DNA of 64,000 bases, taken from assembly GCF_002176815.1 (NCBI RefSeq), contig NZ_CP021648.1:1558001-1622000 (forward strand). Reading direction: 5' to 3'. The stretch is from Acidovorax sp. T1. Its GTDB lineage: Bacteria; Pseudomonadota; Gammaproteobacteria; Burkholderiales; Burkholderiaceae_C. Every line of letters starts with the position of its first letter. Position 1 is the stretch's first letter. The position numbers and the translations under genes were made by a program. Below, one piece after another: positions 1 through 64,000 of the stretch. The notes beneath the pieces were generated by a model, which had not been told where the DNA came from, did no database searches, and worked only from the letters and a program-made list of their open reading frames with translations.

Positions 1-2
1 AC

Positions 3-1061
3 CTGCTGTCCGACCTGCAGCGCAAAAGCGGCATGGCCGTGCTGCTCATCACGCATGACCTGAACCTGGTGCGCCGCTTTGCCGACCGCGTGGCCGTGAT
101 GGAGCAGGGCGTGCTGGTGGAACAGGGCCGCGTGGCCGATGTGTTTGGCGCCCCGCAACACGATTACACCCGCCGCCTGATCGCCAGCCTGCCCCGGCGC
201 GATGTGGTCGAGGGCCATGCGCCCGCAGGCACCGCCCCGGTGATGAAGACGCAGGATTTGCGCGTGGCTTACCCCACCCCCTTGCCCGGTGTGCGCGGCT
301 GGTTCAAAAAAGGCGAATTCGTGGCCGTGCAGGGCGCCACGCTGCAACTGTTGCCCGGCCGCACGCTGGGCGTGGTGGGCGAATCGGGCTCGGGCAAGTC
401 CACGCTGGCGCTGGCCATATTGGGGTTGCTGCCGCATGGCGGCGCGCTGGCCGTGGCGGGGCAGGGGTGGCAGCAGCCCGCCACGCGCAACACGCCCGCC
501 AACCAGCAGCTGCGCCGCAAGGTGCAGGTGGTGTTCCAGGACCCGTTTTCGTCGCTCTCGCCGCGCCTCACCGTTGAAGAGATCGTGGGCGAAGGCCTCA
601 AGGTGCACGAGGCGGCGCTGAGTGTGGCTGCCCGCCGCACCCGCGTGGAGGCCGCGCTGAACGAGGTGGGCCTGACCGAAGCGCAATACCCCGGCCTGCT
701 GGCGCGCTACCCGCACGAGTTTTCGGGTGGCCAGCGCCAGCGCCTGGCCATTGCGCGCGCGCTCATCGTGCAGCCGCAGGTGCTGGTGCTCGACGAGCCC
801 ACCAGCGCGCTCGACGTCACCATTCAGCAGCAGGTGCTGGGCCTGCTGCAGCGCCTGCAGCGCGACAAGGGCCTGAGCTACCTGCTCATCACGCACGACG
901 TGGATGTGATCCGCGCCATGGCGCACGACGTGCTGGTGATGAAAGACGGCGCCGTTGTCGAGCACGGCACCGTGGCCCAGGTGCTGGATGCGCCGCAGCA
1001 CCCCTACACGCAGCGGCTGGTGGCGGCGGCCACGGTGCCAGAGGTTGCGACTGAATTTTAA
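3..1061 (+). CDS. peptide/oligopeptide ABC transporter ATPase, tandem NBD, 5' end outside window
   Basis: Cytoplasmic ATPase that powers uptake of peptides or similar solutes through an ABC permease. The frame is open from base 3, so the first nucleotide-binding domain is cut by the window edge; only its H-loop (LLITHD) and tail remain. The second domain is complete: Walker A GESGSGKS, Q-loop VFQDPFSSLSPR, signature FSGGQRQR, Walker B LVLDEPTSALD, H-loop LLITHD. Both domains end with the QH-Y-TR/QRL pattern typical of the oligopeptide/dipeptide ATPase subfamily. The two-domain layout matches fused GsiA/YejF-type ATPases, which is a family-level inference. The permease genes are presumably upstream, outside the window. 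The ATG at 33 is an internal methionine, not the start. Confidence 0.9.
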   Translation: MLSDLQRKSGMAVLLITHDLNLVRRFADRVAVMEQGVLVEQGRVADVFGAPQHDYTRRLIASLPRRDVVEGHAPAGTAPVMKTQDLRVAYPTPLPGVRGWFKKGEFVAVQGATLQLLPGRTLGVVGESGSGKSTLALAILGLLPHGGALAVAGQGWQQPATRNTPANQQLRRKVQVVFQDPFSSLSPRLTVEEIVGEGLKVHEAALSVAARRTRVEAALNEVGLTEAQYPGLLARYPHEFSGGQRQRLAIARALIVQPQVLVLDEPTSALDVTIQQQVLGLLQRLQRDKGLSYLLITHDVDVIRAMAHDVLVMKDGAVVEHGTVAQVLDAPQHPYTQRLVAAATVPEVATEF

Positions 1062-1063
1062 GG

Positions 1064-1117
1064 GCAAAAAATGGCTCTGGCGCTTACTGGTAAAGAGCTG
1101 GTAGCTATTAAAAAATG
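1064..1117 (+). repeat. dispersed Comamonadaceae-type repeat, copy 1
   Basis: Imperfect palindromic element of about 50 bp of the form ATGGCTCTGGCGCTTA... ending in GGTAGCTATTAAAA, just after the ABC gene stop. It is related to eight other copies in this window and may act as a transcript end structure. Confidence 0.75.
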
Positions 1118-1127
1118 AGTTCCTGAT

Positions 1128-1568
1128 TCAGCGCGGCGCCGGTTTGCTGAGCGGGTCTGCGCCCGCATCGGTGCCGCTGGCATGCACCTTGGCAAAGGTC
1201 AGGATGACCTCGCGGATCAGCTTGCGCTGGGGAATGGGCAGTTTCAGGAACGCCTCAAAAATATCCCTGTCCTGGTAGCCAATGCCGCTGTCCCAACGAG
1301 AGCGGCGCTGCTCCACCTTGCGCTGGATTTCATCGCCAAAGTTGAGCTGCTGCGGTGGCACGCCCAGCCACTCGGCCAGCACCAGCAGTTTTTCGTGCGT
1401 GGGCAGCGTTTCGCCGCGCAGCCAGCGGCGCACGCCGTGCAGCGTCATGGGCTTGCCCCAGTAGCGCGTATTGAACTCCCGTTCCAGCACCGCAGGCTTG
1501 GGCTCATAGCCCGCAGCCTTCATGGCGTCACGTAACCGGTTCGCAAACATGTTCTTTGCGTTTTCCAT
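1128..1568 (-). CDS. Xre-like helix-turn-helix regulator divergent from mod
   Basis: A 146-residue protein whose first half resembles a lambda-repressor-like DNA-binding domain: residues about 8-60 contain LRDAMKAAGYEPKPAVLERE and GVRRWLRGETLPTHEKLLVLAEWLGV, a pattern seen in small Xre-type regulators that gate on a helix ending LRGE. The C-terminal half (about 80-146) contains KLPIPQRKLIREVILTFAK and is otherwise unrecognised. It is transcribed away from the Type III mod gene. The intergenic region carries inverted repeats, one abutting this ATG, so autoregulation and control of mod are likely. That role is inferred from position, by analogy to controller proteins of restriction-modification systems. 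Confidence 0.7.
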   Translation of the reverse strand: MENAKNMFANRLRDAMKAAGYEPKPAVLEREFNTRYWGKPMTLHGVRRWLRGETLPTHEKLLVLAEWLGVPPQQLNFGDEIQRKVEQRRSRWDSGIGYQDRDIFEAFLKLPIPQRKLIREVILTFAKVHASGTDAGADPLSKPAPR

Positions 1569-1571
1569 GCG

Positions 1572-1639
1572 GTTACGCTATTCGCGGCTTTGTGCACAGA
1601 GGGAACAGGCCTGTATAGTTACCAAAATAGCGTAACTAT
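1572..1639. promoter_or_regulatory. operator region between the Xre gene and mod
   Basis: GTTACGCTATT at 1572-1582 is an exact inverted copy of AATAGCGTAAC at 1626-1636. ATAGTTAC at 1615-1622 is also inverted at 1632-1639 (GTAACTAT). The left half-site lies 4 bp from the Xre start codon; the right pair overlaps the proposed mod transcription start. This is a natural binding region for the Xre protein. Confidence 0.6.
1590..1619 (+). promoter_or_regulatory. putative mod promoter
   Basis: TTGTGC at 1590-1595 and TATAGT at 1614-1619 are separated by 18 bp, which fits a sigma-70 promoter reading toward mod. Transcription would start near 1626, inside the right-hand operator. Confidence 0.45.
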
Positions 1640-1687
1640 CAGTCACGTTGACGAGTCTGGCGGGCCAGAGGATGTCAGCGCCTCTCC

Positions 1688-3721
1688 ATGCCCAAGTCCC
1701 TGCTCGAACAACTCCCCGAAATCGTCGCCAACGGGCGCAAGCAAGCCGAAAAAATCCTCGAAAGCCTGGAAAGCCGCCAGCGCGTGCGCCTGCAAACGCG
1801 CGAGGTGGTGCTGCCCGCCAAAGACAGCGCCGCGCAGGACTGGGTGACGCAGCAGCGGCGCAGCGCGCAGCAAGAGGTGTTTGCGCCGGGCCAAGCCAGC
1901 CTGCTGTCCAGCGCGCAGGCCATGCTGGGCGCCGCGCCCGATGCACCGGCCCCCGCACCCTGGGCCAACCGCCTGATCTACGGCGACAACCTGCTGGCCA
2001 TGGCCGCGCTGCTGGCGGGCGATGAAGACACACCCAGCCTGCGCGGCAAGGTGGATTTGATCTACATCGACCCGCCGTTTGACAGCAAGGCCGACTACCG
2101 CACCAAGGTCACGCTACCGGGCGTGGAGCTGGAGCAAAAGCCCACGGTGATTGAGCAGTTCGCGTACTCCGACACCTGGAGCGATGGCACCGCGTCCTAC
2201 CTGGCCATGATCACGCCGCGCCTGATCCTGATGCGGGAGCTGCTGGCGGATACCGGCTCGATTTATGTGCATCTGGATTGGCATGTGGGGCATTACGTCA
2301 AGCTGGTGATGGATGAGGTGTTTGGGAAGGGTCATTTTGTCAATGAAATCATCGTTTGCTACACAGGGCCGACAAACCAAAAAAGTAACTTCCCCCGAAA
2401 GCACGACACTATTTATTTTTACGAGAAATCTGCCACGCGTCACTTTGATGCAGATGCAGTGCGCGTGGACTATAAGAAATCAAACAAGGCCACGGGGAAA
2501 ACAGCTCTTACAAAACGAGCCGAGGATGATTACCTCGAAATGCTTGATGAGCAGGGAAAGCTGATCGAGGACTACTGGACTGATATTCGAAGCGGGAGCC
2601 ATATCCCAGCGGCTGATCGTTCGGCAGCTGGGAATTACGACACAGCAAAAGATCCGCGAATTTTGGAAAGAGTCATAGGGGCTTCTTGTCCGGTGGGCGG
2701 CATCGTTGCCGATTTCAACGGCGGCTCCGGCACCACCGCCGCAGCAGCCGAAAAACTCGGCCGCCGCTGGATCACCACCGACCTCGGCAAGCCCGCCTGC
2801 ATGATCATGCGCAAGCGCCTGATCGACCTGGAGGCCAAGCCCTTCCTCTACCAAGCCATCGGCGACTACCAGGTCGAAGCCGCGAAGGCCACGCTCGGGC
2901 GCGACTTCCGCATTGGCGACCTGTCGCAAATCGTGCTGTCGCTCTACGGCGCGCTGCCCCTGCCGCCCGAGGCCAACCCGCAGCGCAACCTGGGCCAGAT
3001 TGCGGGCGTGGAGCTGAACGGCCGGCGCGGCAGCAAAACGCTGGTGCTGGCCGATTCGCCCAACAAGCTCACCGGCACAGCCACGCTGAAAAAAGCCATC
3101 GCCCAGCGCGACAACCTGCTGGGCGGCTGGGACCGCGTGGTGGTGCTGGGCTGGAACTTTGAGCCCAGCATTGGCGAAACCATCACCGCGCTGAACGACA
3201 GCCGTCTGGAAGTGCTGGTGATTCCGCCCGACCTGATGGACCGTCTGAAAAAGAAGGGCGGCATCGACAAGCTGCGCGGGCAGGTGCGGTTTTCGTCGCT
3301 GCAATACCTGACGGTTCACCCGATCGAGCGCAAGGCTTCGACCAGCTCAGCCCGAACGGACGGCATGAACGAAGAAACCCTGACCGTGCGCCTGAAAAAC
3401 TACGTGCTGCTCTCGCCCGAGGCCATCAACCTCGACGACGCCAACCGCGCCAAGCTGCAGGCCGTGGCCAACGCCGAGCCGCTGGCGCTGATCGAATACT
3501 GGGCGGTGGACCCGGATTACGACGGGCGCGTGTTCCGCTCGGTGTGGCAGGACTACCGGGGCAACACCGCCAACGATGCCGATGCGCTGCGCGTGGTCAC
3601 GCAGGCCACTTTGAGCGTGCCCGCCCACAGCGGCCCACGCCGGGTGTGCGTGCGGGTGGTGGATGTGTTTGGGTTTGAGGCCGAGGTGGTGGCACAAGTG
3701 CCGGCTGCCTGCGCGGCGTAA
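1688..3721 (+). CDS. mod: Type III restriction-modification DNA methyltransferase (Mod)
   Basis: N6-adenine DNA methyltransferase and target-recognition subunit, 677 residues. Motif IV (IDPPFD, residues about 127-132) precedes motif I (DFNGGSGTT, about 342-350), the order of beta-class enzymes such as EcoP15I Mod. The variable target-recognition region lies between them. Bases about 2290-2690, which encode part of that region, are clearly more AT-rich and use rarer codons than the flanks, suggesting exchange of the specificity segment. A short dispersed repeat is read in frame at residues about 549-558. The partner res gene lies downstream but is separated by two leftward genes and is itself interrupted, so this enzyme may now act as a stand-alone methyltransferase. 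Confidence 0.9.
   Translation: MPKSLLEQLPEIVANGRKQAEKILESLESRQRVRLQTREVVLPAKDSAAQDWVTQQRRSAQQEVFAPGQASLLSSAQAMLGAAPDAPAPAPWANRLIYGDNLLAMAALLAGDEDTPSLRGKVDLIYIDPPFDSKADYRTKVTLPGVELEQKPTVIEQFAYSDTWSDGTASYLAMITPRLILMRELLADTGSIYVHLDWHVGHYVKLVMDEVFGKGHFVNEIIVCYTGPTNQKSNFPRKHDTIYFYEKSATRHFDADAVRVDYKKSNKATGKTALTKRAEDDYLEMLDEQGKLIEDYWTDIRSGSHIPAADRSAAGNYDTAKDPRILERVIGASCPVGGIVADFNGGSGTTAAAAEKLGRRWITTDLGKPACMIMRKRLIDLEAKPFLYQAIGDYQVEAAKATLGRDFRIGDLSQIVLSLYGALPLPPEANPQRNLGQIAGVELNGRRGSKTLVLADSPNKLTGTATLKKAIAQRDNLLGGWDRVVVLGWNFEPSIGETITALNDSRLEVLVIPPDLMDRLKKKGGIDKLRGQVRFSSLQYLTVHPIERKASTSSARTDGMNEETLTVRLKNYVLLSPEAINLDDANRAKLQAVANAEPLALIEYWAVDPDYDGRVFRSVWQDYRGNTANDADALRVVTQATLSVPAHSGPRRVCVRVVDVFGFEAEVVAQVPAACAA
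3334..3363 (+). repeat. REP-like GGCTTCGAC..CTCAGCCCGAACGG element inside mod
   Basis: GGCTTCGACCAGCTCAGC followed by CCGAACGGACGG closely resembles a short repeat common between genes of beta- and gammaproteobacteria. Here it is read in frame and gives the peptide ASTSSARTDG, which looks unlike the surrounding domain. Confidence 0.6.
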
Positions 3722-3812
3722 CGCTCAGGGCGCATCCATGTGTGACCGCCCGGATGGCGCTGTCGTGGCTGTACCTCTTCGCGATGTGAAGGGAAGAAAC
3801 ACCACCGCTTGG

Positions 3813-3974
3813 CTACGCATGGCTGGCAGCAATGAAAGCGAGCTGCAAATCCGGGTTGTCGCGCACGGCCCGGCGGATGGTGCGGACAGCCGGGGCCTTT
3901 TGCCGAGAGGCCGAGAGGTGGTCATGGCGAATGCTGTCTTTGATTCCATCAGCCATTGGCTTGATGGCGACCAT
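3813..3974 (-). CDS. small hypothetical protein downstream of the phosphoribosyltransferase
   Basis: A 53-residue ORF beginning MVAIKPMADGIKDS and ending LAFIAASHA. Its start lies 5 bp after the stop of the phosphoribosyltransferase gene, so the two are probably co-transcribed. It is basic and predicted to be mainly helical, with no motif I recognise. It is too short for confident gene calling; tight spacing and plausible amino-acid composition are the only support. Confidence 0.4.
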   Translation of the reverse strand: MVAIKPMADGIKDSIRHDHLSASRQKAPAVRTIRRAVRDNPDLQLAFIAASHA

Positions 3975-3979
3975 AGTTT

Positions 3980-4723
3980 TCAGGAAAGCGCTGCGCCATC
4001 TCCTGCTTGCTCTGCCTCAGCAATGCGATCTCGGATGGTGTCAGCCGCCTCGGTTCGGGCGAGGTACCGAGCTTCTGATTCAGTAAGCGCGTCGAAGGTG
4101 TGAGCGAAATGTCCGATCCACCAGTTTTCAAGTTCTGTTCCATGTTTTTCCCTCAGTGCTTGCAAAGTTTGAGGCAGCGGCGTCAATTTGGCCGAATAGG
4201 GCTTTCCTGTCAGCGTTACCGCTGCCACTACACGCCCGCCATTGGATTCGATATGGCCCTTCAAGTTCGCCAAGGTGCCACCCATTCCCACAAAGTCATC
4301 AACCAACACGTATTCGCATCCGGCCTTCACTGGGCCTTGGAATTCAGCTTGGCGGGCCATGCGCCAGAAACCCTTGGCGCTGGTATGCCCCACCACATTG
4401 ACCTGAACAACCCCTGTATCCACAGGCCAGTCCAGCACCTTTCCCAGCAGCTCCGCAAAAACCTCAGGAATCGCATTGACACCTTCGCGCTCAACGGCGT
4501 GGGCACTGACCAATGTCGGTGCGCGTCCTCCCAGCAATTCCTCCAGCACATGCGTTTTATCAAGACTGAATGTATCCACAACCAAATCTGTGGCTGCATC
4601 GTCGTTACCCGATTTCGCGGCTTTGTAGGCCGGGTGCTGTTTGACGGCAGATTCTGTGGCGTGAATCACGACATCAGGAAACGCGCCCCATGCGGTGCGA
4701 GGTGGGTGAAAGGTGGCAGGCAT
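3980..4723 (-). CDS. phosphoribosyltransferase-domain protein between mod and res
   Basis: A 247-residue protein with the type I phosphoribosyltransferase PRPP loop: VLVDDFVGMGGTL (two acidic residues followed by a G-rich T loop), then a strand ending VVAAVTLTG. The start MPATFHPPRTAWG was chosen because GGGAG lies about 11 bp upstream. The substrate cannot be told. The gene sits on the opposite strand between mod and res, where Type III systems normally have nothing, with a 53-codon gene behind it. Related domains occur in nucleotide salvage and in some anti-phage systems, so a defence-linked role is possible but is inference only. Confidence 0.75.
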   Translation of the reverse strand: MPATFHPPRTAWGAFPDVVIHATESAVKQHPAYKAAKSGNDDAATDLVVDTFSLDKTHVLEELLGGRAPTLVSAHAVEREGVNAIPEVFAELLGKVLDWPVDTGVVQVNVVGHTSAKGFWRMARQAEFQGPVKAGCEYVLVDDFVGMGGTLANLKGHIESNGGRVVAAVTLTGKPYSAKLTPLPQTLQALREKHGTELENWWIGHFAHTFDALTESEARYLARTEAADTIRDRIAEAEQAGDGAALS

Positions 4724-4770
4724 GGCCGGAATTCTCCCACGCACACTGTTTTTTTGAATTCAACCTTCCC

Positions 4771-7740
4771 ATGACACCTACCGATAACCCCCTCGCCCTC
4801 TCCGCCGCACTCACGGCCAAAACCAACCAGTTGGCCCTGGGGCTTGAATCCGGCGCCGCCGATCTGCTGGACCTCGTCACCCCCACCACGGCCGAGCTGC
4901 TGCTGTGGTGGTTCGGCCAGGACATGGTGGACGCGCGCGGCGGGCTGAACTTTCATGCCGGGCAAAAGCAGGCCATCCTGAACGCCATCGTGGCGCACGA
5001 GGTGCTGGGCGCCGGGAAGGCAAGCTGGACGCTGAAAGACCTGTACCAGCAGGTGGCGCCCGATGCGCTGCTGGCGGGCACCCGGCTGGCCGAGGTGTCG
5101 GCGGGCAAACACGCGCACCCCAAATACTGCTTCAAGATGGCCACGGGCACGGGCAAGACCTGGGTGTTGCAGGCGCTCTTGATCTGGCAGTTGCTCAACA
5201 AGACGGCGGCGCTGGCCGAGGGCATGGACGACGCACGCTTTACCCGCCAGTTCATGGTGGTGGCGCCGGGGCTAATTGTTTACGAGCGGCTGCTGGATGC
5301 GTTTTGCTGAAAATTGATAGCAGGCAGCGCAAGCGGGGCAAGGGATTTCGCCAGTTCTGACATGGCGCAGTTTGCCGACCTGTTCATCCCCGAGGCGCAC
5401 CGCGATGCGGTGTTTGCCTTTGTGCGCGGCAACGTCTGTGGCAAGGGCGAGATTGGCCTGAAGGCTACGGGCAACGGCATGATCGCCATTACCAACTGGC
5501 ACCTTTTGGTAGATGGGCTGGCTGAAGGCGAGGTGGTTGACGACGTGGAAACAGTGGAGACCCCAGGCGCGCCGCTGGAACCGCAGCAGGTGGTGGCCGC
5601 CGTGCTGCCGCTCATGCCGGGCCGCGCCACGGGCAACAGCCTGGACGTGCTGGACCGCCGCTATGCGCGCGGCAATGTGCTGGAGTTTCTGGCTGCGCTG
5701 CCCGAGCTGATGGTGTTCAACGACGAGGCACACCACATCCATGAGTTCAAGCGCGAAGGCGAGGTGACCGAGGTGGAGTGGCAAAAGAGCCTGACCCGCA
5801 TTGCCGAAACCAAGGGCCGACGCTTTGTGCAGGTGGACTTTTCTGCCACGCCGTACAACGACGTGGGCAGTGGCAAGAACAAGAAGAAGCTGTACTTTGC
5901 GCACATCGTCACCGACTTTGACCTGAAGTCGGCCATGCGCGCGGGGCTGGTCAAGTCGTTGGTGCTGGACAGGCGCAAGGAAATTGGCGCGCTGCCGCTG
6001 GAGTTCAAGGCCGAGCGCGACGAGGCGGGCAACCCCATCTTGAGCGAGGGCCAGCGCGTGATGCTGCGCGCCGGGCTGCAAAAGCTGCGCAAGCTCGAAG
6101 CCGACTTCGCCCGTATCGACCCCGCCCGCCACCCCAAGATGCTGGTGGTGTGCGAGGACACGACGGTGTCGCCCCTGGTGGCGCAGTTTCTGCAAGAGCA
6201 GGAAGGCTTGCAGGCGGATGAGGTGATGACCATCGACTCGGGCAAAAAAGCCGAGCTGGGCGAGAAAGACTGGGCGCCCGTGCGCGAGCGCCTGTTCAGC
6301 GTGGACCGGCACGCCACGCCGCGCGTCATTGTCAGCGTGTTGATGCTGCGCGAGGGCTTTGACGTGAACAACATTTGCGTCATCGTGCCGCTGCGCAGCT
6401 CGCAAGCGCAAATTTTGCTGGAGCAGACCATTGGCCGGGGCCTGCGCCTGATGTGGCGCGATGCCGAATACGCCGACCTGAAGCGCGAAAACCGCGAGCG
6501 CATCAACGCCGGGCAAGAGCCTGCCAACCTGATCGACGTGCTGAGCATCGTCGAGCACCCGGCGTTTCAGTCGTTTTACGACGACTTGCTGAAAGAAGGC
6601 CTGGCGGGCACCACGGGCGAGGGCATGGACGACACCTCCAGCACGGGCGACGTGATGGCCGCCGAGCTGCGCGAGGGCTTTGAGGCATTTGACTTTGGCA
6701 TCCCGTTCATCCTGCGCGAGGCCGATGAGCTGCGGGACCACGCCGCCATCGATGTGCTGGCGCTGCCCGCCTTCACCGCCCTGTCGGCGCACGAATTGCG
6801 CGGCCTGCTGGGCAAGGGCGACACCTTCATCTCGCAAGACCTGCAAAGCGCCACGTTGTTTGGCGACTACCGCGTGGATGGCGCAGTGATGAACGTGGGC
6901 GGCTACAACGACTATCTGGCGCGCCTGACGCGGCGCATCAGCCAGGCGCTGAGCGAGCCGCTGCCCAAAGGTAACAAAATTGCCACGCACCTGGCCAAAC
7001 CCTATTTGCAAGTCAACACCGCCGATTTGACCGGCTGGCTGGACGACTACATCTGGACGCGGCTGTTTGGCGCCGCCTTCAACCCGCTTGAAGATGAAAA
7101 CTGGCGCCTGTTGCTGCTGCAGCCGGTGGTGGAGCACATCACCAAGGTGTTTGCCGTGGCGCTGCTCGAATCCGAAGAGCAGCACACCAGCGGCCACACC
7201 GAGGTGCATGCGCGCTGGATCAGCGAGGTGCCGCGCCTGATGCTGCGCGAGGCCCATTCGGTAGAAGTCAGCAAGTGCATCTACACCCGCCTGGGCTGGC
7301 CCGCGCGCAATGGCGGGCTGGAGCGCAGTTTCATCCACTGGGCGCAGGCCGATAGCCAGGTGCTGGCGTTTTGCAAGATCAGCGAAAACCGCCACCACTT
7401 TGCCCGCCTGCGTTATGTGAAGGACGACGGCTTGCCCGCGTTTTACAGCCCCGATTTTCTGGTGCGCACGGCCAGCGGCATTTTTCTGGTGGAAACCAAG
7501 GCGCAGCAGCAGGCCATTCACCCCAATGTGCAGCGCAAGTTGAAAGCCGCCGTGGCTTGGGTAGCGCGCATCAACGCCCTGGCGCCAGAACACCGGCAAG
7601 GCCTGCCCTGGCATTACGTGCTGCTGGCCGAGAACGTGGTGCACGAGTGGCAGGCCAAGGGCGCGCACCTGGCCGAGCTGCTGGATTACGCCCGGCTGCG
7701 GCCGCTGGCCAGTGCAGAGCTGCAGGGGTGGTTGCTGTAG
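4771..7740 (+). pseudogene. res: Type III restriction endonuclease subunit (Res), interrupted by in-frame TGA
   Basis: ATP-dependent translocase and nuclease partner of Mod. The first part (4771-5310) carries Walker A (ATGTGKT, residues about 126-132). An in-frame TGA at 5308-5310 follows DAFC, and the same frame then continues without shift to 7740 with helicase motif II DEAHH (about 318), motif III SATPY, motif VI QTIGRGLR, and a C-terminal region with SPDFLV and VETKAQQQ, which fits a PD-(D/E)XK nuclease core. Total length of about 989 codons is normal for Res. A TTG lies 3 bp after the stop, so restart is conceivable, but Walker A and motif II would then be on separate chains. Probably inactive, unless the TGA is a sequencing error. 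Confidence 0.85.
5306..5345 (+). repeat. probable decayed dispersed repeat carrying the res stop codon
   Basis: The start TGAAAATTGATAGC matches one end of the dispersed element (compare TTTTGATAGCTGCTGGCGCT at 38769) and the rest keeps a weak resemblance. It supplies the TGA at 5308-5310. Confidence 0.45.
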
Positions 7741-7810
7741 GCGGCGTGTTGGGCCCATCGGCCTGCTTGGGTTGAACGCGTCAATAATGCAGCCTGGCGC
7801 CACGGTTTGA

Positions 7811-7860
7811 TAAAAATGTGGCCCTGGTGCTTATGCAGTAAGCGCTACCAGCTATCAAAT
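7811..7860 (+). repeat. dispersed repeat, copy 2
   Basis: GTGGCCCTGGTGCTTATG then AAGCGCTACCAGCTATCAAA, same family as the copy at 1064-1117. It lies directly upstream of the EamA transporter ribosome binding site. Confidence 0.75.
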
Positions 7861-7872
7861 CAGGAGTGTTTG

Positions 7873-8922
7873 GTGTTCGATATCCATGGACCCGCCTTGC
7901 GCGGAGGCGCTGTGGCGCTGCTGGCGGCGGTGCTGTTTGGCGTCAGCACGCCGCTGGTGCAGCACCTGGGCGCGGGGTTGGGCGCCTTCAGCACGGCGGC
8001 GCTGCTGTATGCGGGCGCTGCCGGCATGGGCGCGGTGTTGCGCAAGCCGGTGCAGCAGGAAGCGCGCTTGCGGCGTGCCGATGCGTCCCGCCTGCTGGCC
8101 ATGGCGGGGTTGGGTGCCGTGCTGGGGCCGGTGGCGCTGGCCTGGGGCTTGCAGCGCACCAGCGGCAGCAGCGCCTCGCTGATGCTGACGCTGGAGGCGC
8201 TTTTCACCGCGCTGCTGGCCTGGCGCCTCTACCACGAAACCATGGACCGGCGGGTGTGGGCGGCCATGCTGTTGCTGCTGGCCGGGGGCGTGGCGCTGGT
8301 GGTGGACCAGGGGCGCCTCGGTGGCGTGGAGCTGGCCGGCCTGCTGGCGGTGTTGCTGGCCACCATGGCCTGGGGGGCGGACAACACCTTGTCGCGCGCC
8401 CTGGCCGAGCGCGACCCGGCGCAGGTGGTGCTGGTCAAGGCGGCACTGGGCGCCTGCGCCACGGCGCTGCTGGCCTGGGGCTTGGGCGAGCCCTTGCCCA
8501 CTGCGGCGGCGGCCTGGGGCCTGGTGGCCGTGGGGGCCACGGGCTACGGGCTCAGCCTGCGTTGCTACCTGCTGGCGCAACGCGCGTTTGGTGCGGCGCG
8601 CACCGGCTCGGTGTTTGCGTTTGCGCCGTTCATTGGCGCAGTGCTGGCGTTTGCCATGGGCGACCGCAGTGCCGGTGGGCTGGTGGTGGTGGGCGGCCTG
8701 CTGATGGTGGCCGGGGTGGTGTTGCACCTGGCAGAGACGCATGAGCACCCGCACGACCACGACGCCCTGGAGCACGAACACGCACATCGGCATGACGACG
8801 GGCACCACAACCACCGCCACGACCCGATGCCGCAGGGCAGCCACAGCCATGGGCACCAGCACGGGCCGCAGACGCACACCCATGCGCATGTGCCCGACGC
8901 CCACCACACGCACCGGCATTGA
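7873..8922 (+). CDS. EamA/DMT-family exporter with histidine-rich C-terminal tail
   Basis: Inner-membrane transporter of 349 residues with about ten hydrophobic segments and two EamA halves (first near ALLAAVLFGVSTPLVQ, second near LLATMAWGADNTLSRAL). The GTG start at 7873 was chosen because AGGAG lies 6 bp upstream; the longer frame from 7807 would translate the repeat. The last 60 or so residues are exceptionally rich in His with Asp/Glu (HEHPHDHDALEHEHAHRHD and onward), a pattern of metal-binding tails. A cation diffusion facilitator follows at 9054, so a role in divalent metal export is suggested, although EamA proteins usually move organic metabolites. Confidence 0.8.
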   Translation: MFDIHGPALRGGAVALLAAVLFGVSTPLVQHLGAGLGAFSTAALLYAGAAGMGAVLRKPVQQEARLRRADASRLLAMAGLGAVLGPVALAWGLQRTSGSSASLMLTLEALFTALLAWRLYHETMDRRVWAAMLLLLAGGVALVVDQGRLGGVELAGLLAVLLATMAWGADNTLSRALAERDPAQVVLVKAALGACATALLAWGLGEPLPTAAAAWGLVAVGATGYGLSLRCYLLAQRAFGAARTGSVFAFAPFIGAVLAFAMGDRSAGGLVVVGGLLMVAGVVLHLAETHEHPHDHDALEHEHAHRHDDGHHNHRHDPMPQGSHSHGHQHGPQTHTHAHVPDAHHTHRH

Positions 8923-9053
8923 CTGAATCACACAGCATTTGGCTTGCAGCCACGGGGCAAAATACGCCTCGACGCGGGGCATCCCGCACTGTTTCCCAGA
9001 CACTGGCCCTTGCGGTTTCCTTTTGTTCTCGGCCTGTCTGACAGGCATCCACC

Positions 9054-10019
9054 ATGAATTTCAACGACTTTGCCGACGACGCTGAAGACACCGCGCACAC
9101 CCCCGCGCAGCGTGCGGCCGCCGCATCGCGCAGCACCTGGGTGAGTGTGGGCGTCAACCTGGTGTTGTCCACCATCCAGATCGTGGTGGGGGTGCTGGCC
9201 AAATCCCAGGGCCTGATTGCCGACGGCATCCACTCGCTGTCCGACCTGGTGGCCGATTTCGTGGTGCTGTTCGCCAACCACCATGCCCAAAAAGACGCTG
9301 ACGAGGGCCACCCCTACGGCCACCACCGCTTCGAGACGGCGGCCTCGCTGGTGCTGGGCCTGTTGCTGCTGGGGGTGGGCGCGGGCATGGTGTGGTCGGC
9401 GGTGGTCAAGCTGGAGAACCCGCAAGCCGTGCCGCAGGTGCATGTGATCGCCCTGTGGGTGGCGGGGGCCGCGCTGGTGGGCAAGGAGCTGCTGTTTCGC
9501 TACATGCTGGCCGTGGCCAAGCGCGTCAAGTCGGGCATGCTGGTGGCCAACGCCTGGCATGCGCGCTCGGATGCGGCTTCGTCGCTGGTGGTGGGCATCG
9601 GCATTGCGGGCAACCTGGCCGGCTACCCCATCCTGGACCCCATTGCAGCACTCATCGTCGGCTTCATGGTGGCCAAGATGGGCTGGGAGTTTGGCTGGGA
9701 CGCCTTGCACGACCTGATGGACCGCTCGGTGGACGAGCAGGAGGTGCAGGCCATCCGCCAGACGCTGCTCGAAACCCCTGGCGTGAGCGGTGTGCACGAT
9801 GTGCGCACGCGCAAGATGGGCGACATGATCGTGGTGGATGCGCACCTGGAGGTGAACGCCGCGCTCACGGTGGAAGCGGGCCACGACATCGCCGTGCAGG
9901 CCCGCCAGCGCGTGCTGCAACGCCACCGCGTGCTCAACCTCATGACCCATGTGGACCCGTGGCGCAAGCCTGACCTGGACCATGCCGCGCAGCCCGCGCG
10001 CGGCGGTGGCGCTGCGTAA
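9054..10019 (+). CDS. cation diffusion facilitator (CDF) metal exporter
   Basis: Inner-membrane divalent-metal/proton antiporter, 321 residues, six predicted membrane helices. Metal-site signatures are visible: ADGIHSLSDLVAD in helix II and ANAWHARSDAASS in helix V, each giving the paired His/Asp ligands of the family. The cytoplasmic C-terminal domain (about 210-300) has the usual ferredoxin-like pattern with VHDVRTRKMGD and IVVDAHLEV. Likely substrates are Zn, Co, Cd, Fe or Mn. It lies 131 bp after the His-tailed EamA gene in the same direction and is convergent with the P-type ATPase. Confidence 0.9.
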   Translation: MNFNDFADDAEDTAHTPAQRAAAASRSTWVSVGVNLVLSTIQIVVGVLAKSQGLIADGIHSLSDLVADFVVLFANHHAQKDADEGHPYGHHRFETAASLVLGLLLLGVGAGMVWSAVVKLENPQAVPQVHVIALWVAGAALVGKELLFRYMLAVAKRVKSGMLVANAWHARSDAASSLVVGIGIAGNLAGYPILDPIAALIVGFMVAKMGWEFGWDALHDLMDRSVDEQEVQAIRQTLLETPGVSGVHDVRTRKMGDMIVVDAHLEVNAALTVEAGHDIAVQARQRVLQRHRVLNLMTHVDPWRKPDLDHAAQPARGGGAA

Positions 10020-10030
10020 CTGCCACAGGC

Positions 10031-10070
10031 AATCAGGCGATCAGGCAATCAGGCAATCAGGCAATCAGGC
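10031..10070. repeat. five tandem 8-bp units (AATCAGGC)
   Basis: Five consecutive units, four identical and one with a single change (GATCAGGC), between the converging CDF and ATPase genes. The repeat covers the ATPase stop codon. Confidence 0.95.
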
Positions 10071-12630
10071 GGTGCCGAGCTGCCCGCCGCACCAGTTCCA
10101 GCCAGGCCAGGCACAGCGCCAGCAGGCCAGCGGCCACCACCACGCCTGGGGTGCCGGGCAGCGCCAGCCCCATGAGTGTGCGCAGCCAGGGAATGCCCAG
10201 CACCGCCGCCAGCAACACCACCATCGCGGCGGCAATGCGCCACAGCCAGGGGTTGGGTGTGGTGATGCTTTGCAGCGCAGTGCGCGACAGGTCGCGGTTG
10301 GCCAGAATCAGCAGCATGACGCACAGCACCAGCGTGCCAAACACCACGGTGCGGCTTTGCGCGCTGCCCCAGCCCTGGCCAGCCAGCCAGTACTGACCGC
10401 CCAACAGCAGGGCGGCCATGCCCAGGCCCTGCAGCACCGAGGACACCAGGGGGCCGATGGCAAAGGGCGAGTCGGAAACCGGCCGTGGCGGCCGCTCCAT
10501 GCTGGCGCTGTCTTCGGGCTCGGCCTCCAGCACGACGGCGCAGGTGGGGTCGATCAGCAACTGCAGCAGCACGATATGCACCGGCATCAGCAGCGTGGGC
10601 CATTTCAGCAGCGTGGGCACCAGCACCAGCGCAATGATGGGGGCGTGCACCGCAAAGGTGAAGCGAATGGCCTTGCGGATGTTGCCGTCGATGCGCCGCC
10701 CCTGGCGGATGGCGGCGACGATGCGGGCAAAGCTGTCGTCCAGCAGCACCAGCGCGGCGGCCTCGCGCGCCACGTCGGTGCCGCGCTCGCCCATGGCAAT
10801 GCCCACGTCGGCGGCCTTGAGGGCGGGCGCATCGTTCACGCCGTCGCCCGTCATGGCCACCACCTCGCCACTGGCGCGCAGCAGTTGCACCAGGCGCAGC
10901 TTGTGCTGGGGCTGCAGGCGCGCGCACAGGTCCACATGGCGCAGTCGTTCTGTCAGGGCAGCGTCGTCCAGCGCCTGCAGCTGCGCGCCGGTGATGACGT
11001 CGGGGCGGTCTGAGAGGCCCACCTGCTGCGCGATGGCGCGGGCCGTGGCGGGGTGATCGCCAGTCATCATGATCACGCGCACGCCCGCGCGCCGGCATTC
11101 GGCCAGCGCGGCAGGCACCTCGGGGCGCGGCGGGTCGGCCAGCGCCACCAGGCCCAGAAAATCAAAGTCGAAGTCGTGCTGGCTCTGCGGCCAGGGCGGG
11201 CTCTGGCTGGCGGCCGGGGCCACGCCCTTCCAGCGGCCGCGCGCCACACCCAGCACGCGCAGGCCGCGCTCGGCCATGGCCTCCACCTGGCGGCGGATGG
11301 CATCGCGCCGCGCTGCATCCAGGTGGCACAGGTCGGCCACGGCCTCGGGCGCGCCCTTGGTGGCCAGCAGGTGCATGTTGGGCTCATCGCTGGCAAAAAC
11401 GCGCGTCATGGCCAGAATCTCGCCCGACAGGGCGTATTCAAACTCGGGCTCGCGCCCGTCATGCACATGCTCGGTGCCCTGCAGCCACTGGTGGCCAAAA
11501 TGCTGGATGGCCTTTTCCATGGGGTCGAACGGGTCGCCCGGCGTGGCCAGCATGGCGAACTCGGTCAGCAGGTGGAAGTGCTCGGGCAAGTCGCTGGCGC
11601 CTTCGGGGTCGAAATGCTGGTCGGCGGTGGCAAGCCCGGCCACTGCCATGCGGTTCAGGGTGAGCGTGCCCGTCTTGTCCACCGCCAGCACGGTGATGGC
11701 GCCCAGTGCCTCGACGGCGGTGACGCGCCGCGTCAGCACCTTCTGGTGTGCAATGCGCCAGGCCCCCAGCGCCAGAAACACGGTCAGGATGACCGGAATC
11801 TCCTCGGGCAGGATGGCCATGGCCAACGCAATGCCCGACAGCAGGCTGTCGAGCAGCGGGCGGCCGTTCCACCACCAGCCCAGCAGCACCTGCGCCAGCG
11901 CCAGCACGACGGCGGCCGTGCCCAGCGTGCGCACCAGCCGGCGCGAGCCCTGTTGCAGCGCAGAAGGCGGCTCGGTGGTTGCCGCCAGATCGGCGCCGAT
12001 GCGCCCCACGGCCGTGTGGGCCGCCGTGGCGCACACCTCGGCCACACCCACGCCACGCGTGACCACGGTGCTGGCGTAGATAGCCGCCATGCTTGCCGGC
12101 GGCTGCTCGTTGGGTGCTGCGGGCAGTTTGGCCACGGGCACGGCTTCGCCGGTGAGCAGGGATTCGTCCACTTCGAGTTGGCCGTCGAGCAGCAACGCGT
12201 CGGCGGCAATGCGGTCGCCCTCGTGCAGCACCAGCAGGTCGCCGCGCACCACGTCGCGCCCGGCAATGCGCTGCTCCTGGCCGTCGCGAATCACCAGCGC
12301 GCGCGGGGCCGACAGGTCGCGCAGCGATTCGAGCGCGCGCTGCGTTTTGCGCTCTTGCGCCAGCGTGATGCCGATGACCACGAACACAAAGCCCAGCAAA
12401 AACAGCGCCTCGGCGCGGTCGCCCAGCGCCAGGTAGATGCCGCCAGCTGCCAGCAGCATGAGAAACATGGGTTCGGTGAGCACATCGCGCACGATGGCGA
12501 GCATGGATTTGGGTGCGCTGCCGGGCAGCAGGTTGGGGCCTTCGGCGCTCAGGCGGCGGGCCGCCTCGGCGGTGCTCAAGCCTGGTGGCATGGACGCTGC
12601 GCGGGGCGGTGGGGCTGGATTGGTGGGCAT
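10057..12630 (-). CDS. P-type cation-transporting ATPase
   Basis: Integral membrane ion pump of 857 residues. It has the phosphorylation site DKTGTLTLNR, the hinge motif MTGDGVNDAPALKAADVGIAMG, the TGE loop LLTGEAVPV, and the helix-4 sequence PEEIPVILT seen in many bacterial P2-like pumps. No N-terminal heavy-metal-binding CXXC domain is present, so this is not a copper/zinc P1B pump; the transported ion is unknown. The start MPTNPAPP was chosen because AGGAAG lies 6 bp upstream; an upstream in-frame ATG at 12645 overlaps that site. The stop lies within the tandem AATCAGGC repeat. Confidence 0.88.
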   Translation of the reverse strand: MPTNPAPPPRAASMPPGLSTAEAARRLSAEGPNLLPGSAPKSMLAIVRDVLTEPMFLMLLAAGGIYLALGDRAEALFLLGFVFVVIGITLAQERKTQRALESLRDLSAPRALVIRDGQEQRIAGRDVVRGDLLVLHEGDRIAADALLLDGQLEVDESLLTGEAVPVAKLPAAPNEQPPASMAAIYASTVVTRGVGVAEVCATAAHTAVGRIGADLAATTEPPSALQQGSRRLVRTLGTAAVVLALAQVLLGWWWNGRPLLDSLLSGIALAMAILPEEIPVILTVFLALGAWRIAHQKVLTRRVTAVEALGAITVLAVDKTGTLTLNRMAVAGLATADQHFDPEGASDLPEHFHLLTEFAMLATPGDPFDPMEKAIQHFGHQWLQGTEHVHDGREPEFEYALSGEILAMTRVFASDEPNMHLLATKGAPEAVADLCHLDAARRDAIRRQVEAMAERGLRVLGVARGRWKGVAPAASQSPPWPQSQHDFDFDFLGLVALADPPRPEVPAALAECRRAGVRVIMMTGDHPATARAIAQQVGLSDRPDVITGAQLQALDDAALTERLRHVDLCARLQPQHKLRLVQLLRASGEVVAMTGDGVNDAPALKAADVGIAMGERGTDVAREAAALVLLDDSFARIVAAIRQGRRIDGNIRKAIRFTFAVHAPIIALVLVPTLLKWPTLLMPVHIVLLQLLIDPTCAVVLEAEPEDSASMERPPRPVSDSPFAIGPLVSSVLQGLGMAALLLGGQYWLAGQGWGSAQSRTVVFGTLVLCVMLLILANRDLSRTALQSITTPNPWLWRIAAAMVVLLAAVLGIPWLRTLMGLALPGTPGVVVAAGLLALCLAWLELVRRAARHRLIA

Positions 12631-12750
12631 CGCAATCTTCCTCATGGGTTAATAGGCCATGGTGGGCCGCCGGTTCCCTTCGTAGCAGGGCCTGCCGCCA
12701 GTGTAGGGATGCGAGATGGCGCTGGGCTTGCGGTTTTGGTGGTTGGAATG

Positions 12751-12802
12751 AAATAGGCTGTTAGCGCTTATGTAGCAAGCGCTAGCAGCTATTGTTTTAA
12801 TA
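12751..12802 (+). repeat. dispersed repeat, copy 3
   Basis: AAATAGGCTGTTAGCGCTTA then AAGCGCTAGCAGCTATTGTT, a strong imperfect palindrome between the divergent ATPase and MFS genes. Confidence 0.8.
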
Positions 12803-12869
12803 GTGACGTGGTGCATCTTCACGCCGATGGCGTTGCACAATGCGAGCACCGTACCGCTGAGGAAACACG

Positions 12870-14096
12870 ATGCGCCCGTCCGTTCGCGAAGATTCCGCTG
12901 CCGACCCGGCCACCACCGCCATCACCGCACGCGGCACGATCCATCCCGATGTGCTCAGGCTGGGCCTGGTGAGTTTTTTGACCGACCTGAGCTCCGAGAT
13001 GATCTTCTCGGTGTTTGCCGTGTTCTTCACCACGGTGGCCGGTGCCTCGACGGCGTTGCTGGGGTTGATCGAGGGCCTGGCAGATTTTTCGGCGTCTTCC
13101 CTCAATTACCTGGCCGGCTGGCTTTCAGACCGCAGTGGCCGGCGCAAGTGGTTTGCCACGGCGGGCTACGGCTTTTCGACACTGGCCAAGCTGATCTTGC
13201 TGGTGTCGTCGTCCATCGTGGGGTTGTCGGTCTTTCGCGTCATCGAGCGGCTGGGCAAGGGCTTTCGCGGCCCGCCGCGCGATGCCTGGCTGTCGTCGAT
13301 GGCCGCCAAGGAGTCGCGTGGCTATGCGTTTGGCGTGCACAAGGCCCTGGACAAGGCGGGCGCCGTGCTGGGCCCGCTGGTGGCTTATGCGGTGCTCCAA
13401 TCGCTGGGCGAATCGGCCAGCACCTACAGCCTGCTGTTTCTGGTGGCCTTTGTGCCGGCGGTGGTGGCCGTGGTGGTGCTCACGCGCATCCCCGACCAGC
13501 GCGGCCAGCCCCATGCGCGCGAGAGCGTGCGGCAGAACTGGCAGCAGCTCAGCCCGGCGTTCAAGCGTTTTCTGGTGCCGGCAGGGGTGTTTGCGCTGGC
13601 GTATTTCAGCCTGGGCTTTGTCTTGCTCAAGGCCCATGCCGTGGGCTTTGGCATGACCGACATCGTGCTGCTGTATGCGCTGTTCAATGCCATCTGCGTG
13701 GTGGCGGCGCCGCTGGTGGGGCGGCTGGGCGACAGGGTGGGGCGCAGCCGCATCGTGGTGCTGGGCTATGCGCTGTATGCGGCCCTCAATGTGTGGCTGG
13801 TGCTGGCGGCCAGCCGCGGGGAAATGGTGGGCATTTTTTGCCTGTATGGCGTGTTCTATGCCATCGAAGAGTCGCAAAGCAAGGCCTTCATCGCCGACCT
13901 GGAGCCCGAGCGCCGCGCCACGGCCATGGGCGTCTACAACTTCGTCACGGGTGGCTTGTACCTGCCCGCATCGCTGATGGCGGGCGCGCTGTGGGCGGTG
14001 GCGCCAGCCCTGGCTTTCGGGTTGGCCGCGGTGCTGTCGGTGGCGGCCATGGTGGTGTTTATTGCGTCGAAGCCCGCCGCAGTCGGGGGGCGCTGA
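12870..14096 (+). CDS. major facilitator superfamily transporter
   Basis: Inner-membrane transporter of 408 residues with about twelve hydrophobic segments. The loop between helices 2 and 3 reads LAGWLSDRSGRRKW, the usual MFS G-x-x-x-D-R-x-G-R-R/K signature, and a related loop GRLGDRVGRSR occurs in the second half. The segment LGKGFRGPPRDAWLS resembles a subgroup annotated as drug or metabolite exporters. Substrate unknown. The gene is divergent from the P-type ATPase and its stop is 26 bp before the RNB gene. Confidence 0.85.
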   Translation: MRPSVREDSAADPATTAITARGTIHPDVLRLGLVSFLTDLSSEMIFSVFAVFFTTVAGASTALLGLIEGLADFSASSLNYLAGWLSDRSGRRKWFATAGYGFSTLAKLILLVSSSIVGLSVFRVIERLGKGFRGPPRDAWLSSMAAKESRGYAFGVHKALDKAGAVLGPLVAYAVLQSLGESASTYSLLFLVAFVPAVVAVVVLTRIPDQRGQPHARESVRQNWQQLSPAFKRFLVPAGVFALAYFSLGFVLLKAHAVGFGMTDIVLLYALFNAICVVAAPLVGRLGDRVGRSRIVVLGYALYAALNVWLVLAASRGEMVGIFCLYGVFYAIEESQSKAFIADLEPERRATAMGVYNFVTGGLYLPASLMAGALWAVAPALAFGLAAVLSVAAMVVFIASKPAAVGGR

Positions 14097-14122
14097 TCGC
14101 AGCGGCAACTTACATTTGGGCC

Positions 14123-15595
14123 ATGGACAAACCACACACCTTTCACCGCAGCGACCTGGTGCGCATTGCCATTGATGCCATGAAGGAGCGCGGCCTGGAG
14201 CCCGAGTTTCCGCCGCGCGCCCTGCAGCAGCTGCAGACCATCGACGCCGCCGCGCAGGACGACGACCCGCGCATCCGCGACATGACGGCGCTGCCCTGGT
14301 GCTCGATCGACAACGACGACTCGCGCGACCTCGACCAGCTCACGGCCTGCGGCCCCTTGGGCCATGGTGCCGTGAAGATTTTTGTGGCCGTGGCCGATGT
14401 GGACGCCCTGGTCAAAAAGAACTCGGCCATCGACCAGCACGCGCACACCAACACCACGTCGGTCTATACCTCGGCGCGGGTGTTTCCGATGTTGCCCGAG
14501 CGCTTGTCCACCGACCTCACCTCGCTGAACCCCGGCCAGGAGCGCATCGCCATCGTGACCGAAATGGTGGTGGATGCCGAGGGCGTCGTCACCCATTCCA
14601 CCGTGCACCGTGCGCGGGTGCGCAACCAGGCCCAGCTGGCTTATGACGCGGTGGCCGCGTGGATCGACGGCGCGGGTGACCTGCCCGAGGCCGCGCGCGC
14701 GGTGCCCGGCATGGACGAGCAGCTGCGCACCCAGGATGCGGTGGCCCAGCGCATGCGCGCGCGCCGGCGCGAGCAGGGCTCGCTCGATCTGGAGACCTTC
14801 CAGCCGCGCGCGGTGTTCGACGGCGACCGCGTGGTGGACATTCGCCAGCAAGCGCAGAACCGGGCGCGCCAGCTCATCGAAGAATTCATGATCGCCACCA
14901 ACACCTGCACCGCGCAGTTTCTGGCGCAGCATGGCGGCAGCGCCTTGCGGCGGGTGGTGCGCTCGCCCGAGCGCTGGCTGCGCATCGTGGAAGTGGCCAG
15001 CAAGTATGGCGAGGCGCTGCCCAAAGAGCCCGATTCGCGCGCGCTCGAGGGCTTTCTGGCGCGCCAGCGCAAGGCCGATCCGCTGCGCTTTCCCGATCTG
15101 TCGCTGGTCATCGTCAAGCTGATGGGGTCGGGCGAGTATGTGGTGGAGCACGCGCGGGGCGAGCCCATCGGCCACTTCGGCCTGGCCGTGCGCGACTACA
15201 CGCATTCCACGGCGCCCAACCGCCGTTACCCTGATCTGGTGAGCCTGCGCATGGTCAAGGCGCTGCTGTCGGGCGAGCGTGCGCCCTATGGCCTGGCCGA
15301 ACTGACCACGCTGGCCGAGCATTGCACCCACCAGGAAGACGCGGCCCAAAAGGTGGAGCGCAGCGTGCGCAAATCCGAGGCAGCGCTGTTCATGCAGGGG
15401 TTGATCGGCCAGCGGTTTGACGCCATCGTCACCGGCCGCAGCGAAAGCGCCACCTGGGTGCGCATCTTCACGCCGCCGGCCGAGGGCCTGCTGGTGGCGG
15501 GGGATTTCAACCTCGACGTGGGGGCGAAAATCCGCGTGAAGCTGGTCAGCACGAACGTGGAGCGCGGTTTCATCGATTTCGAGCAGGCGCGCTGA
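14123..15595 (+). CDS. RNB-domain exoribonuclease (RNase R/II family)
   Basis: Cytoplasmic 3'-5' exoribonuclease of 490 residues. The RNB catalytic domain has the Asp cluster IDNDDSRDLDQL (about 61-72), followed by VAVADVDALV and a later HFGLAVRDYTHSTAPNRRYPDL, the region that closes the active site. N-terminal cold-shock domains of full RNase R are absent and the C-terminal S1-like part is short (about 430-490), so it is a compact RNB protein of a kind common in Burkholderiales. ATG at 14123 is the first start that begins at the domain; the longer frame back to 12803 overlaps the MFS gene. Confidence 0.88.
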   Translation: MDKPHTFHRSDLVRIAIDAMKERGLEPEFPPRALQQLQTIDAAAQDDDPRIRDMTALPWCSIDNDDSRDLDQLTACGPLGHGAVKIFVAVADVDALVKKNSAIDQHAHTNTTSVYTSARVFPMLPERLSTDLTSLNPGQERIAIVTEMVVDAEGVVTHSTVHRARVRNQAQLAYDAVAAWIDGAGDLPEAARAVPGMDEQLRTQDAVAQRMRARRREQGSLDLETFQPRAVFDGDRVVDIRQQAQNRARQLIEEFMIATNTCTAQFLAQHGGSALRRVVRSPERWLRIVEVASKYGEALPKEPDSRALEGFLARQRKADPLRFPDLSLVIVKLMGSGEYVVEHARGEPIGHFGLAVRDYTHSTAPNRRYPDLVSLRMVKALLSGERAPYGLAELTTLAEHCTHQEDAAQKVERSVRKSEAALFMQGLIGQRFDAIVTGRSESATWVRIFTPPAEGLLVAGDFNLDVGAKIRVKLVSTNVERGFIDFEQAR

Positions 15596-15649
15596 ACAGC
15601 CGCACCGACTTCGCAGCCAACCCGGGCCCCGTCTGCACAAGGAACACCC

Positions 15650-16222
15650 ATGAACGAACCCTCACCCGCTCACTCGCCACCCGCACCGGATGCCCTGGCC
15701 GCCCAGGCCGACATCCGCGCCCGTTTCCGCCACCTGCGCGCCGGTGCGGGGCTGCAAGGGGCTGTCACGGTGCTGCACATCGGCGCCGAACACACCGCCG
15801 TTGCCACGGGGCCGGGCGATGAGGCCGCTGCCTGGCTGGTGCTGGACATTGGCGCGCAGAAAACGGCGCGGCAATTTTTCAAGCGCAGCCCGCCCACGCC
15901 GCTGGAGATGGAAAACGCCATTGCCACCGTCGAAGACGAGGTGATCCGGGCGGTGCCCATGCTGGCGCCGGGCTCGGCCTTGCTGTGTGCCGACGCGGTG
16001 GTGCGCGAGATGGCCCTGCTGGCGGGTGTGGCGCCCGGTGAATCGATGGCAATGCCGCTCGATGCCATGGAACGGGTGTTTGAGCGCCTGGCCGCCGTGG
16101 CCGAAGGGCGCCCGGTTGCGCGCGAGGGCTTGCCACAAGGCGCCGACTTCGCTGCCGCGCTGCTGATCCTGCGCGAGTTCATGCACCACCTGCGGTTCGG
16201 GTCCATCACCGTGCTGCGCTGA
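15650..16222 (+). CDS. hypothetical protein
   Basis: A 190-residue protein in the same direction as the RNB gene and 54 bp after it, with AAGGAACACCC before ATG. It has alternating strands and helices (VTVLHIGAEHTAVATG, AAAWLVLDIGAQKTARQFF, GSALLCADAVVREMALLAG). No membrane segment or catalytic motif is recognised. The repeated alternation of beta strands could suggest a nucleotide-binding-like fold, but this is weak. Codon usage matches the chromosome, so I regard it as a real gene of unknown function. Confidence 0.7.
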   Translation: MNEPSPAHSPPAPDALAAQADIRARFRHLRAGAGLQGAVTVLHIGAEHTAVATGPGDEAAAWLVLDIGAQKTARQFFKRSPPTPLEMENAIATVEDEVIRAVPMLAPGSALLCADAVVREMALLAGVAPGESMAMPLDAMERVFERLAAVAEGRPVAREGLPQGADFAAALLILREFMHHLRFGSITVLR

Positions 16223-16301
16223 GAGGCTGAGTTCGTGAACAGGTTCTTGGCGCAATCCACCACTTGGAATGAGCGACTTGAGAAACCAGTCAATAATTAG
16301 A

Positions 16302-16353
16302 TAAAAATGGCTGTTTGCGCTTTACCAGTATGCGCATGCAGCTATTGTTTTTG
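16302..16353 (+). repeat. dispersed repeat, copy 4
   Basis: AAAAATGGCTGTTTGCGCTT then ATGCAGCTATTGTTTTTG, upstream of the cytochrome gene. Confidence 0.7.
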
Positions 16354-16404
16354 TAGCTTGCTCGCACCCGTATGGGTGCATTGCTTTCCCGTCAGAATCC
16401 GCCC

Positions 16405-17175
16405 ATGACCTATTGCCTGCTTCAATCACGGCGTTCCTTGTTGCCCTTGCTATGGGTTGCCGCACTGGGCGCAACCGCCCTGGTTGCCACGCCGGCCCGC
16501 GCTGCTCCTGAAACGCCGGCCATGGCCGCCAGCGCCATGGCGCCCCGCGTGCTGGCCTGCACCACCTGCCACGGCAAGGAAGGCCGCGCTACGCCAGACG
16601 GTTACTTTCCGCGCATCGCGGGCAAGCCGGCGGGCTACCTGTACAACCAGCTGCTCAATTTTCGGGACGGGCGGCGCAGCTACCCGCAGATGGGCTACCT
16701 CATCGAGCACCTCACGGACGACTATCTGCGCGAGATCGCCACCCACTTTGCCGCGCTGCAGGTGCCCTATGCGCCGCCCCCGGCGCCCCAGGCCGCGCCG
16801 CAGGTGTTGGAGCGCGGGCGCCAGCTGGTGCAGCAGGGCGATGCGGCGCGCCGGCTGCCCGCCTGCGTGCAGTGCCACGGCCAGGCAATGACGGGGCTGC
16901 AGCCGTCGATTCCCGGCTTGCTGGGCCTGCCGCGCGACTACCTCAACAGCCAGCTCGGGGCCTGGCAAACCGGCCAGCGCCGCGCGCAGGCGCCCGATTG
17001 CATGGCCGATATTGCGCGCCAGCTTTCGCCCGCGGAGGTGAGTGCGGTATCGGCCTGGCTGGCGGCCCAGCCGGTGCCGGGGGATGGCAAGCCCGCCGAC
17101 CGGCTGGCAGCGGCCATGCCCGTGCGCTGCGGTGGTGTCGATGGTGTGCCGGTGGTGGACGCGGCGGCGCGTTGA
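16405..17175 (+). CDS. di-heme cytochrome c4-like protein
   Basis: Periplasmic electron carrier of about 256 residues with an N-terminal signal peptide (SLLPLLWVAALGATALVA, cleavage near ARA-AP). Two heme-binding CXXCH sites, CTTCHGKEG and CVQCHGQAM, lie in two successive class I cytochrome domains, as in cytochrome c4 and sulfide- or alcohol-dehydrogenase partner cytochromes. The start MTYCLL is preferred over the ATG at 16372, which lies in repeat-flanking sequence. It is followed after 11 bp by a tri-heme cytochrome and then a thioredoxin-like protein, forming an operon. Confidence 0.85.
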   Translation: MTYCLLQSRRSLLPLLWVAALGATALVATPARAAPETPAMAASAMAPRVLACTTCHGKEGRATPDGYFPRIAGKPAGYLYNQLLNFRDGRRSYPQMGYLIEHLTDDYLREIATHFAALQVPYAPPPAPQAAPQVLERGRQLVQQGDAARRLPACVQCHGQAMTGLQPSIPGLLGLPRDYLNSQLGAWQTGQRRAQAPDCMADIARQLSPAEVSAVSAWLAAQPVPGDGKPADRLAAAMPVRCGGVDGVPVVDAAAR

Positions 17176-17186
17176 AGGGGAACACC

Positions 17187-18548
17187 ATGAAACGCATCCT
17201 CTGGACGATCTCTTCCACCATGGCCGCCCTGGGCTTGGGCGCCGCCGCCGTGGTGGCGCTGAACCTGCGCGGCGAAGCGCCGTTGACCGCCGGCGAAACC
17301 CCGCAAAGCACGCCCGAACTGGTGGCCCGTGGCGAATACCTGGCGCGCGTGGGCAACTGCATGGCCTGCCACACCGTGCAGGGCGGCGCGCCCTATGCGG
17401 GCGGGCGCGGCATCGACACGCCGTTTGGCGTCATCCACACCTCCAACCTCACGCCCGACAAGGCCACGGGCATCGGCAACTGGTCGGCCGCCGAGTTCTG
17501 GCGCGCGCTGCACAACGGCCGCTCCAAAGACGGGCGCCTGCTGTACCCGGCGTTTCCCTACCCCAATTACACGCAGGTGACGCGCGAGGATTCCGACGCC
17601 ATCTATGCCTATCTGCAAAGCCTGCCCGCCGTGGCGCAGGCCAACCGGCCGCACGCGCTGCGCTTTCCCTACAGCACGCAGGCGGCCCTGGGCGTGTGGC
17701 GGGCGTTGTTTTTTACCGCCGGGCCGCCCCCAGCTGAAAAAGCGGCCCCCTTGGGGGGCGGCGACCCGCAAAGCGGCGGAGCGAGGGGGGCCACGCTTGC
17801 GCCCGGCGCGCCACCGGCCGAGCCCACGCAGTTGGCGCAATGGAACCGGGGTGCCTATCTGGTCAACGGCCTGGGCCACTGCGCCGCCTGCCACACACCG
17901 CGCAATGCGCTGGGCGCCAGCAACCCCGCGCAGGCTTTCAGCGGCGGGCTGATTCCGGTGCAAAACTGGTATGCGCCGGCACTCAATGCCGCTGCCGAGG
18001 CGGGCGTGGCGCACTGGCCTGTCGAAGACGTGGTGGCCCTGCTCAAAACCGGCGTGGCGCCGCAGGGCTCGGTCACCGGGCCCATGGCCGAGGTGGTGTT
18101 TCGCAGCACGCAGTATTTGAGCGATGCCGACGCCCAGGCGATGGCCGTGTATCTGCGGGCGCTGCCGCAGCAGGCCCCCGCCGCCACGGCGGTGGCCAAA
18201 CCAGCGGACGCCACGCTGGAGCGCGGTGCGAAGGTGTATGAGCAGCATTGCGCGCAGTGCCATGGCGACAAGGGCGAGGGTCAACCGGGTGCGTTCCCGG
18301 CCCTGGCCGGCAACCGCGCCGTGATGCTGCAAGACCCCACCAACCTCGTGCGCATGGTGCTGCAGGGCGGCTATCTGCCGGCCACGGCGGGCAACCCGCG
18401 CCCGCACGGCATGCCGCCCTTCATGCAGGTGCTGGGCGACGAGGACGTGGCGGCGGTCAGCACCTTTGTGCGCAATGCCTGGGGCAACCAGGCGAGCGCA
18501 GTGGGTACCATTGGCGTTTACCGTGCCCGGGAGCGGCGCGGGTCTTGA
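17187..18548 (+). CDS. tri-heme membrane-anchored cytochrome c
   Basis: A 453-residue cytochrome with an N-terminal hydrophobic anchor/signal (ILWTISSTMAALGLGAAAVVAL) and three CXXCH sites: CMACHT, CAACHT and CAQCHGDKG. The layout matches the cytochrome c subunit of membrane-bound gluconate, aldehyde or alcohol dehydrogenases, which passes electrons to ubiquinone or an oxidase. No dehydrogenase subunit is in this window, so the partner is unknown. An in-frame repeat (bases 17734-17792) adds a Pro/Gly/Ala-rich linker between domains 1 and 2. GTTGAAGGGGAACACC precedes the ATG. Confidence 0.85.
   Translation: MKRILWTISSTMAALGLGAAAVVALNLRGEAPLTAGETPQSTPELVARGEYLARVGNCMACHTVQGGAPYAGGRGIDTPFGVIHTSNLTPDKATGIGNWSAAEFWRALHNGRSKDGRLLYPAFPYPNYTQVTREDSDAIYAYLQSLPAVAQANRPHALRFPYSTQAALGVWRALFFTAGPPPAEKAAPLGGGDPQSGGARGATLAPGAPPAEPTQLAQWNRGAYLVNGLGHCAACHTPRNALGASNPAQAFSGGLIPVQNWYAPALNAAAEAGVAHWPVEDVVALLKTGVAPQGSVTGPMAEVVFRSTQYLSDADAQAMAVYLRALPQQAPAATAVAKPADATLERGAKVYEQHCAQCHGDKGEGQPGAFPALAGNRAVMLQDPTNLVRMVLQGGYLPATAGNPRPHGMPPFMQVLGDEDVAAVSTFVRNAWGNQASAVGTIGVYRARERRGS
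17734..17792 (+). repeat. GC-rich dispersed repeat read in frame within the cytochrome gene
   Basis: GCTGAAAAAGCGGCCCCCTT and the following GGGGGGC...AGCGGCGGAGCGAGGGGG form a palindrome-rich element similar to intergenic repeats of Comamonadaceae. It encodes the linker AEKAAPLGGGDPQSGGARG. Confidence 0.55.
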
Positions 18549-18562
18549 AGGAGAACCCCCCG

Positions 18563-18952
18563 ATGCAGAGCCCGGCCGCGTTGCCAGAAATCCACCCAGC
18601 GGCCCCTGGCAGCGGCTGGTGGGCGGTGTGCCTGTGCGCCGGCTGGTGCGGCACCTGTCGCGACTACCAGCCCCTGTTTGACGAGTTGGCGCGTGCGCAC
18701 CCCGGCGTGCGTTTTGAGTGGGTGGACATCGAGGACGAATCCGAAATCGCGGGCGATCTGGACGTGGAGACCTTCCCCACGCTGCTGATTGCCGACGGCC
18801 GCCGGGCCTTGTTCCTGGGGCCGCTGCTGCCGCAGGCGCCTGTGCTGGCCAGGCTGTTGACCAGCCTGCAGGCCGGTGCACCAAGCGCCGCCGGGGCAGG
18901 GGGCGAGGCCCAGGAACTGTTTGAGCGCGTGCGCGCCGCGCGCGGGGCCTAG
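18563..18952 (+). CDS. thioredoxin-like protein
   Basis: A 129-residue thioredoxin-fold protein with the redox motif WCGTC (within CLCAGWCGTCRDYQPLF) and the conserved cis-proline segment VETFPTLLI. No signal peptide, so probably cytoplasmic. It starts 14 bp after the tri-heme cytochrome with GAAGGAGAA as ribosome binding site, so it is co-transcribed; the partner protein is unknown. The C-terminal 25 residues are Ala/Gly-rich and variable. Confidence 0.8.
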   Translation: MQSPAALPEIHPAAPGSGWWAVCLCAGWCGTCRDYQPLFDELARAHPGVRFEWVDIEDESEIAGDLDVETFPTLLIADGRRALFLGPLLPQAPVLARLLTSLQAGAPSAAGAGGEAQELFERVRAARGA

Positions 18953-19048
18953 TCGCCGGGTCTTGTGGCACCTGTTGGCACCAGTGTGCGCGCGCAGGCG
19001 CGGAGCGGAAGCGATGCGTGTTGCGGGCTCGGTGGGTGTTTTTACTCC

Positions 19049-19098
19049 TGTTTTTATAGCTGCAGGCGCTTATTCATAAAGCGCTAGAGGCACTTTTT
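19049..19098 (-). repeat. dispersed repeat, copy 5 (opposite orientation)
   Basis: TTTTTATAGCTGCAGGCGCT then AAAGCGCTAGAGGCACTTTT. It lies 14 bp upstream of the helicase start codon. Confidence 0.8.
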
Positions 19099-19111
19099 AC
19101 TTGGTTTTCCT

Positions 19112-22100
19112 ATGGTGCGCTCTTCGTGGTTTGATCTTCGTTCGTTGCAGGCGCAGTGCGACAAGGGCGCCTGGTCGCGTGGCATGGGGCTTTATCGCAA
19201 CGCGGACGTGCTCCACGTCGATATCGAACCCGATGGCGATGGCCGCTGGCTGATGGATGGCGAGGTGCAGGGCAGCCTGTTCGACCCCTATGAGGTGTCG
19301 GTGGAACTGGTCATCGCGCCCAATGGCCAGGTCAAGCAATGGTCGGGTGACTGCAGTTGCCCCGTGGGCGTGGATTGCAAGCATGCAGTGGCGCTGACGC
19401 TGGCAGCGGCGCACGAAAACCCGGCGCTGGAGCAACCCCCTGCGCCCTCCGCCGATGGACTCAAAGCGCTGCAGCAGCGCAAGGAAGCCCTGGCGCGCGC
19501 AGAGGCCGAAGCCCGGCTGGTGCACTGGTTGCACGACTGGGACAGCGCCTCGGGCGTGCCAGCCACGCCAGCCCCGGGAGCCAGGCCGGATCGGCCCGAA
19601 CAGTATCTGTACCTGCTCTCCACCGTGACGCTGCCGCGCGCCACCGCGCCGCAAATGCAGCTGGAGGCCGTGGTGTCTTACCCCAAAGTCACCGGCGGCT
19701 GGGCCAAGCCCAAGCCGATTCGCACGCAGCCTGGCCCGGGGCAGGCCGTGTATGACCGCGCCAGCGATGCCGACCACCAGGTGCTGCAACTGCTGCGGGC
19801 CATGCCGCGCAACCTGGGTTACTACTCGGCCTATAGCCTTGCGCCATCGGGGGTGCTGGAGGGCGCGGCGGGCGTTCTCGCGCTGCAGCAGGCGGCCAGC
19901 ACCGGCCGCCTGTTTGCCGACGTGGGGGGCTCCACCGTGGGCGCGCCGCTGCGCTGGGGCGAGCCGCTGCCCATCACCTGGGCATGGCGCGAGTCCACGC
20001 CAGCCGCAGGGGGTGAAAGCACCTGGGCCCTGGGTGCCAGCCTGCCTGCGGCGTCGGCCACGCTGTGCGGCAACAGCCCCCCGCTGTACCTCGATGCCGA
20101 CCACGGCGTGGTTGGCGCGGTGCAGGCCGAAGGCCTGAGCGCTGCACGGCTCGCCCTGCTGCTCAAGGCGCCCGCGCTGAGCGCCGCCGCGCTGCAAAAG
20201 CACCAGGCCGAGGTCGCCAGCCGCCTGGGCGGTGTGCTGCCATTGCCGCCGGTGCTCGGGCCGCTCACGCGGGTGCAGGGCGTGCAACCCGTGGCGCGCC
20301 TGCATCTGGCGCCCGTGCCGGCGGGCGATGTGCCCGACCTGGGCCTCATCACCGCACAGCTGCGGTTCGACTACCAGGGCCATGTGGGCTGGTGGGTGGG
20401 GCAGGAGCTGGATGTGCTGGTGCCGGCGGCAGATGGCGGCCAAGTGTTGCTGCAGCGCGATGCACAAGCCGAGCTCGGTGCCATCGAGCGGCTGATGGAC
20501 CTGGGCCTGCTGGCCACCGACGATGGCCTGTTCGGCATCCCTGGCGACCGCCCGCAAAACGATTGGATGCACTGGGCCGACAACGGTTTCGGGGTGCTGC
20601 GCGAGGCGGGGTTTGACGTCACGCTCGATGCCGCGCTCTCTGGCTGGATCACGCACGCCGACACACTGGCCGTGGCGTTGCAGCCCGAGGGCGACGACGA
20701 GGCCACATCGCCCTGGTTTGCGCTGTCGCTGGGCATCGAGATCAACGGCGTGCGCCACAACATCCTGCCCTGGCTGCCCGACCTGATCGCCGCCGCTGCG
20801 GCCCACCCGCCAGACCCCGAAACCGGCTTGCCCCAGTTGCCATCGCATGTCTATCTGCCGTCGCAGGCGGGCCCCGGCTTTGTGCGCCTGCCCACCGACA
20901 CGCTGCGACCGTGGCTGGCGGCGCTGCTGGACCTGGTGGGCGACCGTGCCCATGACTTCACCGGCGACAGCCTCAAGCTCTCGCGCATGGATGCGTTGCG
21001 CACCAGCGCCGCGCTGGGCGAGGGGGCCGTGTGGGAGGGTGCCGGTGCTTTGCGCGCCATGGTGGAGCAGCTCAAGGGCGCCAAGGCGTTGCCCGAAGTG
21101 CCGCTGTCGGCCAGCGTGCACGCCACGCTGCGGCCCTACCAGCAGCAGGGCCTGAACTGGCTGCAGTTTTTGCGTGCGCATGGCCTGGCCGGTGTGCTGG
21201 CCGACGACATGGGCCTGGGCAAAACGCTGCAGACCCTGGCGCACATCCAGGTCGAAAAAGATGCGGGCCGCCTGACCCACCCCGCACTCATCATTGCGCC
21301 CGTGAGCCTCATGGGTAACTGGCAGCACGAGGCCGCTCGGTTTTGCCCGGGCCTGCGCAGCCTGGTGCTGCACGGCGCGGGCCGCCATGAGGTGGCCGAA
21401 TCGTTGGCCGAGCACGACCTGGTCATTGCCCCGTATTCATTGCTGCAGCGCGACCGGGAACGATGGCTGGCGCATGAGTGGCATCTGGTGGTGCTCGACG
21501 AAGCCCAGAACATCAAGAACGCCAGCACGCATGCCGCACAGGTGGTGAGCCAGCTGCAGGCGCGCCACCGACTGTGCCTGTCGGGCACGCCCATGGAGAA
21601 CCACCTGGGCGAGGTCTGGAGTTTGTTTCACTTTCTGATGCCCGGCTTTCTGGGCAGCCAGCGGCACTTCAACGAGCTGTTTCGCACGCCGATTGAAAAA
21701 CAGGGCGACGGCGCGCGCATGGCGCAGTTGCGCGCGCGCGTCACGCCGTTCATGCTGCGCCGCACCAAGGCGCTGGTGGCCGGCGAACTGCCGCCCAAGG
21801 TCGAGACCGTGATGCCCGTGGAAATGACCGGTGCGCAGGCCGACCTGTATGAAACCATCCGCTTAGGCATGGAAAAAACCGTGCGCGAGGCACTGCAGTC
21901 CAAGGGGCTGGCCAAGTCGCAGATCACCATCCTCGATGCGCTGCTCAAGCTGCGCCAGGTGTGCTGCGACCCGCAACTGGTTCCGCTGGATGCCGCCAAA
22001 AAGGTCAAGACTTCGGCCAAGCTGGAGCAGTTGATGGCGCTGCTGCCCGAAATGCTGACCGAGGGGCGGCGCATTTTGCTGTTCTCGCAGTTCACCAGCA

Positions 22101-22534
22101 TGCTCACGCTGATCGAGGCCGAGCTGAAAAGGCGCAAACTGCCCTGGGTCAAGCTCACCGGCCAAAGCCAAAAGCGCGACGCGATCATCGAGCAGTTCAC
22201 CAGCGGGCAGGTGCCGCTGTTTCTGATCAGTCTCAAGGCGGGCGGGGTGGGGCTCAATTTGCCCCAGGCCGATACGGTGATCCATTACGACCCGTGGTGG
22301 AACCCCGCTGTGGAAGCCCAGGCCACCGACCGCGCCCACCGCATCGGCCAGACACAGAGCGTGTGGGTGATCAAGCTGGTCGCCCAAGGCACGATTGAAG
22401 AGAAGATTCTGGCGCTGCAGGAGCGCAAGGCGCAGCTGGCAGGCAGCCTGTATGGCGGCGCGGCTGCGCGCAAGGAGCCGATGTTCACCGAAAGCGACCT
22501 CGCAGAACTGCTGCAGCCGCTATCACGGTTGTAG
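19112..22534 (+). CDS. SNF2-family helicase with SWIM zinc finger
   Basis: A 1140-residue SWI2/SNF2 ATPase. The N-terminal region (about 85-100) has the SWIM zinc-binding pattern [16 protein letters not shown] long linker leads to the helicase core: motif [12 protein letters not shown] (about 697), motif [11 protein letters not shown], motif [11 protein letters not shown], motif [13 protein letters not shown] and motif [13 protein letters not shown]. Such proteins remodel nucleoprotein or displace bound proteins from DNA; in bacteria their exact role is poorly defined. It stands alone, preceded by a dispersed repeat, and ends 363 bp before rimP. Confidence 0.9.
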
Positions 22535-22573
22535 CTGCTCGCGCTTGTTGAATAAGCGCCAGGTGCCGTTTTG
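22529..22573 (-). repeat. dispersed repeat, copy 6
   Basis: TTGTAGCTGCTCGCGCTTGT then ATAAGCGCCAGGTGCCGTTT overlaps the helicase stop codon. Confidence 0.7.
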
Positions 22574-22646
22574 GTATCGCATCGTCCGGCAGGCCGCGTG
22601 GGCACTGGCCTGGGCGCATTGACAACAGCTTTCCCCGTGTGCATCT

Positions 22647-22675
22647 TTGCAAAACAACACTTTGCACGCTACAAT
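22647..22675 (+). promoter_or_regulatory. promoter of the rimP-nusA-infB operon
   Basis: TTGCAA (22647-22652) and TACAAT (22670-22675) with 17 bp between. Transcription would begin near 22682, placing the hairpin at 22686-22727 at the very 5' end of the mRNA. Confidence 0.65.
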
Positions 22676-22685
22676 ACGGGTCTCA

Positions 22686-22727
22686 CGACCAAACGGGCGG
22701 GTACCAACCGCCCGTTTTTTTTGGTCG
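22686..22727 (+). terminator. terminator-like hairpin at the 5' end of the rimP operon transcript
   Basis: CGGGCGG and CCGCCCG pair around a 7-base loop and are followed by eight T residues; an outer CGACCAAA/TTTGGTCG pairing extends the stem. It lies a few bases after the predicted start site, so it could be an attenuator of this operon or the end of upstream transcription. Confidence 0.7.
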
Positions 22728-22792
22728 AATGCTTTTGGAGCTCGAAGCTGTCGGGGAAGAGTCTCCGGGGGTTATCGGGTTTTTTGTTTTGG

Positions 22793-22864
22793 ACTTACGC
22801 AAACAAGGGTGCACGAGGGGTGCTTCCATGGGGTGGCAGCTGGCCTGATCCTGATTTGCGTAAG
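22793..22864 (+). promoter_or_regulatory. long-range inverted repeat in the rimP leader
   Basis: ACTTACGCAAA (22793-22803) is exactly complementary to TTTGCGTAAGT (22854-22864), enclosing 50 bases, in the untranslated leader 33 bp before rimP. Confidence 0.5.
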
Positions 22865-22896
22865 TTGTGTTGTTTTTCCGGGATTGAACTGAACAC

Positions 22897-23490
22897 GTGG
22901 CATTACAGCAAGTCGTTGAACAAATTGTGGCGGGTCTGGGTTATGACCTGGTGGAGATCGAGCGATCTCCGGGGGGCTTGCTGCGCGTCACCATCGATTT
23001 GCCATGGGTTCAGCCCGCGGTGGATGCACCAGAGCCGGCCATCGAGCAATACGTCACGGTGGAAGACTGTGAAAAGGTCACCCGCCAGCTGCAGTTTGCG
23101 CTGGAGGTGGATGGGGTCGAGTACAAACGGCTCGAAGTCTCGTCGCCGGGCATTGATCGCCCCTTGCGCCACGAGCAGGATTTTGTGCGTTTTGAAGGTT
23201 CGGTCATCGACCTCACTCTGAAAGCGCCCATCGGCGCTGCGGCGGTGGGGCAGGTCAATGCCACCCGCAAAAAGTTTCGTGGCACGCTGGAGCGGGCCGA
23301 ATCAGGTGGCTGGCAGATCGTCTGGAGCGATGAGCCGGCGGTCAAGCCTGGTCAGAAAATAAGCAAGAAGCGTGTGCCAGCCCCCTTGCAGGCGCTGGGG
23401 TTCGCGCTGGATGAGCTCAGGGATGCCCGACTGGCGCTCATTGTGGATTTCAAGGGGCGGGGGGCAAAGGCTGGTCAAGTACCGGACTGA
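22897..23490 (+). CDS. rimP: ribosome maturation factor RimP
   Basis: Cytoplasmic factor needed for 30S subunit maturation, 197 residues. It has the two RimP domains: an N-terminal part with LGYDLVEIERSPGGLLRVTID and the conserved LEVSSPGIDRPL, then an Sm-like C-terminal domain. A GTG codon at 22897 is the only start that fits the family N-terminus (MALQQVVEQIVAGLGYDL). It is the first gene of the rimP-nusA-infB-rbfA-truB cluster, the conserved bacterial order. The leader carries hairpins that may regulate it. Confidence 0.95.
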   Translation: MALQQVVEQIVAGLGYDLVEIERSPGGLLRVTIDLPWVQPAVDAPEPAIEQYVTVEDCEKVTRQLQFALEVDGVEYKRLEVSSPGIDRPLRHEQDFVRFEGSVIDLTLKAPIGAAAVGQVNATRKKFRGTLERAESGGWQIVWSDEPAVKPGQKISKKRVPAPLQALGFALDELRDARLALIVDFKGRGAKAGQVPD

Positions 23491-23568
23491 GTCGCTGGAT
23501 GGTTTGGAGTAGGTGGGCAGTTGCTGGCAGCTGTTGCCTGCGGATGATAGAAACAGGAGAGTCGTCGC

Positions 23569-25053
23569 ATGAATCGCGAATTGTTGATGTTGGTTGAGGC
23601 CATTTCGCGCGAGAAGAACGTGGAGCGCGATGTGGTCTTGGGCGCCGTGGAGTCGGCCTTGGCCCAGGCTACCAAGAAGCTGTACCAGGGCGAGGTGGAC
23701 ATCCGCGTGTCCGTCGATCGCGACAGCGGCAACTATGAGACTTTCCGTCGCTGGCTGGTGGTGCCTGACGAGGCGGGTCTGCAAAATCCCGAAGCCGAAG
23801 AGCTGCTGATGGACGCCAAGGAGCGTATCGCCGACATCGAAGTCGGGGAATACATCGAAGAAGGCGTCGAGTCGGTGCCCATCGGTCGCATCGGCGCTAT
23901 GGCGGCCAAGCAGGTCATCCTGCAGAAGATCCGCGACGCCGAGCGCGAAATGCTGCTCAACGACTTCATGTCGCGTGGCGAGCGCATTTTCACGGGCACC
24001 GTCAAGCGCATGGACAAGGGCGACATCATTGTCGAATCCGGCCGCGTGGAGGGCCGCCTGCGTCGCAGCGAGATGATCCCCAAGGAAAACCTGCGCAGTG
24101 GCGACCGCGTTCGCGCCATGATCATGGAAGTGGACCTGACGCTGCGCGGCGCGCCCATCATCCTGTCGCGCTCGGCCCCCGAGTTCATGGTCGAGCTGTT
24201 CCGCCAGGAAGTGCCCGAGATCGAGCAAGGCCTGTTGGAGATCAAGAGCTGCGCCCGTGACCCCGGTTCGCGCGCCAAGATTGCCGTGCTGTCGCATGAC
24301 AAGCGCGTGGACCCCATCGGTACCTGCGTTGGCGTGCGCGGCACCCGTGTGAATGCGGTGACCAACGAGCTTGCCGGCGAACGCGTGGACATCGTGCTGT
24401 GGTCCGAAGACCCGGCCCAGTTCGTGATTGGTGCGCTGGCCCCGGCCAACGTCTCGTCCATTGTGGTCGATGAGGAAAAGCATGCCATGGACGTGGTGGT
24501 GGATGAGGAAAACCTCGCCATCGCCATCGGTCGTGGCGGCCAGAACGTGCGTCTGGCCTCCGACCTGACTGGTTGGAAAATCAACATCATGGACGCCGCC
24601 GAGTCGGCCCAGAAGCAGGCCAACGAGTCTGATACGGCCCGCCGTCTGTTCATGGAAAAGCTCGATGTGGACGAGGAAATCGCCGACATCCTGATCGCCG
24701 AAGGTTTCAACAGCCTGGAAGAGGTGGCTTATGTGCCACTGCAGGAAATGCTGGAAATCGAAAGCTTCGACGAAGATACCGTGAGCGAGCTGCGTACCCG
24801 TGCCAAGGATGCGTTGCTCACCATGGAAATCGCCCGCGAGGAAAGCGTTGGCGAGGTTTCGCAGGATCTGCGCGATCTCGAAGGCCTTACACCCGAATTG
24901 ATTGCCAAGCTGGCAGAAAATGGTGTGCACACGCGTGACGACCTGGCCGATCTGGCCATTGATGAACTGACCGACCTGACCGGACAGTCCGCAGAAGATG
25001 CCAAAGCCTTGATCATGAAGGCGCGCGAACACTGGTTCGCAGGGCAAGAGTAA
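23569..25053 (+). CDS. nusA: transcription termination/antitermination factor NusA
   Basis: RNA polymerase-binding elongation and termination factor, 494 residues. It shows the N-terminal NusA domain, an S1 domain (about 135-200, ending [16 protein letters not shown]), two KH domains (including [15 protein letters not shown] and [13 protein letters not shown]), and two C-terminal acidic repeats typical of proteobacterial NusA (about 360-490). The start has AACAGGAGAG upstream. NusA is known to affect expression of its own operon, which bears on the leader hairpins. Confidence 0.97.
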
Positions 25054-25076
25054 GGTCAGGGAGGCACGAACCACAT

Positions 25077-27944
<2,868 letters not shown>

Positions 27945-27947
27945 TCC

Positions 27948-28319
27948 ATGGCTGCCAAGAAATCTTCCACCCCCAACCGCGCCTTCAAGGTGGCCGATCA
28001 GATCCAGCGTGATCTGACGGAACTGATCGCGCGCGAGTTGAAAGACCCGCGCGTGGGCATGGTGACGCTGCAGGGTGTGGAGGTGACTCCCGACTATGCG
28101 CACGCCAAGGTGTTCTTCAGCCTGCTGGTGGGCGACCCGGTGGAAACGCAGGCGGCACTCAACCAGGCTGCAGGTTTTCTGCGCAATGGCCTGTTCAAGC
28201 GTCTGCACATCCATACGGTGCCCACGCTGCATTTCGTGTTTGACCGCACCTCCGAGCGTGCGGCCGACATGAATGCCTTGATTGCCAAGGCTGTTTCCTC
28301 GCGCGCACAGGAAGATTAG
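27948..28319 (+). CDS. rbfA: ribosome-binding factor A
   Basis: Small 30S assembly factor of 123 residues with the KH-like fold and family segments [21 protein letters not shown] (split here over helix 1), HAKVFFSLL and LHFVFDRT. It begins 3 bp after the infB stop and precedes truB by 2 bp, so it is translationally coupled within the operon. Confidence 0.95.
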
Positions 28320-28321
28320 CC

Positions 28322-29314
28322 ATGAACGCGCCACGCACCAGGGTGCAGCGGCGCCCTGTGCATGGGGTGTTGCTGCTCGATAAACCGCTCGGCCTGTCGA
28401 GCAATGACGCCTTGCAGAAGGCGAAGTGGCTGCTGCGCGCCGAAAAGGCGGGCCATACCGGCACGCTCGATCCTCTGGCCACTGGCGTGCTGCCGCTGTG
28501 TTTTGGCGCCGCCACGAAGTTCAGCCAGCTGCAGCTCGATGCGCCCAAGACCTACGAGGCCATCGCCTTGCTGGGCACCACCACGACCACTGGCGATGCC
28601 GAGGGTGATGTCGTGCAGCGCTGCGATGTGGACCGCGCCCAGCTCACCCCTGAGCGCCTGGCGGACGTGCAGCGGCAGTTCACCGGCCCCATCCGCCAAG
28701 TGCCGCCCATGCACAGCGCGCTCAAGAAGGATGGCAAGGCGCTGTATGAATACGCCCGCGCAGGCGTCACGGTAGAGCGCGAGGCGCGCGATGTGGTCAT
28801 TCATGCATTGAATCTGACGCTAGCGCTTACGGATAAAGCGCAGGCAGCTATCAAAATAATAGTAACCTGCAGCAAAGGCACCTACATCCGCACCCTGGGC
28901 GAAGACATCGGCGCGGCACTGGGCTGCGGCGCGCACCTGACTTTTTTGCGCCGTATCGACACCGGCGGCCTGGGCGTGGAGCGCTGCATCACGCTGGCGC
29001 AGCTGGAGGCCATGCCCGAGGACGATCGCCTGGCCAGCCTGCAAGCGCCCGAATCCTTGCTGGCACAACACATGCGTGTCACGCTGGACGGCGACAATAC
29101 CGCTCGTTTCCTTTCGGGGTTGCGGCGCAGGGGCGACTGGCCCGACGCCAATGCCGTGGCGGTTTTCAGCGAGGCCCCTGCGGCCTTGCTGGGCGTCGGT
29201 CATATCAAAAACGGTGAACTGGTGCCCGACAGGCTCCTGAGTCCGCTGGAAATTCAACAAATTTTGGAAGGCACGCCGCACCTACAAGCCAGCGGCATAT
29301 TGGAAAAACTATGA
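28322..29314 (+). CDS. truB: tRNA pseudouridine(55) synthase TruB
   Basis: Makes pseudouridine 55 in the T loop of tRNAs; 330 residues. The catalytic motif [14 protein letters not shown] (Asp about 51) and the later [15 protein letters not shown] are intact. A copy of the dispersed repeat lies in frame at 28810-28862 and encodes residues about 164-180 ([17 protein letters not shown]), directly before that second motif. The reading frame stays open, so the repeat has been absorbed into the protein. The stop overlaps the typA start (ATGA). Confidence 0.95.
28810..28862 (+). repeat. dispersed repeat, copy 7, inside truB
   Basis: CTGACGCTAGCGCTTACGGA then AAAGCGCAGGCAGCTATCAA matches the family consensus and is translated in frame. 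Confidence 0.75.
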
Positions 29315-31131
29315 GCAAACAAATCCGCAACATCGCCATCATTGCCCACGTGGACCATGGCAAGACCACCATGGTCGACCAACTGCTGCGCCAGTCCGGC
29401 ACCTTCGCCGACCACGAAAAAGTGGTCGACACCGTGATGGACAACAACGCCATCGAAAAAGAGCGCGGCATCACCATCCTGGCCAAGAACTGCGCCGTGA
29501 GCTGGGAAGGCACGCACATCAACATCGTTGACACCCCCGGTCACGCGGACTTTGGCGGTGAAGTGGAACGCGCGCTGTCCATGGTGGACGGTGTGGTTCT
29601 GCTGATCGACGCGCAAGAGGGCCCCATGCCCCAGACGCGTTTTGTGACCAAGAAGGCGCTGGCCCTGGGGCTCAAGCCCATCGTGGTGGTCAACAAGGTG
29701 GACAAGCCCGGTGCCAACCCCGACAAGGTCGTGAACGCGGCTTTCGACCTGTTCGACAAGCTCGGTGCCACCGACGAGCAGCTCGACTTTCCCGTGGTCT
29801 ACGCCTCGGGCATCAACGGCTGGTCGTCGCTCGAAGAGGGCGCACCAGGTGAGCAGTGGGGCCCCGACATGTCGGCTCTGTTCAACACCGTGCTCAAGCA
29901 TGTGCCCGCGCAAAAGGGTGATCCCGCTGCTCCGTTGCAGTTGCAGATTTCCGCACTCGATTTCTCCACTTTTGTCGGCCGCATCGGCGTGGGCCGCATC
30001 AGCCAGGGCACGATCAAGCCCATGATGGATGTGCTGGTCATGGAAGGCCCCGATGGCAAGACCATCAAGGGCCGCGTCAACCAGGTGCTGACGTTCCAGG
30101 GCCTGGACCGCGTGCAGGCCACCGAAGCCGGTCCCGGCGAAATCGTGCTGATCAACGGCATTGCCGATATCGGCATCGGCGTGACCATCACCGACCCGCT
30201 CAAGCCTGCGCCGCTGCCCATGCTCAAGGTGGACGAGCCCACGCTGACCATGAACTTTTGCGTGAACACTAGCCCGCTGGCGGGCCGCGAAGGTAAATAT
30301 GTGACCAGCCGCCAGATCTGGGACCGCCTGCAAAAGGAGCTGCAACACAACGTGGCCCTGCGCGTGAAGGAAACCGACGAGGAAGGCATCTTTGAAGTGA
30401 TGGGCCGGGGCGAACTGCACCTGACCATCCTGCTGGAAAACATGCGCCGTGAAGGCTACGAGCTGGCAGTGTCCAAGCCGCGCGTGGTGTTCAAGGAGAT
30501 CAATGGCGAGAAGTGCGAGCCTATCGAGCTGGTCACCGCCGACATCGAGGAAGCCCACCAGGGTGGCGTGATGCAGGCCCTGGGCGAGCGCAAGGGCGAG
30601 CTGGTGAATATGGAGCCGGACGGCCGGGGCCGTGTGCGCCTCGAATACCGCATTCCTGCCCGCGGCCTGATCGGCTTCACCAACGAGTTCCTGAACCTGA
30701 CGCGCGGTTCCGGCCTGATTGCCAACATTTTCGACAGCTACGAACCCCACAAGGGTGACATCGGCGGCCGCAAGAACGGCGTGCTGATTTCGATGGACGA
30801 CGGTGAAATCTTCACCTACGCCCTGGGCAAGCTGGACGACCGTGGCCGCATGTTCGTGAAGGCGAACGACCCGGTGTACGAAGGCATGATTGTGGGCATC
30901 CACAGCCGTGACAACGACCTGGTGGTGAATGCCACGCGCACCAAGCAGCTGACCAACTTCCGCGTTTCGGGCAAGGAAGACGCGATCAAGATCACCCCGC
31001 CCATCGATGCCACGCTGGAATACGCCGTGGAGTTCATCGAGGACGATGAGCTGGTCGAGATCACGCCCAAGTCCATCCGCATCCGCAAGCGCCACCTCAA
31101 GGAAAGCGATCGCAAGCGCGCTGGTCGCTGA
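29311..31131 (+). CDS. typA: translational GTPase TypA/BipA
   Basis: Ribosome-associated GTPase involved in 50S assembly at low temperature and stress responses, 606 residues. G-domain motifs are intact: [10 protein letters not shown] (about 11-20), [12 protein letters not shown], and NKVDKPGA. Domains II, III and V and the BipA C-terminal domain follow, with [18 protein letters not shown] typical of the family. ATG overlaps the truB stop by 4 bp. Two hairpins follow the stop. Confidence 0.96.
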
Positions 31132-31176
31132 TTCCGGGTTCAGGGGCTTTTCAAATGCCCCTGGCCGCCTCTATCA

Positions 31177-31203
31177 GGGCCACTGCAGTGCAGTGGCCCT
31201 TTT
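31177..31203 (+). terminator. terminator after typA
   Basis: GGGCCACTG and CAGTGGCCC pair over a 5-base loop and are followed by TTTT. A second hairpin, CAGGGGC/GCCCCTG, lies just before it at 31141-31162. Confidence 0.75.
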
Positions 31204-31236
31204 GCCGTCTGAAGCGATGTTTGCCGACGAAAAATC

Positions 31237-32109
31237 ATGAAACTCACGCATTCCCGTGCGGTCGCGCTGATGCTGGTTGTGACGCTGCTGTGGTCCATTG
31301 CCGGTGTGGTGACGCGGCATCTGGAGCATGCGCGCAGCTTTGAAGTGACCTTCTGGCGCAGCTTTTTTACCGTGGTGTCGCTGCTGGTGATTTTGCCTGC
31401 GCTGCAGGGCCGCAGCGTGTTTTCGGCCATGCGCCGCGGCGGCGCTGCACTGTGGCTGTCGGGTCTGTGCTGGAGCGTGATGTTCACCACCTTCATGGTG
31501 GCCATGATGCTCATGCCCGTGGCGAATGTGCTGGTGACCATGGCGGCAGGCCCGCTGCTCACGGCCCTGTTTGCACGCCTGTTTATCGGGCACCGGATTG
31601 CGTTGCGCACCTGGGTGGCCATCGGAATTGCCGGCGTGGGCATGGCGTGGATGTATGGGGCGCAGATGGCCGGGTTGCCGCTGGCGGGCACACTGGTGGC
31701 CCTGTGCATTCCGGTGGCGGCAGCGGCGAACTGGACGGTGGTGCAATCGTCCCAGCAGCATGGCCACGCGGTGGACCTGGTGCCGGCGGTGCTGGTGGGC
31801 GCCGTGTTGTCGGCGCTGGCTACGTTGCCCCTGGCACTGCCGTTTCAGGCAACGGGCCACGATATCCTTCTGTTGGCGCTGCTCGGGCTGTTTCAGCTGG
31901 CGATTCCGTGCGTTCTGGCGGTGCGCTGTGGGCGTGTGCTCAAGGCCCCCGAAATGGCCTTGCTGGGCTTGCTGGAGGTGATCTTCGGTATCTTGCTGGC
32001 CTGGGCCGGTGCAGGTGAGCGCCCTGGGGCTGCCGTGCTGACCGGCGGCCTGCTGGTGATTGGCGCCTTGGTAATCAATGAATTTTTAGGCTGGAAGGAA
32101 CAAAAATGA
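31237..32109 (+). CDS. EamA/DMT-family transporter
   Basis: Inner-membrane transporter of 290 residues with ten predicted helices in two EamA repeats (first near MLVVTLLWSIAGVVTRHL, second near LVALCIPVAAAANWTVVQ). It probably exports a metabolite; substrate not predictable. Its stop overlaps the start of the next gene (TGACGG region), so the two are translationally coupled. Confidence 0.85.
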   Translation: MKLTHSRAVALMLVVTLLWSIAGVVTRHLEHARSFEVTFWRSFFTVVSLLVILPALQGRSVFSAMRRGGAALWLSGLCWSVMFTTFMVAMMLMPVANVLVTMAAGPLLTALFARLFIGHRIALRTWVAIGIAGVGMAWMYGAQMAGLPLAGTLVALCIPVAAAANWTVVQSSQQHGHAVDLVPAVLVGAVLSALATLPLALPFQATGHDILLLALLGLFQLAIPCVLAVRCGRVLKAPEMALLGLLEVIFGILLAWAGAGERPGAAVLTGGLLVIGALVINEFLGWKEQK

Positions 32110-33221
32110 CGGAGATGAAAGTGCAAGTGACAGTGGAAGGGGCCAGTGAAGTGCTCAGTGAGGTGCGAGGCCAGGTGGGCTTCATTACCTTGAACCGCCC
32201 CCGGGCGCTCAATGCGTTGTCGCTGGGTATGGTGCGGGACCTGATGGGCATCCTGCTGGCCTGGCAAAACGACGCGCGGGTGCTGGCCGTGGCCATCCGC
32301 GGCAGCAACAAGGAAGGCCCGTTTGGGGCCTTTTGCGCGGGCGGAGACATCCGCTTTCTGCACCAGGCGGGTAGCCAGGGCAACCCGCTGCTGGAGGATT
32401 TTTTCACTGAGGAATATGCGCTCAACCACCTGATCCACAACTACGGCAAGCCCTACATAGCCTTCATGGATGGCATCGTCATGGGCGGCGGCATGGGCAT
32501 CAGCCAGGGCGCGGCCCTGCGCGTGGTGACCGAGCGCACCAGGATGGCCATGCCCGAGACGGCGATCGGCTTGTTCCCTGATGTGGGCGGGGGCTATTTT
32601 CTGAGCCGCTGCCCGGGCCGTGTGGGTGAGTGGCTGGCGTTGACGGGCGACACCATCGGTGCCGGCGATGCGGTGGAGTTTGGCCTGGCCGATGGTTGCC
32701 TGCCCGTGGACCAGCAGGCGCCGGTGTGGGAGGCCCTGGGATCGGGACACTTTGCCGATGGTGCGGCCATCAAGAACTATGTTGCTTCTAAATTTATAGC
32801 TGTTGGCGCAATGCTATCAAGCGCTAGAGGCACTATTGACCACTATTTCGCGTTGCCTGCCGTGCGCGAGATCGTGGACCAGCTGGAGGCCACGGATTCC
32901 GACTGGGCCCGCACGACGGCGGCCACGCTGCGCAAGCGATCGCCGCTGATGCTGCATGTGGTGCTGGAGCAGGTGCGCCGTGCTCGCAGCATGGGCCTGG
33001 CCGACGATTTGCGCATGGAGCGCGACATGGTGCGCCACTGCTTTTTCCTGCGCGCCGGCCAGAGCGAAACGGTGGAGGGCATCCGCGCACTGGCGGTGGA
33101 CAAGGACCACGCGCCAAAGTGGAGCCCCGCGCGCATCGAAGACGTGACACCGGAGATGGTGGCCCCGTTCTTCGTCAGCCCCTGGCCGGCCTACGCGCAT
33201 CCGTTGGCTGCGTTGCGCTGA
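32106..33221 (+). CDS. enoyl-CoA hydratase/isomerase family protein (3-hydroxyisobutyryl-CoA hydrolase-like)
   Basis: A 371-residue crotonase-fold enzyme. LNRPRALNALSLGMVRDLM, FCAGGDIRFL (oxyanion hole) and the segment PETAIGLFPDVGGGYFLSR with its acidic/glycine pattern are typical of 3-hydroxyisobutyryl-CoA hydrolases of valine breakdown, which are longer than simple hydratases. The C-terminal domain begins near residue 220, and there a copy of the dispersed repeat (32789-32838) is read in frame, giving KFIAVGAMLSSARGTI. The start overlaps the upstream transporter stop. Confidence 0.85.
   Translation: MTEMKVQVTVEGASEVLSEVRGQVGFITLNRPRALNALSLGMVRDLMGILLAWQNDARVLAVAIRGSNKEGPFGAFCAGGDIRFLHQAGSQGNPLLEDFFTEEYALNHLIHNYGKPYIAFMDGIVMGGGMGISQGAALRVVTERTRMAMPETAIGLFPDVGGGYFLSRCPGRVGEWLALTGDTIGAGDAVEFGLADGCLPVDQQAPVWEALGSGHFADGAAIKNYVASKFIAVGAMLSSARGTIDHYFALPAVREIVDQLEATDSDWARTTAATLRKRSPLMLHVVLEQVRRARSMGLADDLRMERDMVRHCFFLRAGQSETVEGIRALAVDKDHAPKWSPARIEDVTPEMVAPFFVSPWPAYAHPLAALR
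32789..32838 (-). repeat. dispersed repeat, copy 8, inside the enoyl-CoA hydratase-family gene
   Basis: AAATTTATAGCTGTTGGCGC then ATCAAGCGCTAGAGGCACTA, same orientation as the copy at 19049, translated in frame. Confidence 0.75.
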
Positions 33222-33321
33222 AGGGCGTTGCGCGGTGCGCGCGGCGGGCGCGCCACGGGCCCGTCGGATCGGGTCGGTGAGGGCGCTTTTTCACCCGCCT
33301 TTGCGGGCCGTTGGGCTGGTC

Positions 33322-34224
33322 TCAAGCGCCGAGCTGCTGGTACACCGCCGTGGCCAGCGCCTGCAGGGCCGGGCGCGAGAGCTGCCCACTCAGCGCATAG
33401 CCAAAGCCCTGGTCCGTCCAGTAAAAGCCCGGCACCGGGCCTTCCTGGGTGAAACGGAAGGCGGTGTCTGCAGATTGCGGCGGGTTGGTGGCCGGTGCAG
33501 CCGATCCTGCAGGGGGCGATGCCTTCGTGGCGGCGGCGGGCGCCAGGGCGCCCAGGTAGAGCGTGACGCGCTCGCCCGCGCCGTTCTGGTACATGAATTG
33601 CGCGCGTGCGCCGGTGTCGCCGGGCAGCAGCCGCCCGCCCACCAGCTCATAGCCCTGCGCGGTCAGCAATGGCACTTTCAGGGGCCGCCCCAATCGCTTG
33701 GACAGCCATTGCACCAGATGCTCCTGCTGGGCGGCGGGCACCTCCACGGGGTGGCGCTGCTCGGGTTGGTACACCGCGTGGGCCATGGCGGCTTGCGCTG
33801 CAAATCGCTGGCCCGGTGCGTTGGCGTTGACGGCCAGGAGACCGGTGGGTGCCACCGCGGGCCACTGGCCCCGGCCCACCCATCCCAGTGCAAACGCCAC
33901 CAGCACCGAGGCCGCCATGCCGCCCCAGCGCCACCACTGGCGATGCTGTTCTGCCCTGCGCGCCGTGGCGTTTGCAAGGGTCTGCAGCAGCGCATCCGGC
34001 AGGGGGGCCTCCAGCATGTCCTGGTGCAGGGCGCGCAATTGTTGGCGCTGCGCCTGCCACTGCGCAACAGTGGCTTGCGCCGCAGCGTCGGCGGCCAGTT
34101 GCTGCTGCAGGGCCTTGGTGTCGGCGGGGGGCAGCCGGCCATCCGCCAGTGCATGCCACGCATGGTCATGGGAGGGGCCGGCAGAAAAGGGGGTGGAGTG
34201 GTCCATGGCAAAGGCCGAAATCAT
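33322..34224 (-). CDS. anti-sigma factor (membrane)
   Basis: A 300-residue protein whose ATG overlaps the stop of the ECF sigma gene (ATGA). The N-terminal 80 residues are cytoplasmic (WHALADGRLPPADTKALQQQL), as expected of a sigma-binding domain; a single membrane helix follows (MAASVLVAFALGWVGRG, about 107-123), and the remaining 170 residues would be periplasmic. This topology and the coupling to the sigma gene support an anti-sigma role. The inducing signal is unknown. An alternative start is MDHSTPF, 18 bp downstream. Confidence 0.8.
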   Translation of the reverse strand: MISAFAMDHSTPFSAGPSHDHAWHALADGRLPPADTKALQQQLAADAAAQATVAQWQAQRQQLRALHQDMLEAPLPDALLQTLANATARRAEQHRQWWRWGGMAASVLVAFALGWVGRGQWPAVAPTGLLAVNANAPGQRFAAQAAMAHAVYQPEQRHPVEVPAAQQEHLVQWLSKRLGRPLKVPLLTAQGYELVGGRLLPGDTGARAQFMYQNGAGERVTLYLGALAPAAATKASPPAGSAAPATNPPQSADTAFRFTQEGPVPGFYWTDQGFGYALSGQLSRPALQALATAVYQQLGA

Positions 34225-34733
34225 TGGAGGCGGCGCAGCACCGGTGGCTGGCCCGGCACCGCGCTGGGTGTGTGTTCCATCAGTGCGCGCAGGCGGCTGC
34301 GTGCGCGCGACAGCCGCGACATGACGGTGCCCACGGGAATGGCCAGAATGCGGGCGGTGTCTTCGTAGCTCAGGTCTTCCAGCGTGACCAGCAGCAACAC
34401 GGCGCGTTGCTCGGCCGGCAGGCGCTGCAGGCAGCGCTCCAGGTCCAGCGCATCGTCCGATGGGGGCACATGGGCTTGAAGGCTGTCCTGCACGTCCTCC
34501 ATTTCCAGCCGTTGCAGCGAGGGCATCGCCCGGCGCTGGTTGAGATAAAGGTGGTGCATCAGCGTGAACAACCAGGCGCGCAGATCGCTGCCGCTGCGCC
34601 AAAGCCGCCATTTGCTGCAGGCCCGCTCAAGCGTGTCCTGCACGAGGTCGTCGGCCGCCCAGGCGTCACCCGTCAGCACGCGGGCATAGCGACGCAGGCC
34701 GGGAAGCTGTTCGACTACCTGGGTGCGGTCCAT
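34221..34733 (-). CDS. ECF-type RNA polymerase sigma factor
   Basis: A 170-residue sigma factor. Region 2 contains AWAADDLVQDTLERAC and LRAWLFTLMHHLYLNQRR; region 4 contains LQRLPAEQRAVLLLVTLEDLSYEDTARILAIP and GTVMSRLSRARSRLR, a clear HTH. It directs transcription of a small regulon and is held by the downstream membrane anti-sigma factor. The upstream lipoprotein gene, 25 bp away and in the same direction, is probably in the same operon. Confidence 0.92.
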   Translation of the reverse strand: MDRTQVVEQLPGLRRYARVLTGDAWAADDLVQDTLERACSKWRLWRSGSDLRAWLFTLMHHLYLNQRRAMPSLQRLEMEDVQDSLQAHVPPSDDALDLERCLQRLPAEQRAVLLLVTLEDLSYEDTARILAIPVGTVMSRLSRARSRLRALMEHTPSAVPGQPPVLRRLQ

Positions 34734-34758
34734 GTCGCGATGTCAGGGATGGGATGGG

Positions 34759-35124
34759 TCAGGGGCGCGCAGCGTGCCAGACCTGGTTGAAACCATCGCC
34801 GGTTTTGTCGCCGGGCTTGGCGTCCTTGGACCAGTAGTACAGCGGTTTTCCCTTGTAGGCCAGCTGGGTTGTTCCGTCATCGCGGGTGATGACGCTGTAG
34901 TCGCCGCCCGCTTGGGCCGGTGTGGCCATCAGGGGTGGCCAGTTGGTGGCGCAGGGGCCGTTGCAGACGGACTTTCCGCTGCCCGCGGTGTCGCGGTCAA
35001 AGGTGTAGAGCGTCATGTCGCCGGCGCCGACCAGCACGCCATCCATGGGTTTGGCAGGGGACTGGGCCATGGAGGAGCAGGCGGCAAGCGCAAAGAGTGC
35101 GGCGATGGGCAAGAGCTTTTTCAT
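34759..35124 (-). CDS. lipoprotein with two repeats (Lipoprotein_15-like)
   Basis: A 121-residue secreted protein with lipobox LFALAACSS (MKKLLPIAALFALAAC) and two copies of the repeat typical of COG4315: LYTFDRDTAGSGKSVC..CATNWPPL and LAYKGKPLYYWSKDA. Function unknown, though such proteins often sit beside ECF sigma factors. The start MKKLLP has CCGGAGAAA just upstream; a longer frame exists but would bury the signal peptide. Confidence 0.8.
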   Translation of the reverse strand: MKKLLPIAALFALAACSSMAQSPAKPMDGVLVGAGDMTLYTFDRDTAGSGKSVCNGPCATNWPPLMATPAQAGGDYSVITRDDGTTQLAYKGKPLYYWSKDAKPGDKTGDGFNQVWHAARP

Positions 35125-35225
35125 GGGTTTCTCCGGGTAATGGTGCAGGCGGGTGCGAAATGCGGCCCTGCACGCAGACAAACACATGGACGCGGTGGTT
35201 TATTCCCGCCGCCTTGCAAAAATTT

Positions 35226-35699
35226 TCAGCGGTTGCGGCTTTTCATGGCGCGTTCGACCTCGCGCTTGCCTTCACGGTCCTTGATGGTGTCGCGCTTGTC
35301 ATGTTCGGCCTTGCCCTTGGCCAGCGCAATCTCGCATTTCACATATCCGTTCTTCCAGTGCAGGTTCAGCGGCACCAGGGTGTAGCCTTTTTGCTCGACC
35401 TTGACGATCAGGCGCTTGATGTCGTCTTTTTTGAGCAGCAGCTTCTTGGTGCGCGCTGCCTCGGGGTTGACGTGGGTGGAGGCGGTTTTGAGGGGGTTGA
35501 TCAGGCAGCCCAGCAGGTACAGCTCGCCGTCACGGATGAGCACGTAGCCATCGGTCAGCTGCACCTTGCCCTCGCGCAGCGCCTTGACTTCCCAGCCATA
35601 CAGCACCATGCCGGCCTCGTGGCGCTCTTCGAAGAAGTAGTTGAAGGCCGCCTTCTTGTTGTCGGCAATGCGGGACGTGGGATCGGGTTTTTTGGCCAT
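35226..35699 (-). CDS. smpB: SsrA-binding protein SmpB
   Basis: tmRNA partner for rescue of stalled ribosomes, 157 residues. Family segments are intact: [34 protein letters not shown], here beginning at residue 12, and a basic C-terminal tail ([18 protein letters not shown]) that mimics the codon-anticodon. It is divergent from ratA, as is common in Burkholderiales. Confidence 0.95.
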
Positions 35700-35832
35700 G
35701 AAAGATTAGATGCGGCGCAAACGGGGAGATAAAAGGCCTCCCTACAATGGTTGGGTCGCGCAAGAGCGATTCTAATTTCCTCCGGATGCCCTGGCCGATT
35801 CAATGGGCCAGTTGCATCGAAGCAGCGTCTGC

Positions 35833-36273
35833 ATGAAAACCGTCCACAAATCCGTCCTCATCTGGTACAGCCCCGAAGAAATGTTTGCCCTCGTGACGGG
35901 GGTGGAGCACTACCCCCAGTTCCTGCCCTGGTGCGACCATGCGGCCGTGCTGGAGCGCGATGATGCAGGCATGACCGCCGAGGTCGGCATCGCGATGGCG
36001 GGGCTGCGGCAGACCTTTGTGACCCGCAACACCCATGAAGAGGGCCGGCGCGTGCAGATGCACCTGATCAAGGGCCCGTTTTCCCGCCTGGAGGGCGACT
36101 GGCATTTTCATGCCGTGGCGGATGGCAGCCAGCGCGCGTGCAAGGTCGAGCTGTTGCTCAACTACGGGTTTGAAAGCGCTGCGCTGGCGGCCTTGGTGGG
36201 CCCCATCTTTGACCGCATCGCCGCCAGCATGGTCGATGCGTTTGTCAAGCGCGCGGAGCAGGTCTATGGGTGA
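35833..36273 (+). CDS. ratA: type II toxin RatA-like / START-domain ubiquinone-binding protein
   Basis: A 146-residue Coq10/START-like protein beginning MKTVHKSVLIWYSPEEMF, with the conserved VEHYPQFLPWCD and later FKLLINYGFES-like segment (LLLNYGFESAAL). In E. coli RatA associates with 50S subunits; the fold also binds ubiquinone, so the role is debated. The stop overlaps the rnfH start, as in many proteobacteria. The start was set at the MKTVHKS codon rather than the longer frame from 35803. Confidence 0.85.
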   Translation: MKTVHKSVLIWYSPEEMFALVTGVEHYPQFLPWCDHAAVLERDDAGMTAEVGIAMAGLRQTFVTRNTHEEGRRVQMHLIKGPFSRLEGDWHFHAVADGSQRACKVELLLNYGFESAALAALVGPIFDRIAASMVDAFVKRAEQVYG

Positions 36274-36613
36274 CGAAGGCGGCGCGCTGCAAATCACGGT
36301 GGTTGTTTGCACAGCGCCGCGCAGCATTGGCGAGTGGACGCTGCACCTGCCTGCAGGCGCCACGGTGGCTGAAGCGCTGAAGGCCTGCGAGGTGACGTCG
36401 CTGCTGCCGCAAGGGGAGACTTGTGCCGTTGTCGGCATATGGGGGCGCCAGGTGGCACTGGATTGCACACTCGCACCGGGGGACCGGGTAGAGGTGTATC
36501 GCCCCCTCAAGGTGGACCCCAAGGTGGCCCGGCGCGAGCGCTTTGCACGCCAGGGCGCACGCACCACCGGTCTGTTTGCGCGCCAGCGCCCTGGCGGTAA
36601 ATCGGGCTATTGA
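36266..36613 (+). CDS. rnfH: RnfH family protein
   Basis: Ubiquitin-like beta-grasp protein of 115 residues with AVVGIWGRQVALDCTLAPGDRVEVYRPL split around the conserved core, and the terminal LKVDPKVARRERFARQ typical of the family. Its ATG overlaps the ratA stop by 8 bp. Function is not established; the pair with ratA is conserved. Confidence 0.85.
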   Translation: MGDEGGALQITVVVCTAPRSIGEWTLHLPAGATVAEALKACEVTSLLPQGETCAVVGIWGRQVALDCTLAPGDRVEVYRPLKVDPKVARRERFARQGARTTGLFARQRPGGKSGY

Positions 36614-36655
36614 GGTCCGGGCAACAGCGGCGATGGCTGCGCCGTCATCCCTTAA

Positions 36656-38752
<2,097 letters not shown>

Positions 38753-38763
38753 TTACAAAACGC

Positions 38764-38820
38764 TACTGTTTTGATAGCTGCTGGCGCTTATTTTATAAGC
38801 GCTAGAGGCCGATTTCATTA
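38764..38820 (-). repeat. dispersed repeat, copy 9, between guaB and guaA
   Basis: TTTTGATAGCTGCTGGCGCT then TATAAGCGCTAGAGGCCGAT. The clearest copy; CGCTTAT/ATAAGCG gives a tight hairpin. Confidence 0.85.
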
Positions 38821-38829
38821 AAAATCGCC

Positions 38830-40443
38830 ATGCAACACCAGAAAATCCTCATCCTCGACTTCGGCTCGCAAGTCACCCAGCTCATCGCCCGCCGCGTGCG
38901 TGAAGCCAATGTGTACTGCGAAGTGCACCCCTGCGACGTGACCGACGAATGGGTGCGTGACTACGCCAAGGATGGCTCGCTCAAGGGCATCATCCTGTCG
39001 GGCAGCCACGCCAGCGTGACCGAAGACACCACCGACCGGGCGCCGCAGGCCGTGTTCGAGCTGGGCCTGCCGGTGCTGGGTATCTGCTACGGCATGCAGA
39101 CCATGGCGCAGCAGCTGGGCGGCAAGGTGGAAACCGGCCACAAGCGCGAGTTCGGCTTTGCGGCCGTGCGCGCCCGTGGCCACACCGCGCTGCTCAAGGA
39201 CATTGCCGACTTCACCACGCCTGAAGGCCACGGCATGCTCAACGTGTGGATGAGCCACGGCGACAAGGTCACTGAGTTGCCCCCGGGCTTCAAGCTCATG
39301 GCCAGCACCGATAGCTGCCCCATCGCCGGCATGGCCGACGAGGCGCGCCGCTTCTATGCCGTGCAGTTCCACCCTGAAGTCACGCACACCGTGCAGGGCA
39401 GGGCGCTGCTCGATCGCTTCGTGCTCGGGATCTGCGCTACCCGCCCCGACTGGGTCATGCGCGACCACATCGCCGAAGCCGTGGAGCAGATCCGCCAGCA
39501 GGTGGGCGATGAAGAAGTGATTCTGGGCCTCTCGGGCGGTGTGGATTCGTCCGTGGCCGCGGCGCTGATCCACCGCGCCATCGGCGACCAGCTCACCTGC
39601 GTGTTCGTGGACCACGGCCTGCTGCGCCTGAACGAAGGCGACATGGTCATGGACATGTTCGTCGGCAAGCTGCACGCCAAGGTGATCCGGGTGGATGCCA
39701 GCGATCTCTTCCTGGGCAAGCTGGCGGGTGTGAGCGAGCCTGAGCAAAAGCGCAAGATCATCGGGGGCCTGTTTGTCGATGTGTTCAAGGCCGAGGCCGC
39801 CAAGCTCAAGGGCGACGGAGCGAAGGGTGCCAAGTGGCTGGCCCAGGGCACCATCTACCCCGACGTCATTGAATCCGGCGGCGCCAAGAGCAAAAAGGCC
39901 GTCACCATCAAGAGCCACCACAACGTGGGCGGATTGCCCGAGCAGCTGGGTCTGAAGCTGCTGGAACCCCTGCGCGACCTGTTCAAGGACGAAGTGCGTG
40001 AACTCGGCGTGGCCCTGGGCCTGCCGCCCGAAATGGTCTACCGCCACCCCTTCCCCGGCCCCGGCCTGGGTGTGCGCATCCTGGGTGAAGTGAAGAAGGA
40101 ATACGCCGACTTGCTGCGCCGCGCCGACGCGATCTTCATCGAAGAGCTGCGCAACTTCACCGACGGCGCCACCGGCAAGACCTGGTACGACCTCACCAGC
40201 CAGGCTTTCACCGTCTTTCTGCCCGTCAAGAGCGTAGGCGTGATGGGCGATGGCCGCACCTACGACTACGTGGTCGCCCTGCGTGCCGTGCAGACCAGCG
40301 ATTTCATGACAGCTGACTGGGCGGAGCTGCCCTACGCATTGCTCAAGAAAGTGTCGGGCCGCATCATCAACGAAGTGCGCGGCATCAACCGCGTGACGTA
40401 TGACGTGAGCAGCAAGCCGCCAGCGACGATTGAGTGGGAATGA
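38830..40443 (+). CDS. guaA: GMP synthase (glutamine-hydrolysing)
   Basis: Converts XMP to GMP, 537 residues. The N-terminal glutamine amidotransferase has [15 protein letters not shown] (catalytic Cys about 87) and FHPEVTHT; the ATP pyrophosphatase domain has the P-loop LSGGVDSSV (about 234-242), and the dimerisation domain ends [18 protein letters not shown]. The C-terminus is normal in length, so the integrated element has preserved the gene, as expected for insertion at a 3'-end attachment site. Confidence 0.97.
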
Positions 40444-40455
40444 TTCGCCGTCTTT
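40423..40455 (+). other. probable attL at the 3' end of guaA
   Basis: The last codons of guaA (ATTGAGTGGGAATGA) are a known target of tyrosine integrases that create guaA islands. An integrase gene and foreign-looking genes start immediately beyond. The matching attR would lie outside the window, so the exact core cannot be read here. Confidence 0.65.
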
Positions 40456-40460
40456 CGGAG

Positions 40461-40541
40461 TCTATCAAGATCTATCGAAAAGTGATGCTAAGTGCTTGTC
40501 CCGTATAGAAAAAGTCTGTCGAGGACTATCGACATCTATCG
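40461..40541 (+). repeat. direct repeat pair CTATC(A/G)A(G/C)ATCTATCG
   Basis: CTATCAAGATCTATCG at 40462-40477 and CTATCGACATCTATCG at 40525-40540 match at 14 of 16 positions. Candidate recombinase or accessory-factor sites next to the guaA junction. Confidence 0.6.
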
Positions 40542-40560
40542 GGGGGATGCACTCCAGTCT

Positions 40561-40715
40561 GACGGTAAATCCGACGGTAAAAAATAGAGACCTGCGCCTC
40601 GCAGATTTTTTACCGTCAGGCCCGAACGGTCATTGACGGTAAAAATTCAGTAGAAAAACGCAATAAAAACAACGACTTAAGTCGTTTGTAGCGCTCGTTT
40701 TCTCTTGACGGTAAA
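40561..40715. repeat. five GACGGTAAA boxes upstream of the integrase
   Basis: Direct copies at 40561-40569, 40573-40581, 40635-40643 and 40707-40715 and an inverted copy at 40609-40617. Their spacing between attL and int suggests integrase arm-type or excisionase sites; the last copy may also lie in the int promoter. Confidence 0.75.
40592..40611 (+). terminator. terminator-like hairpin nested in the box cluster
   Basis: CTGCG and CGCAG with a 3-base loop, followed by A and six T. The surrounding 13-bp inverted boxes (40573-40617) extend the pairing. Confidence 0.6.
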
Positions 40716-40739
40716 ATTCGCACGAATGGAGGTGCGACG

Positions 40740-41999
40740 ATGCTGTCAGATGGGACGTTGAGAGGCCTCAAGCCAGAGGCCACGGCCTACAAGGTGGCCG
40801 ACCGGGACGGGATGTACGTGACGGTCTCTCCCAAGGGCACGATCACGTTTCGGCTGGACTACCGCCTCAATGGCCGGCGCGAGACGCTCACGGTGGGCCG
40901 CTACGGTGCCAAGGACGGCATCTCGCTGCTGATGGCGCGGGAGCGCTGCATGGAGGCGCGGCGTGCTATCGCCGAAGGTCAGTCGCCCAGCCAGGAAAAG
41001 CAGCGCGAGAAGCGTCGCATGGCCGAGGCCAAGACCTTCGAGCAGTTCACCAACCGCTGGCTGGAAGAGGCCAGGATGGCCGACAGCACCAAGTCGATGC
41101 GCAAGAGCATCATCGACCGGGACATCATGCCGGCGTTCCGCAGTCGGCTGCTGGCGGAGATCGGCCCCGAAGACTTGCGCAACCTGTGCGCAAAGGTCAA
41201 GGAGCGCGGCGCCCCGGCCACAGCTGTGCACGTGCGCGACATCGTCAAGCAAGTGTTCAGTTTCGCCGCACTGCATGGCGACAAGGCACCGAACCCCGCA
41301 GACGAAGTCGGCCCCTCTTCGATTGCGACGTTCGTGGCCAAGGATCGAGCGCTGTCGCCGTCCGAGATCCGAGTCATGCACCGCGTGCTCGACACCACGG
41401 CGACGCTGCCGACCATTCGCCTGGCGCTACGCCTGGTTCTGCTCACGCTCGTGCGCAAGAGCGAGCTCATCGAGGCCACCTGGAACGAGATTGACTTCGC
41501 GAACGCAGTCTGGACGATCCCGAAGAGCCGCATGAAGGCGGGCAAGCCCCACAACGTCTACCTGTCGCAGCAGGCGCTGGACATCATGGTGGCACTTCGC
41601 ACCTGTGCTGGTGGCTCGCGGTTCCTGCTGCCCTCGCGCTATGACGCCGATCGCTGCATGTCAAAGGCGACCCTCAACCGTGTGACCCAGGTCGTCGTGG
41701 CGAAGGCCAAAGAGTCGCGCCTGCCTCTGGAGTCGTTCACCGTGCATGACCTGCGGCGCACGGGCTCCACCATCCTCAACGAACTGGGCTTCAACAGCGA
41801 CTGGATCGAGAAGTGCCTGGCCCACGAGGACGGTCGGTCGTCGCGCGGTGTCTACAACAAGGCCGAGTACGGTGAGCAGCGGCGCCACCTGTTGCAGGAG
41901 TGGGCCGACATGATCGACGCGTGGGTGGCGGGGGAGGCGCACACGCCGACCTTGTTGCCGCCGACGATGAAGGCGGTCACGACGTCGGCGCCGATATGA
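40740..41999 (+). CDS. int: tyrosine site-specific integrase (guaA-type)
   Basis: A 419-residue integrase of the P4/DUF4102 type: N-terminal domain with YKVADRDGMYVTVSPKGTITF, a core-binding SAM-like domain (about 100-190), and the catalytic domain with Arg in LTLVRKSELIEA, HDLRRTGSTIL, and CLAHEDGRSSRGVYNKAEY holding the His and Tyr. All catalytic residues are present, so it should be active. It reads away from guaA into the element and has GGAGGTGCG just before the ATG. Confidence 0.92.
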   Translation: MLSDGTLRGLKPEATAYKVADRDGMYVTVSPKGTITFRLDYRLNGRRETLTVGRYGAKDGISLLMARERCMEARRAIAEGQSPSQEKQREKRRMAEAKTFEQFTNRWLEEARMADSTKSMRKSIIDRDIMPAFRSRLLAEIGPEDLRNLCAKVKERGAPATAVHVRDIVKQVFSFAALHGDKAPNPADEVGPSSIATFVAKDRALSPSEIRVMHRVLDTTATLPTIRLALRLVLLTLVRKSELIEATWNEIDFANAVWTIPKSRMKAGKPHNVYLSQQALDIMVALRTCAGGSRFLLPSRYDADRCMSKATLNRVTQVVVAKAKESRLPLESFTVHDLRRTGSTILNELGFNSDWIEKCLAHEDGRSSRGVYNKAEYGEQRRHLLQEWADMIDAWVAGEAHTPTLLPPTMKAVTTSAPI

Positions 42000-42038
42000 A
42001 GCAACGGTACCCCGGCCGCATCCAGCGGTCTCGCCTGA

Positions 42039-42057
42039 CCACCCATACTTAGGGTGG
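42039..42057 (+). terminator. hairpin after the integrase gene
   Basis: CCACCC and GGGTGG pair over a 7-base loop; no clear T run follows, so termination would be weak. Nothing else is recognised between 42000 and 42147. Confidence 0.4.
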
Positions 42058-42150
42058 ATTGCATGCGCCTGATTCATGTATGGCCGACAGACTGACCCCG
42101 ACGATGGCTCGTTCAAATGCAAAGTTGTCGCAACCGATTGACTGGTCGTA

Positions 42151-42167
42151 GTTCGCCATGAGCGAAC
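42151..42167. promoter_or_regulatory. palindrome upstream of the retron promoter
   Basis: GTTCGC CATGA GCGAAC, perfect 6-bp arms, ending 7 bp before the -35 box. Candidate operator for the Xre-type HTH protein encoded at 42664. Confidence 0.45.
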
Positions 42168-42174
42168 AAAGTTC

Positions 42175-42203
42175 TTGCTTTCTTGACTGACATTTCCTAT
42201 AAT
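42175..42203 (+). promoter_or_regulatory. retron promoter
   Basis: TTGCTT (42175-42180), 17 bp, TATAAT (42198-42203). Transcription would begin near 42210, just upstream of the proposed msr. Confidence 0.65.
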
Positions 42204-42205
42204 TC

Positions 42206-42465
42206 GGGTGCTTGGGCTAAAGAGAGCACTCGTTAATCGTGGGGATGTGGGAACGCATCTCGCGGGGCCGAAAGGCTCTGATGTTCTCTGCGGTCACGCG
42301 GTCGCCGGTACGCGGTGGTCCGGGTGGTTGCAGCGAAGCCGGTCCCGGACGAGTACCGGGACCGGTTAGGGGCCCAGAGGTGCAAACAGCCGACGTTCTC
42401 TCACTTTCTTCAGAACTGACGAGAGGCTCTGCATGGTGCAGGGTCGTTTTGAAGAAGGAGGCATC
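42206..42465 (+). ncRNA. retron msr-msd RNA (proposed)
   Basis: Non-coding, richly paired region between the promoter and the first retron ORF. Outer arms a1 (AGAGCACTCGT, 42223-42233) and a2 (ACGAGAGGCTCT, 42419-42430) pair as 5+5 bp around a small bulge. Inside are an msr-like set of hairpins (GGGATG/CATCTC at 42242-42261; CGGGGCC-GAAA-GGCTCTG at 42263-42280) and a long msd-like hairpin with ten perfect pairs (CCGGTCCCGG/CCGGGACCGG, 42339-42365). TTGCA/TGCAA (42328, 42381) can extend it. A further hairpin CTCTGCA/TGCAGGG lies at 42427-42443. Position relative to the RT gene fits retrons; the branching guanosine is not assigned. Confidence 0.7.
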
Positions 42466-42467
42466 AA

Positions 42468-42857
42468 ATGCCTGAAATTCGTAAGCGTTCAAGCCGTCGG
42501 CCGGCATCGGAGAAGAAGAGTCTGCGGGGGTGGTTTTTCCGCCATCGCGTGGTGCTGAAGGGTGTCATCGGGGCTGGTAAGGCTCTGCTGTACATCTGGA
42601 GCATCTGGCACCGATTCCGAGATGACCTCTGGCCTTTTTATGTTTGGATCACGGGGCAAATAGATGCAACACGAGGCGCTTCGTTTGGTGCGTGTGTTTC
42701 ACGACATGAACCAGACGACTTTGGCAGATCGACTGCAAATTTCGAAGTCCTACCTCTCGGAAATCGAGAGCGGCAAGAAGCAGGTGACGCTGGAGTTGCT
42801 GCAAAAGTACGCGGATACGTTTGGCATGCCCCTATCGTCGTTGCTCTTCTTTGCTGA
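42468..42857 (+). CDS. small basic membrane-type protein of the retron locus
   Basis: A 129-codon ORF with the best ribosome binding site of the locus (AAGAAGGAGG, 6 bp before ATG). Residues 1-27 are very basic (RKRSSRRPASEKK), followed by a hydrophobic stretch VVLKGVIGAGKALLYIWSIW (about 29-48) and a second aromatic one DDLWPFYVWITGQI (about 53-66). Residues 67-129 overlap the HTH gene in another frame and look less natural. Either the genes overlap by 194 bp or a frameshift hides an earlier stop. Possibly the membrane-acting effector or an accessory of the retron; inference only. Confidence 0.55.
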   Translation: MPEIRKRSSRRPASEKKSLRGWFFRHRVVLKGVIGAGKALLYIWSIWHRFRDDLWPFYVWITGQIDATRGASFGACVSRHEPDDFGRSTANFEVLPLGNRERQEAGDAGVAAKVRGYVWHAPIVVALLC

Positions 42858-42954
42858 GCAGGTGGAAGGCGGTGCCCGCGAGAAAGTTCGCACGGCGATT
42901 GCCGGCAAGGTCGTCAAGATGTTGGACTGGATGGCGGCCAAAGACGCCGTCTGA
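42664..42954 (+). CDS. Xre-type helix-turn-helix protein of the retron locus
   Basis: A 96-residue protein with a textbook HTH_3 domain (about 8-62): LVRVFHDMNQTTLADRLQIS, KSYLSEIESGKKQVTLELLQ, then a helical tail ending KMLDWMAAKDAV. A small HTH protein encoded directly before the RT is a feature of one described retron class (called type VI in the published classification, quoted from memory). It may be regulator, antitoxin or effector. An in-frame TAG directly abuts its ATG. Confidence 0.8.
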   Translation: MQHEALRLVRVFHDMNQTTLADRLQISKSYLSEIESGKKQVTLELLQKYADTFGMPLSSLLFFAEQVEGGAREKVRTAIAGKVVKMLDWMAAKDAV

Positions 42955-42963
42955 GGAACACGT

Positions 42964-43896
42964 TTGGCCACTCGCAAGACCTACGCGCTGGACCAGTGCC
43001 CCCTGTACAAGATCGCCAGCCGCAAGCGGTTGGCACAGGATGTTTTCAACGTCGACTTGCCGTTCCTGGAGCGCCTCGCAGCCAATGAAGGCAACTTCCG
43101 TGTCTTCACGATAAAGCAGGGTGACAAGGACCGCCAAGTCGAAGTTCCGAAGGTCGTTCTGGAGCGAATCCATCGTCGCCTCTTCAATCTGCTTGAGCGA
43201 ATCGAGAAGCCTGACTACCTCCACTCCGGCGTTCGAGGACGTTCGTACATTTCAAATGCGAAGGTCCATGTTGGCGCTGTTCCGCTTGTAAAGCTGGACC
43301 TGAAGAAGTTCTACCCGTCAGTTGATGGCGCGCGGGTTTCAAGGTTCTTCACTGGCACTATGCGTTGTAGCCCTGATGTAGCTGCACTGCTGACGCGTCT
43401 ATGCACATTCGAGAACCATGTCCCCACGGGAAGTTGCGTCAGCCAGTTGCTGGCGTTCTTCGCGGCGAAGCCCCTTTTCGATGAACTGCACGCCCTCGCC
43501 GAAAGCGCAGGCCTACGTGACAGTTGCTACGTTGATGACCTCACGTGGTCCGGACACGGGGCGACGCCAGCCTTCCTTTGGGCAGCAAAGCAGGTGGTGC
43601 ACCGCCATGGATTTGCACACCACAAAGATCGCTGCTTCGCGGCTGGAGACCGAAAGCTCGTGACTGGGGTGATGTTGGAAGGCAACCGCATCGCCGTCTT
43701 GCCCAGCAAGGAGTTCGATCTCTGGAAGAACATTCAGGCGCTGGGGGGCTTTCAACCCCAAGAACGGATCGTGGCCGTGAACAGCCTGATCGGTTCGGCG
43801 GTAGCAGCCGGACAGATTGAATCTCGCTTCCTACGACGACTGTTGCGCCTTCGTCGAGTGCGGGCCGCAGCTATCGCCGAGGCTGCCCTGACCTAA
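42964..43896 (+). CDS. retron reverse transcriptase
   Basis: RNA-directed DNA polymerase of 310 residues that copies the msd part of its own RNA into branched RNA-DNA. Catalytic motifs: LDLKKFYPSV (first Asp, about 112), PTGSCVSQLLAFFA, and YVDD (189-192). The retron-specific motifs NAKVH (98-102, NAxxH) and VTG (233-235) are both present, which separates it from group II intron and DGR enzymes. The start is TTG with GAGGAA 6 bp upstream, and it lies 9 bp after the HTH gene. Length is typical of compact retron RTs. Confidence 0.93.
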   Translation: MATRKTYALDQCPLYKIASRKRLAQDVFNVDLPFLERLAANEGNFRVFTIKQGDKDRQVEVPKVVLERIHRRLFNLLERIEKPDYLHSGVRGRSYISNAKVHVGAVPLVKLDLKKFYPSVDGARVSRFFTGTMRCSPDVAALLTRLCTFENHVPTGSCVSQLLAFFAAKPLFDELHALAESAGLRDSCYVDDLTWSGHGATPAFLWAAKQVVHRHGFAHHKDRCFAAGDRKLVTGVMLEGNRIAVLPSKEFDLWKNIQALGGFQPQERIVAVNSLIGSAVAAGQIESRFLRRLLRLRRVRAAAIAEAALT

Positions 43897-44004
43897 GCCC
43901 CTCCAGTCATCTAGCGGTCGGGCCCTCCCGTCCGTCGGCGGCTCTCGAAAACTGGTGCCATGGCCAATTGCCGGGCTACCGCTACAACTACAGCGATGGA
44001 GCGG

Positions 44005-44475
44005 TCACGGCTTGCCTTTCGCCACGGCATGCAGGCTCTGCCTCTTCCGGAAATCCGGCATCGGCGCCTTTTTCACAGCGTCAGCACCGCCTGACTGCCG
44101 ACGGCTCCGGAGCCAGGCCTCGACCTCGGCCAGGTCCCATACGACGCAGCGTGCCGTGAGGAAGAAGCGCTGGGGAAAATCCCCGCGTCGTTCCAACTCG
44201 TAGATCGTCGAGTCGGCCAGCGGCACGATCTGGCGTAGCTCGCTGCGGCGGATCGTGCGTCGCAACTGAGCCGGATCGGTCAGCGCTGCCTGGGTCAACT
44301 CCCGGATCGCCCTGGCGTCGAACGACCCTCTGGGCTGGCGCGCCCGGATGGCTTCGCGGGCATGCCTGGCCCGCTCCGAGCCGTGCATTTTCAGATCGGC
44401 ATCGGCGTCCGCCACCGTGCTCGTGGTGCTGGCCGCCGTCGGCGCCTGATCGACGCACTCGTTCGCTCGTTTCAT
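44005..44475 (-). CDS. AlpA-like helix-turn-helix regulator
   Basis: About 156 residues. The C-terminal half has the AlpA/excisionase pattern RRSELRQIVPLADSTIYELERRGDFPQRF (split here), followed by VVWDLAEVEAWLRSRR, as in small regulators that control excision of islands and phages. The N-terminal half is Ala/Arg-rich and not recognised. The start MKRANE has GGTCAGG close upstream; an ATG at 44520 is possible. It is divergent from the sigma factor gene. Confidence 0.75.
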   Translation of the reverse strand: MKRANECVDQAPTAASTTSTVADADADLKMHGSERARHAREAIRARQPRGSFDARAIRELTQAALTDPAQLRRTIRRSELRQIVPLADSTIYELERRGDFPQRFFLTARCVVWDLAEVEAWLRSRRQSGGADAVKKAPMPDFRKRQSLHAVAKGKP

Positions 44476-44803
44476 CCTGACCCCCGCACTCGGTCGATGC
44501 GCCACCTGGCACTCCGGCATCGCGCCGCCCTTGGCGAGGCTGCCGCTCGACCTCTACACACCGTTTCGATCCCGCGTGGCCGCCATCGCAATGGCGTCCC
44601 GCGGCCCCGCGAGGGCCCTCTGGCCGACCGTGACGGCGTAGTTCGCCATGGGTCGCCGGCCTTCGGCATCTATCGATAGCCCTCAAGTGTTCGGTTACGG
44701 AATCTGGCCGGAAAGTGTCGGCACCGGATGCCATGTCCCCTCTAAGTTGTTGATATAGCTGCAATTTACCTATTCAGTATTCCCGCCCTGAGTTCGCTTT
44801 TCA

Positions 44804-44824
44804 CCCCATCGGCAACCGATGGGG
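44804..44824 (+). promoter_or_regulatory. perfect hairpin over the sigma-gene ribosome binding site
   Basis: CCCCATCGG CAA CCGATGGGG, nine pairs with a 3-base loop. It covers the GGGGAA that precedes ATG 44831, and could act as an RNA switch or an operator. The rest of 44476-44803 holds no convincing gene. Confidence 0.6.
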
Positions 44825-44830
44825 AACGAA

Positions 44831-45421
44831 ATGGCGCTCAAGCCTGGGGATGGTCTCGACAAGTGGGAAATTGCAGTCGCGAAAAAAGTGGTGGGTGAAT
44901 TCCGAAGGCGATCACGGACCCTCGGGCGCGAAGAGTTCGACGACCTGGTCCAGGACTGCCTGCTGCACTGGATCGGGGTACGCAGGAAGCTGGTACCCGA
45001 CCCGGACAAGCCACCTGTGGGCTACATGGCGCAGGTCGTGCGCCACAAGCTCACCGACTTGATGCGCGAGCAGGGCGCGGAAAAGCGTGCCGGTGACCTG
45101 GGTGCGGTCTCACTCGACGCCACGGTCGACGGCGCCGAGGACGGCATGACGCTGGCCGAGTCGCTGGACGCGTCCGAGTCCACGCAGGCGGGCGAGATGG
45201 GCGAAACCCACCGCCACCACTTGCGCATGGATCTTCTGCGTGCCATGGCGCGGTTGACGCCAGCCCAGCAGCGCTTGTGCGCGATGCTCGGCGCGGAAGG
45301 TCTGTCGGTCAAAGAGGCTGCCGAGCAGCTCCGAATACCGCGCGGCACCCTCTACGAAGAGATCAAGCGGATCCGCAAGGTCTTTGCGGATCATGGGCTT
45401 GGAGGCTATTTGAAGGGCTGA
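44831..45421 (+). CDS. sigma-70 family RNA polymerase sigma factor of the element
   Basis: About 196 residues. Region 2 contains EEFDDLVQDCLLHW and YMAQVVRHKLTDLMREQ; region 4 contains RLTPAQQRLCAMLGAEGL and SVKEAAEQLRIPRGTLYEEI, a clear HTH. The ATG at 44831 follows GGGGAACGA; an alternative ATG at 44819 lies within the hairpin. It probably directs transcription of element genes and is flanked by the inverted repeats described separately. Confidence 0.85.
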   Translation: MALKPGDGLDKWEIAVAKKVVGEFRRRSRTLGREEFDDLVQDCLLHWIGVRRKLVPDPDKPPVGYMAQVVRHKLTDLMREQGAEKRAGDLGAVSLDATVDGAEDGMTLAESLDASESTQAGEMGETHRHHLRMDLLRAMARLTPAQQRLCAMLGAEGLSVKEAAEQLRIPRGTLYEEIKRIRKVFADHGLGGYLKG

Positions 45422-45482
45422 GCCGACACTTTTCGAGGCGATTCCGTAAGCCTGATCAGGGACCTGAATAGGCGCGGAATCG

Positions 45483-46328
45483 ATGATCAAGTTCACCATC
45501 ACCAGTACCAAAGGGGGTGTCGGCAAGACGACGCTCACCGCCAATCTGGGGGCGCTGCTGGCCGACATGGGCCTGCGCGTCCTGCTGATCGACGCGGATG
45601 TCCAGCCGTCGCTGTCGAAGTACTTTCCCCTGGCAGCGCCGCAGCCGGCGGCCGGGTTGACCGAGGTCATCGTCCGTGGCCAGGTGACGGCCGCGTGCAT
45701 CACGCCGACCGTGTTTCCGAACCTGCACATCGTGGTCTCGGATGACCCGGAGGGTCATCTGCCCAACTGGCTGCTCAACCGCATCGACCGCGGATTTCGC
45801 CTTCGCTTCGCGCTGCAATCGCCGGCGGTGGCTGGCCACTACGACTGCGTGCTGATCGACACGCAAGGCGCGATCGGTCCGTTGCAGGACGCCGCCGTCA
45901 TGGCTGCCGACATCCTCGTCTCGCCGATCACCCCGGAAATCCTGTCGGCGCGCGAGTTCAAGGACGGCACGATGGAGTTGCTCGACAGACTGGAGCCTGG
46001 CAGTGCGCTCGGCGCCACGCTGGGGCCGGTCAAGGCGGTGATCTATCGACAGGACCGCACCTCGGATGCCCGCTTGATCGCCAGCGGGATCCGTGAAGAC
46101 TTCATCCGTCTGAAGGGTCGGGTGTCGGTGCTCGACACCGTGGTGCCGCATGCCAAGGCCTACAAGGAAGCCGCGACGCTGCGCATACCGGTGCATCGCC
46201 ATGAACGCCGCCGCGATGGCGTGATGCCGAGTGCCAGCACCGTCATGCACCAACTCGCGTGGGAACTCATCCCAAGCCTGCAGGGCGTACTCGCCGACGA
46301 GCCTCAAGTGGAGGAGCCGTCGTCATGA
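45483..46328 (+). CDS. parA: ParA family ATPase
   Basis: A 281-residue partition ATPase with the deviant Walker A STKGGVGKTTL (about 8-18), the A' motif VLLIDADVQPSLS, and DCVLIDTQGAIGP as Walker B. On integrative elements such proteins stabilise the excised circle. The stop overlaps the parB start (ATGA), and DUF2857 and replication genes follow, all translationally coupled. Confidence 0.9.
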   Translation: MIKFTITSTKGGVGKTTLTANLGALLADMGLRVLLIDADVQPSLSKYFPLAAPQPAAGLTEVIVRGQVTAACITPTVFPNLHIVVSDDPEGHLPNWLLNRIDRGFRLRFALQSPAVAGHYDCVLIDTQGAIGPLQDAAVMAADILVSPITPEILSAREFKDGTMELLDRLEPGSALGATLGPVKAVIYRQDRTSDARLIASGIREDFIRLKGRVSVLDTVVPHAKAYKEAATLRIPVHRHERRRDGVMPSASTVMHQLAWELIPSLQGVLADEPQVEEPSS

Positions 46329-47695
46329 GCCACAAGGTTTCCGTCGATGAGCGCCGCCGGCTCGTGGCGCAGTCTCTGCAGGTGGGCAACCCGGGCAACA
46401 ACGCGCGTGACCTCCCAGGTGTTGCCGATGCGCGCGCGTCCCACGATCAGTTCGAACACCAGATCGAGCTGACGGTCGATGACATCCGGCCTTACGAGAA
46501 CAACCCGCGCCGATCGGCGAACGTCAAGTTCGACGACATCAAGGAGTCGATCCGCACCGGCGGACTGAGGTCGCCGTTGACGGTGACGCAACGACCAGGG
46601 GAGTCTCACTTCATCGTCGAAGCCGGTGGCAACACCAGGCTGCTTGCGCTGCAGCAACTGTGGTCAGAGACGCGGGACCCTCGATTCCGCCAGCTCGTGG
46701 TGCTGTTTCGGCCATGGAAGTCGGAGAGCCACGTCCTCACCGCCCACCTCATCGAAAACGAGCAGCGCGGTGAGATGAGCTTCTGGGACAAGGCCACCGG
46801 CATCGTGGCGCTCAAGCACCGACTGGAAACAGAGCAGGGACGGCTGCTGACCCTGCGCCCGCTGGAGGATGCACTCCATGCCCTTGGTCTCGCGGTCAAC
46901 ACGGCGACGCTCGGGCTGTATCTGTTTGCCACTGAACGGCTCCGTACCCTCGGTGAGGCCGTGGCCGGCCTGGCTGGTCTGGACGTCAAGACCCTGCAGC
47001 CCAGGCTCAACGCGATCAAGCGGTACGCACTGGCCAGGCAGTCATCGTCCGAGGATGCGCTGTACGACACGGTCTTCGAGCCCGTATTCAGGCGCATCGC
47101 CGACAAGTACCCGCATACCGGCGAGTTCAGCGTCGCCGCCACCTGCGAGGCGTGCGAAGCGGCAATGGCCGCGTACCTTGGCGAACCAGTCGATACGCTG
47201 CGCGAAGGACTCCGCCCGGCATCGGCGCGTGGAGGGCAGGGTGAGCCTCCTGCACATCGGACCGAGGCGACGGCCACGCCATCCATCGTCGAAACGGTGG
47301 CGCCCACTGTGCACGCCGATGCCCCGCCGCCTGAACGCGACGATCTGCTGCGGCGCGCGCGCGCCTTCGCCGATGTCGTGGGTCTCAGCGACTGTGTTCA
47401 GCCGGCGCCAATGTCGTCCGCCGGCTTCCGGCTCGCTCCGATTCCAGATCCTGGCGCAGCAGCACCGGCGCGGCAACGTGCTTGGGGGCTGCTCGCAGGT
47501 GTCAGTGGCCAGGTCGACAGCGAGGCGCTTGCTTCTGTATCTCTCGATCAGACCTTCCTGCTCTGGCTGGTCGACCCGGCCGATGCATCGGCCACAGCGT
47601 TCTGGGAGGTGCTGGCATGCCTCAGGCGGACGCATCGTCCGACCGGCGGACCAGATGCCGGAGGCAACGCAGCGCTGACCCGGGGGGAGGCTTGA
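46325..47695 (+). CDS. parB: ParB family protein
   Basis: A 456-residue ParB/Spo0J-type protein. The N-terminal ParB domain shows ELTVDDIRPYENNPRRSAN, GGLRSPLTVTQR, EAGGNTRLLALQQL and HLIENEQRGEMSFWDKATGIV, where ENEQR matches the CTP/DNA-contact motif of the family. The central region would be the HTH. The C-terminal third is Ala/Pro-rich and may bind partner proteins. ATG overlaps the parA stop; the stop overlaps the next start. Confidence 0.88.
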   Translation: MSHKVSVDERRRLVAQSLQVGNPGNNARDLPGVADARASHDQFEHQIELTVDDIRPYENNPRRSANVKFDDIKESIRTGGLRSPLTVTQRPGESHFIVEAGGNTRLLALQQLWSETRDPRFRQLVVLFRPWKSESHVLTAHLIENEQRGEMSFWDKATGIVALKHRLETEQGRLLTLRPLEDALHALGLAVNTATLGLYLFATERLRTLGEAVAGLAGLDVKTLQPRLNAIKRYALARQSSSEDALYDTVFEPVFRRIADKYPHTGEFSVAATCEACEAAMAAYLGEPVDTLREGLRPASARGGQGEPPAHRTEATATPSIVETVAPTVHADAPPPERDDLLRRARAFADVVGLSDCVQPAPMSSAGFRLAPIPDPGAAAPARQRAWGLLAGVSGQVDSEALASVSLDQTFLLWLVDPADASATAFWEVLACLRRTHRPTGGPDAGGNAALTRGEA

Positions 47696-48237
47696 TGCTT
47701 CCGCTTCACGACACGCAGGTTCGCCTCGTTCTGCTCAACCACGTCACCCTGCGCCTGGCAGACGCGAGGCCCGACGAACTGGATGCCGTCGGCATTGCCA
47801 ACGAGCAGCTCGATCGCCTGCGTCAACTGTCTGCGCTCGATCTCAATCGGCTGGCAGCCATGCGCACGCTGACCATCGGCATCGCCCTGGATGGGGAGGC
47901 TTTGCAGGCCGGCTTGCGCACTGTCGCCCTCGTGAAGGAGGCCAAGGCGCTGGAGGCGTATTTCATCCGCCACGGCGCGTCGACCCAGCTGATGAGCGCG
48001 CTCTTCAAGATTCGCCGCAAGCTCACCTTGAAGTTCCGCCGAGATCTCGACGTTCGCCGGCCTTCAGGGCGTGTGCCTCTGCCGGATTACGCCACGCGCG
48101 AACGCATCTATCAGGTCTGGCGAACGATCGGCGACCCGGCGCCGCGCATCCGCTACTACCAGTTGCACCAGGCCTTCACGCACCTGCCGATCGCCGTGTT
48201 GGAGGTGGTCATCCGCGATTTCGAGGCGGACGCATGA
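47695..48237 (+). CDS. DUF2857-like integrative-element protein
   Basis: A 180-residue, mostly helical protein beginning MLPLHDTQVRLVLLNHVTLRLADARPD in the family pattern, with LDLNRLAAMRTLTIGI and IRRKLTLKFRRDLDV. In related elements of the PFGI-1/PAPI-1 kind, DUF2857 genes sit between parB and the replication gene as here. Function is unknown. Both ends overlap neighbours by one to four bases. Confidence 0.65.
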   Translation: MLPLHDTQVRLVLLNHVTLRLADARPDELDAVGIANEQLDRLRQLSALDLNRLAAMRTLTIGIALDGEALQAGLRTVALVKEAKALEAYFIRHGASTQLMSALFKIRRKLTLKFRRDLDVRRPSGRVPLPDYATRERIYQVWRTIGDPAPRIRYYQLHQAFTHLPIAVLEVVIRDFEADA

Positions 48238-48608
48238 ACGCACGCATCGAATCCCGCGGCATCACCACCGAGCTGCTGCTGGAGGTCTTCGACATTCCGG
48301 TCAGCTTCCATCGTTGCCTCGTGCCGGTGGCCGGCGGCGTGACGCCGGCACTGATGCTGTCTCAGGCCATCTGGACCAGCCAGGCACTTGAGCCCTCGGC
48401 GGGCGGTTGGTTCATGCGGTCACAGGAGCAATGGACGCAGGAGACCGGCCTGTCGCGCTGGGAACAGGAGACGGCAAGGCGTGCTCTGCGGCGGGCCGGT
48501 CTGCTGGAAGAGCGACGCCTGGGCATGCCGGCAAAGCTCTGGTTTCGGGTGTGTGCCGACGTTCTCTTGCACGCCCTCCAGGCGAGCGTCGACCGAGGGG
48601 GACGGTGA
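48234..48608 (+). CDS. single-unit winged-helix-like element protein
   Basis: A 124-residue protein whose main part (ALMLSQAIWTS, GGWFMRSQEQWTQETGLS, WEQETARRALRRAGLLEERR) is the same about 95-residue unit that occurs twice in the next gene. It looks like an HTH/replication-type domain seen singly. It is coupled to the DUF2857 gene (ATGA overlap) and ends 18 bp before the larger paralogue, so it probably arose by duplication. Confidence 0.7.
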   Translation: MNARIESRGITTELLLEVFDIPVSFHRCLVPVAGGVTPALMLSQAIWTSQALEPSAGGWFMRSQEQWTQETGLSRWEQETARRALRRAGLLEERRLGMPAKLWFRVCADVLLHALQASVDRGGR

Positions 48609-48626
48609 CGATGGAGGGGGCTGGCC

Positions 48627-50051
48627 GTGGCTGATCAACCGGGCAACGCTTCGTTCGACCCGTCGGCATGGGAGCCATCCAACCGTACCGCGCCGCTGTC
48701 CGTCATCTGGTCGCTGCTCGGGCGCCATATCGCGTTTCACCGGCGTCTGGTCGACCTGACCGACAACGTCAAGGCGGCGTTGCTGCTGTCGCAGTCGATC
48801 TACTGGACGCGTCGTGGAAGGGACATCGCCCGCAACGGCGGGTGGTTCCACAAGACCACCGAGCAGTGGTCCTGGGAAACCGGCTTGTCGGCCAAGGAGC
48901 AGAGCAGTGCAAGGGGTGCGCTGAAGGTGCTCGACCTGGTCGATGAACGTCTCCTTGGGATTCCTGCCCGCCTGCACTTCCGACTCAACACGGAGCAGTT
49001 GGGCAGCCTCCTCGCCGAACGGATCGCTGTCGATCCGCGCACTGCCGACTGGAATGACATGGTGATGGTGGCCGAGATGCTGGGGCCGTCGGTGGCCTAC
49101 CACCGCGCGCTGGCGGGCATCGCCGGCGGCGTGCATGCCGGGCTCATGCTGTCGCGGGCGCTGTACCTCACGCGGCTGCAACACCGACGCCAGCTCGATG
49201 CCTGGGTCTGCAACTCCGCCGCTCGGTGGTCCGAGGAAATCGGGCTGACTCGCCGCGAACAGGAGACGGCCCGTCGCGACCTGGGCCGCGCAGGCGTCTG
49301 GGAAGAAACACTGCGGGGCATACCGCCCAGCCTGGTTGCTCGTGTCCGGCTGGACTGCCTGCTGTCGTTGCTGACGGATGGTGCGCAAGCGACCGCGTTT
49401 GGCGCCGCTCGGGAAGCAAGGCAAGTCTGCGTGGACGCCACAGTCAGCCTTGCACAGAAGGGCGAATCAAGCCTGTGGCATCCCCACATCGTTGCCTCGC
49501 CGAAACCGCCATCCCTGATTCACCCAATCCGCCATCACTGTGTCGACGAAAGCGCCACTCCTCTAATTGAACACAGTACATGTGAATCAGTACAACAACC
49601 ACAAAGCACGTCGCGCGAAGCGAATGCGCCAAGCCTGACGGCCGGTGGTGGTGACCTGATCTTTCCTGACCGGATGCTGCCGGATGAGTGTGCTGCGGCC
49701 CGCCTGCTGCTGCGCCAGAGCGGCGAACAGGCCCAGGTGCTCCTCGACGAACTGGCCGGGCGGCTGCAGACCAATGGTGTGCGCAGCAGCCCGGTGGCCT
49801 ATCTGCGCGGCCTCATCAACCGAGCCGCCGCCGGCAGCTTCGTGCCGGAACTCGCCCCTCGCATCGCAGCTGAGCGCCGACAGCGTCAGAAGGCCGCTGA
49901 ACAGCGCCGTGAGCGCGAGATCGAGGAACGGCGGCTGGAGGCCGAGCGTGCCACGCCCGAGTACCAGGCCAGGACCCGTGCCCAGCGCGAAAAGATCAGC
50001 AGGTTGCTCGAGGACATGAAGCAGCGCATGGGCCCGGGCCGGCCGCGATGA
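48627..50051 (+). CDS. STY4528-like pathogenicity-island replication protein
   Basis: A 474-residue protein with two N-terminal copies of the unit AL(L/M)LS..W.RR..GGW...T.EQW..E.GLS..EQ..AR..L (about 25-125 and 150-245), a variable linker (about 260-335), and a C-terminal region with helical RRQRQKAAEQRREREIEER. This matches a family annotated on SPI-7/PFGI-like islands as replication protein. The start is GTG at 48627, preceded by GGAGGGGG 6 bp upstream. Role in initiating replication of the excised element is by family, not shown here. Confidence 0.7.
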   Translation: MADQPGNASFDPSAWEPSNRTAPLSVIWSLLGRHIAFHRRLVDLTDNVKAALLLSQSIYWTRRGRDIARNGGWFHKTTEQWSWETGLSAKEQSSARGALKVLDLVDERLLGIPARLHFRLNTEQLGSLLAERIAVDPRTADWNDMVMVAEMLGPSVAYHRALAGIAGGVHAGLMLSRALYLTRLQHRRQLDAWVCNSAARWSEEIGLTRREQETARRDLGRAGVWEETLRGIPPSLVARVRLDCLLSLLTDGAQATAFGAAREARQVCVDATVSLAQKGESSLWHPHIVASPKPPSLIHPIRHHCVDESATPLIEHSTCESVQQPQSTSREANAPSLTAGGGDLIFPDRMLPDECAAARLLLRQSGEQAQVLLDELAGRLQTNGVRSSPVAYLRGLINRAAAGSFVPELAPRIAAERRQRQKAAEQRREREIEERRLEAERATPEYQARTRAQREKISRLLEDMKQRMGPGRPR

Positions 50052-50108
50052 ATGAAACCCGCCGTCCCATCGATCAGCCGCATTTCATCCCAACTCAAGG
50101 AGATCTCC

Positions 50109-50972
50109 ATGCCTACGCCAGACACTGCTTCATTGCCCAGCTTACCGACGCTACCCACGCCGCTCGCATTGTCGACGGCGACCACTTTGGGCCAACTGGC
50201 GGACGAGACGCCCGACGTCATGACGCTGCACACCCAGGACGCCTTCCGGATGTTCACGGGACGGGCTGCCGATTCGCAGACCAAGGCGCCCGCCATTCCG
50301 GGCGGCCGGCGGTTCGCCGCCGTACTCAAATCGATCTGGTACCTGTCGGCCAATGACAACCCATATGCCGACTGGATCCTGATCCGCGTGTACCAGTCGC
50401 TCGTCACCATCCGGGCGCAGATGGCGCAGGCCATCTGCGTGCGCGAGGCCGAATTCGAAGGGCTGCGCCGCAAGGGGCTCAGCCTGTCGGTGCTGAGCTC
50501 ACGCAGCCCGGCCACCGTCGCATTGGGTTTTCGCAGTCCGTACGGGTACGCCACCGCGGAGGCGATCGTGGAATTCGACTACCACGTGCGGATGGTCAAG
50601 ACGCTGGTACTTAAAGACCGTCTCAGCGACGGTGATGGTCGTGCAGCCATCCGCGAAGTCGGACGTGGTCTGCGCGCGCTGTTCCTGGAGCCGATCCGCT
50701 GGGAGCGCCTCCTGTTACGCGAGGAAATGCTGCCCTTGAGCCGGAGCGACTTCCTTCCCGGCGCCGATGACCTGGCGCGGCAGCGGATGCACATTGCGGT
50801 GACGCTGTTTGGTGAGGTGCCGCGTGCGGTCTTCACCGGCGACGACGCGCCGAGACATTCGCAGCGACGGATCACACCCACCGCAGCCGAGCTGCGGCTG
50901 CTGAGGCAGGCGTCGCTGAGCATCGCCGCGCAGCCCGAGCCAGCGACCCCGCCTACGGGACAGCTGCTGTGA
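50109..50972 (+). CDS. TIGR03761-like integrating conjugative element protein
   Basis: About 287 residues, starting MPTPDTASLPSLPT with AAGGAGAT just upstream. Segments such as SIWYLSANDNPYADWILIRVYQ and FEGLRRKGLSLSVLSSRSP match a conserved protein of PFGI-1-type elements (PFL_4669 family). Function is unknown; in relatives it lies beside the single-strand-binding protein gene. The stop overlaps the next GTG. Confidence 0.8.
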   Translation: MPTPDTASLPSLPTLPTPLALSTATTLGQLADETPDVMTLHTQDAFRMFTGRAADSQTKAPAIPGGRRFAAVLKSIWYLSANDNPYADWILIRVYQSLVTIRAQMAQAICVREAEFEGLRRKGLSLSVLSSRSPATVALGFRSPYGYATAEAIVEFDYHVRMVKTLVLKDRLSDGDGRAAIREVGRGLRALFLEPIRWERLLLREEMLPLSRSDFLPGADDLARQRMHIAVTLFGEVPRAVFTGDDAPRHSQRRITPTAAELRLLRQASLSIAAQPEPATPPTGQLL

Positions 50973-51358
50973 CCAGCACACCAGCGTCGGTCGGATACCA
51001 GCCCAGCAGGCCCGAGCTGCGGATGCTCGGTGCCGTCGCGCGCCAGTCGATCTGCGACGCCTGGCAGCGGGGCGCAGACCGCACTGCGTTTCATGGCTAC
51101 AGCATCGAAACCAGGCGCATCGGCAGGGCCGACGATGGCCATCCGCTAATCGTTCTGACCTTGCGCGCCACCGGCGTCGGAGGTGTGCTGGATCGACTTT
51201 TCATTGCAGTTGCATCGCACCCGATTCCGGGTTCAGCATTCCACATCAGCTTCGATTGGACGCACGCTTCGGCGTCGCGCCGAACCGAGTCTCTCGTTGG
51301 CTGTGTCAGCCCGTTTGATGCGCGTCACGCATCGCCCGAATCCGGTCAGATCTCCTGA
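50969..51358 (+). CDS. hypothetical element protein
   Basis: A 129-residue ORF starting GTG at 50969, overlapping the previous stop. The first half (SRPELRMLGAVARQSICDAW, YSIETRRIGRADDGHPLIVL) reads like a real protein; the second half is less convincing. No family recognised. In related elements this position holds ssb, which is not present here. Confidence 0.5.
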   Translation: MTSTPASVGYQPSRPELRMLGAVARQSICDAWQRGADRTAFHGYSIETRRIGRADDGHPLIVLTLRATGVGGVLDRLFIAVASHPIPGSAFHISFDWTHASASRRTESLVGCVSPFDARHASPESGQIS

Positions 51359-51402
51359 AAACCGGGAGCCGCAAGGCTCGGAGATGTTGTCAGTCGCTTC
51401 AA

Positions 51403-51433
51403 CCCAGTCGGGGAGTCCCATCCCCGCACTGGG
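51403..51433 (+). promoter_or_regulatory. element leader hairpin 1 (before DUF3577)
   Basis: CCCAGT and CGGGGA pair with TCCCCG and ACTGGG, one bulged C, loop of 6. Same design as the hairpins at 51947 and 52714. A tetraloop hairpin GAGCC-GCAA-GGCTC precedes it at 51367-51379. Confidence 0.7.
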
Positions 51434-51479
51434 GGTGGTCTCTCCTTTTCCATGTGTTCCATGTCCATAGGAGGCCATC

Positions 51480-51920
51480 ATGTCCGAGTCATCTCAAGCC
51501 AGCAGCCCGTCGTCCTTCTTCAATCTGCACGTTGAAGGCGTCGGCTATCTCAATCGTGTTCGCACGATCAAGCCGAAGAAAGGTCAGGAGTTCCTGGCCT
51601 GCACCGTCGCCGCCCTCCGTGGCAGCGACAGTGATGTCAGCTACACGAAGTTCGACTGCCGTGTCAGCGGTGCTGACGCCCAGGAAGTCGTCAAGCGGTT
51701 GGAAGCTGATGTCATGGCCGACAAGGCCGTGATCATCGGTTTCAGGATCGCTGACATCTACCCCGAAATGTTCACCTTCGGAAAGGGTGAAAGGAAGGGG
51801 CACCCTGGCGTCGCCATCAAGGGGCGTCTGCTGCGCATCAAGTTCGCCAAGGTCAACGGCGAGTCCATCGATGTGCCGCAGCCCGCCCGGCCCTTGGAGC
51901 GCGACAGCGTTCCGTTCTGA
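51480..51920 (+). CDS. DUF3577 integrative-element protein
   Basis: A 146-residue protein matching DUF3577 of ICEs: FFNLHVEGVGYLNRVRTIKP, FLACTVAALRG, YTKFDCRVSG, IKGRLLRIKF. The pattern of short strands resembles an OB-fold, so single-stranded DNA binding is possible but not shown. A ribosome binding site TAGGAGGCC precedes the ATG. Its 120-bp leader carries the conserved hairpin. Confidence 0.8.
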   Translation: MSESSQASSPSSFFNLHVEGVGYLNRVRTIKPKKGQEFLACTVAALRGSDSDVSYTKFDCRVSGADAQEVVKRLEADVMADKAVIIGFRIADIYPEMFTFGKGERKGHPGVAIKGRLLRIKFAKVNGESIDVPQPARPLERDSVPF

Positions 51921-51946
51921 CCGCGCGACGTTCGTCGTCGTTCCAT

Positions 51947-51972
51947 CCCTTGGGGAGTCTTCTCCCCAAGGG
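51947..51972 (+). promoter_or_regulatory. element leader hairpin 2 (before radC)
   Basis: CCCTTGGGGA GTCTTC TCCCCAAGGG, ten perfect pairs, followed by a smaller CGGAG/CTCCG hairpin. Confidence 0.75.
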
Positions 51973-52007
51973 GCGGAGCTCTCCGATTTCTTGATGAGGA
52001 GAGTTCC

Positions 52008-52601
52008 ATGTGTCCGAAGATCGAATCGTTGTCAGATACCGACTTGCTTGGCGTGTTGGTCGGCCCTCGCCATGCAGTCCATCTGTTGAGGGATTCCAGT
52101 GGCAGCCTGTCCCAGTTGCTGCACGAGCCGTTGCCGGTCGAGTACGCACAGCCCCGGGTCGCCTCGAAGCTGAAGGCAGCCGCCGAGTTGGTCCGTCGTT
52201 CCTTGGTCGAGGCCATCGCGCACAAGGATGTGCTGGCCTCACCCGCTGAAGTTCGAACCTTCCTGCGCGTCACGTTGGCCAAGCGAGACCACGAGGTCTT
52301 CATGGTGCTGTTCCTGGACGCGCAGAACCGGGTCATCGCTTCGGAAGAGATGTTCCGGGGCACCTTGACCCAGACCAGCGTGTACCCACGCGAAGTCGTC
52401 AAGCGCGCTCTGGCACACAACGCCGCGGCTGTGATCCTTGCGCATAACCATCCGTCCGGCGTCGCCGAGCCCAGCCGGGCCGACGAGTTTCTGACGCGAA
52501 CGTTGCGTGAGGCATTGGCTCTGATCGACGCCCGTGTACTCGACCACTTCATCGTCGCCGGCAACGGCGTCGTGTCGTTCGCAGAGCGCGGTTTGCTGTA
52601 G
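52008..52601 (+). CDS. radC: RadC family JAB-domain protein
   Basis: A 197-residue protein of the mobile-element RadC type. The JAB metalloprotease-like signature is complete: AVILAHNHPSGVAEPSRADE (two His and an Asp). It was once thought a DNA repair protein; a hydrolase role is now considered, but function on elements remains unclear. It lies between DUF3577 and DUF932 as in related ICEs and has GAGGAGAG before the ATG. Confidence 0.85.
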   Translation: MCPKIESLSDTDLLGVLVGPRHAVHLLRDSSGSLSQLLHEPLPVEYAQPRVASKLKAAAELVRRSLVEAIAHKDVLASPAEVRTFLRVTLAKRDHEVFMVLFLDAQNRVIASEEMFRGTLTQTSVYPREVVKRALAHNAAAVILAHNHPSGVAEPSRADEFLTRTLREALALIDARVLDHFIVAGNGVVSFAERGLL

Positions 52602-52654
52602 GCATTCGTGGTGCGACATCCAAGGCCCGTCCTTGGCTGAGCGCCCGATGAGTT

Positions 52655-52674
52655 GACGCGACACCTGTCGCGTC
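52655..52674. other. palindrome after radC
   Basis: GACGCGACA CC TGTCGCGTC, nine perfect pairs. Either transcript end structure or protein-binding site. Confidence 0.5.
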
Positions 52675-52680
52675 CCATGT

Positions 52681-52708
52681 CCGGATCGAAATCCTTCGGT
52701 CCGGTTTT
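52681..52708 (+). terminator. terminator-like hairpin after radC
   Basis: CCGGATCGAA ATCC TTCGGTCCGG followed by TTTTCG; ten pairs, one G-U. It separates radC from the DUF932 leader. Confidence 0.6.
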
Positions 52709-52713
52709 CGTTA

Positions 52714-52745
52714 CCCCAGCGGGGATGTGCATCCCCGGCCTGGGG
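52714..52745 (+). promoter_or_regulatory. element leader hairpin 3 (before DUF932)
   Basis: CCCCAG and GGGGAT pair with ATCCCC and CTGGGG around a 4-base loop, with small bulges. Third copy of the design. Confidence 0.7.
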
Positions 52746-52780
52746 ACAGCCGTCTCCGCATTTCCATTGGAGTCATCACC

Positions 52781-53869
52781 ATGAAAAGCGGACGTACCCT
52801 CGTCGACCTGGCACAAGAACTGGAGCGCCAGATCGCCACCAAGCAGGACCTGGTCCTTCCCTCGTCCTTGTTGCAGTGCCGTACCGATGAGGGCGGCAAC
52901 CTGAAACTGATCGTCGATGCCGGGAACCACCTCGCGAGCGGTGGCATCAAGGGCGGCGGCGAATACGGCATCACCAGCCTCGCGCGACGCCAACTCGCCG
53001 ACAAGCTGAAGATTCCGTTCACCTACTTCGAGCGCATGCGCGCAGGCCAGCCGGACTTGCTCGACCGCAACGTCAACACCTGGCTGCAGACTGAAGGCGA
53101 CCGCCGGATGATCCGCACGCTCGATGGTCAGGTGAGGGCGGTGCTGTCCGATCGCTACCGGCGACTGGACAACTTCGACCTCGCTGAAAACGTCCTGCCC
53201 ATCCTGCAGCGACTGGCGGGTGCTCGCTTCGAGTCGGTCGAACTGACCGACACGAAGATGTACCTGAAGGTGATCACGCCGCGTGTCGAGTTCGAAGTCG
53301 CCCCTGGCGACATCGTGCAAGCCGGCATCGTCATCACCAACTCTGAAGTGGGTTGCGGCACTTTGTCGGTGCAGCCGCTCATCTACAGGCTGGTGTGCAA
53401 GAACGGGCTGATCGCGTCGGACCATGCGTTGCGCAAGACCCATGTCGGGCGCTCCCTGTCGTCAGAGGAGGAGTCGGTCACCGTGTTCAGGGATGACACC
53501 CTGGCCGCGGATGATCGGGCCTTTTTCCTGAAGGTGCGCGACGTGGTTGAAGCGGCCGTCTCGGAAGCCACTTTCCGCCAGGTCGCCATGAAGCTGCAGA
53601 AGACCCGTGACATTCGCCTGACCGGCGATCCCGTGAAGACAGTCGAGGTGCTGGCCAACCGCTACACGCTCAACGACACCGAGCGTGCCGGTGTTCTGCG
53701 GCATCTCATCATCGAAGGCGATTTGTCAGGGTACGGGCTGGTCAACGCCGTCACGCACTACTCGCAGGACGTCGAGGATTACGACCGAGCCACCGAGTTC
53801 GAGGCGTTGGGGGGCAAGCTCATCGAGCTGGCTCCAACCGAGTGGAAGGGCCTGGCCCACGCTGCATGA
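52781..53869 (+). CDS. DUF932 protein
   Basis: A 362-residue protein of the phage/plasmid DUF932 family, seen in ICEs after radC. Family segments include KIPFTYFERMRAGQPDLLDRN (spread over residues 85-105), AVLSDRYRRLDNFDLAENVLP and SEVGCGTLSVQPLIYRLVCKNG. Function unknown; some are suspected to aid element replication or transfer. The start MKSGRTLVD was chosen over the longer frame because it follows the leader hairpin. A terminator follows at 53936. Confidence 0.8.
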   Translation: MKSGRTLVDLAQELERQIATKQDLVLPSSLLQCRTDEGGNLKLIVDAGNHLASGGIKGGGEYGITSLARRQLADKLKIPFTYFERMRAGQPDLLDRNVNTWLQTEGDRRMIRTLDGQVRAVLSDRYRRLDNFDLAENVLPILQRLAGARFESVELTDTKMYLKVITPRVEFEVAPGDIVQAGIVITNSEVGCGTLSVQPLIYRLVCKNGLIASDHALRKTHVGRSLSSEEESVTVFRDDTLAADDRAFFLKVRDVVEAAVSEATFRQVAMKLQKTRDIRLTGDPVKTVEVLANRYTLNDTERAGVLRHLIIEGDLSGYGLVNAVTHYSQDVEDYDRATEFEALGGKLIELAPTEWKGLAHAA

Positions 53870-53935
53870 AACGCCGGGAGCACCGTCCAAGACGGTGTTG
53901 CCCGGCGCCTGCCCTCGATCGATTTCCTCCCCCTC

Positions 53936-53971
53936 GCCCGGCGCAACCTCACGGTTGCCCGGGCATTTTTT
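53936..53971 (+). terminator. strong terminator after DUF932
   Basis: GCCCGG and GCAACC pair with GGTTGC and CCGGGC (one bulged C, 4-base loop), followed by ATTTTTT. A smaller hairpin CACCGTC/GACGGTG lies at 53881-53897. Confidence 0.85.
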
Positions 53972-54013
53972 GGCTGTCAGCAGTGCTGACGCGCGTGGGC
54001 CCCTTGGCCGGGT

Positions 54014-54062
54014 CGACGTAACGACGTCGGTTGATGTTTTAAGTAGGACTGGGTGCTATACT
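54014..54062 (+). promoter_or_regulatory. toxin-antitoxin promoter region with palindrome
   Basis: CGACGT AACG ACGTCG (54014-54029) is a candidate antitoxin operator. TATACT (54057-54062) is a good -10 box only 5 bp before the ATG at 54068; a matching -35 is not clear. Confidence 0.45.
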
Positions 54063-54067
54063 TCGTC

Positions 54068-54439
54068 ATGCCAAGAAAGTCTTCCGCGAGAGCATTCAAG
54101 ACTGCCTGGTTCGGCAAGGCTGCCAAGAAGGCGCGGATTGGTGATCCGACGTTGATGGCTGCGATTTTGGAGGTCATGCGGGGTCAGGCGGATGATTTGG
54201 GCGGTGGCGTATTCAAGAAGCGGCTCAACGAGAACATGCACCGCTCCATCGTCTTGGCAAAGGGTGGCCAGCACTGGGTCTTCGCGTATCTCTTTGCCAA
54301 GAAAGATCGGGCCAATATCGATCCCGACGAGCTCGCTGCTTTCAGGAAGCTCGCGCAGGCCTACGGTCGCATGACGGATGCCGAGTTGGCATCCGCACTG
54401 AGTCAAGGTGACTTACAGGAGCTTTTCCATGACGCGTAA
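54068..54439 (+). CDS. RelE/HigB-like toxin
   Basis: A 123-residue RelE/ParE-superfamily protein (family by pattern: basic N-terminus RKSSARAFKTAWFGKAAKKA, then LGGGVFKKRLNENMHRSIVLAKGGQHWVFAYLFAKKD, spread over the beta core). Such toxins cleave mRNA in the ribosome. The gene comes before the antitoxin and overlaps it by 11 bp, the HigBA order. A -10 box 5 bp before the ATG suggests a leaderless mRNA. Confidence 0.75.
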   Translation: MPRKSSARAFKTAWFGKAAKKARIGDPTLMAAILEVMRGQADDLGGGVFKKRLNENMHRSIVLAKGGQHWVFAYLFAKKDRANIDPDELAAFRKLAQAYGRMTDAELASALSQGDLQELFHDA

Positions 54440-54752
54440 AGCCAAGTTCAAGAGTGACGCCTTCGAGGCTATCTACAGCGCTGCGCAGGGGCTGCACCGG
54501 GCCGGCACCATCGACAAGGCGACCATGCGTGATTTCGACGAGTCCTGCCTCGCGTCGCCGGTGGAGATCGCACCTGAGGCGATCAAGCGAATTCGGGAGG
54601 GCGCACACGTCAGCCAGCCGGTGTTTGCGCGCTTTCTGAACACCAGCGAATCCACGGTGCAGAAATGGGAGGCCGGAACCAAACGGCCGAGCGGCATGGC
54701 ACTCAAGCTGCTGGCCGTCGTCGAAAAGCACGGTCTCAAAGTACTGGCCTGA
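54429..54752 (+). CDS. HigA-like HTH antitoxin
   Basis: A 107-residue protein. The C-terminal part has an HTH domain: EAIKRIREGAHVSQPVFARF then LNTSESTVQKWEAGTKRPSG, the usual HigA pattern; the N-terminal part (SDAFEAIYSAAQGLHRAG) would bind the toxin. It overlaps the toxin gene by 11 bp and probably represses the pair. Confidence 0.8.
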   Translation: MTRKAKFKSDAFEAIYSAAQGLHRAGTIDKATMRDFDESCLASPVEIAPEAIKRIREGAHVSQPVFARFLNTSESTVQKWEAGTKRPSGMALKLLAVVEKHGLKVLA

Positions 54753-54771
54753 GCGTCGAGCCAGCACGCCG

Positions 54772-55557
54772 ATGACCACTGCCTTCACCCGGTACATCGG
54801 CATCGACTATTCCGGTGCGCAGACGCCGGAGTCCAGCCTGAAGGGGCTCCGGGTCTATTGCGCCGATGGCGCTGCCGCAGCGCAAGAAGTGGTGCCGCCA
54901 CCGAGTCCGCGCAAGTACTGGACGCGACGCGGCATCGCCGAGTGGCTCGCGGACCGCCTGGCCGAGGATGTCGCTACGATCGTCGGCATCGACCACGGGT
55001 TTTCGTTTCCGCTGCGCTATTTCGAAGTGCACCGGCTGGAGCCGGACTGGCCCAAGTTCCTGGAGGACTTTCAGCGCCACTGGCCCACGGATGCCGAGCA
55101 CACCTATGTCGATTTCGTGCGCGACGGCCTGGCTGGCAACGGCGCAGCGCGCGCCGGCAACACCCGCTGGCGCAGGATGACCGAACAACGTGCCGGCTCG
55201 GCCAAGTCGGTGTTCCATTTCGATGTCCAGGGCTCGGTAGCCAAATCGACCCATGCCGGCATCCCCTGGCTGCTGTACCTGCGCAGGCAACTCGGCAGCC
55301 GACTACATTTCTGGCCATTCGATGGTTGGTCAGTCCCCTCGGGGAAGTCTGCCGTCGTCGAGGTCTACCCGTCGCTCTGGAAGCACGCCTTCCCGGCCGA
55401 TGACCGCACGCCCGACCAGCACGACGCGTTTGCCGTGGCGTCGTGGCTCAGTGAAGCCGACCGGTCTGGCCAGCTCGAGCGGTTTCTGCAACCGAACCTG
55501 ACGCTGCCGGAGCGCATGGTGGCCGGCGTGGAGGGCTGGATCCTGGGCGTCGGATGA
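54772..55557 (+). CDS. DUF429-like protein (RNase H-fold, predicted nuclease)
   Basis: A 261-residue protein with the motifs of DUF429: an N-terminal strand with GIDYSGAQ, a second strand VGIDHGFSFP, VVEVYPSLW, and a terminal DQHDAFAVASWL. The spaced acidic residues are consistent with a ribonuclease H-like fold; nuclease activity is a prediction only. It begins 19 bp after the antitoxin stop and may be a passenger of the same unit. Confidence 0.65.
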   Translation: MTTAFTRYIGIDYSGAQTPESSLKGLRVYCADGAAAAQEVVPPPSPRKYWTRRGIAEWLADRLAEDVATIVGIDHGFSFPLRYFEVHRLEPDWPKFLEDFQRHWPTDAEHTYVDFVRDGLAGNGAARAGNTRWRRMTEQRAGSAKSVFHFDVQGSVAKSTHAGIPWLLYLRRQLGSRLHFWPFDGWSVPSGKSAVVEVYPSLWKHAFPADDRTPDQHDAFAVASWLSEADRSGQLERFLQPNLTLPERMVAGVEGWILGVG

Positions 55558-55582
55558 CCCAGACCGGCGGCAATATCGGTAC

Positions 55583-56449
55583 CTACCGGCCGAGATACAC
55601 CGCCGTGATCTGCTCCCTCTCATGCCCCAGCTCTGCGCTGATCGTGAGCCGAGCCTCCCGGTCCAGTTCGCGCTGTTCAGCTGTCAGATCCTTGGACCTC
55701 GGGCCACCGGCTGCCGGTGCCGTCCATCCCGTGAGTTCCCGGTAGCGGACCTGCGCGTACTGGTGTCGATGCCCGTGGATGCGGTGCACGCCTGCCGTTG
55801 CGCACTGGTGTTCGAAGCGCCGCAGTTGCTCGACGTAGCTTCGGTCTGCAGGAATGAGGCTGCCCCTGCCTGCCAGTGCCTTGGCTTCATCGAGCACCAG
55901 GCGCTGCTCGTCGTTGCGGATCGGGATCTCGCGGGCGCGGCCGCCCTTGGTCCAGGTGTCCTTCAGCGCAAGCTTGTTGCCCCGGTCTGCCCACTCTGGC
56001 CGGATCTTGATCGACTCTCCTCGCCGCAGGCCGAATGCGGCCTGCAGCCGCAGGGACATCGCGGTGTAGGGGTCGGTAATGCGGCCGAGCTCGGTGCCGG
56101 ACAGCTCGCGCGCCTTGCTGACGTTGGTGACGTACTGCCGGTTGCCGATGCCATAGTGGTCGTTGTCGCGCGCGATGACGTTTTGTTTGCCGACCTTCTC
56201 GGCCCACCAGCGCAGTTCGGCCATCCGGTTCTTGATGGTGCCGACCGCCAGGCCCTCAGCCTGCCATCGCTCGACCAGCCCCTCGACGTGCTTGGGCTTG
56301 AGGCTTGCTGCAGCCATGTGCCGGTAGCCGAGTTCTTGAAGCTGGCCCGCCACCAGGTCGAGCACGCGCTCGCGATCGCGTTGGGTCGCATAGCTGCCGT
56401 CGCGGTTGCGCCGGCACAGCTGCTTCAGCTCATAGTTCAGATCCCGCAT
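55583..56449 (-). CDS. integrase-domain protein (tyrosine recombinase family)
   Basis: A 288-residue protein with an N-terminal SAM-like domain (about 1-110) and a catalytic domain: Arg in GLRRGESIKIRPEW, HGHRHQYAQVRY, and LGHEREQITAVYLGR holding His and Tyr. This matches a set of ICE-encoded integrase-like proteins that are not the main integrase. The catalytic set appears complete. It is convergent with the DUF429 gene and read opposite to the maintenance module. Confidence 0.75.
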   Translation of the reverse strand: MRDLNYELKQLCRRNRDGSYATQRDRERVLDLVAGQLQELGYRHMAAASLKPKHVEGLVERWQAEGLAVGTIKNRMAELRWWAEKVGKQNVIARDNDHYGIGNRQYVTNVSKARELSGTELGRITDPYTAMSLRLQAAFGLRRGESIKIRPEWADRGNKLALKDTWTKGGRAREIPIRNDEQRLVLDEAKALAGRGSLIPADRSYVEQLRRFEHQCATAGVHRIHGHRHQYAQVRYRELTGWTAPAAGGPRSKDLTAEQRELDREARLTISAELGHEREQITAVYLGR

Positions 56450-56518
56450 TCGCTGTCTCTCGGTTTGTCATCCTTTGGTCTGTCAGTTGCCCCGGGGTAT
56501 CCGCTCGTTGTCGCTGGT

Positions 56519-56791
56519 GTGTTCAGGTCAGGTAAGTGTTTCTGTCCGTCCCGAACGCCTGAGCGCTGCGGGAACTACGAGGGACACGGGACACCACTCC
56601 CGTCTTGTGCCGAGGTCTTGCTGCTGGCCGCCGCGGCACGCGGCATTGGCTTCGATGGCGCTTGCTGCTGCAAGTCCCTCCATCGAGTTGAGCCATTCCC
56701 CAAGGCTCTGGGTGCGCCGGGTGGCGCCGTGGCTGACATGGCCCGCGGGGAGCGGGCGGGGCAGATCGCGTTGCACGCTCTGCGGTTCTGA
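56519..56791 (+). CDS. possible small Cys-rich protein
   Basis: A 90-codon frame starting GTG (VFRSGKCFCPSRTPERCG), with Cys pairs and a second cluster GACCCKSL. It ends in a TGATG overlap with the next ORF. No family recognised and no clear ribosome binding site. Could be non-coding. Confidence 0.3.
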   Translation: MFRSGKCFCPSRTPERCGNYEGHGTPLPSCAEVLLLAAAARGIGFDGACCCKSLHRVEPFPKALGAPGGAVADMARGERAGQIALHALRF

Positions 56792-57075
56792 TGCGCGGTG
56801 AGCCCATCACTTGGGGCCATCACTTGCGGCTGCTCGGCATCAGCCCTGGGGCGCTGGGGCAGCGTGCGCGTCGTCACTACTGGCTGGCGCCGCGTAGTGA
56901 CGACGCGGTTGGCGCAGCGGGTATCAGCAGCAGGGCGCTGGCGAGGTTGCAGCAGCTGGACATCGGCTGTCGCCGCTTCGGTCTGGCCGACTGGTTTCGG
57001 CAGCGCAGCGGGCCGGCGGGCGCGGCAGGGATGCCGGTTGGGGCAGGGCGGGCGCCTGTCGTGCCCGAAGCCTGA
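56791..57075 (+). CDS. hypothetical protein
   Basis: A 94-codon ORF whose ATG overlaps the preceding stop. LRLLGISPGALGQRARRHYWL and SRALARLQQLDIGCRRFGL are plausible helices, with two repeats of a GIS..AL pattern. The tail is Gly/Ala-rich. Unknown function. Bases 57076-57423 hold only a hairpin GCCCGC-GTGA-GCGGGC near 57131 and a palindrome GTCAGC-ACG-GCTGAC near 57301; no gene seen. Confidence 0.4.
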   Translation: MRGEPITWGHHLRLLGISPGALGQRARRHYWLAPRSDDAVGAAGISSRALARLQQLDIGCRRFGLADWFRQRSGPAGAAGMPVGAGRAPVVPEA

Positions 57076-57423
57076 CGCGTATCTCCACGCCTTTCGGCTG
57101 CCGGGTTTCAGGAGATGAGGCCGGCGATCGCGCCCGCGTGAGCGGGCATGGGCGATGCGGTGACGGGCATCAACCGGGCTGACTCAGCTAGCGAGAAATC
57201 AAACGGACCGATGCTGCGCCAACATCATGCGGACTGCAACAGCAGCCAACGCGGCGGCCGTCTCCGGCTGCCAGATTGGCAAGCCCATTGCTACAGGGCC
57301 GTCAGCACGGCTGACAGCGGGTACCGCAGTGGCGGGCCAGACGGCTTACCCACCGCCGCGCGAGTCTTGCGTGTGAGGCGCCGATCGCGCGGCCGTGGAT
57401 AAGCGCTTTCGATCGCCGGTCCG

Positions 57424-58851
57424 CTATGCGTCGCTGCCGTGCTCGTCCTCATCGGCGCGGTCGCTGCGCTTGCCGTTCACGTGCGCCCAGAACGCGGACT
57501 TGCGCGCGTGTCGCGACCGGATCGCGGCCTCGAAGTCGTCGTGCGATTCCAGCGGCAACAAGCCAATGCCTGTGGCGGCGATCTCCCGCAGCCGCGCCCA
57601 GTAGCGGGCAGCATGCCCGTAGGCACGGGCATAGGCCCGGGTGAGGATGGCCGTGAGCAGCGCCCTGTAGATGGCGGTTTCGCCACGCAAGCGCTGGTGG
57701 GCCTGCAACGCCTTCGCCAGCGGCACCAGCGCACCATAGTTGTCGCCGCGTATGCGGGCCGGTTCGGCCAGCAGCATCGCCTCGGCCGCTTCATCGTCGC
57801 CGATGTCCATCAGCAGCGTGGCCGCCGCCGCCGGGTCGTCGTGTCCCAGCGCCAGCTCACGGGCTCGCTCCAGTGCCTGGTGCCTGGACGCTTCGGGTAG
57901 GTGTTCGAGCCAGCGGTGCAGGTCGAACACGGAGATCGATCGCTCGAACAGGCGCTGCCGGATGGCAGAGCTCTCGCCGTACCGGCCGAGGCGGCCCAGA
58001 GCGTCGGATTCCAGGCTCTGCCGGGTGTCCTCCATGTGCCCCCATGGCCCTTGAAGCCAGGTCAACGCATCGGTCGGACGGTCGGCCTCGAGGTAGGCCT
58101 CGGCGAAGTCCTTCTGCTGAATCGCGTTGGGTTGCGGGCTGTAGCTCAGCACGGCGCGCACCTTGACGTCTGGGTCATGCAGGGCCTCGGCCAGCAGCGA
58201 CAAAGCGGCCGAAATCTTGAACACCTCGTACGCAGGACCGTCGCCGCTTGCGGGGGCGGCAAGGGCGCTGGCCATGCGGGACTCGAACTGCGCCACCAGT
58301 GCGCGCAGCGCTGTCTCGTCGAGCAGCAGCTCCGCGCGGCGCAGCAGTTCTTCGCGAGCGCCGTACTGGTCGTCGCTGACCAGCCGCACAAGCCGGCCTG
58401 GCCACTCGCTCGCGGGTGCCTCGCACTGGGAGGCGGCTTGCAGCCAATGCCGACATGCGGCGCGCACCGCGTCGCCGATGCAGCCGTCGGAATCGTCGGC
58501 ACGCTCGAAGAAGGCACCGTCGGCCTCGATGAACGATTCGAACAGCGCCAGTGCGGCGGCGGGATCCTTCGGCAACAGCTCGCGATCGACCTGGTCCAGC
58601 CAGGCTTCCAGCGTGCGCCCGAACTCGCCAGCCTCGCGGTAGCTGAAGAACTTGGACGAACGGCGCCAGGCGGTCAGCGTCTTCCGAAAACCGGCCGCGA
58701 GCTTGTCCGGCCGGTCGGCCAGCTGCAGCCGCGCGAGCCGCGCCTGCACAGCCTCGTGGTCATTGGCCAGTTCGATCAGAACGGCCACCAGCGTCGATGG
58801 GTCCTGGCACTTCAGGAAAGACTCAAGATCGTCGGCCGGCTTGGGTGGCAT
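57424..58851 (-). CDS. DUF6880-like helical repeat protein
   Basis: A 475-residue, almost wholly helical protein with TPR-like pairs (DPAAALALFESFIEADGAFF, LLAEALHDPDVKVRAVLSYS, HEALERARELALGHDDPAAA-like stretch, ATLLMDIGDDEAAEAMLLAE). It matches a family I recall as DUF6880; function unknown. The start MPPKPADDLES was chosen as the first Met at the conserved part. The zinc-ribbon gene lies 23 bp upstream, so they form an operon. Confidence 0.6.
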   Translation of the reverse strand: MPPKPADDLESFLKCQDPSTLVAVLIELANDHEAVQARLARLQLADRPDKLAAGFRKTLTAWRRSSKFFSYREAGEFGRTLEAWLDQVDRELLPKDPAAALALFESFIEADGAFFERADDSDGCIGDAVRAACRHWLQAASQCEAPASEWPGRLVRLVSDDQYGAREELLRRAELLLDETALRALVAQFESRMASALAAPASGDGPAYEVFKISAALSLLAEALHDPDVKVRAVLSYSPQPNAIQQKDFAEAYLEADRPTDALTWLQGPWGHMEDTRQSLESDALGRLGRYGESSAIRQRLFERSISVFDLHRWLEHLPEASRHQALERARELALGHDDPAAAATLLMDIGDDEAAEAMLLAEPARIRGDNYGALVPLAKALQAHQRLRGETAIYRALLTAILTRAYARAYGHAARYWARLREIAATGIGLLPLESHDDFEAAIRSRHARKSAFWAHVNGKRSDRADEDEHGSDA

Positions 58852-58874
58852 GGTCACGGTGGCGAAAGTCCCGG

Positions 58875-59183
58875 TCAGTCGGACGGCATACCGTGGCTGA
58901 GGTCCCAGAACGTCCCCTGCCAATTCGAGATACGTCCCTCGGTGCCGCAAGCAGGGCAGTGCCAGGCTACCGAGTCGTCGTCAGTCATGCTGGTGTCCAC
59001 GCGGCGGTTGTCGCGCTTGCGGCACTTGAAGCAGACTGGTCCGGGCGTGCTTTCCGGTCGGTCGAAGTCGGACGCATGGGCGATCACTGAAGTGATGAAG
59101 TCGGCCATCTTGCGGGCGGGCCCCTTCTCGGGTCCGATGTCGCCCTTGTCGTCGAGGTAGTGTCGAGTGTCGATCACGTACAC
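58875..59183 (-). CDS. small zinc-ribbon protein
   Basis: A 102-residue protein with two CXXC pairs (CFKC and CPAC, 26 residues apart), which fits a zinc ribbon. The N-terminal half (MYVIDTRHYLDDKGDIGP, ARKMADFITSVIAHAS) is helical. It is directly upstream of the DUF6880 gene on the same strand. Function unknown. Bases 59184-59324 show no gene. Confidence 0.6.
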   Translation of the reverse strand: MYVIDTRHYLDDKGDIGPEKGPARKMADFITSVIAHASDFDRPESTPGPVCFKCRKRDNRRVDTSMTDDDSVAWHCPACGTEGRISNWQGTFWDLSHGMPSD

Positions 59184-59324
59184 GGTGTTCGTTCTTCGCT
59201 TCCAGTTGCCTGCATCGGCATCAATAGTCGACCGCGTTCTCGGAGCGGATGCGCTTCTCCCTGATCTTCACCATGACCTCTTTACCTTTGGCAGCGGGCC
59301 CCGCAACGATGGAGCTAGGCGGTG

Positions 59325-60083
59325 TCATTCCAAGCCTTCGAAGCGGATGTGCATCCCGTGCCCGCGCCACAAGGGTACGGGTACCTCCTCACTGGACTCG
59401 AAGGGCTGGTTCACGCTGACGACAGCGACCGACGCGAAGTGCCCAGTGGTACTCAGCTTTGCGCACCCATCTGCAATGGCAGCCCAGTTGGTCGGGCGAT
59501 TGGCGTTGCTGGCCGGAAACTTGGCCGACCGCACGACGACCCACTCAGGCCTTCTGGTCTTGCCGACGAACCAGATCGACGGATCGACCTCAGGGTTGCC
59601 TTGCCAGGACATCAACTCGAAGCCTTCCTTCTGCAGGAAGTCCCTGACCACCTGAACTGCCATGTCATGTACCTCCCATGGCGACATCTCGATCTTCTCG
59701 TCCGTGACCAGGGATACCGGGTCGATCGGCTTTCTGGTCTCTGCATTCAATAAGCCCCAGCCCGGCATGTCTGCCACCCATGAGCCACCGAAGAGCTTCT
59801 TCTTCATCGGCAGGATGCAGGCGTGTCCGTTGGCGTCCCTGGCAGCGGCGGCAAGCCCGCGCATGCTGCCTGGGCCCTGAGCCTTGCCGTCTGCGTCCTC
59901 GATGCGGACAAAGTACAGCTGATTGCCGAGGCGAAACGACAGGTGTTCCAGAAACGGCGGGTAGGGATGTGCGCGCAGCCAGGACTGGATTCCGCCGTCT
60001 ACTTGATCGCTCAGGTGGATGCCGGCCGCCTTCCAGCACGGAAAGAAGGCTTCCGTCATCTCGTGCATCTCAATGTCGTGCAT
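59325..60083 (-). CDS. hypothetical protein, last gene of the leftward operon
   Basis: A 252-residue protein starting MHDIEMHEMTEAFFP with AGGAAGG 8 bp upstream. An alpha/beta protein with HLSFRLGNQLYFVRIEDADG, a basic CILPMKKKLFGGSW and a segment DPSIWFVGKTRRPEWVVVRSA that loosely resembles the core strands of PD-(D/E)XK nucleases, but key residues cannot be assigned. It follows the membrane protein gene after 16 bp. Confidence 0.6.
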   Translation of the reverse strand: MHDIEMHEMTEAFFPCWKAAGIHLSDQVDGGIQSWLRAHPYPPFLEHLSFRLGNQLYFVRIEDADGKAQGPGSMRGLAAAARDANGHACILPMKKKLFGGSWVADMPGWGLLNAETRKPIDPVSLVTDEKIEMSPWEVHDMAVQVVRDFLQKEGFELMSWQGNPEVDPSIWFVGKTRRPEWVVVRSAKFPASNANRPTNWAAIADGCAKLSTTGHFASVAVVSVNQPFESSEEVPVPLWRGHGMHIRFEGLE

Positions 60084-60099
60084 ACCCAAATCCTTCCTG

Positions 60100-60732
60100 C
60101 TACCTTGACAACCTTGTTCCGTCGGCACCGACTGCATTTGGAGCCTGGCCGTCGACGGGCTCGTCCTCGATCTCCTTCCACATATTCAGAAAGTGGGCGG
60201 CCGGGACACCGCCACGCACGACGACATATCCAGTTCTGATTTCCCTGCGCCCCCAAGTCGTCTGCCAGGGCGCCGTGAATGACCAAAGCTCATCGTCCGC
60301 TCCGACGCTTTCAGCGAAGGTCTTCCAAGCAGCATTCAGGTGGCCGAACGGCAGGTCCGGGACCGCACCCAACGGGTCTGTGACCGCCTCGCGAGCCTCG
60401 ATCTGAAGAACAGGCAGACGCTCCTGCAGGTGACTGCGCTCCACCGCAAACTCACCCTCTTCGTCCAGCGCAGACACGCTCTTTTTCCCGAAGATCTCCT
60501 TGCCCTTCATGTAGAGAGCAGCGGGCCAGACGACTACGACGGCAACGGCAGCGAGCACCGGAGCCACCACGTCATTCAGGATTCGGTACGAGAGCTTCTT
60601 GCGGTCAGGGTTGACCGCGTCGAGAAGGTCATGAAGCGATTCCGGCTCGTCCTTCTTTGTCAGCCGGTGCGCACCAAAGACAACGGCAAGCACCGCAGCG
60701 CCGATCCCCAGGTACCAATACAGGTAGATCAC
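60100..60732 (-). CDS. membrane protein of the leftward operon
   Basis: A 210-residue protein with two N-terminal membrane helices (YWYLGIGAAVLAVVFGA, about 5-21; VVAPVLAAVAVVVVWPAALY, about 55-74) and a cytoplasmic C-terminal domain of 130 residues ending VGADGTRLSR. The start overlaps the stop of the upstream gene by 4 bp (ATGA). No family recognised; the only membrane component of the four-gene operon. Confidence 0.65.
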   Translation of the reverse strand: MIYLYWYLGIGAAVLAVVFGAHRLTKKDEPESLHDLLDAVNPDRKKLSYRILNDVVAPVLAAVAVVVVWPAALYMKGKEIFGKKSVSALDEEGEFAVERSHLQERLPVLQIEAREAVTDPLGAVPDLPFGHLNAAWKTFAESVGADDELWSFTAPWQTTWGRREIRTGYVVVRGGVPAAHFLNMWKEIEDEPVDGQAPNAVGADGTRLSR

Positions 60733-61229
60733 GGGGCCTCCCCATCGTCCTTCTTGGCCCGAGGAAACACTGTCATGGCACCAACGTCATAGCCTTCAGG
60801 TGCGCTCTCGGACTCTGCCGTTCCGTTGTGGCGTACGCGGGTGTGCTTGACGACGCCACGCTCCAGGTCTAGAAACAGGTCTCGCTCGAAGGTGCTGCCG
60901 TAGCCCATGTGAACGTACTCGAGCTGCTTGCCCTGCGGGATGCGGATCGTGCCCGAGTACCAGTGGGCGAAAACTCTGTCCGGAAATTCCGGAAAGATGG
61001 TGGCAACCGATGCTTCGTCTCCGCTCTCCAGGGTGCCGTGCAGCTCGACCAGATAGAGCCGGCCATCGATGATTTCCCATCGACCAACGTAGCCCCGCCA
61101 CAGCGCCGTGCAATTCGATTCGAAGCGCGGATTGACCCCGCCCATGGCGAAGTAGTCGCTGAGGGGGTTGGTGCACATAGCCACATCCTTACCCTCGTAG
61201 CGGAGCTTCTCAGCGATCTGCGCTGTCAT
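60729..61229 (-). CDS. hypothetical protein of the leftward operon
   Basis: A 166-residue protein starting MTAQIAEKLRYEGKDVAMC. It has a beta-rich centre (ALWRGYVGRWEIIDGRLYLVEL, HWYSGTIRIPQGKQLEYVHM) typical of small barrels or enzyme-like folds, and a final loop of charged residues. The start overlaps the upstream stop (ATGA) and the stop overlaps the membrane protein start, so all are made from one mRNA. Confidence 0.65.
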   Translation of the reverse strand: MTAQIAEKLRYEGKDVAMCTNPLSDYFAMGGVNPRFESNCTALWRGYVGRWEIIDGRLYLVELHGTLESGDEASVATIFPEFPDRVFAHWYSGTIRIPQGKQLEYVHMGYGSTFERDLFLDLERGVVKHTRVRHNGTAESESAPEGYDVGAMTVFPRAKKDDGEAP

Positions 61230-62176
61230 GCCCGCACTCCGAGTGACGCCAACATGGCGTTTGCCCATTGTGCGCGGTTCATCGCCCAGAAGGCCGAGTT
61301 GACGGCGATACCTGAGGCCGCGTACAGCGGGTTCGGGAGGAAGCTGATGTAGGCCGGGTTGTTGCCCAACTTGCCTGGACACCAGGCCCCGAAGTGCGGC
61401 GGCAGGTCATGGGCGGCCATTTCCATCTTGTTGAGCTGCAGGCACACCTGCTCGAGGCGGTGCTCGTCTTGCAGCTGGTGCGGCATCTGCAGCAGGCAGA
61501 ACAAACCGCCGCCCAGCTCTGGGTGTGGCTGATCGGCCATGAGCTGGAACAAGGCGGTCTTGTGGTCTCCGGCCGCCGCACTCACTGCGCCTTCGTTCAA
61601 GCCGAACTCGGCCGTCAGACCCAAGCCTCCGGTGGTGCACAGGCACATCTGTGAGAGATATCCCTCGACTTGCGCGAAGTCGCGCTCAGTCCACTTCGAT
61701 GTGCCGCCTCGCTGTCCTTCGTTGGTCATGGTCCGGCGCAGCGCGCCGAGAATCGCCTCGGTGCCACAGATCGTGGTGAACATCAGAAGCGGCAGGTGCA
61801 GCGTTCGCCAAGAGTCCTCGGCTTCGTAGATCGTCAGCCTGGATCCGATGTAGACGTTGCCGCGATCTGCGCACAGGGACCCCAACGCGGCGAACGCGTT
61901 GTAGGCCGCCGTGGCCTCTGCCTCCTTGCCCTGGAAGAGGGTCAAGATTGGCTTGGGCAACTCGGTGATCATGCGCACCACCGCGCGGATCGGCCCGTTC
62001 TCCGACTCTCGGGTTTCGGGCGGCACAACCTCGATGCGGATCGTGTAGTGCTCATGGCGGGCCGTGAGGGTATTGCCCTTCAGGCTTGCCTTGATCGACG
62101 TAGGTTGCAGCATCACCATCAGATCGCCGAGCGGCACGCCTAGTGGGCTGGGTTCATCCTTCTTGTTCCAAAACAT
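61226..62176 (-). CDS. hypothetical protein, first gene of the leftward operon
   Basis: A 316-residue protein beginning MFWNKKDEPSPLGVPLGDLM. An N-terminal beta-rich part (SLKGNTLTARHEHYTIRIEV) is followed by helical segments (AATAAYNAFAALGSLCADRG, LPLLMFTTICGTEAILGAL). No membrane anchor despite hydrophobic patches. Not recognised. It leads a tightly overlapping four-gene unit, suggesting its product acts with the next three. Confidence 0.65.
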   Translation of the reverse strand: MFWNKKDEPSPLGVPLGDLMVMLQPTSIKASLKGNTLTARHEHYTIRIEVVPPETRESENGPIRAVVRMITELPKPILTLFQGKEAEATAAYNAFAALGSLCADRGNVYIGSRLTIYEAEDSWRTLHLPLLMFTTICGTEAILGALRRTMTNEGQRGGTSKWTERDFAQVEGYLSQMCLCTTGGLGLTAEFGLNEGAVSAAAGDHKTALFQLMADQPHPELGGGLFCLLQMPHQLQDEHRLEQVCLQLNKMEMAAHDLPPHFGAWCPGKLGNNPAYISFLPNPLYAASGIAVNSAFWAMNRAQWANAMLASLGVRA

Positions 62177-62199
62177 GGTTTCTCCCCGATCAAAACCTG

Positions 62200-62316
62200 C
62201 CCCTGCTCGGCCGTTCAGGAGGGCAACTCCTGTGCTTCGATGCGCCAGCGCGGCGCACCTTGACCAACCCGCGGGTGCTGAAGATCATTCTGTACATCGA
62301 CAAGCTCACTGGATGA
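62200..62316 (+). pseudogene. possible 3' remnant of a rightward gene
   Basis: The frame LLGRSGGQLLCFDAPARR continuing to TLTNPRVLKIILYIDKLTG and a stop at 62314 has very good codon usage but no start in context, between two leftward genes. It may be the end of a gene lost when this cargo was assembled. Confidence 0.35.
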
Positions 62317-62527
62317 GCCTGTCAGCTTCCGGGGTCAGTGCTTGGTCCAATGCGTCGCGAAGTGACTTGAGCTCCGCGGTGCTGAACACGCCCTGGAACT
62401 TGACCTGATCCTCGGGGCGCCGAGCCGTTGGCACAAAGCTGATCAGCCGGAGGCTGTGGCCGTGCGCCGAGGTGGTGATGTCGATCGAGAGCTCGTAGGC
62501 CGGGGTGGCCTGGATGAGTGAACGCAT
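62306..62527 (-). CDS. small hypothetical protein
   Basis: A 73-residue protein beginning MRSLIQATPAYELSIDITT with AGGAGA 6 bp upstream. Beta-strand-rich N-terminus and a helical C-terminus (TAELKSLRDALDQALTPEAD). No family known to me. It stands alone, 129 bp before the four-gene operon in transcription order. Confidence 0.6.
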   Translation of the reverse strand: MRSLIQATPAYELSIDITTSAHGHSLRLISFVPTARRPEDQVKFQGVFSTAELKSLRDALDQALTPEADRLIQ

Positions 62528-62629
62528 GTACTTCTCCTGTTTAGCCGCTTTGACATGTGTCGGGGGCGGCAATCTGGATCAAATCCCCCCGGTCGTTCAC
62601 CTTGAAGGTGGGCTGACCAGCCCGTGATT

Positions 62630-63055
62630 TCATCGCAGCAAGATCAGTTGCGGTACGGCGTCGCCACCCGCCCAGACGATCGCGTTCTGCTCCAGCCGTG
62701 TCCCCAGCGCCTTGGCCGCCTCCAAGGTCAAGCCGAAGATCAGATGGCTCGCTTCACCGGGCCACTGATTGGACGGGTGCTGGCCGATTCCCTCGATGCT
62801 GGCAAGGCTGCGCTGGCTGATTTCGCGTCCCAGGGCGGCATGCCGTTCGGCATTGGCTTCGTCGTCGAGGATCTGGCTGAAGGGGTTGCAGGCCGTGATG
62901 TACGCGCTGCATTCGACCCGGTGGCGCTTGTGCGCGGCGGCCAACGCCGAGCAGGTTTCGCCCACTTTCAGGGTGAACGGTTCGTCGCCATGCACCCTGT
63001 ACTCGGTCTCCCGAAAGGCCTGCACGGTGCCAGCGTCGATGATTGATTCGAACAA
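62630..63055 (-). CDS. DUF3293 protein
   Basis: A 141-residue protein with the DUF3293 pattern: FRETEYRV, SAYITACNPFSQILDDEANAERHAAL (split here), then GLTLEAAKALGTRLEQNAIVWAGGDAVPQ. Function unknown. There is no ATG in the right place: the likely start is TTG at 63055 (or 63058), with GGAGGG 8 bp upstream. That ribosome binding site is the 3' arm of a terminator-like hairpin, so expression is probably controlled by RNA structure. Confidence 0.75.
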   Translation of the reverse strand: MFESIIDAGTVQAFRETEYRVHGDEPFTLKVGETCSALAAAHKRHRVECSAYITACNPFSQILDDEANAERHAALGREISQRSLASIEGIGQHPSNQWPGEASHLIFGLTLEAAKALGTRLEQNAIVWAGGDAVPQLILLR

Positions 63056-63056
63056 C

Positions 63057-63082
63057 AAAAAAGCCCTCCGTTGTGGGAGGGC
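63057..63082 (-). terminator. terminator/sequestering hairpin of the DUF3293 leader
   Basis: GCCCTCC and GGAGGGC pair over a 6-base loop and are followed by TTTTTTG. The 3' arm is also the Shine-Dalgarno of the TTG start. The helicase stop lies 121 bp upstream (63204). Confidence 0.7.
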
Positions 63083-63176
63083 CGACGCTGTACCCGCTTC
63101 GTTGCTCCAGTAGGAGCCGCATCCGCTTTCGCGTTTCCACCTTGCCCGGGAAGGCAGGTTGGCATGGGCGTCGACC
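63057..63176 (-). ncRNA. structured leader RNA upstream of the DUF3293 gene
   Basis: On the minus strand: an outer stem GGTCGACGC/GCGTCGGCC (63176-63168 with 63088-63080, nine pairs) encloses ACCTGCC/GGCAAGGT, CGC-GAAA-GCG and GCTCC-TACT-GGAGC hairpins. The outer 3' arm overlaps the terminator GGAGGGC, so the two structures are mutually exclusive. This has the design of a riboswitch or attenuator, but no known class is recognised. Confidence 0.55.
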
Positions 63177-63203
63177 CAATTCCAAATGTGCCCAAATTCT
63201 ACT

Positions 63204-64000
63204 TTACGCCGCCGGCTCCCATCGAATCGGTGATTCGAAGTTCCTCGCGACAATCGTGCGGGTGAGCAGACCTCGTGGCACGCATTCGGCGAACTTGACC
63301 GACTCGGCGAAGGTGGCAATCTCAGCGTCTGTCAAGGTCAACTGCCCCGGCACTGCATCGGCCAGCAGCGATGCTGGCGCGTGAACGCTCATGGCATCGA
63401 ATCGAACCTTCTGACCACCGACCGAAGCCTGGTGCGCCCACGTGCGGTTGGCGCGCGTGCCGGCAAAGGTCCAGGTACGTACGGGTGCAGCATCAGATCG
63501 CGCCATCACGAAGTGCGTTCCCACCGTCATTGGCAGCTCGTCGGTTAGCGAACTAAGGGCCGCCCTTGCACGCTGCGACAAGGTGACGATTGGCGGGGCG
63601 CCTGTGGCGAGCACCGTTCGAATAGCCTGGCAAACATCGCGGCTTAGGCTGCGCGCCCCGCCCATCCAGCGCGCCTTGCCACCTTCCCGTGCCGGCTCCA
63701 GCCACACGATTCGTTTGGACCACTCCACCTCGGTGACACGCCAGCTGCGACCCGCCAGCAACAGGAGCCGGTTGTCCTGCTCACCCGTCAAAACGGTCGG
63801 ATCGATGTAGCCCACCTCGCTCGACCCATGCCGACCAGTCAGCAACATGGATCCGCTGAACGAGGCGAGCAAGTCGCGGTAGTGGCCGCGTGCATACACG
63901 CGCTCGGTCTCAGGTCCGACCCTGACCACGCCCTCGGAACGGTCTAGAAACTGCTTCTCCACCATGTGCTCAACCAGCGCCGTGATGTCGTCCGTCGCCA
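63204..64000 (-). CDS. Lhr-type DEAD/DEAH helicase, C-terminal part (runs off the window)
   Basis: The frame is open to base 64000, giving at least 265 residues. LLLLAGRSWRVTEVEWSKRIVWLEPAREG and RWMGGARSLSRDVCQAIRTVL (spread over residues 80-130) match the C-terminal part of large Lhr-like helicases. The helicase motifs would be outside the window. Such helicases occur in several defence and DNA-modification clusters on islands, so the upstream neighbours matter; nothing more can be said from this fragment. Confidence 0.7.
   Translation of the reverse strand, partial: ATDDITALVEHMVEKQFLDRSEGVVRVGPETERVYARGHYRDLLASFSGSMLLTGRHGSSEVGYIDPTVLTGEQDNRLLLLAGRSWRVTEVEWSKRIVWLEPAREGGKARWMGGARSLSRDVCQAIRTVLATGAPPIVTLSQRARAALSSLTDELPMTVGTHFVMARSDAAPVRTWTFAGTRANRTWAHQASVGGQKVRFDAMSVHAPASLLADAVPGQLTLTDAEIATFAESVKFAECVPRGLLTRTIVARNFESPIRWEPAA

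Follow-up and report, generated by a model that had tools for sequence, protein, structure and literature searches.

The type VI class of retrons is said to have been set out by Mestre and others in 2020. That these systems have a small protein is already known, since small auxiliary proteins of type VI retrons are in print: the accessible part of PMC8541194 describes a type VI retron of Shewanella phage MuM16-1 and of P2-like phages, with a reverse transcriptase (RT), a helix-turn-helix (HTH) protein and a short upstream protein, and reports that the short proteins upstream of the regulators in two P2-like phages are 78% identical. These short proteins correspond to the small ORFs found here in two phage loci (L163, L173), near-copies of loci counted below, whose HTH proteins carry another recognition helix and lack the operator reported here. 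For MuM16-1, the same part of PMC8541194 points to gene p31, whereas the present comparison found a small ORF at 1480-1626 of locus L167 together with an exact operator. The available sections of PMC13405049, PMC12948488, PMC12548924 and PMC8934634 hold nothing on the mode of action of type VI retrons. A search conducted mostly outside subscription journals turned up no paper dealing with an effector or operator of type VI retrons, nor was a test of the small protein found in the literature searched. What HTH-class retrons do to the cell is not stated in the literature examined, which agrees with an earlier note on this DNA, made from the sequence alone, in which the mechanism of the HTH type was called unsettled.

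Toprim, TIR, protease and DUF3800 domains, which appear fused to retron RTs in PADLOC names, are effectors. Toxins can also be small membrane peptides, as are the type I toxins TisB and Hok; the type VI peptide is like these in size, charge pattern and a covered Shine-Dalgarno (SD) sequence, but no antisense RNA is proposed for it. The type IX and II-A retrons with solved complexes (Kva2 and Ec86) have an RT of like fold, and their effector-holding complex is the model borrowed here for type VI. Their effectors are an RNase or an NAD-acting enzyme, according to the accessible parts of PMC13405049 and PMC12948488, whereas a small peptide is proposed here.

In this work, a type VI retron of Acidovorax sp. 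T1 was compared with its relatives; the window is the whole 64-kb stretch of DNA that was analysed. The comparison suggests looking away from the HTH protein, and toward the small peptide, for the effector. New points, by comparison only, would be an operator for the HTH protein, the small gene as a constant third gene, its fusion to the RT and a hairpin over its SD; operator, hairpin, fusion and loci devoid of an HTH gene do not appear in the literature examined. If the peptide is the effector, the question of the HTH class reduces to one small gene. This gene has no family in the scanned libraries and is unannotated in the records of several relatives, so detection tools based on RT and HTH would miss a key part, and the operator could serve as a signature in the search for such systems, be they on plasmids, phages or integrative elements. 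Should one RNA both template msDNA and cover the ribosome site of the effector, this would be a new coupling of sensing to action.

The retron, its reverse transcriptase and the host element

On the plus strand between 42152 and 43896, a palindrome and a promoter precede a structured RNA, a small ORF and the genes for an Xre-type HTH protein and an RT, in this order; the stretch is classed as a complete type VI retron of the HTH class. The earlier note had called it a complete HTH-class retron with promoter, RNA, small ORF, Xre-type HTH protein and RT in order on one strand; this reading is supported, with every part located in that order, PADLOC assigning the RT to RT_VI and the HTH protein to HTH_VI, and the RNA covarying in 13 loci. 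The span given, 42206-43896, holds for the retron parts but starts about 55 nt too late and misses the putative operator at 42152-42166. Also missed, to judge by the comparison, were an HTH gene that seems dispensable, the conservation of the operator and a small ORF that appears to be the more constant partner. An RT of the type VI clade, an adjoining Xre HTH gene and a gene for a small auxiliary protein are all present. The gene order (RNA, small gene, HTH, RT) is as in the relatives, and the locus itself is an ordinary member of the type, nothing separating it from its clade. It holds the single RT of this kind in its own genome, and among Burkholderiales, the order of the host, such an RT was found at E 1e-30 in 2 of 399 genomes, its own included. 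One record (L002), perhaps from a very near genome, has an RT 100% identical to that of the window.

The RT (42964-43896, plus strand) has 310 aa and a TTG start, and scored 251 bits with PADLOC RT_VI, the next family, RT_III-A, reaching 123. NAxxH, YVDD and VTG are named as retron RT motifs, and all three had been claimed for this protein; they are there (N98-A99-x-x-H102, Y189-VDD192, V233-TG235) and are invariant in 23 aligned rows. Another class for the RT (a group II intron, DGR or different enzyme), or a dead retron, is scarcely credible: Pfam RVT_1 gives 24.5 bits, under its cut-off of 29.6, but RT_VI is the best family, and all 12 matches of a PDB sequence search with the RT family at E 1e-5 are retron RTs (Ec86 first, 1.7e-20). 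The reading frames are intact as well, the catalytic motifs invariant and the RT of L002 identical. Clustering with group II intron or DGR enzymes, named in the earlier note as a possible refutation, is therefore not what the family score and the PDB matches indicate. With Foldseek, run on the model of a relative's RT (L079) and not on the window's own, retrons took ranks 1-18 and the first group II intron enzyme rank 19; together with the PDB matches, these ranks rule out a non-retron RT.

The element carrying the retron is apparently inserted at the 3' end of guaA (38830-40443, plus strand; GMP synthase model 784.8 bits, cut-off 400). Its tyrosine integrase is encoded at 40740-41999 on the same strand (Pfam Phage_integrase 75.8 bits, cut-off 27.1), and guaB also lies upstream of the retron. 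Downstream are an AlpA-like gene and a PFGI-1-type ParB gene (ICE_PFGI_1_parB 179.6 bits, cut-off 143.75), a feature of PFGI-1/SPI-7-like ICEs that is thus present with an integrase beside guaA. The guaA integrative element proposed earlier is borne out by guaA, the integrase and ParB, but a second attachment repeat was not found with the patterns tried: in its own genome, the end of guaA has no second copy as an exact 12-mer or as a 16-mer with one mismatch. Four 12-mers that are nearly the same (TTGACGGTAAAA and its variants) lie in the gap between guaA and the integrase (40559-40716) and may be sites for a recombinase or a regulator. At 54053-54752 a RelE-family toxin (113 bits, cut-off 27) has an overlapping HTH partner at its end, the two being a likely toxin-antitoxin pair on the same element, and a second integrase-like gene (Phage_int_SAM_2 and Integrase_1) lies at 55583-56449 on the minus strand.

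The HTH protein and its putative operator

The Xre-type HTH protein, correctly recognised in the earlier note, is encoded at 42664-42954 on the plus strand (96 aa; HTH_VI 114 bits; model pLDDT 81.7) and is proposed to be an autoregulator. Over residues 1-70 its model resembles ClgR, DdrO, Stl, C proteins and SinR. This is the fold shared with the C (controller) proteins of restriction-modification systems, from which the retron HTH differs by an extra C-terminal helix (72-95), unexplained by known folds, and by a mere hint of a second half-site.

The palindrome TTCGC-N5-GCGAA at 42152-42166 is the putative operator of this protein and appears to be a cross-phylum one, occurring from Staphylococcus to Burkholderiales just upstream of the -35 box. 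Allowing 3-6 free bases, the pattern matches once in the 64-kb window (0.36 expected). Of the 11 HTH-bearing loci of the window's clade, the window included, 10 have it at this position and L008 has it with one mismatch; it is absent from both HTH-less Variovorax loci. Among 94 non-redundant loci, the 67 with the canonical recognition helix SxS[YFH][LIV]SE[IVL]E include 45 with an exact operator, and 56 when up to one mismatch is allowed. No exact operator was found in the 16 loci with another helix (4 have one mismatch) or in the 11 in which no HTH was detected by profile (none has one mismatch); 1551 control stretches, each of 750 nt, gave 0 exact matches and 39 with a single mismatch. Because the operator tracks the canonical recognition helix, the HTH protein looks like a regulator. 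Related palindromes seem to go with related helices: TTCAC..GTGAA in L034 and L171 (SxSHISEIE), and ATCGC..GCGAT or TATCGC..GCGATA in L064 and L070 (SQSYVSELE). The pattern is unspecific genome-wide, with 8 sites in its own genome vs 4 for the reversed pattern, and its weight therefore comes from its position. Across 44 loci, the best common -35 start lies 9 nt after the operator (16 loci with at least 4 of 6 bases) and the best common -10 start 32 nt after it (21 loci), with a spacer of 17 bp. GCGAA recurs at +9 to +28 in 9 of the 44 (controls 0, 0, 3 and 3), which is the hint of a second half-site. Since the operator is upstream of the -35 box and clear of it, activation is favoured; as the sign of regulation this is a guess.

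An HTH of this kind stands directly upstream of the RT in 91 of the 106 RT loci examined, and none was detected by profile in the other 15. Four of these (L019, L026, L036, L043) start near a contig end, L019 still having the small ORF, and two (L033, L037) have a divergent HTH by eye. In another eight (L013-L018, L022, L079) a small ORF immediately precedes the RT. All five of these that were scanned (L013, L015, L017, L022, L079) have RT_VI as their best family, as does L033. Upstream of the RT of L082, which is 36% identical to that of the window, the profile found no HTH and no clear peptide ORF could be made out. Mapped in three classes onto an RT tree with 90 rows, the HTH state needs 7 or more changes, counting L082 and the contig-end locus L043, which was scored as HTH-less. 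By this comparison the HTH is dispensable, and the small peptide gene is the more constant partner. As the sole necessary effector, the HTH protein is ruled out by the eight loci that keep RT and small ORF in its absence.

It is quite unlikely that the HTH protein is the effector or an msDNA-binding antitoxin, like the winged-helix proteins of other retrons, with an operator that is secondary and autoregulatory. Such a role would be in keeping with its presence in 91 of 106 loci, with the unexplained helix 72-95 and with the binding of msDNA by the type IX winged-helix protein, as given in the accessible part of PMC13405049. It sits poorly with the loss of the HTH from eight loci that retain RT and small ORF, with an operator that tracks the recognition helix and with a fold typical of small transcription regulators. 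This counter-evidence hits the HTH as a necessary effector and weighs less on the HTH as an antitoxin.

Retron RNA and the hairpin over the Shine-Dalgarno

A sigma-70-type promoter, as had been claimed, can be read from the sequence at 42175-42203 on the plus strand (-35 TTGCTT and -10 TATAAT, 17 bp apart). Conservation among relatives starts about 8 nt after its end; conservation and covariation place the retron RNA (msr-msd) at 42211-42432, plus strand, both ends being approximate. The proposed a1 arm (42223-42234) pairs with the proposed a2 arm (42418-42430), which is placed by pairing and covariation and whose 3' part also lies in the apex of the SD hairpin described below. After a1 come stem-loop 1 (42242-42261; 7 pairs, 5 with double changes), stem-loop 2 (42265-42278; 5 pairs, 2 with double changes), a long stem (42284-42337; 13 pairs, 4 with double changes) and a perfect 10-bp msd-like hairpin (42339-42365; 10 pairs, 7 with double changes). 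The 10-bp hairpin had been noticed from the sequence alone and is present; of the a1/a2 arms, whose stretch the earlier note left unstated, it can be said that arms able to serve as such exist.

The 46-pair structure was drawn from the window sequence and RNAalifold, an alternative 5' pairing of 42212-42218 with 42371-42377 (RNAalifold) being kept out of the pair count. The alignment held 13 loci: the window, L003-L012 and the two HTH-less Variovorax loci L013 and L014, with L002 omitted as the same as the window. In these, 89.8% of cells are paired, 20 pairs are changed on both sides with pairing kept, and 0 of 500 shuffles reach as many double-changed pairs; paired cells drop to 38-46% when the partner strand is slid by 1-3 columns. 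Covariation, the check proposed earlier for the RNA stems, is thus found in the structure as a whole. Taken by itself, the a1/a2 helix varies little (double changes in 2 of its 11 pairs, with 93.6% of cells paired) and adds little. At gathering scores, Rfam gave no match at the retron locus; its only match in the 64-kb window is a SAM-I/IV riboswitch at 63088-63194 on the minus strand (53.2 bits).

A further hairpin (42397-42461, plus strand) is predicted to cover the SD of the small gene (42457-42461). In its core, 42406-42456, positions 42406-42416 pair with 42446-42456 and 42425-42432 with 42438-42445; 11 of the 18 pairs show double changes, 99.1% of cells are paired, and shuffles gave 0 of 500. 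RNAalifold, with 11 sequences, adds five outer pairs that occupy the SD GGAGG, and in 11 folded loci of the window's clade the SD is predicted to be unpaired with a probability of 0.01-0.15. The mean of this probability is 0.206 for 61 small genes vs 0.412 for 57 HTH genes. RNAalifold pairs the SD region also in the P2-like, Pseudomonas (3-5 sequences) and Lachnospiraceae sets, the partner strand of the P2-like set shifting with the stretch supplied, and in 12 Firmicutes the predicted stem ends short of the SD. A covered SD is thus predicted firmly for the window's clade alone, and more weakly beyond it.

Because the apex of this hairpin shares bases with a2, the a1/a2 helix and the intact SD hairpin would be mutually exclusive. 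An RNA-switched peptide toxin can be envisaged, autoregulated by the HTH protein, in which a2 is shared between a1/a2 and the SD hairpin and the gain or loss of msDNA would switch translation of the effector; we hold this version to be unlikely.

The small gene and the proposed effector

The small ORF claimed between RNA and HTH gene is present at 42468-42857 on the plus strand (129 codons) and overlaps the HTH gene by 194 nt. Its conserved core, 42468-42644, covers about the first 59 codons; residues 1-59 of the peptide are conserved and the C-terminal remainder is variable. A protein search gave 10 database homologues with 75-92% local identity and 58-129 aa, the ORF matched no Pfam or PADLOC family, and its profile had three weak matches alone in the PDB (best E 0.61). 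With hhalign, the window's peptide group joins the Variovorax group (97%), and the P2-like, Marinobacter-like, two Pseudomonas and Delftia-like groups are partly linked (76-97%); the remaining pairs reached at most 28%, leaving the Firmicutes, Lachnospiraceae and alphaproteobacterial groups unlinked. The 61 peptides collected have a median length of 58 aa and a median net charge of +8, and 60 are net positive. On the KD hydropathy scale over 19 residues, just 22 of the 61 reach 1.6 (the window's peptide has 1.53), so that many look amphipathic rather than plainly transmembrane.

An ORF rule (short, basic N-terminus, hydrophobic stretch, before the HTH gene), formulated after the 106 loci had been inspected, held in 66 of 85 non-redundant loci and failed in 19, as compared with 505 of 8500 shuffles, 11 of 85 antisense strands and 5 of 78 stretches lying another 670 nt upstream; near-identical loci, and loci with too little upstream sequence, had been removed from the non-redundant sets. 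An SD motif precedes 60 of 61 small-gene starts, which were hand-picked from translations with SDs previously inspected for the window's clade alone, vs 45 of 457 and 42 of 1090 control ATGs. In six groups, pN/pS in frame is 0.37, 0.42, 0.26, 0.36, 0.35 and 0.50, and in four of the six the other frames give 0.83-1.37; the window's clade (four loci, L005 left out) has 0.37 in frame and 1.37 and 0.98 in the other frames. The small gene is, by these ratios, under purifying selection, and a chance ORF is ruled out by the controls of the rule, the in-frame pN/pS and the SD motifs. One locus, L101, has no candidate small ORF, and in L005 (about 5504-5710) the ORF is frameshifted beside an intact RT, through genuine loss or a mistake in the assembly.

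Peptide and RT form a single fusion protein, with the peptide at the N-terminus, in L079 (Alkalicoccobacillus gibsonii) and P0132 (Alkalihalobacillus sp.). In the L079 model a single long helix (28-75) comes ahead of the RT fold, and an internal ATG in L079 with an SD-like stretch means that free RT could be made too. A leader peptide or a spacer without protein function is a very improbable reading of the small ORF: its C-terminal part does vary in length and overlaps the HTH gene in the window's clade, but purifying selection acts in frame in six groups, and the peptide is found fused to the RT.

The constancy and character of the peptide, its damped translation and its fusion to the RT argue for an effector role, and its character alone for a membrane target. 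In our judgement, the type VI retron is best read, with a chance somewhat better than even, as a peptide effector under regulation, held by its RT complex. The Xre-type HTH protein would bind TTCGC-N5-GCGAA upstream of the -35 box and set the level of one transcript. This transcript would open with the retron RNA, to be copied in part by the RT into msDNA, and the 3' end of that RNA would fold over the SD of the small gene and keep translation low. The product, a basic peptide of about 60 residues, would be the effector, probably acting on the inner membrane, and the complex of RT, RNA and msDNA, perhaps with the HTH protein, would hold it inactive until infection disturbs the complex. Comparison brings out a small gene that is conserved, selected as coding sequence and set in its position, an operator linked to the HTH, a covarying RNA and a natural fusion of peptide and RT; the toxicity of the peptide, its membrane target, its sequestration, the trigger and the anti-phage role are what we infer.

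There is a modest but real possibility that the peptide is instead a subunit with a structural, sensing or membrane-anchoring role, or an antitoxin, the damage being done by the RT complex itself or by a host factor. Fusion to the RT N-terminus fits a permanent subunit equally well, small basic proteins can bind RNA, and the KD values are modest. The HTH-less loci, however, share no other candidate effector, and a covered SD is what would be expected for a protein that must be kept scarce.

Beyond these loci, a search for RT_VI covered 398 genomes of the phylum (Pseudomonadota), a set that is partly a hold-out; 27 genomes matched, and 27 loci were inspected (L180-L207 without the window's L184). 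Five have an RT of at least 150 bits by our own profile, a cut set after the scores were visible; the 22 that score no more than 118 were put aside as presumed other retron types. All five carry the canonical helix, with the operator exact in two, with one mismatch in two and missing in one; a basic small ORF was listed in four and seen by eye in the fifth (L183). In L185, L186 and L188 the RT is of another retron type, the HTH is a different one and the upstream ORF is small, helical and partly acidic, and small partners may be spread wider than type VI retrons. A Microvirga plasmid has a TIR-domain gene (L175, 2968-3927) immediately downstream of its type VI-like RT gene. At 3365-3517 of L164 and 3006-3101 of L165, close downstream of plasmid type VI retrons, type I toxins (Hok/Gef, Fst) are annotated. 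In phages, type VI retrons occupy varied sites (L166, L167, L171, L173): between tail genes, between head genes, or beside replication or portal genes.
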